A stretch of DNA of 64,000 nt from Cryphonectria parasitica EP155 (taxonomy: Eukaryota; Ascomycota; Sordariomycetes; Diaporthales; Cryphonectriaceae), in NCBI RefSeq assembly GCF_011745365.1, contig NW_024468912.1, positions 1,054,001-1,118,000 of the forward strand, read 5' to 3'. Position numbers and translations under genes: made by a program. The notes beneath the pieces were generated by a model. It saw nothing but the letters and a program-made list of their open reading frames with translations, was not told where the DNA came from and ran no database searches. This document shows, piece after piece, positions 1 to 64,000 of the stretch. The first letter of the stretch is position 1. The number at the start of each line of letters is the position of its first letter.

Positions 1-457
1 AGTACGTACCAGTCCAGAGGCCTCGAGCTTCCTGTGTCACAAGCCGAATATGCTGCGGACACTCCTCCATCTTACAAGCCAGGTATAGAGCCGTTGCCAT
101 GACAAGGAAAGGGTTGGTCCTCCTGATCTCGACCTTTGTGTAGAAGCGCTTGATATAGACCTGGGCGGTGGCGATGGCCTGTTGTCGAGTCCCGAGTCTC
201 TTTGCGAGGCGGTTGGTCTCTACCCACACGTGACGACCGCCATCATTAGCTTCTGTTATGCTCCTATTTGAATAGCATGGCTAGGGAGGGCACTCACGCT
301 GGTTGAAGAATATGTTCAGGTGTCGTAGCTGTGGCAGGCCAAAGCTCTGGACCAGCGCTGGGTCTTCATCCTCGAGCTTCTGGCGGATTGAGGCCAGCTG
401 CTCCTTGGTGAACTGCCAGTGCTTTCGCTGGGTGGACTCCCAGTAGTTGGCCGCCAT
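1..457 (-). CDS. SSN8: RNA polymerase II holoenzyme cyclin-like subunit Ssn8 (cyclin C), partial
   Basis: This is the N-terminal part of a cyclin C-like protein, the cyclin partner of the Mediator kinase module (Srb8-Srb11 type) that controls RNA polymerase II transcription. Exon 1 is 298-457, starting at the ATG of [16 protein letters not shown], which matches the family's usual N-terminus. The intron is 220-297 (GTGAGT...TAG), and exon 2 runs from 219 off the left edge. Exon 2 encodes the first cyclin-box helices, including [19 protein letters not shown] and the [11 protein letters not shown] stretch typical of Ssn8. A second donor (gtacgt on the minus strand, positions 9-4) suggests that another intron begins at the window edge. 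An in-frame extension exists upstream of the ATG but does not resemble the family. The family assignment is firm; the C-terminal half is outside the window. Confidence 0.9.
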
Positions 458-1281
458 AGCAGCCAGGAAATAATCATCAGCACAGGGCCTCCCAACCCCA
501 GCCCCGTGGCTGTAATGTGCTGCTTGCTCTTGTTGTAGTGGTCGAAAAAGAGAAGACGTATCACTGCACAGGTGGACGGCAGCAGCGGATTGCTTTCTAG
601 CAAGCATTACTCATTTGTCTGGTAGGTTAATCAGGGACCTTCAGAGCAACCCACTTACTATGAATGCCCTGTGATTAGGGATTTAGGGGAACCCGCTAAA
701 GAGAGACACCCAGTGACGTGAGCGCCTCGGCCCGAGTAAGGAAAGGTCCGTGGGGTGAGGTCGAAACCAGGATGGAGCTCCAGAAAGTGGGGGACAGGCC
801 TGGGGCCGCCATCCTTACCCAAACAAGCCCTGGGCAAAAGGCCTGAGCAGTTTGATGAACGTCCTGTGTTTCTCCAACGGTGACCAAAAGAGCTTCAACT
901 GAGGTCATCATCTCCTGATGCAACAGTACCACAAGAGCCACACCAGCGTGGACTGTCTACCACAGAAACAGGAAAACCAATTGAGCACAGTCTCATAAGG
1001 CCAGCCAGTCTACTGCCGCCTCTGAGTACCGCAACCCCCCCTGGCGTGGTGACTGCGCGCCAGACCTCATCTTGCGATTGCGACAAGCCAACCTCTTCCA
1101 CATCGAGCCATGATACGAACATAGCAAACGGCGCGAACGCAACCCATCACCCCCTCGGAAGAGCGCACCCAACTTGTAGTTGGGTTCGAACACTCTCCCT
1201 TTCGCACATCGCCTTCCGACTCTCCCCACCTTTCCACCGGCAAAACTGGTTTTCCCGTGCAATGATACACCAGTAGCAAGG
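458..1281. promoter_or_regulatory. Divergent intergenic region between SSN8 and the carrier gene
   Basis: About 820 bp lie between two divergently transcribed start codons, so both promoters should be here. The part next to the carrier start (1080-1280) is rich in C/T on the plus strand, as is common in fungal 5' leaders. Open frames here are short and show no family resemblance. I see no clear operator or TATA element. Confidence 0.4.
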
Positions 1282-4097
1282 ATGCAGATCACAAAGGTGG
1301 TCAAGGAGTTCGAGATGGAGCTCGCAGAGTCGCAGAATCAGCGAGACAAGAGGGTTGAGGAGCTGTGGAGGAAGTTGGATCCGCAGGGGACGAACGAGCT
1401 GGATCTGAACGGCCTGCAGAAGGGGTTGAGAAGGATAGACCATCGTGAGCTGCCTGGCATATCATGACACCTCAAGCAACCGCTGATGGAGAGATGTAGC
1501 TTTGAAAAATGCCGATGATATGATGAAGGAAATCATACAGATGGTCGACAGCAACAATGACGGCAAGATCCAATACGAAGGTACGGTTGTTTGGAATCTG
1601 GGGGGGGGGGTGGCAACGGGGCCTGCCATTTTTCGGAGCGCATCGCTGATCTTGAATGGATACTATGCAGAATTTCGAGTCTTTGTTGAGGCTGCTGAGC
1701 GTCAACTGCTTCTCCTCTTCACATCCATAGACCGGAACCATGATGGCAGGGTTGGGCCTGACGAGCTGGCAGCAGCTTTCCAAAAAGCAGGTCTGTCTGT
1801 GCCTAGGCGCAGGTTAGCTGGCTTCTTTGACGAGATTGACATGAATCATGATGGATACATCAGTTTTGATGAGTGGCGGTAAGCATGTCACTTTTTCCTT
1901 TCTTTTTTTCTCTCCCTGCGTTGGCCATTTTGAATCTCCCCCTATTGCGTGTTGTGATCTTGAGACCGTGAGGAAAAAAAGAGGAAGCAAAACAAATCGC
2001 TCTGGAAAGCTAGGATACTGGTTCACAGCCTAGTGGTGCGCTCATTGTCACAATGATTCTTGAGGTGCTAGGAAAGGCTGGATATTGGCAGAAAGTAGAG
2101 GGGGGTCGCCCCATCCGGATGGTATTCTTCCATGGCCTGTGAATATTATGCTAATTCACCAAAATCCATGAAGTGATTTTCTCTTATTTATGCCTAGCAC
2201 CAACGGCTCTCCATTAGAGGCAGCGCTCTCATACTACAGCTCTGTGGTTATGCTGAATGCTGAGGGAGATTCTATGGTCACAGAAGAAACACTCGAAGGT
2301 CTAGGTACGACGGGCTTTCTTCTTCAAGCACTCTTTGGGTCGATTCTCAGGCTCGCACAACCCACCCCTCCTGAACAATCTCCTTACCTGAACCCACCTC
2401 CAACTTCTGAGCTCCGTGGTGAAACTGGACCTGGATCTGAATCTGGACCTGGACCTGGATCTCCATCAACAACGTCGACAACATCACCATCCCCTCAACC
2501 AGACCTTATCGCCACTCTGCCACAACAACAGCAGCCTCCCACATCGCCACAATCCAATCCATCAAGGCAATTCAAAATGAAAAAGAACAAGAACAACAAT
2601 ACCAAGGAGGATAGGATGGCTGCAGCCTATTCCTCCTATCCCCAAGCTGCAGCGGGCAGCATCTCTGACAGCACCACCATCCCCACCAGTGCAGTCCAGC
2701 AGGCCACTGGCACTGCAGCTGAGGACCTCCAGATCATGGACGCATCAGGTACTTCTAACAAGCAGACCAATGGCGACGTCGATCTCTTGGATGCCCAACA
2801 CCAATACGACAACGATGACCACCGCTACCACGATCCTGACCCCCAGCTTTATTCGCGCGAGATTGATGTCGATGGAATAGAGTACGATGAGGATGAAGAA
2901 ACGAAAACAGGGCTAACACAATACCTCCCTGAACCAGGTTACTTCCTCGCCGGTGCTCTCGCGGGCGGCGTCTCTCGTACCGCGACCGCGCCCCTTGACC
3001 GTATCAAGGTCGCGCTTCTTGTCGCCACAGGTGCTACGAATGGCGGAGGTGGAGTCAAGTCCATTGGTGCCGCCGTCCGTGAACTGTACAAGGCTGGCGG
3101 AATCCGTACCTTCTTCGCTGGTAAGCTTGTCTACTCCCGAGCCCTTTACCACACCTTGACCATAATACTCGCCCCCAAGTGGCCACATTTGGGTGCTGGA
3201 GGGGCTTGTGATTCAACTAGTCGTGGAAATATGTGTCTGACATGGATGGCAGGCAATGGGCTGAACGTGCTCAAAATCATGCCTGAGACGGCGATCAAGG
3301 TAAGTAGTTGTCTACTCAGCTATGATGGTCTTGACAGCCGCTGACCGTCGATCTATAGTTCGGTTCGTACGAGGCGGCAAAGCGCACTCTGGCCACGCTC
3401 GAGGGCCACAGCGATCCCACCAAGATCAATCCGTACTCCAAATTCGTGGCCGGTGGGTTTGCAGGCATGGCGGCACAGTGAGTCGAACCATCGGGGCGTC
3501 GCACCTCCCACATACAAGCAATCCGTACTTACAAATTCTACTAGGGCATGCGTCTACCCTGTTGATACTCTCAAGTTTCGCCTGCAGTGCGAGACTGTCC
3601 AGGGCGGCCCCACCGGAAACGCCTTGCTTGTACAGACGGCCCGCAAGATGGTAGTTGAGGGCGGGTTTCGCTCAGCCTATCGTGGCCTCACCATGGGTCT
3701 CGTGGGCATGTTTCCTTACAGCGCCATCGACATGGGCACCTTCGAGTTCTTGAAGAAATCCTATACGATCCAGAAGGCGCGCTACTACGGCATTCACGAG
3801 GAAGATGCAGCCCCAGGTAACCTGATTACTGGTTTCATTGGTGCCTGCTCGGGCGCCTTTGGTGCCACTGCTGTGTACCCGATCAACGTGTTGCGCACCC
3901 GTCTCCAGACTCAGGGCACCCGCATGCATCCGCCAACCTACACCGGCATTTGGGATGTGACATGCAAGACCTGGAAGAATGAGGGCTTCCGCGGCATGTA
4001 CAAGGGTCTGACACCCAATCTGCTCAAGGTCGCCCCGGCGCTGAGCATCACCTGGGTCGTCTACGAGAGCTCGAAGCGGACCATGGGCCTGCACTGA
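1282..4097 (+). CDS. SAL1: Calcium-dependent mitochondrial carrier (SCaMC / Sal1-type ATP-Mg/Pi carrier)
   Basis: Exons are 1282-1444, 1500-1580, 1671-1878, 2174-3120, 3253-3299, 3359-3477 and 3545-4097, giving 705 residues. The N-terminus holds EF-hands: a degenerate one near residue 33, then canonical loops at 71-82 (DSNNDGKIQYEE), 102-113 (DRNHDGRVGPDE) and 138-149 (DMNHDGYISFDE). The C-terminal ~300 residues are a mitochondrial carrier with three PxD/ExxK/R-type signatures (APLDRIKV, YPVDTLKFR, YPINVLRTR). The family exchanges adenine nucleotides with phosphate across the inner mitochondrial membrane, and Ca2+ binding in the intermembrane space regulates it. Between the two halves lies a long Pro/Ser/Gln/Asn-rich linker (roughly residues 220-395) that looks disordered. 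The 295-nt intron after the last EF-hand is longer than the others. The start is the first ATG giving the family N-terminus. Only the exact substrate is inferred. Confidence 0.93.
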
Positions 4098-5023
4098 ACG
4101 CAGATCTAGGATCAAACGCAGCTGAGAGAATCTAGCCACACTCGACCAATTGACCTCGGGCCTCCTGTACTGTTTACGAGAGAAGCCTGACAGCTTTACT
4201 GATGCGAGCTGTCGGGAAAGAAGACTTTCAGTGGTCAGTGGTCATCAGACATCACATAAAGGGGGGGGGGGGGAGCTGGCAAAACAGCCAGCATGGAATA
4301 CAAACAAAGAAGAGAAGAAAAACACAAAACCAAAAACGACTGCATCTGCACATGGCGTTTGGTGGAAACAAGCTAGGTGAGCCTTTGATTGAATTTGGAT
4401 TCGTTTTACTGGGTCAAAATAGCCAAAGGCGTTGGAGACACGCGTGGAGAGGGCAAGTGACACACACAATGATAAAGGAGGGAAGATGATGATACCAGAG
4501 AAGACCGAGATACAGCAGACACATGATTGTTGGAGAGAGCGGTTTTCACACAATATACTCGATAGAGAGTGAAATGGATGGGTCGGAGGCCATCGTGGTC
4601 AAAGACGTTCATGTAGTCCACAGCCCGATGCATATCGACATTAAGCAATGCTCATACGATAACCACGAACACCCCTTACTCTAGATCTAAGTTGCATTGA
4701 AAACCTTTTGCAAACGGCAAACGTCATAACAAAGTAAAGACAGACTCAGGTGGTCTGATTTGCTTATCTCCTACACTGTGTTGTATATGCGCCCCTCTCT
4801 CACCTTGCCCCTTTCAGGTGAAGTCGTCACCGCACGCGTCGTCCTCCTGCGGAAATACTATAGTATTCGTAAGTCTTGATCCTTCAAGGTGCATACTGGC
4901 CAATAAGCAGATGTTGAAGGCCATTGTAACCCCTCTTGATTTAAGCTTACGTGCATACGCGTTAAGCTTGATATGGCCTGAGATGTTGCGCTTTCCCATG
5001 AACCAATGGCCCCACTCACCCAC
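4098..5023. other. Gene-poor stretch with a G13 tract
   Basis: This is the 3' side of the carrier gene. It contains a run of 13 G at 4261-4273. Reading frames are short, overlap in both directions and show no conserved domain. I see no gene here. Confidence 0.5.
4261..4273. repeat. G13 homopolymer
   Basis: Thirteen consecutive G on the plus strand in the carrier gene's 3' flank. The length may be a sequencing-sensitive value. Confidence 0.85.
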
Positions 5024-5350
5024 CTATTGGAGGGAAGAGGAGGGGCAACATGGGAACCATTCGGTCGGATTTTGGTCCTTGCTGACGGACGCCGCGCCGT
5101 CTTCCAGCCTCTTCCATTCGATTGGTAACAACTCGGCGTACTGTACAACGTTTTTGCTATCCCACTTATCTCCTGGCATGAAGTAGACGATAACGGCCCC
5201 GGCGTTCGGCATAGTTTGGTATTTTTGCACACATGGGTTATCGGGGTTGGGAGCCCTCCCAACCATACCACCATAGAACACACGGAGTAGAAGGCGGGGT
5301 TCCCACGGGGCTCCAAGCCTTTGATAGCGCTGACGAAGCTTTTGAGTCAA
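5024..5350 (-). CDS. Unrecognised open frame, possible gene fragment
   Basis: A minus-strand frame of about 108 codons has protein-like composition, with segments such as NAGAVIVYFMPGDKWDSKN and LLPIEWKRLED. It does not begin with an ATG at its upstream edge; the frame stays open further 5' toward 5400. It could be an internal exon of an unannotated gene or a remnant. I recognise no family and see no convincing splice sites on either side. Low confidence. Confidence 0.25.
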   Translation of the reverse strand: MTQKLRQRYQRLGAPWEPRLLLRVFYGGMVGRAPNPDNPCVQKYQTMPNAGAVIVYFMPGDKWDSKNVVQYAELLPIEWKRLEDGAASVSKDQNPTEWFPCCPSSSLQ

Positions 5351-5900
5351 AGATGCAGCTCTAGCCTCACCAAGAGGAAGGGACGATGATGAAGTGAGGG
5401 GCTTCTCTCACCAAGAACCTTGTTCCTGCATGTTGAACGTGGTACTAAGTAGGCTAGGGAAATACATGTAAATTAGGACCAGTGCCTTTTGTTTCCCCCC
5501 AGCCGCGAATCTTTCTGTCGCGCCTCAATTTTTGTCCGTCTTTCTTACATTGATTGCATCTTGACTACGTCCTCCTCATCGTGGGTATCGTCGTCGTCCT
5601 CGGCCCCTTTCTGTTTGTTCATCCACTCGTGCCACTCATTGGTTTAGACGACGCATCATCGGTTGCGTCTTCAAAGTAAGCAGAGGGGAAAAAGAAGAAG
5701 AGAAATTTCCACGCCAAACGAAACGGAGGAAGAGAGGAGGCCCACGTCTCTGTCCCTCTCTCTTGCCATAGCGCAGCACGGTTCGCGACGTTTCTGTCCT
5801 TGGCGATAGTTTCAAAGCAGGCCGCCAAGCCGTTTCGGGGCGCGGGAGAGCCTCCACACCCACCAGGGCACGTCCCCCTCCTCTACATTTCCTGTACACA
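5351..5900. promoter_or_regulatory. Upstream region of the repeat-ectodomain membrane protein
   Basis: About 550 bp precede the ATG at 5901. The region includes pyrimidine-rich runs and likely holds the promoter and 5' leader. No gene or specific regulatory motif is recognised. Confidence 0.35.
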
Positions 5901-8900
5901 ATGTCTGGCATTCCCTATTCCGACAACATGTACAGTGGGCTTGACGACTCATCAGATGCCGACGAGGATCTGTATACAGCCCTGACGGGAGACGGAGGAA
6001 ACACTGGTGCGCATAGACGAGGAGGAGGAGAAGAAGTCGCCGATGGTCTTTATGATGAACAATATGGTCACCATCAGCCAGATGAGGCAGCAGCAGAAGA
6101 AGAAGAACAAGAGGCAGCACTATCGCCATCAGATGGATACTTTGGTCGACGTCCCGTATTACCAGGAGAAGGTCCTGCTGGATCTGGATCTGGGTCTGGA
6201 TCTGGGGCTGGAAATAGACCTCCTTGGGTCTCTGGACCGGAGTCCAGCTGTGAGGATGACCCGAGCCATCCCTACCTGTCCACCTATTCTCCTGCTCAGC
6301 AGCCAAAAGACGATCTCGAGGTACCTGGTGCCACGTCGTCGCCCGCGTTGCCACCCCTATCGTCCCAAGTACCTCATGTACCAGATGTCTGGGTGTCAGA
6401 CCCGTCACTAGAGCAAGGGTCCACCGCCGAGAGCAAAGCAAGAGAGGCCCAAGAAGAGCGCGATCAAAACCGACCTTCTTTTCCGTCCTTCTCGTCCACC
6501 AGGAGCAATCATGACCCTCCAGAGTCTACTACTACACACCTTCCAAATCTCGCCACCAATAGCACTCCTGGTTCTCACAATCACCACCCAGCAGCAGTTT
6601 TTCCTTCGGCCTTCTCGCTGCTGAACCCACATCCGCCGCTATCAATATCCACGGGCCCTCGAACCGCTACTTCTTCATCCTCGAGGTCGGGCCCGGCCCA
6701 TCATTATAGGTACACGCCCTCGGCGACGTCGTCATCTGCTGCAGGGCTGGCAACCTCGGCCAACCGCTCCCATCGCAGCAATACGATATATTCAGAGCGC
6801 TCGTCGCTGTTCAGCGAGGCCCCTCCTGCCTACACACCCTCACCTACGTCGCCTTTAACCCACTCGAGCAGGCCTTCTCTCACTTATCAGGGCATCACCT
6901 CTTCCTCTTCACCACCGTCGACTACTGGTACGAGTCATTCCGCCTTTACCGGAAACATGGGTCGCCCTTCGACGCCCGAGAGGCGTGGCCTCCTGAATGG
7001 CCAGGCGTACCAAACCATCACCCCACAGAGCATGGGAGGAGAGCCAGATGAGAATGGACACTATGACTACCACCCTCAACCTCCTCATGGATGGAGAGAG
7101 CGGCTGGGTCAGCTCAGTTGGAGGAAACACTGGAAGATGGTCATCCTCGGCGTGATCCTGCTGTTCATCACGATCGGCTTCCTGGTCAGCTCGATCAAGG
7201 GCGTCAAGAATGAGGTAAGTTGCTTACTAGGATTGCCATTGGCCCTTGCACCATTTGCTATTTGCGTGCACACGACATCTTGTTCTCGTTCATGGATGTA
7301 GTGACGCAATCGGTTATAGTGCTGACGTGGGCGATGGCATGCATGGCTTGTCATCATTATGATTGTTGTGCTTGTACATCAACGGAACCACTAAACCCTA
7401 CCCTCATCTCTTCTCTCATTGCAACTGTTCCTCTCTATACTATTATCATATGAGTGCAAGGCCTAGCCCTTTCATCAGTCGCTAACGGGTAGCTATGCAG
7501 AGAAAGATCACGGCCCCAGGAGGCAACCCTGGCAGCAGCCCACCAGCTGAATCCCTACCAGAGGTGGGCGATGGAGACATCCCAGATCAGGATGACGACG
7601 GTGTCAAACTAAGTTATCCTCCCTTCGACGGGCCTCTGACGTGGACGGACAGCCGCATGTGTGCGCCCAAGGTAGCCAAGTCCCAGAATGTCGAGCTTCG
7701 GCTGGACTTCTCGGCCTCGCGCAACATCTCTGTCTTCCAGGACATCAAGGACGACTACGCCCACGACGGCAAAGACGTCCACATCAGTGGCGATGTGATT
7801 ATCCGGCGCTCGGGTGCTGGGACCCCTGGGCCGTCGATCAAGGTGCAGACTATAGTCAACGACCGCAGTCTCAAACTCGAGCTCGACTGGGACGACGACG
7901 AGCAACGGCTGAAGATCTGGACGCCGCGCTCTATCTCATGGAGTGACAGCCTCTCGTCACCCTGTGCGGTAGTCCAGGCGACCATTTGGGTGCCAGCAGA
8001 CAGCATCCTCGACAAGCTCAGCGTCGAGACCGTCCACCTCGGCGTCAAGCTGCTAGACAACCTGTCGCTGCAGCTGCGAGGCTCTACCCGGCTGGCCAGC
8101 ACGGTTGGTTCCGTCGTCGCCGCCACAGACGGCGTGAAGGACAAGGCTGACCTCATGCATAATGCGCCGCCTACCACCTTCAACCTGGACACGCGCAACG
8201 TCGAGATCAAGACCATCTCAGGTAACATCATGGGCTCCTGGCCGCTGTATGACTATCTCGGCCTCGAGACCATCTCCGGCTCGATCCACGCGGGCGTCCG
8301 GCCCAAGGACGCGCTTAAGGACAGACCCCGCCCCGCAATTTTGTATGCGAAGTCCATCTCGGGTAACATTGAGGTGTACGAGCCCATCACCGAGGCCACC
8401 GCCACCCGGGCCCTGCAGGAGAAAGGAGCCAGTATTGCCAGCGGGCCAGAGGACCTTATCCCGCCGCGATCCTACGGCGTTGACCTGCAGAGCATGTCAG
8501 GCACGGTGAAAGCCAGCGTGGCGTTTGGCACTTCGTTTAAGACGCACACCACCTCGGGCAAGATGGACCTGACCTTGCTGCCGGTCTTGGACCAGACACA
8601 AGCCCTCGACGTCCTCCTCAGCGATGCTGCTGCTGCTGAGGGTGACGGCAACTCAAAGACAAGGAAATCTTTTGTGGAGACATCGTCTACGAGTGGTGAC
8701 ACGACGGTTGGCGTGCTCGAGGTGATGTGGACGGACCTAGCCACCGGCGCATACGTGAGCCCACCCCTTGTCGCACCAGTGCCTCCTCGTGCGCCGAGCG
8801 CGCCGATACCGCCTTTCTATCCCCCCTCAAATCCCAGGAATGATGACGATGGCACTGTTGTCATTCCTATCGGCGGAGGAGACCCCTATGACCTCCTGCA

Positions 8901-9249
8901 GCCCGAAGAGCCGTCTCAGCCACAGCAGCCCGGCCAACCCATCCTTCCAACCGGTGCCGCTCATATGAACTCGCCACCCCTCCGTGTACTCTCTGGCAAA
9001 CATACAGCCACCAGTGCCCGGATCCGTGTGACCTACCCATCATCCTGGGAAGGGTTCATCGACGCCGACACCCTGTCCGGCAAGATCAACGTCGGAGGCG
9101 AAGGGGTCGAGATCATCCGCCGGCGGGAAGATGGGTTCCCTGGTATCAAGAAAGCTGTGCTGGCACACAAGGGGAGTATCGAGAAGGGAGGGGGTATTAA
9201 GGCGCATACTACAAGTGGGGACATCCGCGTGGCGATTGGGTCGTTGTGA
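5901..9249 (+). CDS. Type II membrane protein with adhesin-like (DUF4097-type) repeat ectodomain
   Basis: Exon 1 is 5901-7214 and exon 2 is 7501-9249 (intron with ctaac before the CAG), giving 1020 residues. Residues 1-410 are low-complexity and rich in Ser, Pro, Thr and acidic residues, with no signal peptide. One hydrophobic segment at about 413-432 follows a basic stretch (WRKHWKM), so the N-terminus is probably cytosolic. The following ~580 residues repeat short motifs such as KTISGNIMGS, ETISGSIHAG, KSISGNIEVY, QSMSGTVKAS and HTTSGKMDL. This is the right-handed beta-helix-like pattern of putative adhesin domains (DUF4097). A Pro-rich insertion at roughly 870-910 interrupts the repeats. 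The function is unknown; a cell-surface or vacuolar-lumen role is inference from topology. Confidence 0.8.
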
Positions 9250-9680
9250 GCGTAGTGACTCGGAAGGGAAAAGCAGACAGACGATAAGCGTTTGATGAAA
9301 AGGAAATTCCTGAAACTTTGCTGAGAGGTTTATTGATGATCTCGGAAGCTTGAAGCATGGGGCCAAATACTGTGAACGTTTTCTTCAAGAGAAATACATC
9401 AGAGGTGGAATTTCAAGGTTGCCGGTTGTTGGGGGTAAACAAATTCACCGGCGTTAATTCCTTATACAAAGGGAGAAGGCAGTTTCTACATGAGCATTAG
9501 TACCATCCATACGAGGTATTTGTCCAGGAGTTTCTACTTTGGATTAGGAAAGAATATATGACTAATTAATCACCTATGGAATGATTATGTGACCGTATAA
9601 TTATTTGTACATACGGACCCTTAACCCAACTTGCAGTGCTATTAACTCTTCTGCTCCTCCTCAACCACCTCCTATTCTGA
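9250..9680. other. Intergenic, AT-rich
   Basis: The 3' flank of the preceding gene becomes AT-rich around 9400-9620 and then C/T-rich just before the next open frame. No gene is seen. Confidence 0.4.
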
Positions 9681-10157
9681 ATGAATACAGCCACAACTAT
9701 CACCGTGTTCCTCCTGACTATCGTTTTCCCCATCGCCCGCTCTTTTCACCCTGTCCTCCTCATCCTTTCCTAGAGAAGAAGCCAAACCACCGCCGCCATC
9801 TTCTTCGCCTCCCTCCTCGCTCTCATCAAGCAAGCTCTTCACCTGCAAAACCCTCCGTTTCGCCGCCTGCCATTTCCACGGCAGCGTCATGGCCGACGGC
9901 GCCAGGACCACCTCGCGCTCTACCCCTTCGCGGACGGCCACCTCCTCACAACCCCGTGCCGTCCGACCTGGGGCGATGACGTTGACGTTGGAATGTATGT
10001 CATTGTTACCAGTATTATTACCGTTGTTGCCGTTATCATCTCTTTGCCTGTCTTGCTGCTGCTGCAACCCCAACCCCAAATCCGCTTTCGCCACGTCCCC
10101 GTGAAAAGGCACGGCTACGAACCCGCCGCCGCCGCCGCCCTCGGTTCTCTGGAGTGA
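9681..10157 (+). CDS. Putative small membrane protein interrupted by one in-frame TAG
   Basis: One reading frame runs from ATG 9681 to TGA 10155-10157 (158 sense positions) with a single interruption, TAG at 9771-9773 (codon 31). The frame before it is a hydrophobic N-terminus (TITVFLLTIVF). After it come a second hydrophobic segment (TAAIFFASLLALIK), a basic loop and a third clear membrane span (VIVTSIITVVAVIISLPVLL) with a basic tail. Three spans in one frame argue for coding, though C/T-rich DNA can mimic hydrophobic protein. The TAG might be recoded, might end a 69-nt in-frame intron (9705-9773, weak GTGTTC donor), or might be a disabling mutation. A minus-strand frame over the same DNA is an alternative. 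No family is recognised. Confidence 0.4.
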
Positions 10158-11143
10158 GGTCGTTGCTGCGGCTGCTGAAGAGCAACGACATGACCGGAGC
10201 CGGGAGTGGTCAGGGGGCAGGGCTTGCTGTGTTTGTGTTTTCTCTAAACGATTGATTATTTACTTTTTTCTTTTACTTAATGATGATAAGTTTTTAGTTA
10301 GCTAAGGAGCTGTCGTGGGACACTCTTTCCTTGAAGTGGTAATGAATTATCACTACATGTCAGAGACGAGTGCTGTGAAATCCTCTGGATAGTCACCTGA
10401 TCTGTCCAAACTCATGCTAAGCTGTGTGCAGACCTCGCTCATTGAATTGAATACCAATAAAGCTTGAGACGAGCGTTGCAGCCTCCGCAGAGCCTCATTA
10501 TAAAATTGTTTGGCATATTAAGTACACAAGTGTTGCAAGAAAACGGCTAATTATTTGAGTGATATCACTGACCTCATCTCTGCTTCATGCTCCGCATACT
10601 TCGGCCCAGCGTATAAGTCGTCAGAAACACTCGGCAACCAACTTGGCAGAATCCTGTTTTGAAGAGGCTCTAACGTCTTTCAAGCAACATACCACCTTCT
10701 TTTAGCACAGCCATGCAGCATATTATCTACATGAGGGAGGTTGCATACAGCAGGAGGTGCAGCAGCAGCCTATTAGCAACGCCACAAGAGACAAGCAGGC
10801 GTGTATGGGCAAGGAGAGACATGCTGATTCGTGGTATGGACATCCCCCAAAGGACGAATATGTGGTCAGCAACCGACTATACATCCGAACAACCTCCTCC
10901 CCAGGACCGCACTGCTCTCTATTGTCTACTGCCTGCTTGTAATTATGCTACCATTCTATAATGAAACTTGTTGTTGTTGTTGTTGGTGTGCTGGGAAACG
11001 TACCACCCACCACGAAAACATGTAATGGCCAAGCCAACGCTCTTTGACTTACCTATTTTTCCAACCGAACGATTGACAGATCTTTTCAATCTGCGCAGAA
11101 GCCGGGAGCAGCCCAAGGACCATTTCTGTGTTTGGCTGATATC
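10158..11143. other. Intergenic region downstream of AMA1
   Basis: Nearly 1 kb without a supported gene. It contains a short (TTG)n run near 10968-10985. Small open frames around 10713-11025 overlap one another in several frames and look random. Confidence 0.45.
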
Positions 11144-14052
11144 TTAACGAATGACATCCCCCTCCTTCTCGATCCCTTCCAGGTCTTCTAGTATGTCACT
11201 CCCACCGAGAAGCCCTGCACCACCAACCGTTGCCTTCTTTCCGCCTGACCACACCTCGTGAAACTTGATGCTCTCGTCACTGGCAGCGACGACTACGCAC
11301 CCCTCCATGGCGGTGCGGTTTCGCCTCTTCTCCCTCTCGCGTCTCTCTCGGTCTCGATCTCTTGGGTGTCCTGTCGCATCTCTGGCAGCCCTGTAATCTG
11401 GTGGACCTTGCGGGTAAGGTATTGCGTACAGTGCCCGGTGTTCCCCTTCCTACGGGATAGCCGCCACCTGCCGGCACTCAGGCCAAGAGAATACGGCGAT
11501 CCGATAAGGATGGTCTGGCTGGGCATACCCGAATGTTGCAGCGATCTCTCGCCGTGTTGTGCTCCATATGAGGCTCGTCACCTGCGCGTGCACCGCGATG
11601 GTAGCCAGTGCCACCCCGGACGTGGTGTGGTAGAAGTGGATGCACTTGTCGTGAGACCCACCCCCAGTGGCAACGAGCCCATCCCGCCAAGGGCAAAAGG
11701 CGATGGCTTTCACAGCAGCCGTATGCTCCCACCGATGCTTGGCCTGCCGCTCACCAATGATGCGTGGATTCCCCGACGTATTAGAGAGTGGGTGTCGGAA
11801 GGAATCTGACGCGGCCGAGATATTGGCAGGTAAGGCTGGCGAATAACGGGGCGTAGCACGCTCGGCGGTGATACGGCTGAGGTCCCAGAGGCGAGTGTTG
11901 GTATCAGAGCGAAGAAAACGCGCAAAGGGTGAGGTTATGGGCATGCTCGACAGCCGATCATCGATCGACCCGAAGGTCACGGGCTGGCTTGTGCTGCTAG
12001 ACGAAGACAATGATGTCTGCCGTTGTGTAGTTATAGAAGCACCAGGCCCAGGAAGAAGCAACGGCGACTGCCTCCCTGTTGTAAAGCCGGTCATTAAGTG
12101 TCGTAGCTCAAGTTGTTCGCCAGTGGTCTGGGGCGGAATCGGTTCCCGATATGCAGACAAAGTATTCTCCACTTCTCGGTCAGGATCGAGCTCCTCCGGT
12201 GGTGCAGCAACATTCTGAGCCTCAAAGAGGAAACATATATTGTCGTTGCCTCCCGTGGCGAACATGCTGCCGCTCGGCGACCACGAAAGCCCACAGATCT
12301 GCTGTGTATGAGCTGTGATGTACGCGAGGCACTGAACACTGCCTCGCCAGTTGTGGCGATACGTCTCCCATGACCGGGGCCACTCGACAGCGTAGTAAAA
12401 AACATTGCCGTGCTCGTCGCCGACGAGGAGATCCTCATTCTCGACAAGGTGGCCGGGATTGTAAGGGTTGACTGATGGGCGCAGAGAGACGGTGGGCTTC
12501 CAGCTGACACAGGCAACCGGGGCTTCTTCGACGTGTGGAGCAAATCTGAACCGAGGATATTGCCGGTCATATAGTGTTGGGGCATCCCAAAGCGACATGA
12601 GGTTCAAGATTCCGTTCGATCGACCGTACGCGAGGATGCACTTCTTGCCCTGAGCCGATGAAAAATCAAGCGTGGTCAGCCATGAGATATCACTGAGCCC
12701 GTTGTCCTCAAGCGTCTGGACACCCGTGAGCTCCGACCAACTATAAAGTCTCGCACCAAGACCCACAGCCAAGGTCTGGCAGACAGGATCGAAGGCTAAT
12801 ATGGAACAATAGAAATCATCTCGCAGACTAGGTGCATCGAGGACCTTGAACGGAGCAACTGGTAGCGTCCGCAGCTCTGGTGCTTGTTTGGTCGACTTCT
12901 TCGTAGGATGGTCTTCTCTGACTAGTTGCGTACCGTTCCAATATGTCTTGCGCCCTGACTGCCGGTTGAGCATCTTCGGCTGCTTCTCCGCCATGGTTGA
13001 GAAGCGATCGAGACCAAGTATTCTCGATGACTAGTCGATCTCGAAGGCTGACGCGAGGCGGGCCTCATGTTTCTCGGCATCTTCTTCATCTTTGGGCCGT
13101 GACGGGGGAAACTGAGTATTGAACATGGGAGCATTGGTGCCACTCGTAAAAAGACCACCCCGACCGTCTTCGATGGCTCCATGACTGGGAACAACGGCCC
13201 CGATGGACCAGATACTGCTACTGAACTACAATCAATGTCAGTCACGACAAACACAGTCAAACACGATCTACATGAGGGATCTGGCTCAGACCAAGCACAT
13301 CATTTTAATTCTGTCAAGGCCACGTCTTCCTCCTCGGAACAAAAGACAGGGAGAGAGAGGGAGGGAGAACATTCGAGAGAACTCACCACTCTTCTGTCTG
13401 TCTCATCGACCGAGGCTGAATCAAGCACTGTTCCACTCTGGCTTGGCCGTCTTGACTTTCGAGCCTCCGTTGGGGAAGGTGGCAGAGCCCGCCGTCTGAA
13501 GCAAAAAGGGTCAGGAGCATCTTGGTTGTGACGCACCAGTCGTTCAGATGGCGAGAGATCTTGCAAAGCACGGGTAGTCTGCAGCCTCTCTGACCGAGGT
13601 GTCCTCTCATCTCTCGTCGGTACAAATCGATCTAGAGCTTTCAGTGATCCTGCTCTAGAACCATTGATAGCAGTGTTGTCAGATCCATGGCGATGGTGGG
13701 TGGATTTGGGCCGAGTCATGACTGGATAGGAATCGGTTCGTGAAATCCGTCTTCTTGATACACTGGGAAGAGTAGCGAACTTCCCACGTTCGATGCTTGG
13801 CGAGGAGAAGATTTCTTTTTCTGGCGTATTTTGTCCTGATGTCTCAGAGTCTGACTCTTCTGAGCTGGTCCCATCGTATGTTTTTGTACTAATAGACAAA
13901 GCCGTCCGGCCGAGACGGTATCTCGGAATTGACCGTATCGGTGACGTCTCGAGCGAGCCATACCCGGAGTCTGCGGAGCGGCCGGTGCGGCCTGGAGGTT
14001 CAAGACAAACTTGTTGCGTGCGCGGAGTAACAGGCGTGCTTGGTCCGGCCAT
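11144..14052 (-). CDS. AMA1: Meiosis-specific APC/C activator Ama1 (Cdc20/Fizzy family), with two in-frame TAG codons
   Basis: Exon 1 is 13387-14052 (222 codons, start MAGPSTPVTPRTQ); exon 2 is 11144-13225 (694 codons including TAA). The intron (GTGAGT...TAG, phase 0) joins DRRV to FSSSIWSIGAVVP. A C-box (DRFVP, residues 141-145) precedes a WD40 propeller (about 330-890), as in Cdc20/Cdh1/Ama1 proteins that recruit substrates to the anaphase-promoting complex. In this otherwise open frame TAG occurs at codon 287 (13033-13031) and codon 814 (11452-11450). Family sequence continues in frame after both: EGEHRALYAIPYP follows the second, then MEGCVVVAASDESIKFHEVW, the usual Ama1 C-terminus. Translated literally, the first stop truncates the protein before the propeller. 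Recoding by A-to-I editing is the favoured explanation; nonsense or RIP mutation is the alternative. Family assignment is strong. Confidence 0.9.
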
Positions 14053-15109
14053 CGTGAGCTGCAGGGGACTCAGGTGTCCGAGATCGCAGATGTCCACGGG
14101 GCTTCGAGCTTGGAAGCATGCGTATCAGTCAAGTCGGAGACATGCAGATAAGCGAAGGTAGTGAGTGACTGGCTGGAGGAGACCTGAGGCGAGAAATACG
14201 ATAAAGAAGTGTGCTCGAAATTCAACAGGGAGGAAATCGGGCCTGTTTCTAAAGAGGAGATGGGGCGGGTAAACATATGAGATGAGAGAAGCTGTCCCAC
14301 CTGCCTCTGCAGACAGAAGGCGACAGCTTCGATTGCTATGGCCAAGAGGGCATAAGCAACTGCAGAACTTCTCAAACCATCAAGGGAGAATGCGTAGTCC
14401 TGGAAAGATGTGGTCGATTGAGAGTGTCATAACACTGTTCAGTATATGATAGGAGGAGCAAGAAGTCATCGTAGGTATGTTGAAAAACAGGGTTGAGGAT
14501 GAGGTCAGGGAAGACTTGGACAGATGCAGAGAAACGGAAAGAGGAGAGGACAATTGCACTGTAATGGATTGTACGCACTAGAAATCGAGAGTGTCAAGGG
14601 GAAAGAGAGACTTGAAACTCATCATAAACTATGACCACAAAAAGTTGATACTGCTGCTTCGAGGTGGAGGACATCTGATTTGGTAACTCATGGGGCAGGC
14701 GTGCCATAGCGTCATCAGCACATCCAGCAGGTGAGCTCGAAGGCCTCACAATGTAAACAAAAGTTGAATCTGTGTATATCATACTCAAAATCTAAATAAA
14801 TATATTTGGAGGATAGAATACTTTTCTCAACATTGCTGAAGCTATACCAAGTACAAATGAAAGGCAGGTGCAGGGGAGCCCCCCTGTTAAGTACTTTAAC
14901 TAGGCTACTGGCCGGCCCCACTAGCTGGACCCCTGTCTTCTGGATGTCTCAGTACCAAAGACCACAACACCAAGCCTGCAGTTTTGGAACGTCATCTTGA
15001 ACGCTACCCCCTCCTGTAACTGCCACCAAGGAACAATCACACACAGCGTTGAGCCTACTGTAACAAAGAGCCTTGCCTTCTTTCTATCTCAAGACTTTAC
15101 AATCTCGAA
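14053..15109. promoter_or_regulatory. Divergent promoter region AMA1 / BET4
   Basis: About 1.06 kb separate the two divergent start codons. Base composition is mixed, with AT-rich patches near 14780-14820. No open frame with family resemblance is seen. Ama1 is normally meiosis-specific while Bet4 is constitutive, so any shared control would be interesting, but I see no defined motif. Confidence 0.4.
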
Positions 15110-16588
15110 ATGGCCAGTGTATGGCACCTCTATCCAGCATATGTACGAAGAGAGAAGTTGACTGATAGCAAGGGAATCAGCATGGCGTAACCCGAACCAC
15201 CCGGTCACGCACGGAAGAACAGAAGCAACAAGAGCTTGATAAGATCAGCAAGTATCGCGACCTCGAAGAACAAATCCGCACTCAAGTACGTACTGCCTCC
15301 CCTCCCCTTCCGACGCTTGTGCTGGTCTTGGGCACGATTCTCGGCTAACGGTTCCATCGCAAACCAGATCGCGAAAGGCGACGATTATACCCCCGAGGCC
15401 TTCCAACTCACTACAAAGCTACTCCGCCTGAATCCGGAATACTACACAATATGGAACGTCCGCAGACGCTTGCTAATATCTGGATTGTTGTCCAAACCTG
15501 CGCTTGGGTCTTCGCCCTCGAAGGCGTCGCCGAGTTCTTCTCGGACCGACACTACCACAGCGTCTTCCGCCGAATCCTCCTCCTCTTCCTCGACCACGAT
15601 CCAGCAAAGCCCCAAATCCCAGACAACTGGGAAGAGTGGTACTATAGCTGATACGACCGGCGAAAAAGATGGATCTGGAGCGGCGGAAGAAGAGAAGACG
15701 GACACGGGTGCCAGGGCTCAACAGAACGACCTGGAAGTGCTCAAATCTGAGCTTGGCTTCACGGTACCCTTGCTGATGGAATTCCCAAAGTGTTACTGGA
15801 TATGGAAGTATCGCTCTTGGCTGCTCCAACAGGCCATAGATCGGCTGGAGCCATCTGTTGCACGGCGCATCTGGGAGGAGGAGTTGGGCCTAGACACCAA
15901 GATGTTGACCAAAGACCGCCGGAATTTTCACGCCTGGGGCTACCGTCGAAACGTTGTCGGACAGCTAGAGAGTGAGGTATTGAACGGCAAAAGCATGGTG
16001 GAATCGGAATTCGACTTCACGACCAAAATGATTCATGTCGATCTATCAAACTTCTCCGCATGGCACAACCGGAGCAAGCTGATCCCCAGGTTACTGGTTG
16101 AGCGTGGTACGGATGATGCTGCCAGGAGGAAGTTCTTTGACGACGGTGAGTAGTGTGTTGCTATCTCTTGATTGTTGAACCTGGGCTTGACTGACACTCC
16201 AAAAGAACTGGCCTTGATCCGAGAGGCTTTGAACGTGGGGCCTGATGACCAGTCTCTCTGGTATTACCACCAATTCCTCATGTTGGATCTGGTCAAGCAC
16301 GTCGACCAACCCACCATTACCATAAGTTTGACCAACAAGGACAGAGTGACATACATTACTCGAGAAATTGAAGACATCAAGGATCTATTGGAGGATTATG
16401 ATGACTGCAAGTTGATCTATGAGAGACTCATGGACTACACACTGGCATTGGCTGCTCTGGAGCAGAGGTCACTGCGAGATGATGAGCAGTCTGACTTGAA
16501 GACTTGGCTCTCCAAGGTTCGAGAATTAGACCCAATGAAGAAAGGTCGATGGGATGATCTTGAACGACAAATGGGACTCGGCATGTAA
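15110..16588 (+). CDS. BET4: Rab geranylgeranyltransferase alpha subunit
   Basis: Exons are 15110-15118, 15181-15285, 15368-16145 and 16206-16588, giving 424 residues. The first coding exon is only nine bases (Met-Ala-Ser); splicing gives MASHGVTRTTRSRTEEQKQQ, the family N-terminus. Five prenyltransferase-alpha repeats are visible around YYTIWNVRR, YWIWKYRSWLL, NFHAWGYRRN, NFSAWHNRSKL and SLWYYHQFLM. The protein pairs with Bet2 and, with the escort protein Mrs6, attaches geranylgeranyl groups to Rab GTPases for membrane traffic. A Ser/Thr-rich insertion of about 60 residues (roughly 73-135) lies between the first and second repeats. Downstream ATGs give no family N-terminus, which supports the microexon start. 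Assignment is firm. Confidence 0.93.
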
Positions 16589-17565
16589 TATACAGGTGAC
16601 CACATCTCAAAAGCTTAATGGGTTAATCTCGTACTATCCCATAGGCCTAATCCACATGCAGACCAACAGCTACTCATTGTCCCGCACTTTCGTCAGCCTT
16701 CATTGAACTGCTCTGGCTGTGTCTCATGACCACCCTCTGCGCCAGTGTGATTGGAGTAGCTATAAACCTCAGAGGCGTGTTGCATCAATAACAGTCCACA
16801 ATATAGTGTCAACGCAGGGTTGCATGGAGCAGCCGGGACCTGCTTTCGGTTGAATGCAAACATCAGATGAATTCCCAGTAATATTGGTTTGGTTCAGCGA
16901 CATACCATCTTCTGTTTCATATAAGTTATAGAATAAAGCAGTCGTGTCAGTGGCCACATGATGTAATAATCGAAAGCTATAGAAGGCATAGTATTTCATC
17001 AGCATTACCCCCTCGATTGCAAGCAAGCTCGATGTGATTAGCAGGCAGTATGTTCTTTCCCCCACTGCCATTGATTGATGCCAGGTAGGTAGACAATGGA
17101 CCACATTGTCTATTCTTGTCTTGTTAAGAGAAACGACAAAGGAGACCTGGCAACTGCATCAAAGAAGCTTCCTTTTTTCTTCGATGGACCTCATAATTAA
17201 ACACGCGCTTTTGTTGTTGGACCACAAAACGTCGTGATTGGCGCCAGGTCCTTCACTTTCAATTGACATCAGGAACCAGTGTGCTCGAGAACCTGCTCCC
17301 TTCCTGTTGTTTCTTCATCTGAATGCTCACAACCTGGGTAAACTGTGGATTTAATCCAAGCACATTTCTGGCACGACAGAGAATTTCATTTTTGTCTTCG
17401 AGACACCAAGATAATGCAGACATCGAGCCTCAGCACCTGGAAGCGATTCTACCATATTTAGCAAGCGGCAACAACAAATCGCCATCTCGTACGCCCAGCG
17501 CTCAACTCACCTCGGCTTCTCAACACGACCTCAACCATTCTGTGCAGGCCAACTCGTCCCAAGAT
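16589..17565. other. Intergenic
   Basis: Nearly 1 kb between BET4 and the next small gene, with moderate AT content. A minus-strand frame at 16769-17104 lacks recognisable features and is probably chance. The open frame of the next gene extends back to 17323, so part of this may be its leader or an N-terminal extension. Confidence 0.4.
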
Positions 17566-18089
17566 ATGTGTCTCTTCATCTACACCGTCTCAGCATGCAA
17601 GCACACACATTTTCAAAATGTCGCTGAGTGCCCCATCGCGCAGGGCCTCGCCGACAGCCCCGGCGCTCGGCTGAACTTGACGCTCCAACGACCTAAGTTC
17701 CTGTTCGACACGGCACAGTCAACGTCGCGCACGCCGGAGTACTACAAGGCCACATTCGACTGTCCAAAGCGCAAAGCCGTCAGACCTGTGGCGGAACTCT
17801 GCCCACGATGCGCTGACCAGCAGAACCTCGCTGCTGTTTCTGAGTCGCTGGAGGCGCCGCCAGCTATGGTGTGTAACGTCGCGGGGAGCGGCAGTGCTGG
17901 AAGCGAGGTGGCGCTCGTGACGGCGAGTTCTTCTGTTAGCGATGGAGGCACGTCAGGTACGCTCTCCATATCGGATCCAGGGGACGGCAAAGCGAGAACT
18001 TGCGGGCTAACGCGGTGATGCAATCATTTACAGGCACATCAACGCCGAGGTCGTTCTGGAAGCTAACCCGCCCGAGAGAGTATATCTGA
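17566..18089 (+). CDS. Small cysteine-containing hypothetical protein of a fungal family
   Basis: Exon 1 is 17566-17956 and exon 2 is 18034-18089 (intron with a perfect ctaac branch site), giving 148 residues. The N-terminus MCLFIYTVSACKHTHFQNV followed by AECPIAQ is of a type I recall from many short ascomycete hypothetical proteins with Cys/His spacing. Two more Cys pairs follow (FDCPKRK and ELCPRCADQ), so metal binding is possible but unproven. The C-terminus reads TSTPRSFWKLTRPREYI after splicing. The frame is open upstream to an ATG at 17323, giving 81 more residues, but the internal ATG matches how these proteins usually begin. The function is unknown. Confidence 0.65.
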
Positions 18090-18418
18090 GGAGGACGAAG
18101 AAAATAAGCTTGGAGGACTTCATAAGAACGGGAGATCCAGCGTTGTGTGACTGAAGCTCTATCAGGCTCGAGTGGAGGATGGTATTGAAATTTTTTTCTT
18201 CTTTCTGTGGATCAAGGCAAGCGATGGCGCATGGAGTTAGGAAAAGGACCACGACAGACATGAAGGGCCGAGTCTCTACGGATGATTTGATTATCTTCTT
18301 ATGGATGCACACATACCCCTCCCCAAAGAATCCTCATAATGGTAGTACGAAAGGGAAAGTTTTAATAAAATGAGGAACACAAAGAAAGAAGACAATAGGA
18401 ACACTCATCTCACACGTC
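18090..18418. other. Convergent 3' intergenic region
   Basis: About 330 bp between two convergent genes. No gene is seen; it presumably holds both 3' UTRs. Confidence 0.4.
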
Positions 18419-19597
18419 TCAGTATACAAATGGGATGAGTCTGTACGGCACCCGCAGGCAATACTCCTCCCACAAAGGTCCATACTTGTCCCTGCACCGC
18501 TTGTCATCGTCCCTCTCCCTTGTGACCAGGAGACCTACGTAATACAACGGGTAAAGCCATGGCGTCCACGCAGTCATGGGGTGCCCGACTGCCAGCGCGA
18601 TCGCCACGGCCTCGAGGATCTCACCAATGTAATTCACATGCCTCGCGACGCCCCAGAGCCCTCCACAAAACAACTCTTGTCTACCATCCTTGGACCGGAT
18701 CGTTCTCCTAGGGTCGGCTCTGCGCTCTGCTGAGGCTCGCTTGAATTCAAACTTCTGCAGGTTCGCGCCTCGACTCAACCCCCACCCGGTGAAGTAGATG
18801 CCCACGGCCAAAGCATAATAGGCCGTCCCACGGTGAGGGTTAGGCAGCGTGACAGCGGCGGCGATACTGACCGGGTAAAAGAAGGGGTAAAAACACATAC
18901 ATCCCCACACGAGCTTGAAGCCGACGCGCTCGGCGAAGAGGTCGTACGTGTACAGCTGGACGTTTTCCCAGAAGAGGTAGTCGCAGACGAACCAGCTCAG
19001 GAAGGCCGCGGCGAGAGCGACGCCGGGGTTCGGATCATCCGGGCTGGACAGGTGGTGCGCTGCGGCGTAGGAGAGGAGGTTGAGCTCGAGGTGCACGGCG
19101 CCGATCACGTAGAGGAGCATCTTGATATCGAGGACGCGGCCTGCGAGGGTGAGACGCGGGGTGAGGGTGCGGCCGAGAAAGAACTGAGATGCGAGGGTCT
19201 CCGAGGAGGGGTTTCCTGGGTCGGAGCTGGTGGCGACGAGATATGTCGTGCAGATGAGTCCCGTTGTGCAGGCAGACGCGCAGGTCTCCCAGAGGTGGGC
19301 GTGGAGAAAGTCCCAGGGCAGAATGTCGAGGGTGCAGAGGCCGGCCCAGGACAGCACCGTTGCTGCGAGAACGAGAATGCCATTCCTGCAAGGAAAGCGA
19401 AGAACGCGTGAGTGACAGGAGGGGAAAATTGCGATGAGAATCAAGTCAAGGAGGTGAGCTTACAAGCGATACTTCAAGGGTTTGTCTTTGGCATCGCGAA
19501 CGTAGCCTTCTACTTCTCGTGCGGGCAAGGCAAGATGAGCGATGAGGATGAAGAGTTCCAGCAGTGGCGAGAACAACAGAGCCTTTGTGTCCAACAT
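18419..19597 (-). CDS. ERG4/ERG24-family sterol reductase-like membrane protein (short form)
   Basis: Exon 1 is 19464-19597 and exon 2 is 18419-19385, giving 366 residues. Splicing joins KDKPLKYRL to NGILVL, matching the family's KY-x-NG motif. The protein is strongly hydrophobic with about eight to nine membrane segments. The C-terminal signature is present: GVARHVNYIGEILE, then RERDDDKRC, then DKYGPLWEEYCLRVPYRLIP, ending in FVY. Members reduce C14 or C24(28) double bonds of sterols using NADPH in the ER. At 366 residues it is clearly shorter than standard Erg24 or Erg4 proteins (well over 400), so it is more likely a paralogue with another sterol or terpenoid substrate. The family call is firm; the specific reaction is not. 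Confidence 0.82.
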
Positions 19598-20302
19598 GAT
19601 GATGGCTTATTGATTGGGAGAATTGGTTCTTTGAATTCATTCAAGGCATATGTTGGTTCAAAGGAGAGGGGAAAGAGGTTAAAGTTCAAGAAGGGAATTG
19701 GCATGGATGTATCAGGTCCGAACCCCAGAACCCTCGGGGCGTGGTTCGGTCCGGCGCGCTTGGTTGCAGCCGCCGCGCAACGCGAAAAAAAGACAATTCT
19801 GCACAGTATTATAGCCTGTCGTCTTGGCATTTGCATGTGCTCAGCAGTAATCATGCGTCCACACTCTCGTCTTGAATTTTAGGCCGGAAGCATAATTCTG
19901 AAAAGACCATCACGGCATTGAGTTCTGGAAACATTGTGGCAGAATGTGTGTGGGGTAAACTTCAGGTCAACTCCGAAGTTTTGAAGTTTGCGCAGTGATT
20001 CGACCTCATCCTGTGCTCATAGATGGTTAAATGGCTCTTGTGAACCTGGCTCAACATACCCAGACTAATACTGGGTAGTGTTCACAGACAACTGGTTTCC
20101 TAGATAAGAACAACTATATCAACTTTCTTTGCTTTATCGAGTTATACTGCAGACTTCAAGTGGGTTACAATGCTGTTGTATCAAGACAGCAGTTGCCAAC
20201 TCCGTTTCTCTCGAATATATATCCCACCTGAACAAGAATGGACCCATTTTCAGTTCTTTTATTTATCTATCATTCATGTTAATCTACAGACGGAGCATAA
20301 TC
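19598..20302. other. Intergenic
   Basis: About 700 bp between divergent genes, AT-rich toward 20250. It probably contains both promoters. No other feature is recognised. Confidence 0.4.
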
Positions 20303-21052
20303 ATGGGACCGGATCATAAGGTCCACAAAATGGTGAACAAGTCCAACCCCAGGTCTGACAACAGGCGTAAGGCCAGGCCCATCGCTGACTTCGGACTATT
20401 CCGTACAACGGAGGGGCGAGTTTTTAGGAATGATTACAACCCAGTCGCCCTCCTCGAACGCTTCTCCGGACCTGCCGAGGACTGGTACATGCGATATCTC
20501 GTGGCCGAGGAAGAGAGGCGATACGTCGGATTCACATTCCTCTACGCAGTTTCCACCTCACGATGCGCAATGGCCGTATTCAGTGCTTTCCTCGAGGAAT
20601 ACGGCCACCGCTTCATTGACATCCGGCTCTGGGAGCTGGTGGTGGACTGCTGGCTTGCTCAGGGTGGCAGAGCTGACGCGCTTCGGTTCCTGTCTTTTCA
20701 CAACATCGTCAACGAGTGCGTGGTAGCTTCCTTCAAGCAGGCCTTCTTCATGTACGCGGAAGAACCCGGCCAGACTGAGATTGCCATTATGACTGAGGCG
20801 CCGGCATGGCAGGAGAATCCCTTCCTGCGCAGTGCGCAGCATGTCGCAGAGGCTCTCGGTGGCACATCCGTCAAGGCGTGCAGGGCCTATTTGTCTTGGA
20901 AGAATCAGGACTCCCAATTGGGAGACGAGAGATACGACTTGATCGTGGAGTTCAGTCGGGATGGTGAGTACAATGAGAATAATGCCATCACTCCCAAGAA
21001 CAGTCACGTTGAGGAGATAGGTAAGAACAACGATGGGAGCCGCCCTGAATGA
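20303..21052 (+). CDS. Hypothetical protein, intronless orphan
   Basis: A single-exon frame encodes 249 residues from ATG 20303 (MGPDHKVHKMVNK) to TGA. The open frame extends upstream with another ATG at 20276, but the first bases there are AT-rich and less protein-like. The sequence is soluble-looking and mixed alpha in character, with aromatic-rich blocks such as EDWYMRYLVAEEERRY and RLWELVVDCWLAQGG, and a polar tail. There is no signal peptide or membrane segment. I recognise no family. It lies in a sparse region, so it may be lineage-specific. Confidence 0.55.
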   Translation: MGPDHKVHKMVNKSNPRSDNRRKARPIADFGLFRTTEGRVFRNDYNPVALLERFSGPAEDWYMRYLVAEEERRYVGFTFLYAVSTSRCAMAVFSAFLEEYGHRFIDIRLWELVVDCWLAQGGRADALRFLSFHNIVNECVVASFKQAFFMYAEEPGQTEIAIMTEAPAWQENPFLRSAQHVAEALGGTSVKACRAYLSWKNQDSQLGDERYDLIVEFSRDGEYNENNAITPKNSHVEEIGKNNDGSRPE

Positions 21053-22298
21053 TTGGAGATGTTGGGTACTGGGAAAGTCTCAGAGCCTTGATGATGTTAG
21101 CAAATGTCAAAGGTACATATGGTCTGGGTCAGAATAAGTTTTCCTGAGCTATTAGTACAATATCTCATCATTGGTCAGTGACTTTGTCGAGTCAACGTGG
21201 TTCACTTTAGTTCTGTTGAGCAGTGTTTGCTTAGAAACACTTGTAACACAGGATTTAATCATAAGTTTTCAATTAAAGGCAAATAATACTGCACATTTGT
21301 CTTATAGTATATTGGACCAAGTAAAATGGAGCTTTCTGAGCATTCCCTGATGAGAATCTATTTGTGTGCCACAGGTCTCCCCATCATCACCACGCGGACG
21401 CAGCAGTCCTACCAACCATTACAATTCTATCTCTGGGAAGACAGAAAATTGTCCCAGCGGCATTGATGTGCAGTAGTTGAAGATTTCGATATGACAACCA
21501 GTCCCTAGGAATGGAGACATGTCTCGTGATGTTGTCTAGCCCTTTGGAGAACCTGAGATGCCACGTACACAGTCTGAGGGACTTGTCAAGAGAATCCAGT
21601 CTCTCGTTTGGAAGAATATTCAGTGGGATCCCAGCCTCTCAAGACTTTTGATGGGATCTTCAAGGCATAAGCATCGTCCATGAGGTGATTAATTGTGGAA
21701 GTGAACCTTGTCGTATTAAGTACTTCGAACCGGAATGGTAGAGTTCGTGAAGCTGTACGTCGAGAGATAATAAGAAGCATGTACCCAGGGAAGTGAGTAC
21801 TTCCTCTTCAATCTTGTCCTTGTTGCCAGTCGTTCTATCTGAAACGAGGTCTGGGAACATGAGCGGAAGCTGTATAAGAGGTATTGGGTCATCTTCAAGG
21901 ATCCTCTGTAGGCGAGAAATGGTTCTCATATTCGTAGAGTCACTGGAATCTCAATGACATATGCCAATGTCGGAAGAGTTGACGCAGATCACCTGTTCTG
22001 CAGATCGAGGATTGTTTGTCCACGTTGATGATGCCAGACCAGTGGAATTTATATGTTCGCGAAGACCAGATTCGCGACCATACTTGAGCAGAATTATTGA
22101 ATGCCACAAGAACCTTACTGGAGTCCATCGAAAAGAGCAGTTCTCATAAAGGGCGAGACTGGGAACCAGCTCTTCACTTGGACTACTGAGCTGAGTTTCT
22201 TACATCTTACGATTAGGGGAATAAAAACTATGTCTGAATCGTTGATATGTTCCCAGTCCAAACGACATCTCACGATGTATCCATAATCAAGCACGGCG
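21053..22298. other. Gene-poor region with weak coding-like remnants
   Basis: About 1.25 kb without a supported gene. Minus-strand frames at 21660-21929 and 21940-22128 have somewhat protein-like composition but switch frame and are interrupted by several stops. They could be a decayed gene; I cannot name a parent family. Confidence 0.35.
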
Positions 22299-23593
22299 CT
22301 ACTCGATTCGAGGTGATCCTGCTATATTATCCTGAACACGCTTCCAATCCTGAGACCCATCTTCGAATGGAGCATATTTCTGGATCAAATGAACAAAATC
22401 GTCGAAAGCACTGCGGGGATCGTTCGTCAGATATTTTTTTAGTGATACAGACTAGACGTGGGTGACTTACAGCTGCCGTGCTGGAGAACCTGCATAACAA
22501 GCAGAATGCATGAGGTTGGTTTTTGCGCTGTAGAGACGATTCCTATCATCCCATTCTTCTTCCGGCTTGCTTGCCTGGAAATGGCGTAGATACTCCCGCC
22601 GGAACACTTTATCCCGAAATCTATGCCTTTCTGCTCTCCAGCTACCCAGCTCCATCTCATTGTGTGCATAATAAACACCGCAATCGAAGATGATGGGGTC
22701 TCCGGAGTCAGCGTCGCTCGCAACATTGCCGTCCCATAGATCTCCATGGATCAGACAAGGTTTGATCGAGTTACCATGTGTCTCGAGCGCACCGATAAGC
22801 CGTGGTATCAGATGAGATTGGACTCTTGCGAAGACAAGTTCCATTGCCGGCCAGACTCCGTTCGTCTCGGTGTCTTGACGTTTTGCTTCCGCCAGCAGGT
22901 TGGAGAAGAAAGACGTCCAGCTCGCATCCCAAGCGATAGATTGTAGTCGTGCCCCGTCGTAAGTCTGTATGCCAAAACCAAACATACCAGTTGGTGACTC
23001 GCTTCTTTTGTGCATTTCTGCGAGCCTAAGTCCCAGTTTGGCAGGATCTGGGAGGCCCGTGACAAGGTGCCTGAACTCAATGAGGAGAAAATAGCTCGCA
23101 ATCTCGACGTTCTTCAGCTTGCCCCACGCGATAGGTCGGACCACTAGCTTTGGCGCCAGCTTGTAAAGTTCTGTCAAGCCAGTGTATTCGCCTTTCAGTT
23201 GTTGCTGACCAAGATCGCCAGCCACATACTGTAGCAACATCAGTCTTTAGCCCCGTGGCACTGCATCCGGGTGATTTTCAGTCGAAGAATGATAGAGTTT
23301 CTGCTTCTTACCTTGGCAAAAAAAGACTCTGGCTTTCCATTCTCCTTGGTGGTCTCAATCCTGAGAGTGAATGACCATGCTGAGAGGCCATGGCTATAGA
23401 CGGACTTCACAATGCTGCCCTCGGGAAGCACTAGGGAACTTGAGCGATATCAGTATATATGACTCAAACATCCATTTCAAGGATTGTGAGATTTGCCTTC
23501 ACAAATTGCATCGTCCAAAGGAAGTGTTCCACCAAGAGAATTACTAAGTGTGGTAAGCTGGTCCTTGAGCACGCGCTGAGCCTCATCTGCCAT
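22299..23593 (-). CDS. Fructosamine-3-kinase / ketosamine-kinase family protein
   Basis: Exons are 23503-23593, 23312-23430, 22471-23228 and 22299-22410, giving 359 residues. The protein shows the fructosamine-kinase fold: LPEGSIVKSVYSHGLSAW at the N-lobe, AGDLGQQQLKGEYTGL, then the aminoglycoside-phosphotransferase-like catalytic motif LIHGDLWDGN and a downstream DPIIFDCGVYYAHNEMELG metal-binding block. These enzymes phosphorylate ketosamines on glycated protein or small molecules and so destabilise the adduct. The last exon (FDDFVHLIQKYAPFED) is recovered only by splicing out a 60-nt intron. The first intron has two possible donors, GTGAAG (used here) or, five bases later, a GC donor; both keep the frame. 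Similar genes also sit in fungal secondary-metabolism settings, so the natural substrate is uncertain. Confidence 0.85.
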
Positions 23594-24803
23594 CTTGGAA
23601 TAGTATATCAAACTTGAGTCGTGCGATACTTGCGCAAAGAAGGCGCAGGTTTTCTAGATCATTGCCTGGGCGGCTGGCGGCTTTTACATTGCCCGGCGCA
23701 GATCATGCAGTAGGCAGCCCAGAAGCGGGGTCCATCGCATAGGTACGCTCCTGACCGATGTGAATCTAGAACAACCCTCAGCGGCAGCGGCCTCGGCCAA
23801 TTTGGTTCGCTGTGCGCTTGCTGCGATATTCTTGGCGATGCTCGAGATCATGATTGGTAGCATGGAAATTGGCTGATGTTGTACGTTCTTGGGGTTTTGA
23901 GTGCAATTTGTGGTCCTTTGCTACTTCTAGAGATGCAGAAAGGGCATACCTGGCGTAGGCAAAGGGTGAGAATAAAGACACAAGAGATGTTCTGATCACA
24001 TTAGACGAAATTATTCAAATTTCGCAAGTCTTGCAGCAGGTTGGTTGAGACTCTAAGTACACGTCTGCATTTGATCTTCAGTTAGGTTTACCGGGAAAGT
24101 AGACCATTGCCCATGCCTTGTCCGCAGAATCTCAGCAGCAAAGGTCATCCTACCCTGAAGCCGCGCGTATGAACGAAATTGATGTGCATTTCCTGGTTTC
24201 AGACAGCCACGCTTTTATGCACGCTGCTCAAACTTTGCGAATTTGGGATACCTTGGCAGGATGTAGTCTTCAACCTCTTTGCTCTTATCCGGATGAGCAA
24301 TATAATCAGAATGTAAGTTCACTATGAAGACAGAATGACTAACTAAAAGCTGCTCAGTAAAGATGACTTACATGAGAAGCCTCACATGCATGGTCACTCC
24401 TTAAGTACAGCATTTCAGAAATTGAATTACGCTTTCAGACACTAAACATCAAGCCCTGAATTAATCACTTTTCGGATTTTCAGCCGGTGCTAACTCAGGT
24501 GGTCATGTGGACACTATGATCGACTAGCATGCTTCATTGATTGAATTGCACAATTTTGTCTCCCTCAATCTTATGGGTTTGGCTGGTGTATCTGAGTATG
24601 AATAGCTGGAGCACCGTAATGCAGTAGCAGGTTGGAGAGTAAGCCCAGTCGCTGCACAAATGTTGATAACCTCGAGATTAGGTTCCGAAAGACAACCTCT
24701 CTGGCTGGTCTGTATCGTGCGGCCTGCTCAAAAAAATCCGCTAGAGACTCCGCCTAGGTCTATTAGATTACTATCAGATGATTCAAACTCATGCCTGTCA
24801 ACC
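23594..24803. other. Intergenic
   Basis: About 1.2 kb of moderately AT-rich sequence with short, scattered open frames and no recognisable gene. Confidence 0.4.
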
Positions 24804-25166
24804 CTAAGCTTCCCCAAGCCAAGGGAGCCATAAAGCACCTCTTGGCCCATAGTCCTGTGTCCGATGCTCAGTCTGGGCGACGTAGGGAGGAGGAGGAGGT
24901 GTAGGCATGTCTTTCATGCTGGTGCGACCATTGACGTAGGTGGGACAGGGGCGAGAGTGAGGTGGGAGATCAAGCAGGGGAATGTCATTGAGTTGATGAA
25001 CACCACTCTGCTGCTGCTGCTGCTGCTGCTGCTGCTCATCTCCGGCTTGGTCGTGCCCAGATCTGGACGATTTAGTGAGGCAACACAATAAGAGGCAGTT
25101 GCAGGTGGCGAGAATGAGCGAGATGAGGATGATGATCAGCATGGTACTGTTGGTGAGGGGCTCCAT
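24804..25166 (-). CDS. Small single-pass membrane protein with polyQ and PPxY motif
   Basis: A 120-residue frame starts at ATG 25166 (MEPLTNSTM). One strong membrane span near the N-terminus (MLIIILISLILATCNCLLLC) is followed by a short basic stretch, nine Gln encoded by a (CAG)9 tract, and a Pro-rich tail containing PPPPPY. That is a PPxY motif of the kind that binds WW domains, for example in Rsp5-type ubiquitin ligases. The layout resembles small membrane adaptors, but I recognise no named family. The frame stays open upstream to 25373, so the start is not certain. A role as an adaptor is inference only. Confidence 0.45.
   Translation of the reverse strand: MEPLTNSTMLIIILISLILATCNCLLLCCLTKSSRSGHDQAGDEQQQQQQQQQSGVHQLNDIPLLDLPPHSRPCPTYVNGRTSMKDMPTPPPPPYVAQTEHRTQDYGPRGALWLPWLGEA
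25008..25034. repeat. (CTG)9 trinucleotide repeat
   Basis: Nine uninterrupted CTG units on the plus strand encode the polyglutamine of the minus-strand small membrane protein. It is likely length-polymorphic. Confidence 0.9.
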
Positions 25167-26732
25167 GGTGACATGCGACAGCTTTCCTCGAAGATGCAAA
25201 AGGCGTTTGGGAGAGAGTTGAAGCACAGCTAAGCCCCTCCTCTGAACGATTATGGATAGAAATTTGGATAAGGTGCGTTGTGAGTTCTTGTCCAGTCTTG
25301 GGAAGAGGATAGACATCAGGAATTGGTAAGACCATCTGGGAGGCCCAGACCTATATAATTCCCAGAACATCATTTTCCAGGATTTGTGACAATATCACTC
25401 CCGTAGCTCTCTTCTACTAATCCCCTTAGCCTTTTCATTGTTATGAATTCCTGCCATGGCCCCAGGTTAGAGTGGTTAGCTAACAGTAGTACTGTCGTAG
25501 TGCCTTTGACAATCACATGCTTCAATACAGGGATCGCATTTCTTGCATACTCACAGTGTCTTGGTTGGAAGAGCACGTTTTTGAATGGCTGGTGGATGAT
25601 TTTATAGCTGGCATTGGATACATACTGATGTAGCGTATCAAATTGCCATGTTGTATAAGTAGTCATCATCTGCCTGAGCAAGACAGTCCTCTGCGCCCAC
25701 TCTCTCCAGCATTATTGAATAAGAGTCTGAAAGTTCGATATACTACGAAAGAGATGCCTGCTTGCTCTTTCTCTCGACTTATATTTTCTTTTTGAATAAA
25801 ACCTTTTCTTTTAATATGGGCGAACATGGCTGGAGACAGCATGGCTCTGAGTACTTAAGTGCATGCAGAAGGTCCCTTTTTGAAAAGACGAGCTCTAGCT
25901 TGTAGCTGGAGTGTAGACAACAATATGATGCAATCAGTCACATTTGAGGAGAAGTCAATCTTTCCAAATACAGTAAAAATTCATCCTGATCCATTTCTTT
26001 GATTTGTCTATGAAGAAGACTTACGACTCAAATGTCCAACCACGTGCTCATGTTTCCCCACACTGGATGTAGTACAAGGGGAGACCATGCTGTCGGGTTC
26101 CCTTGGCAAGGGAAATTGTGAGACATCCTCAATAAGACAGGTATTCGAGTCGAAGAACCTTGCACGTTCCGGCACAAAAGAATTGTAGTATGAATCTGTA
26201 GACCTCATAATATGACAAGTGATATGTGGGTGGGAATTTTTGTTTTAGATTTCATCTGTACTTTAGACCCTTGAATCCCCAGATCTCCATGCATGACGTT
26301 AGTGTGCCCCTCACTCAGCTCCAGTTCTAGTGCAACTTGCCCCATGAGACGATCCAGTAGTTGGTGGGCCAGAAGTGGCATGGGGGGTCACTCACTGCAC
26401 CCTGTCAGGCCTGTCCTGCGCTACTGTACTGATCCCACACCTCGACCTCGTGCTGCTCCAGTTGCACAGCTCCAATTAAGCCCTGTCCCACCCAACTCCA
26501 ACATCAACCATCATCCATCATCACCAACCAGACCTTGTCTTACCTTCGCTCGTATACGCAACCATAGCTCAACATCTTTTGAAAATCTAATCAAAGGTTC
26601 CACAGTGCAACGCAACCACCAAGGCGACAATCCCTCTCTAGATCCGACTCGAAGTCGCTCTTGTATACGCAATCGGTACAGCCTCCCATTTACAACGCCT
26701 GCACATGACACTGCACTCTCCGTTTCGCCGTC
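25167..26732. other. Gene-poor stretch upstream of the WD40 gene
   Basis: This includes an unrecognised minus-strand frame (25370 to about 25669) and another at 26008-26208, neither with a known domain. From about 26400 to 26730 the plus strand becomes C-rich and pyrimidine-rich, which fits the promoter and 5' leader of the WD40 gene. Confidence 0.35.
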
Positions 26733-29700
26733 ATGGCCAAGAAGGCACGACAGAGAATCAGCTATGGTGCGCATACCCCTCAACCGTTGTCCCTTTTGTG
26801 AGAAACCGTGGCTCTGCCTGCGCCCCGCTCGCGCGCATACTGCTCAATATTGCGCACGAGTCTGTTTCTAATTTCTGACGCCTCCTCCCGTCTATAGTTC
26901 TCGAACGAGCAGATAAGCAGGCAGGTGGTCACATCAAGGGTGTCAATGGCCTTGCTGTCGACCGCGAGAGGTCTATCCTGTAAGCCCCTATTACTATCAC
27001 CCGTCCGCTGCCAATCACGAGACCTTGGCGCAGTCCCTATTACGCACGTGGTGGCTGCTGACCATGCTGGTACGCCAGATACTCTGGAGGTCGCGATGGC
27101 ATCCTCTGTGCATGGGATCTGAACCTCGGCCTGTCCGACAATCCAACCTCTTCCACAGTTGACTCGACTCCCGACGCGACGCCCGACGTCTCCAGGACCA
27201 AGAATACCACCAAGTTTCGCACGCAACACCTCGCACATACTAACTGGATCTGCGATATTGCATTGGTTCAGGGAAGCGAAGCGGTGGTGACAGCCTCTCA
27301 GGACCAGCTTGTCAAGCTCTGGAGGCCACACGCGAGCCAGGCTGAGGAGCCCTACAAGATTGGCGAACACGCGGACTATGCCAAATGTGTCGCATCGCCA
27401 AACTCGAATGGCACATGGGTTGCCACGGGCGGCTTGGATCGCAAGGTATACATGTGGGATCTGAACGGCGGCGGCAAGATTCAAGAGATCGATACACAGG
27501 GCGAGGAGATCTCGGAGAAGGGCTCCATCTACTCTCTCAGTACTACCGAGAACGTCTTAGCCTACGGCGGGCCCGAGTCTATATTACATCTTTGGGACCC
27601 AAGATCGGGGAAGCGCATCACAAAATTTCGCGGCCATACGGGTCTCGTGCGGTCTATCCTGCTAAGTGCGAACGGCGACACAGTCATGACGGGCAGCCAG
27701 GACCAGACGGTCAAGATCTGGAGCGTCACGGCAGGCCGTTGCATGCACACCCTGACTATGCATAACGAGTCCGTCTTCTCACTGTACTCGGAGGCCCCAG
27801 ACCTGTCTGTCTTTTACAGCGCAGACCGGTCCGGCTTGGTAGTGAAAACCGACACCCGTGGCGCTGAGGTGGATGACGGTCTTGCTCTCGCCGTGGCGCA
27901 TGAGCACGACATCGTCAACAAGGTCATCGCTGCAGGAGACTACATATGGACGGCCACCCAGAGGTCGTCTATCAACAGGTGGCACAATGTCGACACCAGC
28001 GCCGATATCCAGCTTCCCGAGTCCTTCAGACAACACCGCGCCTCCGTGTCGAGCAACGTCGCACCTCCTGCGTCTACCGAGACACCTGGCGCAAAGCCAA
28101 AGGAGATTCCTCCCAGATCGATTCTTCGCATCTCAAATACGGCAAAGTTCCCTCTTCCCGACACCGAGGCAGACCCGAGTGCAAACGAGCCTGTCAACGC
28201 TGTGGACCCCATACAGCACGTGCCTCAGGAGACAATCGAGGGCCAGTTTGGCCTGGTTAAGCATCGGCTGCTGGCAAACAAACGCGAGGTTCTTACACTG
28301 GATACGGCCGGTGATGTCCTGCTCTGGGACCTGATCAAGGTAAACACAGCCCAGTGTGATCACTTGCAACGCACCGCTTACTGACTTTTGACCATAGTGC
28401 AAACCCATCAAAAGCTACGGAAAGAAGCACCTGGAGGACGTTGAGCCCGAAGCTAACACGCGTGAGAGCATATCGCCATGGTGCTCAGTGGATACAAGCT
28501 CCGGCAACCTCACCGTTGTCCTGGAGCCATTTAATTGTTTTGATGCCGAAATGTATGCCGATGAGCTTCCGCTGGACGAGCCAGTCGAGTTCAGAGACGA
28601 CCAGAGAAGTGAGTCAAGTGCAATCTTGCCGGAGACATGGCTTAAGTGCATGTGCTGACTTTGAGTGATCAGTCAACTACGGGAAATGGATCCTGCGCTA
28701 CCTTTTCGCAAACTTACTCGACGAAGAGATCAAGCGTGACGAGGCCCATCGGCACAAGCTCAACGAGATGGTGGACTCGCGCATCGCGGCAATAAAAGCG
28801 AAGCCGATCACGATCCAGCTCCCCAACAGTGCCGGCTGGGAACAAGCGGTGGAGACCCCAACCACCCCCAGAGCCAATGGCCCTCAGTATGTGCCCATGA
28901 CACCAGGTGGCATGGGCATTGGACTTGCGACGCCAGTTTTACCAAAGGAGGGGGCCATGGGGCCTGGGAGCCCCTTGGAGGCACGGGCCTCTGCAAACGG
29001 GCAGCAGTTGCAAGACCGAGAGGATTACTTTTCCAACGCAATCAATGCCATTAATAGCAATCAGACTGCGAAGCCGGCCGGCACACCTGCCACTGAGCAA
29101 GCTGAAGACAAGACTAACAAGTCCGAGGATGGAAAAGACAGCAAGGACAAGGAGAAGGACAGGGGCGATGCCAAGTCGCCTTTCGGCAAGAAGTTCCGTA
29201 TGGGCATGTCCTTTGGGACGAAGAAGCTGGGCAGATCAGGCTCGGCATCAGTGGCAGAGAAACCTGCAGTCGTGGACGACAAGGCGGCTGAATCCGAATC
29301 GTCGTCGAACCACGAGCCGGAGAAGGAGTTCGACGACAACTTCCTGGGTGTCGTGCAAAAGATCCAGAACATGTACGAGAAGCACCTGGCCGAGACCCCA
29401 GAGAAGCATGTCGAGACCAAGATCACGCCTAGCCTGCCCAACGAGACGCCTGTGCTGAAGCTGCCTCCTGGGACCAAGGTGATCATCCAGGAGGAAACGT
29501 CCGGCGGAAGTGCCGAGCTGTACCGCGGAACGGTGGAGTCTGTGGGGTCCGACGCGGACGAGATCGAGAAGTGTGCGCCGCAGTGGCTCGGCGAGGTACT
29601 GCTTCTGAACACCCCGCCGCAAAAGGAACCGGTCAAGGTCTCATTCGTGCTACATCCCTGGCCCGATTCAGGATTGCCCGTCCTTGCGCCCACGGATGGA

Positions 29701-30166
29701 AACAACCGCCTCAATGCTAATAAGATGTTGCGGGTGAAGAAGATCCTGGCGTACGTGGCGGAGCGGATTGACCCGACTCTGGAAGACGCCGAGAACAAGA
29801 CCGAGGAAGACCCGGCCGCGCTGAAGCCGGAGGAGTATCTCGAGCTGTACTGCGCCGATCAGGTACGTTTGTCTCGAGAGGACTTGTCGAGGGTCAAATG
29901 GAAGTAAAGGAAATCTGCTGACAACCCGATTCTTCTAGCTACTCCCCATCAACATGACCTTAGCGACCATGCGGGCCTATATCTGGAAGGGCGGTAACGA
30001 CGTCGTTCTCTTTTATAAGGCCAATGGCAGGAAAGAAATTCCTCTCCCAGCCCCCGAGGCTCCGACAGCATCAGAGGGAGATGCACCTAGCGACGCACCC
30101 ACGTCGGGCGACGAGGTCCCTGAGGCGCAGTCGCCCCAATCTGCCACACCAGCGGCGGCTACGTAA
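26733..30166 (+). CDS. WDR48/Bun107-like WD40 protein with DUF3337, deubiquitinase cofactor
   Basis: Exons are 26733-26766, 26898-26979, 27079-28339, 28398-28608, 28673-29862 and 29939-30166, giving 1001 residues. Splicing joins [11 protein letters not shown] to [15 protein letters not shown] and then to [16 protein letters not shown], the family N-terminus. About seven WD repeats fill residues 20-330 (for example [42 protein letters not shown]). The C-terminal half has a DUF3337-type domain ending in [19 protein letters not shown]. Human WDR48 (UAF1) and fission-yeast Bun107 bind and activate USP1/Ubp9-type deubiquitinases. A charged, low-complexity region (around residues 640-760) separates the two parts. 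Assignment is firm. Confidence 0.92.
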
Positions 30167-30945
30167 GCTGTCTCGAAGGCCTCATTCTGGGTGAGAATCT
30201 TGACGGAAAATGGTATCGGGGGGAGAAGGTTTCTACGGATCATCAAGATACTGGGTGTGAAGGGTCATACAAAGCGGCAGTTTACAAGTTGTGGCTGGCG
30301 GTGAGGAGCTGAAATCGAACTTAAACGACTGTTTGGACAAGTCCTTTTGCAGTGGCATATCTGACGAGTTGGATATCCTCCTTTATCTACATATATAGAG
30401 AGAGGTTGCCCCAAAGCATCTTGGGGCCTCTTTTAATTATAACATGGAACCTGAGACGAACGCGGCGAAAAGCATGGAGATCGATCATGGGACAGTGGCA
30501 TCGTGACTCTAGCGGATACACAGCGGGCATGAAGGTAGTTGATCTTGCTATAATTTGTCTAAAGGGTATTATTGTTTTGTTTAATGTCTATATGTTATGG
30601 TACAACAGATCTTGTGATGCCTGTTCAGATCCGGATGTCCATGGTGTTTGTGATTAGCAGCATAATGTCTGCCGTGTCGGTGGTGGCAGACTGAACATGG
30701 TTGTATACCACGCTCTTGAAGCTTGGTTATCCTGTACAATGTTTGGTCCAAGAACGGATGTGACAGTTCCAGCAAGGATATGTGCATCTTGGCGTCGAGG
30801 AGGGCTCTGACTGGTAGGTTTTGGAACCCCCTTCTCGCCCATTTTTATGCAGATAATCCTTTGGTCACCTAGAAGCCAAATGAGCACAATCCACCGTCGG
30901 CGTAGCATCCTTCAATGGTTCTCTTTCCTTTCCTACGAATCATCA
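30167..30945. other. Convergent intergenic region
   Basis: About 780 bp between the WD40 gene and the SAM carrier, which converge here. The short hydrophobic frame at 30352-30657 has no family resemblance and is probably chance. Confidence 0.4.
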
Positions 30946-31941
30946 TCACGGCAGTCCAAGACCAGCCCCTCTCCTCACTCGGCCCCTCTCCAGCGCGTTC
31001 ACAGCCCACTGATAGCTCCCTAGGAACACGGCGCCGCCCACGCTGATCCACATCACCCTCGGCCCGATGCCAGCGAAGAAAGGCCGTATGCCGTGCTGCC
31101 GCAGGATAGACACCACGATCTCGGCCACACCGGTGCGCTGGCTGCTCAGCATGACGCGTGTCTTGAGCACATCGAGCGGGGTGGTGACGGCCGCGGCAAC
31201 GGCGCCGGCGACGCTGCCGTACAGGGCGCTCTCGGCGGCAGAGACGTCCTCGCCCGGGCCGAGGAGCTGCTGGCGGCGGCGCGAGTAGGCCTTGAGGGAC
31301 TCCCAGATGGGGAACTGGATGATGGTGAAGGGGACCTCGCGGAGGACGGTGATGCCCCAGCCGCGGTAGAGCTCGCGCACGACCCTGAGGAGGCCGCTGC
31401 CGGAGGAGGAGGAGGAGGAGGAGGAGGGCTGGTGGTGGCGCAGGGCGAGGATTGCGCGCAGGGAGGACAGGGAGGAGCCGCCGTGCTGGCCGGCCTGGGC
31501 GCGCTGCTTGACGACCTCGGTGGGGACGCGGACGGCGCAGGCTGCGATCTCGCCCAGGGAGGCGGCGAACATGTGGTCTACCGCGTGGCTCTTTGCATTA
31601 CCTAACCCTAGCAAGCCATTTTCCCCTTCCTCCCCCTGCTGCTGCAAGCTGCCACGCTCTCGAGCTGTAGTGGTGCCTCTCCGCAGGTCGGCGCAAAACG
31701 TCTTGGCCGACTCGTATGTGCAAAAGAAGAGGGCCGCGCCGGGGGCGGACCCGAGGGCTGCGGAGCCTACGCCCCTGTAGATGCCACGAAAGCCGCCTGA
31801 GGCGAAGAAGCCTTCGGAGGACTGGAGGCGGGTCTTGAGGGTGTCGAGGGGAAAGAGGGCGAGGTCGACGGTGGTGCCGGCTATTCCGCCGGCGAGGAGG
31901 GCCGAGGTGAAGGGTGGACTGCTGGCCTGGGCGGTGGCCAT
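30946..31941 (-). CDS. PET8: Mitochondrial S-adenosylmethionine carrier
   Basis: A single-exon gene of 331 residues starts MATAQASSPPFTSALLAGG. Three carrier repeats carry the signatures FPLDTLKTR, VPTEVVKQR and TPLDVLKTR. The combination AGGIAGTTVDLALFPLDTLK, GEIAACAVRVPTEVVKQRAQ and a short C-terminal GPRVMWISVGGAVFLGSY is characteristic of the Pet8/SLC25A26 subfamily. It imports S-adenosylmethionine into the mitochondrial matrix, in exchange for S-adenosylhomocysteine, for methylation and for biotin and lipoate synthesis. Ser-rich and Gly-rich insertions lie in the matrix loops of repeats 1 and 2. Assignment is firm. Confidence 0.92.
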   Translation of the reverse strand: MATAQASSPPFTSALLAGGIAGTTVDLALFPLDTLKTRLQSSEGFFASGGFRGIYRGVGSAALGSAPGAALFFCTYESAKTFCADLRRGTTTARERGSLQQQGEEGENGLLGLGNAKSHAVDHMFAASLGEIAACAVRVPTEVVKQRAQAGQHGGSSLSSLRAILALRHHQPSSSSSSSSGSGLLRVVRELYRGWGITVLREVPFTIIQFPIWESLKAYSRRRQQLLGPGEDVSAAESALYGSVAGAVAAAVTTPLDVLKTRVMLSSQRTGVAEIVVSILRQHGIRPFFAGIGPRVMWISVGGAVFLGSYQWAVNALERGRVRRGAGLGLP

Positions 31942-32522
31942 TGTTTAACAAGGAGCTTGGGGCAAAGGGGAGAGAAGGAGGAAGAAAAAGAATAGGAGAC
32001 TATATACTGAGAAACATGGCGAGATTTAGTTGTGGTCGTGGAGAAAAGTGTACGTTTGTTTGGTGGTTGATTGTTGATTGGTGACTTAAGGTAGGTTTGG
32101 TTGCACACTGTACAGTCAAGAAATTCCCTCCGATTTCGCCGTCCACCGATAAGAGATAACGGCGGGACCCTGGATTTCAGGCCCTGGAGCTTCCGGTTTA
32201 GTCGTCACAGCTTACAATGTTAGGGAGCGGGGGACCTTGGCAGGGGTCTTGGGCGTACCTGGAGGGATGCTGTGTGTATACCCCAACTGAGGCTTACAGG
32301 GGGTAGATCCTCTGAGGCTCATTCAGTGAGGGGGCTAACTTGCACAAGATAGTCACTAGCAAAAAACCACAGAAGAGAAATTCTTCCCGTCCCAAGCTTG
32401 ACGACGACTTCTCATCAACACTCTTCTAAGCACAGCACATTCGCACATACATACTTTCTAGTACCAGCATTTAAACAGCAGGATCGACTGCTTGAGAATG
32501 AGTCTCAGTATATAATGGCGGG
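31942..32522. promoter_or_regulatory. Divergent promoter region PET8 / TilS-like gene
   Basis: About 580 bp between divergent start codons. It should contain both promoters. No specific motif is recognised. Confidence 0.4.
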
Positions 32523-35042
32523 ATGAACCCTGCACCACGAGTGCTTCACCGCACCGCGAGGCCCATCTCTGTGAATGAGTTTGTCGACGCGCTTCAGGCG
32601 ACATGTCCTCCACGGTTTCCTGGGGCTCGTGGCTCCCAGCCGCGGCCTGTGGGTATGTATTTCTAGTCCGCACTGCATTCATTTCACTGGCCTTCTTCTT
32701 CTCTTTCTTGTCTTGAAACTGACCATACATGTCTTCCAGCTCTGGCCGTCAGCGGTGGCGTGGACTCAATGGCCCTAACCTACCTCTCCTGGCGTGCCCA
32801 CCGTGAACACATGCGCATGAGAGTTGCCGATAACCCTGTGGATGCCTTCTACGGCCTGACTGTCGACCACCGGCTCCGAGAGGGCAGTGAAAGGGAGGCT
32901 CGCGCCGTGACGCAGTTCCTTCAAGAGCGGTTCGGCATGCGCACCTGGCAGCTGGGCGTCCACTGGCGCGAAGCCCTCGAGGCAGCCGGCGTCTCGCACC
33001 CCAAGGACCTTCCCAACTTCGAGACCATCGCCCGCCGACTGCGGTACCGTTGTATGGCCCTCCTATGCGCCCAGGGCCACATCGCCAGCATGTTTCTTGC
33101 GCACCACCAGGACGACCAGTACGAGACTGTGCTCATGCGTCTCATGTCGGGCCACGGCAGGGCGGGGCTTTTGGGCATGCGTACTGCCACGGATATTCCC
33201 GAGTGCCAGGACATGCACGGCGCATACCAGAGCGGCTTCGTCGACGACCAGCTGTCCACCAAGCCCATGATCAACTACCGCCCTACCAAGGAGGAACTCA
33301 AGAGCATCCGCGCCCAGATCATGGCCGATCTAGACCGTGATCTGGCTGTCAGAGAGGTCCTCGAGCCGACCAAGGCTGGCGCCTTTGCCGATGACAAGTT
33401 CGATGCGTATATGCCTCGAACAAATTGGACCCGCCGCGCCGCCCCGCTTGACGTGGAGGACGGTGGCATCATGATCTACCGGCCGTTGTTGGAGTTCACC
33501 AAGGACAGGCTGGTTGCCACGTGCGAGGCGAACGGGGTCCCGTGGTTCGAGGATGCTACGAATAGGGATCGGACACTTACCCTGAGAAACGCCGTGAGGC
33601 ATCTGTGGATGAACTACACGTTGCCTGCTGCGCTGCAGAAGCCTGCCGTGCTCGAGATGTCGAACCGGCTCAGGAAGCAGGCGGCATCCGACGAGGCTGA
33701 GGTGGACAGGCTTCTCAGGCGCACCGTCTTGAAGGAATTCGAGTCCACGGCGGGGACTGTGGTGGTGCAGCTGCCCTCATTCCGGCCACCGCGCCTGCGG
33801 AGGGACCAGGACTACAAGGTGCGGCGCCAGAAGCGCCTCGAGCATTATCGCCGAATTGCCATCCTCCTGGTAAAAAGGCTCATCGCCATGGTAACACCCG
33901 AGCCTCTGGGATCATTCTCGAGCAGTCTGCCAAACACAGTCGCTCGACTCTTCCCCTCGCTTAATGACAACCCATCCGCATATCCCCAACAGCCAAAGGC
34001 CTTCAACATCTCCGGCGTGCACTTTACGCCCGTCAAGTCTTCATCTAGATCGGTCAAACGCCCCGGCGCGCCCCTGCAGTGGTTCCTTGCCCGCCAGCCC
34101 TATGTGTCTGGCCAGGCGGTCCCGCAGATCAACTACGGCTGTCTTCGACTTCGCCATCGCTGGCGCAGGCTGCCCGACCAGTGGCGCTGGCCTGCGCAGC
34201 ACAGGAGCTGGAAGCTCTGGGATGGACGGTTCTGGGTGACCATTAGCAACCGCAGCCCTGTGCACGTTGCCGTGGCGCCGTTCGACATCAGGCACGCCAA
34301 GGCCTTCCGCGACTCGCTGCCCGACAACCGGAGCCGCGATGAGCTGATGGCTGTTCTCAAGATCCATGCACCAGGCAAGGTGCGGTACACTCTTCCCGCC
34401 ATCTACACAGCAGGGGACTTTGCCGAGGCTGTGGGGCGGTATCAGAGCTTTGCAGAGCGTCGGAGGGCCGAAATGCTAAATGATGCCGAGGCGCAGCGGC
34501 ACTGGAAAGAGCTCACCACCATCCACCGGAGGGCGGTGTATCTGGCTGCATTAAAATGGGAGCGAGACAGGGGCAAGGACAGCGAGAAGGGCTGGAGTCC
34601 AGCACACTGGACCAGGGATGACAACAGGGTGCTGGTCGCGCTTCCTACGCTGGGGATCGCACAGCCGGGCCTACATAAATGGATCCGGTATGATATCAGG
34701 TACAGACGAGTGGACCGGCGGATGGTGGAAAAGACCTTGCGCAATGGGCAGGAGTTTGTGTCGGCTAAACGGGCGAGAGCGAAGGTGAGATCCAGTTCTG
34801 TAAGAAACTGGATAGAGAGGCACACCAGGAGGAGGAGAAGCAAGAAGAGACCAGCATTCTCTCGGCTGAGACCAAAGATGAGAAGCAAGTCTCGTAAGGA
34901 AGTTGACAAGGGTTCTTTCCTGACTTTTTTCTTCTTCCTTTTCTTTTGCTCTGCTCTGGGCTTGGGTGCCATGGGCATCCATTCGCCGTGCTGCAAGCAT
35001 TTCAAGACGTCTCCACATCAAATTTCTGGCCAGGAGGCATAA
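32523..35042 (+). CDS. TilS-like PP-loop ATPase (tRNA(Ile)-lysidine synthetase family)
   Basis: Exon 1 is 32523-32652 and exon 2 is 32740-35042, giving 810 residues as drawn. Splicing creates VALAVSGGVDSMALTYL, a PP-loop (SGGVDS, residues 48-53). Further N-type PP-ATPase features follow: GLTVDHRLR, HHQDDQYETVLMRL and a later FEDATNRD block. TilS enzymes convert C34 of tRNA-Ile(CAU) to lysidine; the fungal protein probably acts on mitochondrial tRNA. The C-terminal region after about residue 400 is fungal-specific, with many basic residues and Trp. The last ~85 residues are doubtful: a Phe-rich run looks untranslated, while another frame from 34787 to a TAA at 34895-34897 looks more protein-like. 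The true end may differ by a frameshift or an unseen intron. The catalytic domain assignment is firm. Confidence 0.85.
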
Positions 35043-35670
35043 AAGCATTTGATGCCGAATAACAAGATGCGACGCTTGGTTATAGAGGAGTTCAAAATAA
35101 ATGCCATCACAAATCTCATGACACTGATACACAGAGGTTACTTTGAGCAAACCTGTAGCCCAGATGGAGGACGACGACGACAACGGTGAGGACCAGAGTC
35201 AAACGTTGAACGAAGAAGTTGACAAATTGGACGGCATGACAACTGATGCATGCAACAATCTGGTCAATTGCATCAAAACCACAGTAGTTCATTTCCTTCA
35301 AAACTCTTCAGATCCAATCCAACGGGTCGGAATTGTCGGGATGACGAACCAAGCACCCATGCCAAGGGTTCATCCCAACAGCTCACCGGGAACTTATCGC
35401 ATTTAAAAAGGTAGTGTAAGAACTCAATTCAACTCCAGTCTCTCTCATTCACCCCAGTTCTCCACTCATTCATCAAAATCCATCCACTGCAACCAAACCC
35501 CTCTTAGCTGCTGCTGCTGCTGCTGCTATGTGAGCTGGGTCCCCTCTTCTCCTCCCAACCCTGCATACAGGCTTTTTTCTCCCGACGAACCATCAAGTCC
35601 CCTGGGCTTTGCGAACCAGTGACGGCAAAAACCCCTCCCACGTGGGCTTTTCATCATCAACATAAGATGC
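35043..35670. promoter_or_regulatory. Upstream region of the phosphatase-like gene
   Basis: About 630 bp. It includes a short ATG frame (35164-35406, acidic, about 80 residues, no family) and a (GCT)n tract near 35508-35527. Likely a promoter and leader. Confidence 0.35.
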
Positions 35671-37738
35671 ATGCCTCCCCTCAGGCTCCATCCGCGCCTC
35701 TCACGCGCGAGCAAGCTGCTCCTCCTCTGTCTTAGTGGCTCCGTCATCGCCTTCTTCTTCCTCACCACCGGCCACGGCTTTACTGTCGTCATCCCTCCTG
35801 TGCTGGTAAAGACACCACCATCGCCGCCACCACCACCTGCTGCTGCTCCTCCTGCTGCTGCTATTGTGTACTCTGGCTTGGCTTCTGCCGACGACAGTGA
35901 CAGTGCAGACTCATCACCTGTTGCGCCATCACCAATACTGTCTCCACCATCCGCCGACACGGCTGATTCCGACGTTATGGCGGTTGATCTTGGCTGGTAC
36001 GCGCCATCGCAGACGCTGGTGAACAACTTGACCAATGTGGTGAGCAGTAGCACTACAGGGGTGTATGGGTTCATCTATAACTCGTCGTATACGCCGGATG
36101 ACGAGTATGGGATTTACAACTGGTGTAATATGCCACATGTGCGGAGTGCCGAGTATGTCGTGCCGGGGGACGAGTATGAGCTTGTCTATGTGGAGCTGGT
36201 GAGTCCTTTGTTTGTTGCACTATAGGACAAGAGGGAATTTGATAGGAGTGAAGCAACAGGCTTTCTATGCGCACGTTGGCTTACTCACTCATTCATACCT
36301 TTCACTCCTTCTTCTTCTTCTATGATAAACTCATACAGCATGGCATTGCTAACCTCGTCCAGATTCACCGCCATCACAAGCGCACCCCTTACGCGGCCAA
36401 CTCATTCCCCGTGGAATCCTACACCTGGAACTGCGACGACGAAGGGCTGTACTACTTTGCCGAGCCCTTCTCGTCAGACTCTCCCCCCGACGACCCCAAC
36501 GCAGGACGCAATGCCTCGGCGCAGGCCTACTGGCAGGGCACGAGCAACGTGGCCGGCTTCACCAACCCCTTCGAGACGCTCGCCTCCGGGTGGAAGGGCA
36601 GCTGCCAGTTTCCCCAGATCACATCTGCCGGGCTCGACGACTCGTGGCAGCACGGCGCCGACCTGTACGGCGTCTACGGAGACCTTCTGGGCTTTCTGCC
36701 CGCCAAGACCAGCCCGGCCTGGCGCGACAAGGTCCGCTACCGCGTCACCAACAACGTCATCACCTCTGAAGTCGCCGGCATGGTGATCAACGGCATGTGG
36801 GGCACCTCGTCCTCCGTGCCGCTCCTCATCCAGCCCGACGGCATCGACAGCCTCGAGCCGGACTACACGTGCACCTCCTCGACCGCCCAGTTCGACGACA
36901 TCGAGAGCGCCAACGACACAGCCTGGCAGGCCCACCTCGACGCCGCCGCGCCCCTGTACGCCGAGCTCGACGGCATCTCGGGCGTCGCCGCCGACGACGA
37001 GGGCTTCCACGCCAGCTTCGACCACTACTACGACAACCTGTCGGCCCGCCAGTGCCATGCACGCCCGCTGCCCTGCAAGCTGGTCAATGCAACGACGAGC
37101 ACCACCAGCGGCGGCGGCAGTGGTGTGGGGCTGGTGAACGACACGGCACAGTGTGTCACGCAGGACATGGCGGACGAGGTGTACCGGCTGGGGAACTGGG
37201 AGTACAGCCGGATCTACCGCGATGCTGGGCCCGAGGCGCTGGCTGCGAGCGTGGGGTCGTTTGGGGTGTGGATTGCGGAGCTGGCGGCGCATCTGCGGAC
37301 TGCTGTGAACGGGACGGCGGCAGCAGGAGGAGAGGGCGAACAAGTGCTTTGGTTCCATAACGTGGCGCACGATGGGAGCGTGAGCAGGCTGCTGGGGATC
37401 TTGCAGGTGGACGTGATGGTTTGGCCCGGGATGGGGAGCGAGGTGGTCTTTGAGCTGTGGAAGGGGAAGAGCAGCACCACCACTTCTGTGACGGGGGGAG
37501 AGAAATATTACGTGAGGGTTCTCTGGGCCGGGAAGGTCTTGACCTCTTCGAACCCGAGCCTGGGCACGATGGACATGTTGCCTGTCGAGACGTTGCTTGC
37601 GTGAGTTTGACCTCGGTTCATCCTAGCCCAAACCCATCCTCTGCTGTTTTGCTAATCATCTGGTTTTACAGGTACTTTGACGGGCTTGCGGGTGTCAATG
37701 CGAGCTTGATTGTGGACAAGTGCGGCGCGTCGTCATAG
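35671..37738 (+). CDS. Membrane-anchored histidine phosphatase-like protein (acid phosphatase/phytase clade)
   Basis: Exons are 35671-36198, 36363-37600 and 37672-37738, giving 610 residues. A short basic N-terminus and one hydrophobic segment (about residues 13-32) are followed by a Pro/Ala/Ser-rich stalk (about 45-100), suggesting a type II or signal-anchored secreted protein. The second exon opens with IHRHHKRTPYAANSF, which matches the RHGxRxP phosphohistidine motif except that the residue after the His is His, not Gly. A late FHNVAHDGSVSRLLG supplies the HD proton-donor motif of the branch-2 histidine acid phosphatases. Several Cys and N-glycosylation sites (NLT, NSS, NAS, NDT, NAT) fit a secretory-pathway enzyme. 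The substrate is unknown; activity is expected but not proven given the variant motif. Confidence 0.82.
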
Positions 37739-37991
37739 GTAGTGTCTCTCAAGTCCTATAAAGCATGGTATCATTTGTATTTCATAATCATTATTTGTGC
37801 CTGGTGTTGCCCAACACCCAACAATTGGCAGAGTACTTGCGTCCCGTCCCTCGGATTCCAGTCCAAGTCGTCTCCGTCTCCCAAGAACATCTCCCTCCAT
37901 CTATCCCCTTCCTTGCTGATTTACTTTTTCTCTCAATCATTCATCCACTCCTCCTTTCCTTTCCCTCCCTCCAAAAAAAATCATCGTCTTC
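37739..37991. other. Convergent 3' region
   Basis: About 250 bp between the phosphatase-like gene and the convergent secreted-protein gene. It holds both 3' UTRs. Confidence 0.35.
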
Positions 37992-38544
37992 TCAGAACCC
38001 CAGTGCCGAATTGAACGCGGTCGCCGTGCTGGCGTCCTTGGTGCCCAGGCTCTGCACCTGCGCCTGCGCGCTCGCACAGGCCGTCTTGGCGGCGTCGTTG
38101 GCGTTGCAGACGTTGGTGAGCTGGTCGCAGATGAAGTTGGTGATGATGTTGGGGTTGAGAGCGTCGCTCTGGCCGCTGTTGGCGACGAGGGTGGCGTCGG
38201 TGGGGAAGAAGGTTCCCTCGGTGGCTTTGCGGTCTGGACAAGAAAAGATATGTGTTAGGAAGAGGAAAAGAAAGACAACGGTGGGTTCGTGGAACGACAT
38301 ATTCTCTGGAAAGGGGAAAGGAAAAGGAGGGGGAGGGAGGGAGGTTGGACGGAATGAGACAAGTCTACTTACTGAACTGGGCACGGCCAAACTGGAAATC
38401 CATGGTTGGGGTGCAAGAGCCAAAGTCAGCGCCGGCGAGAGAAGTGGTGGTAGAGGTAGAGGAGTTGGTGGCGCGAGGGAGGACGATGATGACGGCGTCG
38501 GACAGGACGGCCAGGGCGGCGAGGAGGAGGATCTGGGTCTGCAT
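37992..38544 (-). CDS. Small secreted protein of unknown function
   Basis: Exon 1 is 38373-38544 and exon 2 is 37992-38233, giving 137 residues. The N-terminus MQTQILLLAALAVLSDA looks like a signal peptide. A Ser/Thr-rich linker follows, then FGSCTPTMDFQFGRAQFN, a Lys-rich/Thr turn (RKATEGTFFPTD) and a C-terminal part with further Cys (FICDQLTNVCN, KTACASAQAQ). Proteins of this kind occur in many ascomycetes as extracellular or cell-wall proteins. The 139-nt intron separates the two halves. A structural or effector-like role cannot be told from sequence alone. Confidence 0.72.
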
Positions 38545-40146
38545 AGTGAAGAAGTTGTAATGTAATTGAATTTATTGTCTTTTTCACTTGGGTTGACTTT
38601 GGTAAAGGAATGGACCAGTTCACAGAACTTGGATTTGATTTGTAGAATGAGTGTTGAGAAGTAAGAAAAAGAATGAAAGATGAGTGACAGACGTTATGGA
38701 CTAATGGTGAGAGAAACATAGAAAGCAGGCCAGAAGATGGAACTGCACTGCCCCTTTATTTATTACCTCTTCACCTCACTGTCTCAATACTAACCACCAC
38801 CACATGAATCCATATCCTTTTCCACGGCATTACTGCATCTAGCCGCCATGAAGATATTCCCATGTCATGATCGACGAGATCAGACGGCTGCTGTGCGAGG
38901 TACACCCCCTTCGGCTAAAGTCAACCCTTCCCCCCTTGCACAGCAGCGGGGTCGGCCCAAGGAAAAAGAATAAGAAGAACAGCAAACATGGGACGGAACG
39001 GGGACGAAGATCCGGGATACTTGAGACGAGATTGAAAATCCTGAACAAGGTCCACAGCTTGGCCTGCCGATATGATACCTTGGCGTAAGGGGGGGGTAAG
39101 ACTCTGTTGTCTGATATCCCCCTTTCCAAGGCTCACGGTTCTTCTATCCACCCAATTCTAACCGCCACAGAAAACATGGCTAAAATAGAGTTGAGGCTCT
39201 GCGGGCCGAACTGGCAAACAGCGGGTGTGCATGGTCACATGAAATCTATTTTGCGAATGAGGTCTCTACTATGGTACATGGAGCCCACCACTTAACCCTC
39301 ACCCACTCACTTCCTATCATTGAGAGACCATCCAGGGCCAGTGGCTGCCATTACAGCTCCGCAGCCCACTATTTGATGAACATTGTAGGACGAACATGAT
39401 GTGCAGAATTAAAGTTATATGATCTTCCGTCTCTTTTTCTCTTCTTTGGGTCATAGATTCGATTTTCCACTTCTCTCGACCTTGGAGTTTGGTACTCTTT
39501 TCTTCTAACCCCCATTGATGATCGCCTCCACCCTTACGGAAGGGTATCAGATTCTCGCATCAAGTTCATCCGACACCACATTCGTCAGACCATGCTGAAT
39601 CCGGCAATTCTTGGAATGTTTCGTGAGATGTGACATTGAATGATCCATGGAGGGGCCTCACGATATTCAAGCCGTTGGGGTAAATGCACAAGAGTCAAGT
39701 GAGTGAGAAAATTCTGGTATGAGAAAGTCGCCTTTCAGTTGGCTGGAAATATATTCTCTCTATACACTTCTCCTTCTCTTCTACCCAGTAACGTCTCAGT
39801 GTACACGGTGGGTAAACCTCCCGTCCGTAATAGAGCCGGTAACAACATCTCTCTCGTTGAACCGCGCCCAAGATATCGCTTCCACGACGCCCTTAGGATC
39901 CAGAATATCATCTAAACCCTGATATCTTTCCCTAGTGTTTTCGCTTCTTTGTTTAAAATATAGCCTTGAAAACGTTCTATCCAAGATGACCGACCCTGAA
40001 GAATTCATTTCCCAGACACACATCATAACACACACCAGTTCTCGCATTGTAGAACAACTCCTAAAACACCTTCATCCAAAAAAAAGTTACAGGCACACCG
40101 GCCCCAATCTAGTGGAGAAAAATCGTCGGTTTTTGGTGGTGGGGGG
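38545..40146. other. Gene-poor intergenic region
   Basis: About 1.6 kb with no supported gene. Open frames at 38839-39129 and 39703-40165 are short, overlap in several frames and lack recognisable features. The right end is the 3' flank of the mannitol dehydrogenase gene. Confidence 0.45.
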
Positions 40147-40163
40147 TTTTTTTTTTTTTTTTT
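40147..40163. repeat. T17 homopolymer abutting the mannitol dehydrogenase stop codon
   Basis: Seventeen T on the plus strand overlap the stop codon of the minus-strand gene (TAA at 40164-40162). On the coding strand the stop is therefore followed directly by A15 and then C6. Confidence 0.9.
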
Positions 40164-41739
40164 AGTCCACATACTTGGCCAGTGTGGCCATGGCACCCTC
40201 GCGGTGCAGGCTCTCGAGGGCGTTTTGCAGCTCGTCCATGAAGATCTTGTCCTCACGCAGATCGTCACCAAACAGATCCCGGACAGCCATGAGCGGGTAG
40301 ACCCTGTCGCCACCCTCGAGGGCCTTGGCCTTGAGCTCGTCGGCCCTGGGGTCGTCGATGGCGTAGGGCTTGCCGTGCTCGTCCACGCCGTGCAGGTAAC
40401 GGAACCAGCTGGCAACGACGAGGGACAGGCGCTTCAGGTTGTGTGTCTTGTTCATGATCTGCTCGGCGATGGAGGGCATGATGAACTGCGGCAGCTTGCC
40501 GGAGCCGTTGAGGGTGAGGCGGGTGATCTGGTCCATGATGGTCGGGTTGGAAAAGCGCTCAATCAGCTTGTCGCAGTAGGCGTCGAGATCGACTCCTGGG
40601 ATCTCGGGCAGCAGGGGGCGGACCTCCTGGTGCATCATGTTGTAGATGAACTTGCTGAAGAGAGGGTGCTCGATGACCTCGTGCACGTACTGGAACCCGC
40701 CCAGGAAGGCCATGTAGGACATGGCCGTGTGGCTGGCGTTGAGCAGGCGCAGCTTGTGGCACTCGAAGCGCTCGACGTCCTCGACATCCTTGACGACCTG
40801 CACGCCGACGTCCTCAAAATGAGGGCGGCCCTGGGCGAAGTGGTCCTCAACAACCCACTGGTTGAAAGGCTCCGTGACGACGGGCCACGAGTCCTGGATG
40901 CCGAAGGTCTCGGCCAGGCTGGCCTTATCGTTGTCCAGCGTGCGAGGCGTGATGCGGTCCACCATGCTGTTGGGGAACGCGCCATGCTCGCCGATCCACT
41001 CGGCGACCTTGGGGCTGCGATGGCGCGCAAAGGTCTTGAGCATGTTGCCCGTGATAGTGCCGTTCTTTTGCATGTTGTCACAAGACAGCACGGTGAAAGG
41101 GAGCAGGCCAGACTCGTAGCGCTGCGCCAGAGAGGCGTACAGGTAGCCAAAGGTGGTCTTGGGCCGCGTCAGGTCGCCCTTGAGGTCCTCGGCAATGTCG
41201 GGATGCTCGACCAGCAGCTGGTGAGTGTTCTCGTTGTAGTAGTAGCCGCTCTCGGTGATGGTCATGGACACAATGCGCGTGTCGCGGTCGGCCATCTTGT
41301 TGATGACCGCCGTGGGATCATCGGGCGCATACAGGAACGAAGTGATGCTGCCCAGCACGCTCGCGCTGCTTCCCTTGGCCGCTCGCTCAATCAGCGTGTA
41401 CAGGCAATCCTGTGGCACCAGCGCATCACGCATCGCCGCGTCAAAAGGCTGCAGGCCCACGCCGCAGATGGCCCAGTCGCGCGCGCCACCCTTGTTCATC
41501 AGCCCGTCCACGTAGGCTGCCAGGTGTGCCCTGTGGAAGCCGCCCACGCCAATGTGAACGATGCCCTCCTTCAGGTTCTTCCTGTCGTAGCCCGGCACTG
41601 CTGAGGGCTTGGTGTTGTGAGAGGCTCCTTGCTGCCTGATGGTGGCAAGGTTCTGGTTGTTGAGCCTAATGGCGCTGGACGTGGCCCTGGAGATGCCATC
41701 ACGAACCGCGCGTGTGGCGGTTTGTGCCATCGACGCCAT
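40162..41739 (-). CDS. Mannitol 2-dehydrogenase
   Basis: An intronless gene of 525 residues starts MASMAQTATRAVRDGIS. It belongs to the polyol-specific long-chain dehydrogenases: the NAD-binding segment is IVHIGVGGFHRAHLAAY and the catalytic KxxxxNxxH motif is KLRLLNASHTAMSY. It interconverts D-mannitol and D-fructose with NAD(H) in the cytosol, part of fungal mannitol metabolism and of spore carbon storage. The first ~45 residues extend beyond the usual start of the fold and may be a leader; an internal start is possible but less likely. The upstream open frame has no ATG. Assignment is firm. Confidence 0.93.
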   Translation of the reverse strand: MASMAQTATRAVRDGISRATSSAIRLNNQNLATIRQQGASHNTKPSAVPGYDRKNLKEGIVHIGVGGFHRAHLAAYVDGLMNKGGARDWAICGVGLQPFDAAMRDALVPQDCLYTLIERAAKGSSASVLGSITSFLYAPDDPTAVINKMADRDTRIVSMTITESGYYYNENTHQLLVEHPDIAEDLKGDLTRPKTTFGYLYASLAQRYESGLLPFTVLSCDNMQKNGTITGNMLKTFARHRSPKVAEWIGEHGAFPNSMVDRITPRTLDNDKASLAETFGIQDSWPVVTEPFNQWVVEDHFAQGRPHFEDVGVQVVKDVEDVERFECHKLRLLNASHTAMSYMAFLGGFQYVHEVIEHPLFSKFIYNMMHQEVRPLLPEIPGVDLDAYCDKLIERFSNPTIMDQITRLTLNGSGKLPQFIMPSIAEQIMNKTHNLKRLSLVVASWFRYLHGVDEHGKPYAIDDPRADELKAKALEGGDRVYPLMAVRDLFGDDLREDKIFMDELQNALESLHREGAMATLAKYVD

Positions 41740-43364
41740 TGTGTGTGTTTGTGTGTAGAATGTGCAGGATTTGATGTGCGAGGATGGTTTAGTGTGTGAG
41801 AGAGGGAGGAAGAGAAGAGGGGACTGTGTCTTGATGAGAGAGAGAGAGTGTGTGTGTCTGTGTAAGGGAGAAGAGGGAACGTGAGAGACGTGAGTGAAGC
41901 TACGCTTGATCAACAAAAGTCCAGCTCTAGGAGAGATGAAGGTGAGCACTGAACATATACCGCCAGAGACAACATGTAACGCCCTACGTATTCATAACAT
42001 TCAGCAGGGCAGCGGCCCACCGTACACCGCGCAGGGTTACTCTTTTTTTTTCCAGGAGTCTTTTGTGGGTCTCGTCGAACGACAGAGTCTTGTCAGGCTG
42101 GGTTGGAAGAGGCTTTGATGTCATCCCGACTCAAGGGGGGGCGAAATTGATCAATACGGGGTTTTTTATTATTATTTTTTTATTTTCCTTTTTCCATCGA
42201 TTCGCGCTCCAAGCACCACCTGCGGCATGGCGTAGAGGCTTTCGCTTACCTAGAACAAAGCACCCTGGCCTGACTCGACGGAGCACTGTGACCCGGTACT
42301 GTGTAGGGTGGTTGTAGTCCGGCCCAGGAAGCACGGCCATGTCTTGATTATTATGGGAAGGGGCCTCTGGAGGAAGGGGCCGAGAACAGAAAGGGCATGA
42401 TTCTAGCCCAACGGCGTCCCCGGCCTTGCCTTACTCAGCAGCTAGGCGGCAAGAGCCAAAAGGCTGAGACAGAAAAAAAGTAGAAGAAAAAAAAAATAAG
42501 GGAAAGAACAAAGCGTCCATCCTCCTTTTTCTCGTACGGACTGGCGTCATCCTCCTATTGTAGATCCCACCCTATTTGCTCGCAAGGCCTACGAAAATCA
42601 TCGCCCTTTTCTTCTTCTTAAATACGTCAAATCCCCACGCACGCCCCAGCGGTGACCGCACACTTCTTTTGCCACGTCGCTGACGGCGCTGACCCTCTCT
42701 CTGACGAACGTGTTCCGTCCTGTATATTATCTCTCCCTCGGATGTCATCTCATTTTGTACATGTAAGCAAAGAAACCGCCATTATGCACCTCAATTCGTC
42801 AGCGGATGATGGGGCGGGCATGATCTTGGTTTTTGCAGGATTCTATGCAATTTTGCAAAGCAACTTTTGCCGAACCTACTGACCTGGACCGAGTATCAGA
42901 GACGATTGTTGGTACCTATGTACATCGTTTCGGACAGAATTGGTGCCGAGAGTTTTTACGAACTGCTCAAAAAGCATTTGATTTTTTTTTTTTTAATGTA
43001 GCTTATGCCAGCCAGCGATTGAGTCGTCAAGACATGGTCACCCTCTCAGAGCCTTTTGTTACCTTTCTTATCTTGGGGCTTTTGACACGCGTGGAATGAT
43101 TGGAGATTGATCAAACCGACTGGACTGACTAGCGCTTCTGAATCACGTTGTGACAACATAAATGCCCAGAAACCTTAATCCAAGACGAGGTTTCGTCACA
43201 AGACATCAATTCTCCCCGAGCTCGATGGCTGAGATATTGACATACTTCAGCCGTCGAATACCGAGTTAAATGGCCTTCTCTTTACTTGTCATGTAAAGAG
43301 ATTGAAGTCCATGCTATTTTCATACCCATGTCAATCCGGGGATCCCCCCCTCCCCGCGGGGCCT
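41740..43364. promoter_or_regulatory. Upstream region of mannitol dehydrogenase and gene-poor DNA
   Basis: The first ~150 bp upstream of the start (41740-41890) are rich in GT and GA repeats. Beyond that there are several poly-T or poly-A runs (for example 42982-42994) and no recognisable gene. Small frames around 42652-43099 look random. Confidence 0.4.
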
Positions 43365-43781
43365 TCATGTTACCATGCTACGGCCTATCTTTACCAGGGC
43401 AAATTGCAAGAATGATGCTGTGGGGATATTTGGAGCCAATGTGGAAGGCTGAGATGGGAACGTCTTTGAAGGCGTTTCTTCTACGAATCCGGAATATGTG
43501 TCGCATATTCGGGTCTCCAAGGAGTTTGCCCGTAAGCCAATGACATACCATAGAAGCATTGTGTATTTGATCTTGACTTCTTCAACATGACCTTGAACTT
43601 TATCGTTGTTGAGGCTCACTTGGCCACGACTGAACACGAGCAGGTCGGCATCAAGAGCACTAGACTGTTCAATATAAGAATGTAAACTTTGTAAATCATT
43701 ACGAAGCCATTCTTCATTGCTGATCTGCGACTTCTTGGCGTAATACTTGTAGTCTAATAGTGGGGAGCTGCCGCCCATCAT
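43365..43781 (-). CDS. Unrecognised open frame next to the ankyrin remnant
   Basis: A minus-strand frame of about 139 residues from the ATG at 43781 (MMGGSSPLLDYKYYAKK). The central part is polar and helical-looking (EEWLRNDLQSLHSYIEQSSA, SRGQVSLNNDKVQGHVEEV). No family is recognised and no introns are evident. It may be part of the same decayed locus as the ankyrin pieces or a chance frame. Confidence 0.25.
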   Translation of the reverse strand: MMGGSSPLLDYKYYAKKSQISNEEWLRNDLQSLHSYIEQSSALDADLLVFSRGQVSLNNDKVQGHVEEVKIKYTMLLWYVIGLRANSLETRICDTYSGFVEETPSKTFPSQPSTLAPNIPTASFLQFALVKIGRSMVT

Positions 43782-43904
43782 TATGATGCGCCAGGTCGTC
43801 TTCAACACTTGGCATCTAGGCACTGCTAGAACACGGAGCCATTTATGAATGATGAGATGACCTACAGTCCTTATACGGTGAGACAGCTCTGATGTACACT
43901 GCAG

Positions 43905-44318
43905 GTCACGGCATGACCGCCGTCCTGGAGCTGCTCATCAGGCGGGAAGCGGACATGGAGCTCTGCACGAGGAAAGGTGAGACGCCACTTGGTACAGCGA
44001 TACATTTTCACAGCCATGGCTGTCTTTGCCCAGGGCTGTCTTTCGTGTCCTTCTGAAGCATGGGGGAAATAATTGGTGATCGATGTCTGGGGAAACACCA
44101 TCCTGCACGGGGCAGCGTGGTGTGTAGCTGGAGTGACGATGCGCATCCCAGAAGAGCATGGCTTGCCAGGAGTGGATCTGTACCGCAAAGACAAGGACGG
44201 AAAGACGGCTAGGCGTCTCTTTGATGAACGGTCACACAAGACTGACCAGCGCAGGTTGTCATTTTGGGCCTTTGCTTGCGGTCGAGGGGTACGTTTGAGA
44301 GCGAGGAGGAACTTATGA
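43905..44318 (+). pseudogene. Decayed ankyrin-repeat gene fragment
   Basis: Ankyrin-like sequence is split over three reading frames. The first piece, following a CAG at 43902-43904, reads HGMTAVLELLIRREADMELC and then TRKGETPLGTAIHF. A second frame carries FRVLLKHGGNN. A third reads DVWGNTILHGAAWCV and continues through DGKTARRLFDERS to a stop at 44318. The shifts occur within about 100 bp with no splice sites that would reconcile them, so this looks like a frameshifted remnant. Ankyrin genes of this kind are numerous and unstable in filamentous fungi. A missed intron could repair one shift but not both. Confidence 0.6.
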
Positions 44319-44758
44319 TGCTGTCGAGGATATGAAGAGAAATGTTTCGGGTGAGAGACGGGATGGAAAATGGCTGTCTAAGGGGCGGGTGCTTGGGTTA
44401 AGGAGCCTACGACTTAAGTAACTATCCACTACCATCTAAGGCGTGCCGGGCTCTACGCCACTAAAGGCACTACAGTATAACAACACCCTAAGCATACACC
44501 CCTACCGCACAGCAAAGTGGGGGGACTCGGCCGTTTCCCTCAGCCGCCCTGCCGCAAGAACTCCACCACGCGACAGACCAACGTCACTCTACCAGACCCT
44601 CCTCCTTCTTATCGATCTCGAAACCTCGTGCGACCACAGATTGGCTTGAATCGCGAGTCGCTGTTGATTTCACACACACACACGCGAGGACATCGTCCTT
44701 GCTCCATTCTTTCTCCCCCTCGAGCCCTGCTATACTCTCCTGTTTTGCTTAGCCAATC
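44319..44758. promoter_or_regulatory. Upstream region of SYN8
   Basis: About 440 bp, C/T-rich on the plus strand toward the SYN8 start. Likely promoter and leader. No other feature is seen. Confidence 0.35.
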
Positions 44759-45753
44759 ATGTCGAACCCAAACGCCCTGTTCCTCCTCGCGGACCACATC
44801 AAACTGTCGCTGCTGGAGCGCAAGAGGGCGCAGGCACTGAACCTCCACAGCGACTCGCAGGACGGGCACATATCACGATCTCTAGAGCAATTTCGAGATG
44901 GGCTGGAGGCTCTGCAGGCGGAGCAGAAGCGGCTGGAGGAGGCAGGCGAGGACACGTACGATCATCTTTCCCCTCATAAAACACATGCCGTGGCACAATC
45001 ATCAATTCCCTCCACAGCTTTTGGCTAACAAGATCTACAAACTGCAGAGACAAGATCGCGACACTCTCCGACTCCCTGCCTAGCCTACAGAAGCAGTTCG
45101 ACGATCTCACCTCGCAGTTCCACGGCTTCTCCTCCCCCGGCACAGCCGCGACCCTCACGCATCCCAACGACCCCTCGCTAGCCGAAGACTTTGCGCACGC
45201 CGAGAGCACCACCTCCACCTCTCCATCGACCTCCAAGAGCACGCCGGCCAAGACATCCCTCCGCGGTGCACCAGGCGGCACCAGCAGCGGCAACAAGTCC
45301 GTCCGCTTCACCGACCCCTCCACCGCCGCCTCCTCCTCTCCCGCAGGCAACGACGACGACTACGACGCCAACGCGGCAGCCCTCTTCGGCCAGCCCTACC
45401 GCGACGACCCAGACGCCCCCGCCGGCTACCGCGACCAGGCCGCGGACCTCGACAACCGCCAGATCCACGCGTACCACTCGCAGATCCTGGCCGAGCAGGA
45501 CGAGCAGCTCGACCGGCTGGGCGAGTCCATCTCGCGCCAGCGCGAGCTGAGCATGCAGATCGGCGACGAGCTCGACGACCAGGTCGCCATGCTCGACGAC
45601 CAGGAGGCGCTCGTCGACCGCCACCAGGGCCGGCTGGACCGCGCCCGACGGTCCGTGGGCCGCATTGCTCGGAGCGCGGGCGAGAGCAAGCAGATGATTG
45701 CTATTATTGTGCTTATTGTTATACTGGTGCTACTGATCGCCGTGCTGAAATGA
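44759..45753 (+). CDS. SYN8: Syntaxin 8-type SNARE
   Basis: Exon 1 is 44759-44955 and exon 2 is 45048-45753 (intron with a ctaac branch site), giving 300 residues. The N-terminal region is helical, followed by a disordered Ser/Thr/Ala-rich middle. A Qc-SNARE helix covers about residues 230-280 (EQLDRLGESISRQRELSMQI and GDELDDQVAMLDDQEALVDR), and a C-terminal anchor occupies the last ~19 residues (MIAIIVLIVILVLLIAVLK). Syn8 acts in endosomal and prevacuolar membrane fusion. The start MSNPNALFLLADHIKLSLLE is typical. Assignment is firm. Confidence 0.9.
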
Positions 45754-46393
45754 GCGGGGCTGGGACTTGTCTATGTGGGCGCGGATCTTGGTCTATTCTT
45801 TCTTTTGCGAGTCCTGACGATGATTCGAAGAAGATGGCGATGATCATGTGATGATGTTTGACATCGAAGACAGCGCAACGAAATGCCAAATAATCTGTGG
45901 TCTTGTTGTGTCGCTCGGCCATAATTCTGGACGGTAATGTGATCCCTCATGTTTGTCCCCGGCCACATTGCTCGGGTATTGGGAGGCGTCCAAAGGCGTT
46001 TGGGGAGTTGCGAAAGCGGGACCGATATAATTCGCTCGAAGAAAGTTACGCGCGCTGAAAGTATTGCTCTTTTCCAGCTGAATCACACTCAACCAGAGAC
46101 CGAAGCGTGTCCATCTTTTTTCCATCTTTTGAAAGTTTTCCAATTCAGGTCTTGCTACAGACGCTCTCATATCAAATCGATACCTTCAAATGATGTGATG
46201 AGGTGCCCTAGGTTTTGAATGCCCAACGCCTTTATTTCTTGTCAAGGCAAGGCCATGCTATGCATGCATGCCTCTCCAAAATCATACCATACCTAAACGC
46301 CGAAAGTCCGCGCCAGATGCTCTTCCTCACTTTGCATACTTGCATGCATGACCCTCCACCCATAGAGATGGGAGGAAGGAAACGGACTCAATA
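45754..46393. other. Convergent intergenic region
   Basis: About 640 bp between SYN8 and HAS1, which converge. No gene is recognised. Confidence 0.4.
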
Positions 46394-48302
46394 TTAGTGT
46401 TTCCTGAAGCCATTCCTCTTCTGCGCAGGCTGGCTGCCGTATGGCCTCCGGCTCTGCACCTTCTTGTCCTTGGACATGCTCGCGCCCAGCTGAATGTCCA
46501 CGCGCGGCGGGGTGGCAAAGCCGAAGCTCTTGGCGACCTTGACGAGGTCCAGCTTGTGCACGTCAAAGACACTCCGCAGGGAGTGGCTCGCGTAGGCGTG
46601 CAGGTAGGAGCGGTAGCCGTCCTTGGCGGACTGGTTGAGGTAGTAGTTCTTGCCGATGAGCTTCTCGAGCTGGGACTGGATGTTGAAGATCTTGGAGGAA
46701 GGAAACTCGAACTCGACCACGGGAACGCGCGCCGCCTTGAGGTGCGAGAGGAAGCCGACCTCGGAAGGCTGCAGGAACATGAGGGACCGACCCTTGGTGT
46801 TGGAGCCACGGGCTGTCCGGCCTACGCGGTGGATGTAGTCGCGCGGGTCATCTGGGGGATCGAACTGAACGATCCAGTCTACTGCCGGGATCTACATAGA
46901 AAAATTAGTATGATGATAAATCATTCCTCTAATCCTAGAACAGATGAGAGAAGGATAAAGGGAGGAACGAGATGGACTTACGTCGAGGCCTCGGGCTGCC
47001 ACATCCGTGCAGATGAGTGTGCCCTGCTTGGCGTTGCAGAACTCAAAGAAAGTGTTGGTCCGGGCCTGCTGCTTCATCTTGCCGTGCAGATGGAGGACAG
47101 GAAGGTCGATAAAGTTGAGAAGCTCGCTGAAGTACTTGACCGAGTTACAACTCGAAAAGAACACCTATTTCCGTAGGTTAGCCTTGCGGATTCTCGAGAC
47201 TTTTTGATGAAATTCACCTTCACGGCCTGCCATTCATAGAACTCACAATAATCTTCTTCTTGGCCATCTTCTTCAAGAAGCTGAACAGCAGCAGGAACCG
47301 CTTGTCCGCATCCACAAGACAGTACCCCTGCTCGACGCCCTCGACCGTCGAGAACTGCTTCTCCTCGTCGACGTTGATATACAGAGGACCCGGCCGCAGG
47401 GAGATCCTCGCGAGGTCCTCCACCTTGGTCGTCTGTGTGGCACTGAACAGCATTGTCTGCCTATCGTCCTTGGGCAGGATCTTGATGATCTGGCGCATCT
47501 CGTCCTCGAACCCAATCTCAAGAATCCGGTCGGCCTCGTCGATGATCAGGCTCTTGAGGTTCTTGAACACAAACGGCGTATTCTGCAGGTGGTCCAGCAG
47601 CCTTCCGGGCGTGGCGATGATCAGGTTGACGCCCTTGGACAACTTGTCTGCCTCTGCCCGCCTGTTGGCGCCGCCAATGACGATGCCGTACGTCTGGCTG
47701 TGGTGCTTGAGCAGGTCGCGGGCGACACTGAAGATCTGCAGGGCGAGCTCGCGCGTAGGCGACACCACGATGACGCCCGTGCCATTGCGCGGCTTGAACT
47801 TGAGTGCGTGCAACATCTCGATGGCCGGGATCAGGAACGCGAGCGTCTTGCCGCTGCCCGTCTTGGCCGCGCCCAACACGTCCTTGCCCGTGAGCAGAGG
47901 CGGGATGCCACGCTTCTGAATCTCCGTCATGGTCTTGAATCCCATCTCATCGATCGCCTTGATCGTTTTCTCGGAGAGGCCCAGCTCGTGGAAGGAGCTC
48001 ACTTCGGTACCGGCCGCCTGGGGGAGGGAGAGGTGGGACTGCGGGAGGTCGGCCTTGGCTGCCTCGGGCGGCGAGGCTTCTTCGTTTTCGTCTGCGTCGG
48101 AGCCATCCTCTTGTTCGTGCTCAGCAGGCGGTGCTACATCTTCCTGCTGTTCCTCTTCCTCGCCGTCCTCCTGGACGACATCCTCGACCTCTGGCTCAGG
48201 CTCCTCGACGACCTTGGTCTTCTTAGACTTCTTGGACCGCCTCTCCGTCGTGTCCTTGGAGGCGTCCTTCAACTTCCTCTTCTTGCTAGGGTCGGACGCC
48301 AT
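46394..48302 (-). CDS. HAS1: ATP-dependent RNA helicase Has1 (DEAD-box)
   Basis: Exons are 47247-48302, 46982-47164 and 46394-46891, giving 578 residues. The acidic and lysine-rich N-terminus is followed by the helicase core: [19 protein letters not shown] (Q-motif region), AAKTGSGKT (Walker A), [24 protein letters not shown] (DEAD), FSATQT and HRVGRTARG. The C-terminal extension [20 protein letters not shown], then [20 protein letters not shown], is typical of Has1. The enzyme unwinds pre-rRNA/snoRNA structures during ribosome biogenesis in the nucleolus. Splice junctions are phase 0 ([27 protein letters not shown]). Assignment is firm. Confidence 0.95.
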
Positions 48303-49176
48303 TGTGAAAGGGTATCTCGGAGTGGCTCGGTGCGATTTGGGCGGTAGTTGTGACCTGGCGACCACGTTCAAGACTGTTGCGCGACGGAGGTGCAATTGAA
48401 ACAAGATGGCGAGAAGAAGAACATGGGGGGAAAAAAAAGGCGGCCGACCCAACTTTTTTTCGGGGGTGTGCTGATAAGATAGCCGCGGGGCCACTACTAC
48501 GAACAGGGACTGGACTTACTCAGGGGTCGTAGTATGTACAGGTTAGTACGTATACTGTCCCGCTAACCCTGATCGATTTAAGACTGCTATATCGACTTTA
48601 CAGAATTCAATCTTCTTTTCCACCACTCCGGGCAGAGTTGTTATGTTTTAGTATCGCAATTGGGAAATGCATACTGGTCTTTTGTTGGGAATTTTCTACG
48701 ATGATTGCACTTGGAAGGAATCGGGGTTGATGATTCTGACTCTCGATGCACCCTCAGTACTGTCATTCGACGCTCACATCTGGTAATCAACGGATGTACT
48801 TTAGGTACTTCAGTCCGCCTCATAGTATGTATCGGTCGACATTTGAATCTCTGTACGATGGCACTCAGCCTGCCTCTGGCAAGATGGCCCTGTCATTTAT
48901 GGTATCTTGATTAGGTAGGAAGTGTACATGTGCATAAAGCCGTTCTTTTGGGTTGATTTTTCTTTTTTTCATTCATAACCCCCTGGTCCAATGAGTTGCA
49001 AATCAATGCTGCTGCTGACCGTTTCGAAACTCCTATGTAATGTGCGGGTGATATAACAGTGTAATCCCCCTTTCCCTTTTATATGAAATATAAACATAAC
49101 AATGCTCGCAGAACCCAGGGCGGGGGACCAAGTGCATGCATGATCGAGGTCCCCACGCAAGACAAGATCATAAAAC
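48303..49176. other. Intergenic
   Basis: About 870 bp between HAS1 and the PFK-2 gene, both on the minus strand. The HAS1 promoter lies at its left part. No other gene is seen. Confidence 0.4.
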
Positions 49177-51001
49177 TCATTGCAGTGCCGAGGGGATAGG
49201 ATCCTCGTGCTTGGCCGTGCTGCCCTTGCCGCGCCACGTACTGACGGCAGCGATCTTAGCGTCCCACCTCTGCTCGTCTGTGCCGTATGCCCGGGGGGTC
49301 AGCTTGATCAGCGTGTGTAGGGGCACGTGCATCCACGGGCTCTTAGCCTGGTCGCGCTTCATAAAGTACGCGTAGATGCACCGCAGCACCGCCTGGTGTG
49401 TCACAATCAGGATGTCTTCGGACCTTTCCAGCTCCATGATGATAGGCTCCAGCCGGATCACCACGTCGCGGTAGGACTCGCCGCCGCGGTATCGGTAGTT
49501 GTACTTGTCCTCGTCACGTGCCTCAAAGTCCTCCGGGAACTGATCCTTGATCTGCTGGTAGGTCATGCCGTCGCATGCACCTGCGTCCAGCTCGTCGAGA
49601 GCTTTCCACTGCAGCTGATTGTAGTGCTTGGGCAGAAATCGCGCGGTGGCGATGGTCCGCTTCAATGTGGACGTCCAGACCGTGAGGGGACGATCATCCT
49701 GTGGGCATGGTGTGAGCAACGTGCACCAAAGGGAATCAAGGCAATAGGGAGTATTTTCTTCCGTTCTTCATTTTACCTTTCTTTTCATTGTTTATGGAAT
49801 GACAAGAAAGGGAAGAAGAAAGAGTAGTTACTTACACCCACTGATTCGCGGACCAATTCAGGAAGCTTGCGTGCGTACTGTTCCCCGCGGGGTGACAGCA
49901 GCGCATCGCCTCCAATTCGCCCATCCAGGTTGTACATGGACTCGCCGTGCTGGGAGAATGGAACCACGTTAGTAATGCCAAGACAAAACCCCTCAGCTGT
50001 AGACCTGTAGGGAACGACCAAAAAAACAGAGAAAACGCACCCGTGACAGCCATACAGACCGGGGTCTGATGTGCAGGTTCATGAGGTAGTAGACGACCCG
50101 GCTCTGCAGGTAGTCCTGGATACGGTTGATGATGACCTGTTTGCCGACATCCATGATCTTCAGATAGGTGAGATGCTCCTCGTCACCATCCTCGTTGACG
50201 GACTTGTATATCTTTTCGTAGTTTCGAATGCGGTTGCGGAAGTCGAGCGCGGCCTGCTCTGGGTCCTGGCCCTTGTAGTCCGGGCTTGTGGTCTTAACGT
50301 CTCTTATATTTGCCATGATCAGGTTCTCGTCATCGCACTTGGACTCGACATAGATGACCTCGATGCCGGCCTTTGAACAGATCTCGAGGATCCACTTGCG
50401 CCGCTCCTTGGTCGAGTTGGTGGCATCCAGTATGGCCACGACGCCGTTCTCGGTCTTGAACCACCTCAACATGTCGGCCACCGCCGCCTCAGCGGCCGCC
50501 TTCCTCTGCCGCTCACCCTCCACGTTGGTTGTATCGAAGAAGTCGGCGGTGGGTTGGGCTGCGGCCTTGCGACGGTAGCTGCCGACGTTGAAGGTCTGAG
50601 AGGGTATGGAAAGCCATTGGAGGTATCTCTGGGCTGCAGCAGCGACGGGTGTTAGATTGCTCGTGTCCAAAGCTAGGTCTTCACAGCTTCCGTCGCCCGG
50701 GCAGACAGAACAGTGGTGGAGGGTTGGGGGTGTCTCAGCGGATTGGTGTGCTATACAATATCACCAGACAAAAACGGCGTCAATTGCAACGAAATCAAGG
50801 CATGGGTTGCGGGAGCAAGACAGGATGACGACACACAGGAGAGAGGAAAATGGGGCAGCACAGTGATACGAAGGAGGGGGAGAACTATTTACCCTTTTGT
50901 GCAATGTAGCTTTTACCTCGGGCTGGCAAGCCCACCATGACCACGCAGATACGCGTGTCCTCCACCTGGACGCCTATCCCATTAGCCTTCGCAGGAGCCA
51001 T
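49177..51001 (-). CDS. Bifunctional 6-phosphofructo-2-kinase / fructose-2,6-bisphosphatase
   Basis: Exons are 50893-51001, 50041-50633, 49836-49949 and 49177-49698, giving 445 residues. The kinase half has a Walker A motif (GLPARGKSYIA) and SIPSQTFNVGSYRRK; splicing joins IAQK to AQRYLQWL. The phosphatase half has the phosphohistidine motif SRHGESMYNLDGRIGGD, formed across the third intron, and the second catalytic His in ILIVTHQAVLRC. Both active sites look intact, so the protein should both make and degrade fructose-2,6-bisphosphate, the allosteric switch of glycolysis and gluconeogenesis. The start is the ATG at 51001 (MAPAKANGIGVQVEDTRIC). Assignment is firm; the net direction of activity cannot be told from sequence. 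Confidence 0.93.
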
Positions 51002-51925
51002 GACTGGCCGCGGATTGTGGAATAGACAGCTGGATGCCGAGAATATTGCGAAATCATAGAGAGGCTGGCGGAGGGAAGCTGAGAAGGACGCGAGATGGAC
51101 TCGTGCGTGCGCGCGCAGAACAATGTTTGAGGTATGCGGTTTTTCAGAAAACAAATAAGACAAAAGATCGGGATTTGCAGGGTGAGCTTGGTGATTGGTA
51201 TGATCGCGTGCGTTTTCGAGCTGCAGCTATGGAGCGAGGATGGATTTTGTAAAGTTGGAGAAAAGATGCATGCAGGAGGGGTGTTTGCGGCTACTACTGT
51301 AGCTACGCAATCGCAAGCCCAATGGCGGCAAGAAAAGGGACTTTGACACCAAAGTACTCGGGACTGCGTTATGATGTATCGGGTGTGGTGGGGTCTGCGC
51401 CTGCCCTTCTTGCGGTTGTCTCCTCGCAGCAACGGGCGGGTGGAACTCTTTTTTTGGTACTTGTAGAGGGAACAATGCGAGAGTAGGGAAAAGACGGCCT
51501 GAAAAGCCACAGGGCTGATGCTTGATCGACGGACAAGGGAGGGCAGTAACGGAGACTTGTGGCCAAGGGTTGATCGATGTACTGTGGTAGACGCCTGGGA
51601 AAACGTAGGTGGAAGAAGAAAAAGCCACCAAGGCTGTCCTCGTTGTTGAAATTTTGTATAAAAAGGAAAAGTTCGGAGGAGACAGAAAGCAGGGAGGTAT
51701 TAAAAGAAGAAAAGAAAAGAGAAAGAGAATAAAAAAGTAAGAGCAAGAGGAAAAGAAAAGAGGACTAGCTTGTGATTATGACAGCAGGAGAGAAGGAGGG
51801 AAAGAGGGAGCGGGGTGCGCTGGCGGAACAGACGGTGAGCGTGAGCTTGAGTGATTCCAACAATCAATGCAGTTCAGATAATGACGAGAGCTTTGTCTCT
51901 TTCCTCCCCCAGGATGTGAAGGCAT

Positions 51926-51979
<54 letters not shown>

Positions 51980-54900
51980 CCAGGTACCGTGGTACCAAAA
52001 GCTCCTGATCGGAATTCTCAGGAACAAAAATTGGTTCCAAGATGCTCTTCTTCGACCGGCTATTCCTGTCTCCCGCGCCGTTGGTGGTGGTGGTGGTGGT
52101 GTTGGTTGGGCCTTGTTCTCAGGGAGATCAATACCTAGGCTCTGCTAGGGGACTTCCTAGCATCCCCTGGAAGCATTGGCCCTGAGATGATGAACCTCGT
52201 GTGAAAAGCTTAGCACTAGCGTCCCCTGCCTGGCTGACCCGGAACCTGGGCCCGCCTGTAGATGCTTCCTCCACCCGGTTCACCCCGCATTGCAAGGCAG
52301 GAAACCCCACTGTAATCCACCTGGGCTGCAGAACCTGATGCTTCTGGAACAGGGACCCTGTCTGCTTGACTCTGGTCAATTCAGGGGTTGGCCATGTACT
52401 TTGCCGGACTTTGCTGTGAACTGACGTATCCAACTTTCAGCCAGAGAATTGGCTTTTTTTTCGTCTTTCCACCTTTTTATTCCCACTCAGTTTTTATTTT
52501 CTTTTTCCTTTTCTTTTTCTTGCCCTCCATTTGTTTGGGTGCCTCTTTCAATTTTGGCGGGCAGCATGGTGCACAGATGCGGCTTTTTTTTCTGGCGTTT
52601 CTTGATCCCTTTTTTCTTTGCTTCCCCTTCTTGGCCATCCATGTCATCCTCATGTTGTGACAGGTTGGGCCGAGGATCAAGGCCAAGCATCAGCTTCAGC
52701 CAGCCGCCATGTCTCGGATGCAAATAGCACTTTTGAGGTGACCACAACCGTCTCAGCTCAGCAGCTTTTCTCTCTCTCATATGCAGGTGACAACTTTCAC
52801 ATGACTACCAAGGTTCAGGTGTGGTCAAGGTGGTAGTACCGCAGCCGAGTCGCAGCAAAAAGTATCCACGGGACACGGGACACGGCTGTGGCGCGGCTAT
52901 GCGGTCGGCCCATCTCCCCATATCCCCAGAATCTGGTCACTGGGTGGGCATCCCGTACCTCTCCGATCAGCAGGCCTTTTATCATCGTATGTTTTCTCCC
53001 CATCCTTTCTCCAGATTTTTCTTTCCACCATCTTGTCATTCTCCTCACTCTTTGGCCTTCCCCAGGATCAAAAGATGGGGTTTCCTGCAACTGTCTCCCC
53101 ATACTCTCGACGCCCGCTTCCCATCGGGGCTCATTTACACCGTGCTGCAGCACCAGGTGACCTTCAGAATTCGATATCCCAGGCACACTGATACCCTCTT
53201 CACATGTGGGTAAAGGCACTGCGCCCCCTTGCTGGTGTCACAAGGTACATGGACCATCCGGGTTGGCTCACCCCCTCCCATAGCGGCACTGCTTGAGACC
53301 TTCATCTCGGGGACCTGCTCAAGGCCGTGGGGGAGAAGGGGGGCGCTCATTTGCCACGGCCCACGAGATAGCTCTCGTGTTGCCAAGGAGTTTTGTTGGA
53401 GAGGAATCTGGCACTCAAAGGCACTGCAGCGTGTTTGTGTGCACCGTTTCTTATTCGTTCTCGACACGGGGGCGACTGCCACCCAAGACCCACTCGGGCC
53501 ATCACCCAGAGCCCACTTGGGCGCTGTCCACTACCCCTGATGACGCACTTTCAGGAAACCCTCCTTCACCGCCTGCTCGTTCAATCTTTTTGCTATGAAT
53601 CTGATCCTTGTCTCACAGCCGCTCCAATGCGAGAGCGTGATACAGAAGATGGGGGAAAAGAGAAAGCAAGAAAAGAAGAAAAGAAAAGGAAAGGAAAGGC
53701 TTGGAGGCTGCAGCGAACTCGATACTCAGGCTCGCTCGGGTGAATGGACCACTTGGCTTGTAATGACATGCGACAACTGTGTGCATGCCACCAGTCGTGC
53801 TATACTGTAGCCATGACTTGGCACAGATGGTGGGTAAATTTTTAGGTGGAAGATGGAACAGGAAAGAAGACGAAGTCTTTTCTTTCTCTCACGTACCTTG
53901 CTAAAGGACCAGGTATGTGCTCTTTCTCGACCCGGTCGAGATGGCTGGGTTGGTGGTCCTGGGGAGATGTGCCTCATCTTCGGGTCTCGGCGAGTTGTAC
54001 TGGCGATCGTCAGTCACTATGGTCGTAGATATGTCCGATCGCGGGGTCTTCTTTTTTTTGTTTTTTTGTTCTTTCTCTACGAGCTTGCACCCGACGAGTG
54101 TTGGGGAAAACGCTCACCTGTTGGTTTCAGAAGTCCCTCTTCTATGGCAGAAAAAATTGTATGTCTGAGAGAAGTTTGGAAGGGAAGCAATGATCTAGCA
54201 AGGGATGGGGGCGCAAGGGAAGTTGCAACGTGATAAGGGGTCCAGTGATGGTGACTATCGAGTTATACGGGTGGTGATTAATTGAGTGGTATGGGGGGCT
54301 TACCAAGTGCAGGTGATGGTGGACAGGAAGCGAATGAGAGTTGCTCCAGACACTCCGTGGGCTTTGCTGATTCAGATCTGGACTGCAGGCTCCCGCGACG
54401 CGAGTGGGCGGTTAACAGATAAGCCATGATAAGCGAGATGGCGTCTTATGGTCTTTCGGTGGTTTATGGTTCATGTGCTACCACGCTGCGGGCAGAGATC
54501 CATGCATGGAATGAGGTGAAGTAAAGATCAAAAATATGGAGATAGGTGCAGAGAAACACATCAGAAAACCAGAAGAAATATGTAGCCTAGGTAAGTGAGG
54601 ATGAGTGGTTGTGGGGAAGAATACTAACGCCACACACTGACATGATGCGTGACTGAGAGGACTGTGGTCTGGATGTGATGCCAATGACTGCAAACAAAAC
54701 AAGGCTAGTGCAATCACCCTGAAATATCTTCTGATAAACCTGGTAACTGGGTGCTAAACATGGCGATGGCTGCTCCTGAATGTGCTGTCGAGGTCTTGTT
54801 TGCAAAGGGCAGGGGGCTGCTGGCCGTAAGATGATTCGAGAAGATCCCAAGTGCGACCTAGGTCGCGAGCATGGGAGAGTCCAGTTGAAGACAATATTAT

Positions 54901-56519
54901 TAATGCGTAAGATTTCTCAAGGCACGAAAGGTAAAGCCAGCCATGCAATGCTGCAGTTGGCGGTGCGCTTTCGCTACTTGTTGAGGACAGGGCAAAGTCT
55001 CCCACTGAAAGAATCAGCCAGCGCGTGAAAAGGGGGGCCTTCCAGTTGTTGTTGCAAGGCAGAAGCTTCGCTGAGGACGTGATGTGATGATTGATTATGC
55101 TTTCCTGCATGTGATGCAAGATAGAGAAAGGATGAGCCAAGAAAGCTGACAGTGAAATATCGTAGAAGGTTTTGCTGAGAGACGGTTATGCTGACGAACT
55201 AGCAGATGTTGAGAAGAACACATTGCCAAGATAAAGAAGGTTCAGAGCAAGAAATTGGTTCTATTTACATTTACATTTGAAAAACTGGGCTTTATAGAAG
55301 TTTATATGCGCTGGCAGATGTGGTTGCTTTCAGACGGTGAGTCTACACATGCACAGTTGCGGTCGCCCCAGCTTTCGGCCTCATTTGTAGTCATTCAACC
55401 AACTCGAGTCTCTCACAAGCACATATGATACACAGCTTCAATTCACTGAGATCTTGTAGTCACACTTTGATCACATCACAGGTATTATTCAGTAGCCTGC
55501 CGGTAGCCAAGTCTTCTGACTCTCAGCTACGCCTCAGCTGTGAATGTAAAATCAGGTTTGGCCTCATGGTCATTATGTCTGTATAATAACAGACTCTTGC
55601 AGGTGTATGTTGCTCAAAGACTGCCAGCAGAGGTCAAAGAATGAATATTTTCCAATAGAGTCTGTCACCACCCGCATCAAGTCATGACCTGAACAGCCCT
55701 GAATCCATTTCATTTTCCCTATTATATTACACCTAACTGCCTACTTCGTCTCAATGCTGGACCAAAGACTTTCCAAATTATATTCTCCAAACACCTCCTT
55801 CCCCTCCCCGTCTCTGGCCCACAGAGGCAAGGACACTGATGGAAAGATTGAGCATTCTAAAACATGTCTGAATCAAGACTTGGAGAATATAACCTATCAA
55901 TCACTACAATCTCATTGCGACACTAGTAAATATACCGATCACCATCTATTTTGCTACATCTCTTGCCTCTCAATAGAGTCCTGTATTTGTGGCCGACAGA
56001 ATACATGCTCTCACTTTCCTCTCACATAACAATAAGAGCCTACTCTATTACCGCGCTTTACATCAGCATACAAAACGAGGGGAAATTGCAACTAGCAACA
56101 TGTTGGCCACCAAACTTCGACTCCTTTTACTTCATAATAAAGTTAAGTTCCTCGATTCCTGGTCCGCAAACACTCTGCAGCTCACGTCCAATCATGTACT
56201 ATATGTATTCCCTCTGCTCCAACTCTTTCAAAATTCAAAGTCAATAATTAATTATGACTTATCTGTGATCTATGTTTACAAATGGCAATGCGCTGAATCC
56301 TTTTGTATCACAGAACTTATCATTAATATCCGGTAGCTGGATCGCCAGTGTTCGGACGGAAATGTATGTGAATATCATATTCCCAGTAAGAAACACATTA
56401 CACCAGGGCCCCTCAGCACTCTAGACAATGATACACGCGGCCTGTACGAGAATGTGTTCTACTATGTTAGTATGGAGTTGAACTCGAATGAGGGCCTTCT
56501 GACTCACATTCTGACTTGT
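51002..56519. other. 5.5-kb region without a supported gene
   Basis: Upstream of PFK-2 this region starts with GA- and GT-rich DNA, has a (TG)24 microsatellite (51931-51978), a GC-rich stretch around 52100-53500, and becomes AT-rich from about 55500. Open frames are numerous but short, with overlapping frames in both directions and none resembling a family. It could hold a long promoter and leader for PFK-2, a non-coding RNA, or remnants of mobile DNA. I cannot distinguish these by reading alone. Confidence 0.45.
51931..51978. repeat. (TG)24 dinucleotide microsatellite
   Basis: A perfect 48-bp alternating TG run, flanked by less perfect GT on the left. Alternating purine-pyrimidine DNA of this length can adopt Z-form and is usually polymorphic. 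Confidence 0.95.
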
Positions 56520-58650
56520 TCATTCTCCAGCATTCTTTGACTTGTGCAGCTCTCTTCCATCTCTTTTGTGCTCCTTCAAGTCCGGTTTCATCTCGTTGAC
56601 CATCTTCTTGGCTTCTTCATTGAGTTCCGCCAGTGTACCTGCCGGGGCTCTCCTCAACTTAGCGTAGCGCGCTTTTCTGAGACAATAGTGTTCGTCGAAT
56701 TGGCATTTTTGGTCCATTTCTCGTAGGATCTCTAGTAGAGAGTGTGATGTCTTTCGCTTACGGTCCTCGGAAAGGACTACAAGCATACCCTCCTCGACAA
56801 GATCCAGAAGGTCATGCATCCAGAGTGTACAATTTTCATCGCTATGAAGGTCGCTTATTTTCTACATGTCATTGTCAATCAATGCATCAAGGTACGTATC
56901 ATCTGGACTAGCTGTCACACGGAACTGTCGTTATCACTGATAAGACGAAGCGGAACACTGACCTTTGTAACTGCCTCCTTCATCGTAAAGACGTATGCTT
57001 CCTTATTGTATTGGACTGTGCGCTGAATATCGAAGAAGATGTCTGTCTTGGTTCCAAAAATGAAGGTGGTCATGCGTTCACCGTCAAACTTTTTCTTTCC
57101 TTGGGAGCCTTTGAGCAACCAGCAAAGAAGCTCTAGATATAAGCACCCCAGTGTCCATATATCAAAAGCTCTGGATATCGTACCGCCTTTGATATCGCAT
57201 TCGGGTGGCCTATAGGAAGGCGTCGTTTTCAACCCGGTGTTAGGCTGCATGGATTTGCTCTTGTCACTGTTGATAGCTGTGAGACCAAGGTCCGAAATCA
57301 CCAAAATCCCCCTATCGTTGTTTCTTGTTGAACTGCGAGGTCCAGATCCGTACCAGAGGATGTTCTCGGCCTTGATGTCTCCATGTCTGCCAAATCGCTT
57401 GTCGGATTGAAGGTGAGATGGGTTGTGGATTATGCTGACAGCTTCCATAATCCCTAGGCACTGTTTCGAAAGCCATCGAATTAGGTCAACATCGCCCCAA
57501 TCAGGGTTCGGCTCAACATTGCTCCAATAATGATCAAGGTCGCAATCTGCCCAAGGGAAGATCATGTGATATTGTTCACGCTGTTCAAACGTTGCGAGAA
57601 GAGTGACGAGGTGCCTGTGAGTCTTTCCGCTGAACCTTTTGAGGGCATTGACTTCCTGTTCAAAGTCAACTTTAGTCCGGGTTTTCAGTTTCTTGACCGC
57701 GAACAGTCCGCCTGCAACGTTGATCTTGCCGAGAGCTTTCGTTAGCTTAGTTTCGTCCGAACGATATCTGAAGGAGAAGGATCTCTTACCGACTCTAGTA
57801 CGTCGTGAAATTGGTGGCAAAGTGGATGAATTCGGACTTTCGTTACGGTGCCGTATCCACCAGACATTGCAGGAACCGGTGTGACGTTCTCATCTACCTC
57901 GCACCACGGTAGTATTACACCTGGATCGAATTTCTGATGATTGATCTCGTTGCTTCCCTCACGTAGACCAAAAACAGGTACTGTGAGACGTCTGTAGTGG
58001 TCGCAGAAGGCCTCGAGGATGTAAGTGTCCCAGTTTTCGAAACAGCAAGTTATCGGTTCCATTTCACGCATCAATACTGACTTGCCCTGATGGATTTTCA
58101 AGACAAGTGGCAATTGATTATCGCAGATTCCCTTTTTGCAAACCAGCACGTGCTCAATACTAGCCGACTTTGCAAGCAGCACGAGGATGGTGAAGATCAA
58201 CACGCGAGCCTTACAACCTGGAAGAAGTATCTGCATTGACAAATTGTCTGCGACCGGTTTGCCAACACCAGATCTCAGGAGCTCATCACGAATGCTTTCT
58301 TGTGTCAAGAGTGCCTTCCAAATCGCGGTCGGCCAAAACGGCTGGATATACTCCTGAGCATGTTTGACCTTATGCTGGTGTAGCTGTTGGTTTAGAGGCT
58401 GGTCGATGTCTTTGGTGTACTTTGGGATCAAAGTAGTGAACTTTGGGATCAAAGTAGTGATATTCTTTGGCTCTTGATCAACATGTTCCTTGCGCTCATG
58501 ACTGGGCGCTTGAACAAAAATCTTTGGAATTGAACGTTGATCTTCAGAGGGAGTGTGGTCAGGCTGTCGTTGTGGAAGCTGGGACATGATAAAGTTCCAG
58601 CCTGAAGCAATTTGTTTGTCACAGTCGTGAAGAAATTTCGACAAGTTCAT
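56520..58650 (-). CDS. Fungal protein kinase-like protein A
   Basis: Exons are 57790-58650, 56963-57724 and 56520-56861, giving 654 residues. The N-terminal ~250 residues are a fungal-specific region without a named domain. The kinase domain begins with a glycine loop (SGGYGTVTKVRIHP, residues 263-276). Splicing a 65-nt intron (branch ctaac, acceptor AAG) restores INVAGGLFAVKKLK with the ATP-binding Lys298. Catalytic motifs are RHGDIKAENILW (HGD in place of HRD), ISDLGLTAI (DLG in place of DFG) and SYRPPECD (APE equivalent). The final exon completes the C-lobe and a basic, charged tail. Such kinases are common in accessory regions of ascomycetes. A 21-bp tandem duplication lies in the N-terminal exon. 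Substrates are unknown. Confidence 0.78.
58419..58460. repeat. Perfect 21-bp tandem duplication inside kinase A
   Basis: Two identical 21-bp copies (58419-58439 and 58440-58460) duplicate seven codons in frame, giving the repeated TTLIPK(F/Y) segment of the N-terminal region. Confidence 0.9.
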
Positions 58651-60738
58651 TCCGATCTAATGTTGATGACAGTGCGGTGAGGTAAGAGAAGACGTGATGG
58701 CGGGAGGGAATGGAAGAGGAACGTGATTGTGGCAATAGGGATAGAAACGGGGAGGAGGGGGAGGGCAAGTGCAATCGAAATGAAGGAGAGTTGTTGCAGC
58801 CTACTTGTCAGGCCATCATCATCTGCAGCACCTGTGCAGCATCCGTCAGCCACCATACCCTTCTTCCCAAGCACCTGTATGCAAGATGGGACATCAATAC
58901 GTATGCGGGTTAGTTCTTACAGTGAAGGGCACAAGTGTAAAAAGGCTAAGCACCATCTCCATTTCGATCACCTTTCAGCCGCGTATTTGTTATCACCGAC
59001 TCAGCATGCAGGGTACCACACCTTGGTACCAGGCTTTGGTCCCAGTTTCTGCGTCATTAGTCCTCTTGCAGTGAGGGGCTATTCGGACAAGAAATACCAT
59101 ACGTGGGCTATGTCTGCATTATCAAAGCAATGTTGTATCCCGTACATGTCTTGATTACTATATTACATATGACACGATTCTAAGTCTATAACATTAGAGT
59201 GCAATGATCATAAAGTCGTTCCAAGACCATGCCGAACACCTTCAGAAGGCGATCGCGATTTTGTGATAGCGACATCCCTTGCGCTATTGGTAATGCTCCT
59301 TCAGAATCGCGTTGTGTAATTGGTCTTGTTCGTCCTGATTGCGTCAGCTCAGCCAGCCACTGAGGCGGGAATCGACCTGGACTCACAAGATTAAGGCTCC
59401 GTGGGATGGTGCATTGAAAACGACCCCGCTTCCACTTCCAACCAGACGATTAGCAATCAGAAACCCATTCGTATTTGTCGGGAATATGAAGGCTTCTTTT
59501 ACCAGTACTGACGCCCTTCCATATCCGAACAAGCCGCCAAAGAAGGCCTCCAAGGCGGCCTGCTCCGTATAGGTAGCTCGAACCGTTAAAACAACCATAC
59601 TGTTTAATATGACAAGCGGACCTCGGTATTCGGAAACGCTTCCAGGCTGGAAGAATGTGACGAAGGTGGCATATCATTCCAGAGTAAAACGGACCATTTA
59701 AGTTGACCCTTATTAGAGGCACCTCCTCAAAGATATATTTTAAATAGCGGTGAGACGTTGACCCTACGCCACGGACGGAGATTTACGGAGCTTTTAGTTC
59801 GGGGTGCGCGGGAGTACGTGGCGATGCCACAGATGTACAGGTGTAATCAAAGCCTAGCGGCCCCACACAATCCGTACAGCTGGTATTGCTTTGTCCAATC
59901 TGTTATATGAAAAGACGTGGCAATTAATTAAGAACAGCCTCTTTCGAAATCACAAGTTTTAGTTCTCAGAACCGCCAGTTGTACAGTTTGTCGTGGTGGT
60001 CAGTGTGGTGGTCCTAAGACATGGATCAAAGTGGGTCCCGGGTACTCAGTAACTATAAGGGTACCATCCATTTCGGGGTTTCATTTTCCATATTGACAGC
60101 AGCCATAAGGTATCTTTCCCCTTCTTTTCTCAAGTTTGTACCCTCTGGGTAGGTGTAAGACAGGCCTTTCACACTGTTTCTGTGCTCTTGTGGCCCTCAT
60201 TTCCTGTCCTTGTTATCAATAGCATGCCTGGGTCGTGAGGGTTGTTGCCCATGGCTTTGGCAGCCGTTCTTTGTGTGCGACGCGCCTGAGTTCTGGTTCA
60301 GGACAGCAGCAGATGAATTGTGTGAGCATGAGTCAGTCGATCGTTTAGCTTGCCCATACGTCGGCACTTGTTAATGGCACCCGGGAGCTTACCCTAGCGT
60401 GCTAGGAAGAAAGACTGATGTCGAAGGGGATCTGAAAGATGGAATTGAGTAGAATTTTCTAGGAATATAGTTAAAAATGTATAAAAAGAAAGTCGTAATA
60501 TATACATTTTGTAAAGTAAGCTAAGCTTGAGGCAGATAGAAGGCTTGGTTAGTCAACAACTGGAGGCTGTACGATAAGCGGGTATTGGCAGTGGCGCTTG
60601 TCAGCTGCACGGGACAAATATTTCGTATGCAGCTCGGTCCCAACGAGGATTTCTCCTACGTCAACACGCCAACGCCCTTGTCAAGTCGCCACAAGACAAA
60701 CGATCAACGCGTATGTTCGATATCCGGTACCATTCAGC
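58651..60738. other. Gene-poor region between kinase A and the CorA-like gene
   Basis: About 2.1 kb. A minus-strand stretch around 59383-59722 has two overlapping frames with some protein character but no recognisable family. The rest is short random frames, AT-rich from about 60420 to 60530. No supported gene. Confidence 0.4.
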
Positions 60739-60956
60739 ATGGATTGGGCCGAGGACTCTGTTGGTATCAGCGACGAAGACTTCAAGAAAGTATGGAGGTA
60801 CGAAGAGAAGTATACGACGACTGTCCAGTTGACATCCGGAGACGAAGTGCGTATACGATCCTCTATGTGGTCCAGAATACTATTTGACATCAGGACAGAC
60901 CCCATTGATATGCTCTCTGAAATCAGATAAAGAGTGGATGAGTTGGTTTGAATCGG
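60739..60956 (+). CDS. Possible 5' exons of the CorA-like gene
   Basis: An ATG at 60739 opens MDWAEDSVGISDEDFKKVW and continues to TSGDE. Removing a 52-nt intron with a GTGCGT donor and a CAG acceptor moves into a frame reading KSDKEWMSWFES, which ends at a GTAAGG donor. This could be the true N-terminus of the next gene. I could not link it cleanly to the downstream exons, because the frame between 61020 and 61250 changes. Treat as tentative. Confidence 0.3.
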
Positions 60957-61179
60957 TAAGGCCCTCACCGCTCACGATCTTGATCAAATACGAAACTTGA
61001 ACGTACATTGACGAACGTCGCGTAGGAGGATTACCCTCATATAGACAGGGAAAACTGCCCGTCAGGACTAGTTTTGATGTAGGACATCCCGAGCCTTAAA
61101 TCGCGTTGCAAGAGGAGATTATATTGACTCAGCATGAAGCCTGGCTAAACGAGTCGGTGAACCAGAGTTCACAGTGCCC

Positions 61180-62752
61180 ATGCACACTACTTCAACCGAC
61201 TGGCTATTCCAATATAACAAATCTGCCCCCAGCACAAGTCGTCAAAGGGCGTTGACTTTTGCGGCGTTAGCAGACAAATCTCCCCAGGCGGTTCTTAGTA
61301 ATGGCCAGCGGAGCGTACGGACTCTTCCGTTCTCGGATTCTACATTTCGGAGAATCAGCAGAAATCTCTATATGCACCACTCAATCTCCTCAGTAGTGAG
61401 CAGAGCCGACATACCCGCTTTCTTCTCTGCAGAGGTCGAGATGGAAGTTGATGATGGAGAGACTCACATGACAGAAGGTAAGGGACGAGATGCCACCATG
61501 TTCAATGTTTATAGAATAAAACTCATCCCAACAATGAGCATGGCTCGAAACCTGTATCAGTCGATGTAAGCTCACAAGGTGCTGCAGTATACCATAGTCG
61601 CACTACGAATGCCTGGGAGTTGGATCTAGCCTTGACGATGACCCACTTCCCACACAAAGGACTGACCTTTGCGATTCTGTTCGGCTGTCCCATCTCGATT
61701 GAAGCAGAGATTATCCGCAGATTATCGCGAACAAGAATCCCGGAAGCCTCGCATCCTATGGTCCTTGCAGGAATCTTTGCCGAACTGGAACGCAGTAGGC
61801 ACGTTGCAACAGTGGAGAGGATGATAGACAAACTGGAAAATCGAATTTTTGAATTGGACTACTCCTCGAGCAACAATGGTCGAAGCCTCGAAGAGGAGAA
61901 AGCACGACAACAACAAGAGAAAAGGGACGATTACCTTGACACAGCATATTTGAGGAATGGCCTCGTGAGCTGGAGAAACCAGCTCATGAAGATGGTGAAG
62001 CAAACAGAAGAGTTGGAAAATTCTCGGTATGGACCAGACCCTCCGGCGCTCTCGCATTATGCCGCATCTTCACAAGAGGCGATACAGAACTCCGAATTGG
62101 CTTGTGGAAGTGACACGGAGAAAATTGCAGACAAACCTAAGGTTGAGTACCAAAGTATGTCCATAGTAGGCTTGGTTTCGAACATACGGATGCGCAGAGC
62201 AGGGCGGAAGATCATCGGTCGCCTTCAAGCTATAATTGATGAATACGACGATAAGATCCGGGACTGTTCGATGCGGCTAGACGGCATGGCCATGGCAACT
62301 CAATGGGTGGGAACAAAATGCTTTAGATCTTAGGTTTCTCATTACACAACGCTGACGGTATTATCTTCAGGCACAAGGCGAAACCAATGTCGAAATCGCG
62401 TTAGCCACTGGACGGGACTCCAAACACATGCGGTCCATTGCCATTGTCACCATGATTTTCTTACCGGGAACTTTTTTTGCGGTGAGCATCTCAGTCCCCT
62501 ATATTCCTTGATGAGATCCCAACAAAACCAGGTGTGCTTACTCATTCTGACTGGCAGAGCGTGTTCTCGATGAGCTTTTTCAGTTGGTTCAACAACAGTG
62601 GAAGCAGCCAAGTACAGGTGTCATCTTATATCTGGGTGTATATTACCGTCACTGTCGTATGCACTGTGCTTACGATTGGTTTATGGTATTATTTTAATAT
62701 ATGGCGGCGAACAGGCCCAAAGAAACAAGAGGAAGAAAAGGCTCTCGTTTGA
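61180..62752 (+). CDS. CorA-like (Mg2+ transporter-type) membrane protein, 5' end uncertain
   Basis: Exons are 61180-61477, 61588-62306, 62371-62481 and 62558-62752, giving 440 residues from the ATG at 61180. Early sequence LPFSDSTFRRISRNLYMHHS and, after splicing, YHSRTTNAWELDLALTMTHF resemble fungal CorA-like proteins. A coiled, charged region precedes AQGETNVEIALATGRDSKHM, then a first membrane span (IAIVTMIFLPGTFFASVFSM) and a second (WVYITVTVVCTVLTIGLWYY) with a basic/acidic tail. This two-span C-terminus is the CorA/ZntB layout, but the GMN signature of true Mg2+ channels is not present; the equivalent place reads SMSFFSW. Many such proteins of unknown role occur in fungal accessory regions. 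The C-terminal three exons are secure; the N-terminus may extend upstream. Confidence 0.75.
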
Positions 62753-62924
62753 GAGCCTGGCATGTACTTTTTCATCAACGTAGTCTTGCATTATATAGTA
62801 GAATCGAACCCTGCGCATATATATCTCTCAAAACGAGTGGGTCCCAGAATCATGAGCGAACATGTCAGATCCATCCACCTGGCACAAGCATACAGTCACA
62901 CGTACAAGGGCGTAGCGTGGGGTT

Positions 62925-64000
62925 TCACGCCCGGGAACAAAACCCGCAAATGAAAATATGCCACCACTTCCGCCTGTCTTTCCCATCGTCCTGAGTCTCT
63001 TTCCTCCTAGTCTCTAAGTGCTGCTGACTCAAGTCCTCGGCTACAGGTTGAAGGCCCGCCGTCTTACTCTGATGTTGGATTAACTCCAAAGGCTCGTTAG
63101 TTGGCGTTGAGGGTTGCAACTCTGGATGACCTTGCCGCTTTGCCAATGTGTCGTCACTCCCCGGGCTTGCAGTCTTGTTTTTGGGAGCACCGGTGGAAAC
63201 TGAAATCTTGTTGGTATCTTCCTGTGCGAATTTCACCACCTTTTCGTTGTGTCCGAAGTCCTGGTTTGGAGTGGCTGGCGGTGACTGAACAGTGTCATTC
63301 GAGGTTCGATCCACTACTTCGTCCACTAAGGGGGGGAAGCGAACGTCAGAGTCTCCTGAGTCCATTTCTGGTCGATCGTTGGTTGGTTGAACAGAGAACT
63401 CCGAGGCATCTGTGTAAACACGATTTGGTTTGGTGCCTGGAATAGGCTCCACGGAGTATTCCTTGCTGCGTATGCACTTCTCATGGATAGTCTTCAACTT
63501 CTCGACTACCTGGTCGCATGTCGCTCTTTCGTCAGGGTGCATCCTAAGCAATTTGAGTTCGATCAGGTCAAGAACATCAACAAGGAATTGCGAGATTTTT
63601 GGGTCATCTCGAAGTCTGGCGTATTGCTACAAAAGCAAAAAGTCAGTCCGCGATATTATTCGATGTCCTTTGAGATAGTGTGCCCAAGCCACGGGTTCGC
63701 GCTGTTGCACTATGCACCTCACCTTGACGACGGACTTCTTTAACTTGGCGCTGGGAAATGTCTGTCCGTTAGCTGCCTTTGTCTCCACGCTGAAATAAAC
63801 ATCCTCTTTGAAAGGAACGCTTTTGTGTTCTTCGGTCCGCTCGCGAGAGAACCCGTCCCAAGCTTTGAATCCTTTGAGATACCATATAGAGAACTCAAGA
63901 AGAACACAGCCCCAAGTCCAGATATCGAAGCTCTGTGTAATCTCATCGCCAATGTCATACTCCGGAGGCCTGTATGTTGGAGTTCGGGCAACATTGACTG
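62925..64000 (-). CDS. Fungal protein kinase-like protein B, partial
   Basis: The C-terminal part of a second kinase. The upstream exon runs from the right edge to 63723 and the last exon is 62925-63626, joined through a GTGAGG...TAG intron (VKLYS-type edge restored as SVVK/QYARLRDD). The visible kinase C-lobe reads RTPTYRPPEYDIGDEITQSF followed by DIWTWGCVLLEFSIWYLKGF, so the activation segment ends in PPE like kinase A. After HPDERATCDQVVEKL comes a long polar tail (about 170 residues) ending in a hydrophobic, aromatic/Cys-rich tip (WWHIFICGFCSRA). The catalytic loop and N-lobe are outside the window. Its relation to kinase A by domain type is clear; overall similarity cannot be measured here. 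Confidence 0.8.

Follow-up and report, generated by a model that had tools for sequence, protein, structure and literature searches.

The AMA1 gene on the minus strand of the window (the whole 64-kb stretch of DNA that was analysed) is interrupted by two in-frame TAG codons, at codons 287 and 814. We estimate a probability of roughly 0.7 that this is an editing-dependent AMA1 gene, with two UAG stops at codons that would be new, both corrected in perithecia to give an Ama1 of 915 residues. The gene product would be Ama1, which activates the anaphase-promoting complex specifically in meiosis. As both stops are in the DNA, the unedited mRNA would be limited to at most a 286-residue piece lacking the WD40 propeller. 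In perithecia, the editing enzyme, the deaminase Tad2-Tad3-Ame1 (described in PMC11087585, where editing in yeast is reported), would act on the A of each UAG, and the resulting UIG would be read as UGG. This would restore a near-invariant Trp at residue 814 and place a Trp at 287, and the edited product would have all 915 residues, with the C-box, the propeller and the IR tail. The editing itself, its stage specificity, the enzyme involved and the editing of both sites on one mRNA are predicted here from the logic of the sequence, by which AMA1 would be grouped with genes already known to depend on editing, its two stops lying at new codons.

The AMA1 gene of the window

AMA1 exon 1 (13387-14052, minus strand) begins with the ATG at 14052 and includes codons 1-222, and exon 2 (11144-13225, minus strand) includes codons 223-915 and the terminal TAA at 11144-11146, and encodes a Cdc20-type WD40 propeller. 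Removal of the intron between them (13226-13386, minus strand; 161 nt, GTGAGT ... TGACTGACATTGATTGTAG) joins the two frames. The frame and the intron were read from the sequence, and the identical junction is found in the EP155 protein P0001. With these boundaries, the codon number 814 assigned to the stop in an earlier sequence-only reading is correct. That reading was also right that there is no frameshift, as the frame is intact through 915 codons, with only two internal stops, and ends with EGDVIR.

The predicted protein fits an Ama1-type APC/C activator in its propeller, its C-terminal IR and the sequence DRFVPTR in exon 1 (residues 141-147, 13612-13632, minus strand), which aligns with homologues and which we take to be a C-box-like motif with the role of a C-box. 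A piece of the protein without the tail matched the profile PF24807 with an E value of 7.5e-53 and 180.2 bits (curated cut-off 200), and Slp1, Cdh1 and Cdc20 chains were among the best PDB matches (E 4e-31 to 4e-30). The name Ama1 agrees with the source names of several of the homologues listed.

The best of 788 matches was P0001, which is annotated from Cryphonectria parasitica EP155 and has no mismatches to the window over the aligned residues. The fungus is almost certainly C. parasitica, the agent of chestnut blight. P0001 and the window possibly derive from one assembly, and hence P0001 does not confirm the bases independently. It lacks residues 281-290, 561-714 and 814-850, of which the first stretch leaves out TAG 287 and the third TAG 814. 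Residues 561-714, absent from the EP155 model, form a loop between propeller blades whose frame stays open through 154 codons. This loop is poorly conserved (about half in Diaporthales) and may be either exon or an in-frame intron. A structure model of codons 288-915 was set aside (mean pLDDT of 61, with most positions after codon 814 below 50).

The stop at codon 814

The TAG at codon 814 (11450-11452, minus strand) is CTA on the plus strand and the A to be edited is at 11451. Around it the frame reads ...SWPECRQVAAIP TAG EGEHRALYAIPYP... and stays open for 101 more codons, and the interruption of AMA1 described in the sequence-only reading is therefore real. The conserved coding sequence after the stop (11147-11449, minus strand) corresponds to codons 815-915 and ends with Ile-Arg, and a C-terminal IR is present in 184 of 199 listed homologues. 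Over residues 815-915, 81 to 95 of 101 residues are identical to those in 14 Diaporthales rows with Trp814 (77 of 97 for Diaporthe helianthi); P0015, the nearest relative, has 95 identical residues and Trp at 814. Over residues 715-813, identity to the same 14 rows is 93 to 99 of 99. Judged from these comparisons, conservation drops somewhat from the preceding part of the propeller to the tail, but is still far too high for the tail to be untranslated, unless the stop is very recent.

In the alignment to a Cdh1 chain of 493 residues, AMA1 residue 811 falls at residue 438, so that a stop at 814 would cut off the end of the propeller together with the IR tail. Binding to the APC/C needs both the C-box and the IR tail. 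Taken alone, a stop at a Trp codon is neither proof of editing nor striking, as TGG to TAG makes up 18 of the 328 single-base changes that would create a stop in the AMA1 coding sequence and 18 of the 81 that are transitions.

Codon 814 in homologues

An alignment was made with 199 different proteins from three protein searches (the best 120 of 788, 1016 and 1236 matches, respectively). It answers the question, raised in the sequence-only reading, of what stands at codon 814 in Ama1 orthologues: Trp is found in 178 of the 199 listed homologues, no other residue occurs, and 21 have no residue. UAG-to-UGG editing would bring back this same Trp. The 21 exceptions are made up of 12 gaps of 6-37 residues, seven proteins that end at exactly 813 and two that end earlier (734 and 799). 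Early C-terminal ends among all 199 are at 813 (seven proteins) and at 734, 799, 856 and 883 (one each). In the first 120 proteins listed, there were no gaps at residues 760-799, and at 814 there were gaps in 8 of 118.

The proteins ending at 813 are P0017 (on a 96-kb contig) and those of Diaporthe australafricana, Fusarium heterosporum, Fusarium sp. DS 682, Fusarium austroafricanum, Fusarium acuminatum and a Cosmosporella. Gaps over 814 were found in Cryphonectria EP155, a Coniella, Fusarium tricinctum, Fusarium beomiforme, five Xylaria or Nemania and three Lachnellula. The F. tricinctum protein, with a gap, and the F. acuminatum protein, with an early end, are identical at 544 of 546 shared residues, indicating that both outcomes can reflect one stop.

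For the trees, P0136 and P0165 were dropped (they end before the site), and rows with gaps were left out of the strict counts. From the 200 rows, 93 were used for a tree (a selection centred on Diaporthales and Hypocreales, with the site columns excluded), on which the strict stop state required seven changes, six of them forced by well-supported branches, or 11 changes if gaps are counted as stops. On a second tree, made by a faster method from 170 rows, the changes numbered seven with strict counting, 12 with gaps and 11 without Lachnellula. The three Lachnellula proteins (P0061, P0074 and P0119), from a genus in the Leotiomycetes, have a gap of only 6 residues over the Trp814 codon, which may be a misplaced real intron, and they were excluded from the last count for this reason. 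The numbers of changes do not separate gain from loss, and the Fusarium pattern may be one gain followed by a loss in the oxysporum-fujikuroi part. Stops at codon 814 look recurrent in Diaporthales and in relatives of Fusarium, and possibly also in Xylariales, as read from protein annotations and not from DNA. The signatures in other species may reflect TAG or another stop codon, and an inserted intron may account for some of them.

The Leotiomycetes were considered as an editing-free contrast class using the 160 proteins with an organism name, with classes assigned from general knowledge. This was not upheld. Stop-like signatures were found in 3 of 44 Leotiomycetes (all Lachnellula) versus 15 of 116 Sordariomycetes, which is not a significant difference (p 0.40), and ends at 813 in 0 of 44 versus 6 of 116 (p 0.19). 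In Botrytis, a member of the Leotiomycetes, genome-wide editing was not found, according to a review (PMC11156358).

The stop at codon 287

A further in-frame TAG, absent from the sequence-only reading, is at codon 287 (13031-13033, minus strand), with the A to be edited at 13032. A stop there would remove the entire propeller. The equivalent residue in the 199 listed homologues is Arg in 137 and Gln in 24 (161 together), and Trp, Cys, Ile, Leu and Pro in one each, with no residue in 33. The single Trp is in D. helianthi and the Cys in D. australafricana, and a path from Arg via Trp to TAG is possible. As an edited stop, codon 287 is less well supported than codon 814.

All 12 Diaporthales-clade proteins without a species label begin after residue 287, versus none of eight other such proteins (p 8e-6). 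However, 13 of 19 further label-free listed proteins, examined as a control, also begin after 287, 12 of them at 324-351, probably due to an intron there. The late starts are a hint that the 287 stop is common to other Diaporthales, a hint that the control weakens, and their use as proof of a stop throughout the Diaporthales was dropped. The predicted P0015 protein starts only at window residue 389 and is on a contig of 3.9 kb, and either an upstream stop or the end of the contig is possible.

Sequence context and RNA folding

The published preferences for editing are C or U at -2, U at -1, A or G at +1, +3 and +4, and G at +2 (PMC9600606). Codon 814 satisfies five of these six and is the sole UA among the 81 in the AMA1 mRNA with all four preferred downstream bases, a downstream context that recurs at 71 of the 1037 UAG of the window. 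Codon 287 satisfies four of the six, a score that is common in the AMA1 mRNA.

The sequence-only reading placed the A of codon 814 in a 7-nt loop closed by a CCC/GGG stem (CCC-GUAGGAA-GGG; 11444-11456, minus strand). The A is indeed in a hairpin loop when 15, 20 or 30 nt of flanking sequence are included, but the hairpin as drawn is weak and is not the minimum-energy form at the flank lengths for which folds were displayed, with alternative pairings of the same bases favoured, and it is lost with longer flanks. The probability that this A is unpaired was 0.18, 0.02 and 0.04 with 40, 60 and 100 nt of flank, respectively. The A of codon 287 is in a hairpin loop with 15-20 nt of flank only, and not with 30 nt. 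As a control, 30 of 80 UA and 3 of 13 UAG in the AMA1 mRNA were in hairpin loops with 30 nt of flank. As so many UA are looped and the fold shifts with the size of the sequence folded, the hairpin was rejected as proof of editing.

Alternative explanations

Alternative splicing could remove the stops via short in-frame introns, such as 11453-11343 in the EP155 model, leading to a slightly shorter protein. The statement in the sequence-only reading that no splice site removes the 814 stop is too strong, as 34 in-frame GT-AG pairs (40-250 nt, searched within 11300-11600) span codon 814, and one donor word, the donor-like GTAGGA, includes the TAG itself. The EP155 gene model makes this choice and skips codons 814-850, and in FgBUD14 one such stop is reported to be handled by both editing and splicing (PMC11156358). 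However, the EP155 gap at 814 would delete 37 conserved residues, and the one at 287 is of 10 codons (30 nt), which we judge to be below any plausible intron. No consensus donor was found in the in-frame GT-AG pairs across codon 287, and Trp-bearing relatives read straight through the site, including unspliced models such as P0007 and P0012 on long contigs. We consider splicing quite unlikely. Readthrough or suppression of the stops, giving a little full-length Ama1 with no editing, accounts equally well for the conserved frame beyond both stops, but it predicts neither Trp814 in relatives nor TAG at both sites. The bases that follow the two stops (UAG-G and UAG-U) do not form a readthrough motif known to us, which also counts against this explanation, and we regard it as the least likely of those considered.

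The shortened products could instead be real, namely an N-terminal piece and a propeller starting from Met299, with or without the tail. There is an in-frame Met at residue 299, after codon 287, the Diaporthales-clade gene calls begin after 287, and seven listed homologues are annotated as ending at 813. Against this, the conserved C-box and IR tail would be split between proteins or lost, and starts and ends of this sort are likewise known as annotation errors around an edited stop, which for CHE1 include an early stop, a late start and a false small intron (section 7 of PMC11169179). The annotation errors at the AMA1 stops match these kinds, and we count them in favour of editing. We regard real short products as improbable. 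It is similarly improbable that the gene is decaying or locally mutated in the sequenced strain, or that the stops are assembly errors. P0001 is perhaps not an independent check of the assembly, and Trp814 in P0015 indicates that the stop may be recent. However, decay or error does not fit with 915 codons that contain neither a frameshift nor a third stop, with two stops that are both TAG, or with other fungi that have the stop-like signature at codon 814. Editing of AMA1 in the window remains a prediction, for which the two internal stops, being UAG and not UAA or UGA and lying inside a conserved coding frame, are of the expected kind.

Comparison with known edited genes

In Fusarium graminearum, stop-correction editing is reported for PUK1 and about 70 more genes, including FgAMA1 (review PMC11156358), and FgAMA1 (FGRRES_10728) is among the targets first listed in PMC4817773. 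The statement in the sequence-only reading that F. graminearum AMA1 needs stop editing is thus documented in these sources. FgAMA1 is orthologous to the gene in the window, and its premature UAG is reported to be edited to UGG in perithecia, and FgAMA1 to be needed for ascospores. Editing is proven in F. graminearum, whereas for the AMA1 of the window it is predicted from sequence.

The interpretation in that reading is supported in part. Trp814 in relatives, the conserved tail and the stop editing of FgAMA1 agree with it. The further proposal, that this fungus uses the same switch, is not supported in that form: F. graminearum has Trp at 814, and the additional stop at 287, which editing would need to correct as well, had been omitted. 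The F. graminearum proteins (P0131, P0138, P0140 and P0157) carry Trp814 and Gln287 or the equivalent, and these are annotated proteins in which gaps would hide a stop elsewhere. Annotation gaps over the equivalent of Trp404 were found in 21 listed proteins, 20 of them from Fusarium. Seven of these gaps (in P0126, P0128, P0130, P0132, P0137, P0145 and P0146) end right after the codon, a pattern expected if gene prediction had used the AG of a TAG for splicing. From Trp at 814 and these gaps around Trp404, the edited codon of FgAMA1 is probably not 814 but the Trp404 equivalent, a third codon.

PUK1 of F. graminearum resembles the AMA1 of the window in having more than one UAG to edit for the full protein (PMC4817773, PMC11156358), but there the two are adjacent in a tandem UAGUAG, while those in the window are 527 codons apart. 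For CHE1 of F. graminearum and its zao relatives, a UAG in the orthologue yields the same annotation errors (PMC11169179). CHE1 differs in that its editing takes place in hyphae or upon virus infection, and its stop is described as conserved among close Fusarium species (PMC11169179, PMC12754623), whereas the stop-like state of AMA1 codon 814 is scattered over orders. Further background literature is found in PMC9499528, PMC12582100 and PMC13278821. Among the open-access matches listed, no title or beginning of an abstract reports editing in Cryphonectria or Diaporthales, and no report of AMA1 codon 814 stops in several orders was found among those matches.

Possible recurrence of stops in AMA1

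The recurrent stop at one Trp codon, though built on protein annotations, is a more interesting result than the predicted case of editing. AMA1 may have been targeted repeatedly, with Trp814 changed to UAG several times across Sordariomycetes (at least six changes on the tree) and other sites used elsewhere (Trp404 in Fusarium, 287 in Cryphonectria), the two stops in Cryphonectria being a double lock that limits Ama1 almost entirely to the fruiting body. We put this forward tentatively, at slightly less than even odds. If it is correct, repeated use of one codon would suggest selection for gating Ama1 and not mere relaxation. Whether restorative editing is adaptive or is tolerated damage is described as a debate that is still open (PMC12754623), for which repeated stops at a near-invariant Trp of one meiosis gene would constitute a natural replicate experiment. 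We also caution that automated AMA1 models are likely to be mistaken at codon 814 in a number of fungi.

Other frames interrupted by TAG in the window

A scan of the 64 kb for pairs of frames split by TAG, both members having 100 codons or more, recovered five pairs, one of which is AMA1 codon 814. Codon 287 was missed, as the stretch upstream of it is only 64 codons. The pairs at +36223 and -45771 had no Pfam match. The TAG at -63627 is in a protein-kinase-like gene fragment (62925-63998, minus strand) and was discarded as it appears to terminate an intron. The TAG at -51227, also discarded, is in a frame (50888-51775, minus strand) upstream of the start of a 6-phosphofructo-2-kinase, and appears to be an ordinary, leader-like sequence.
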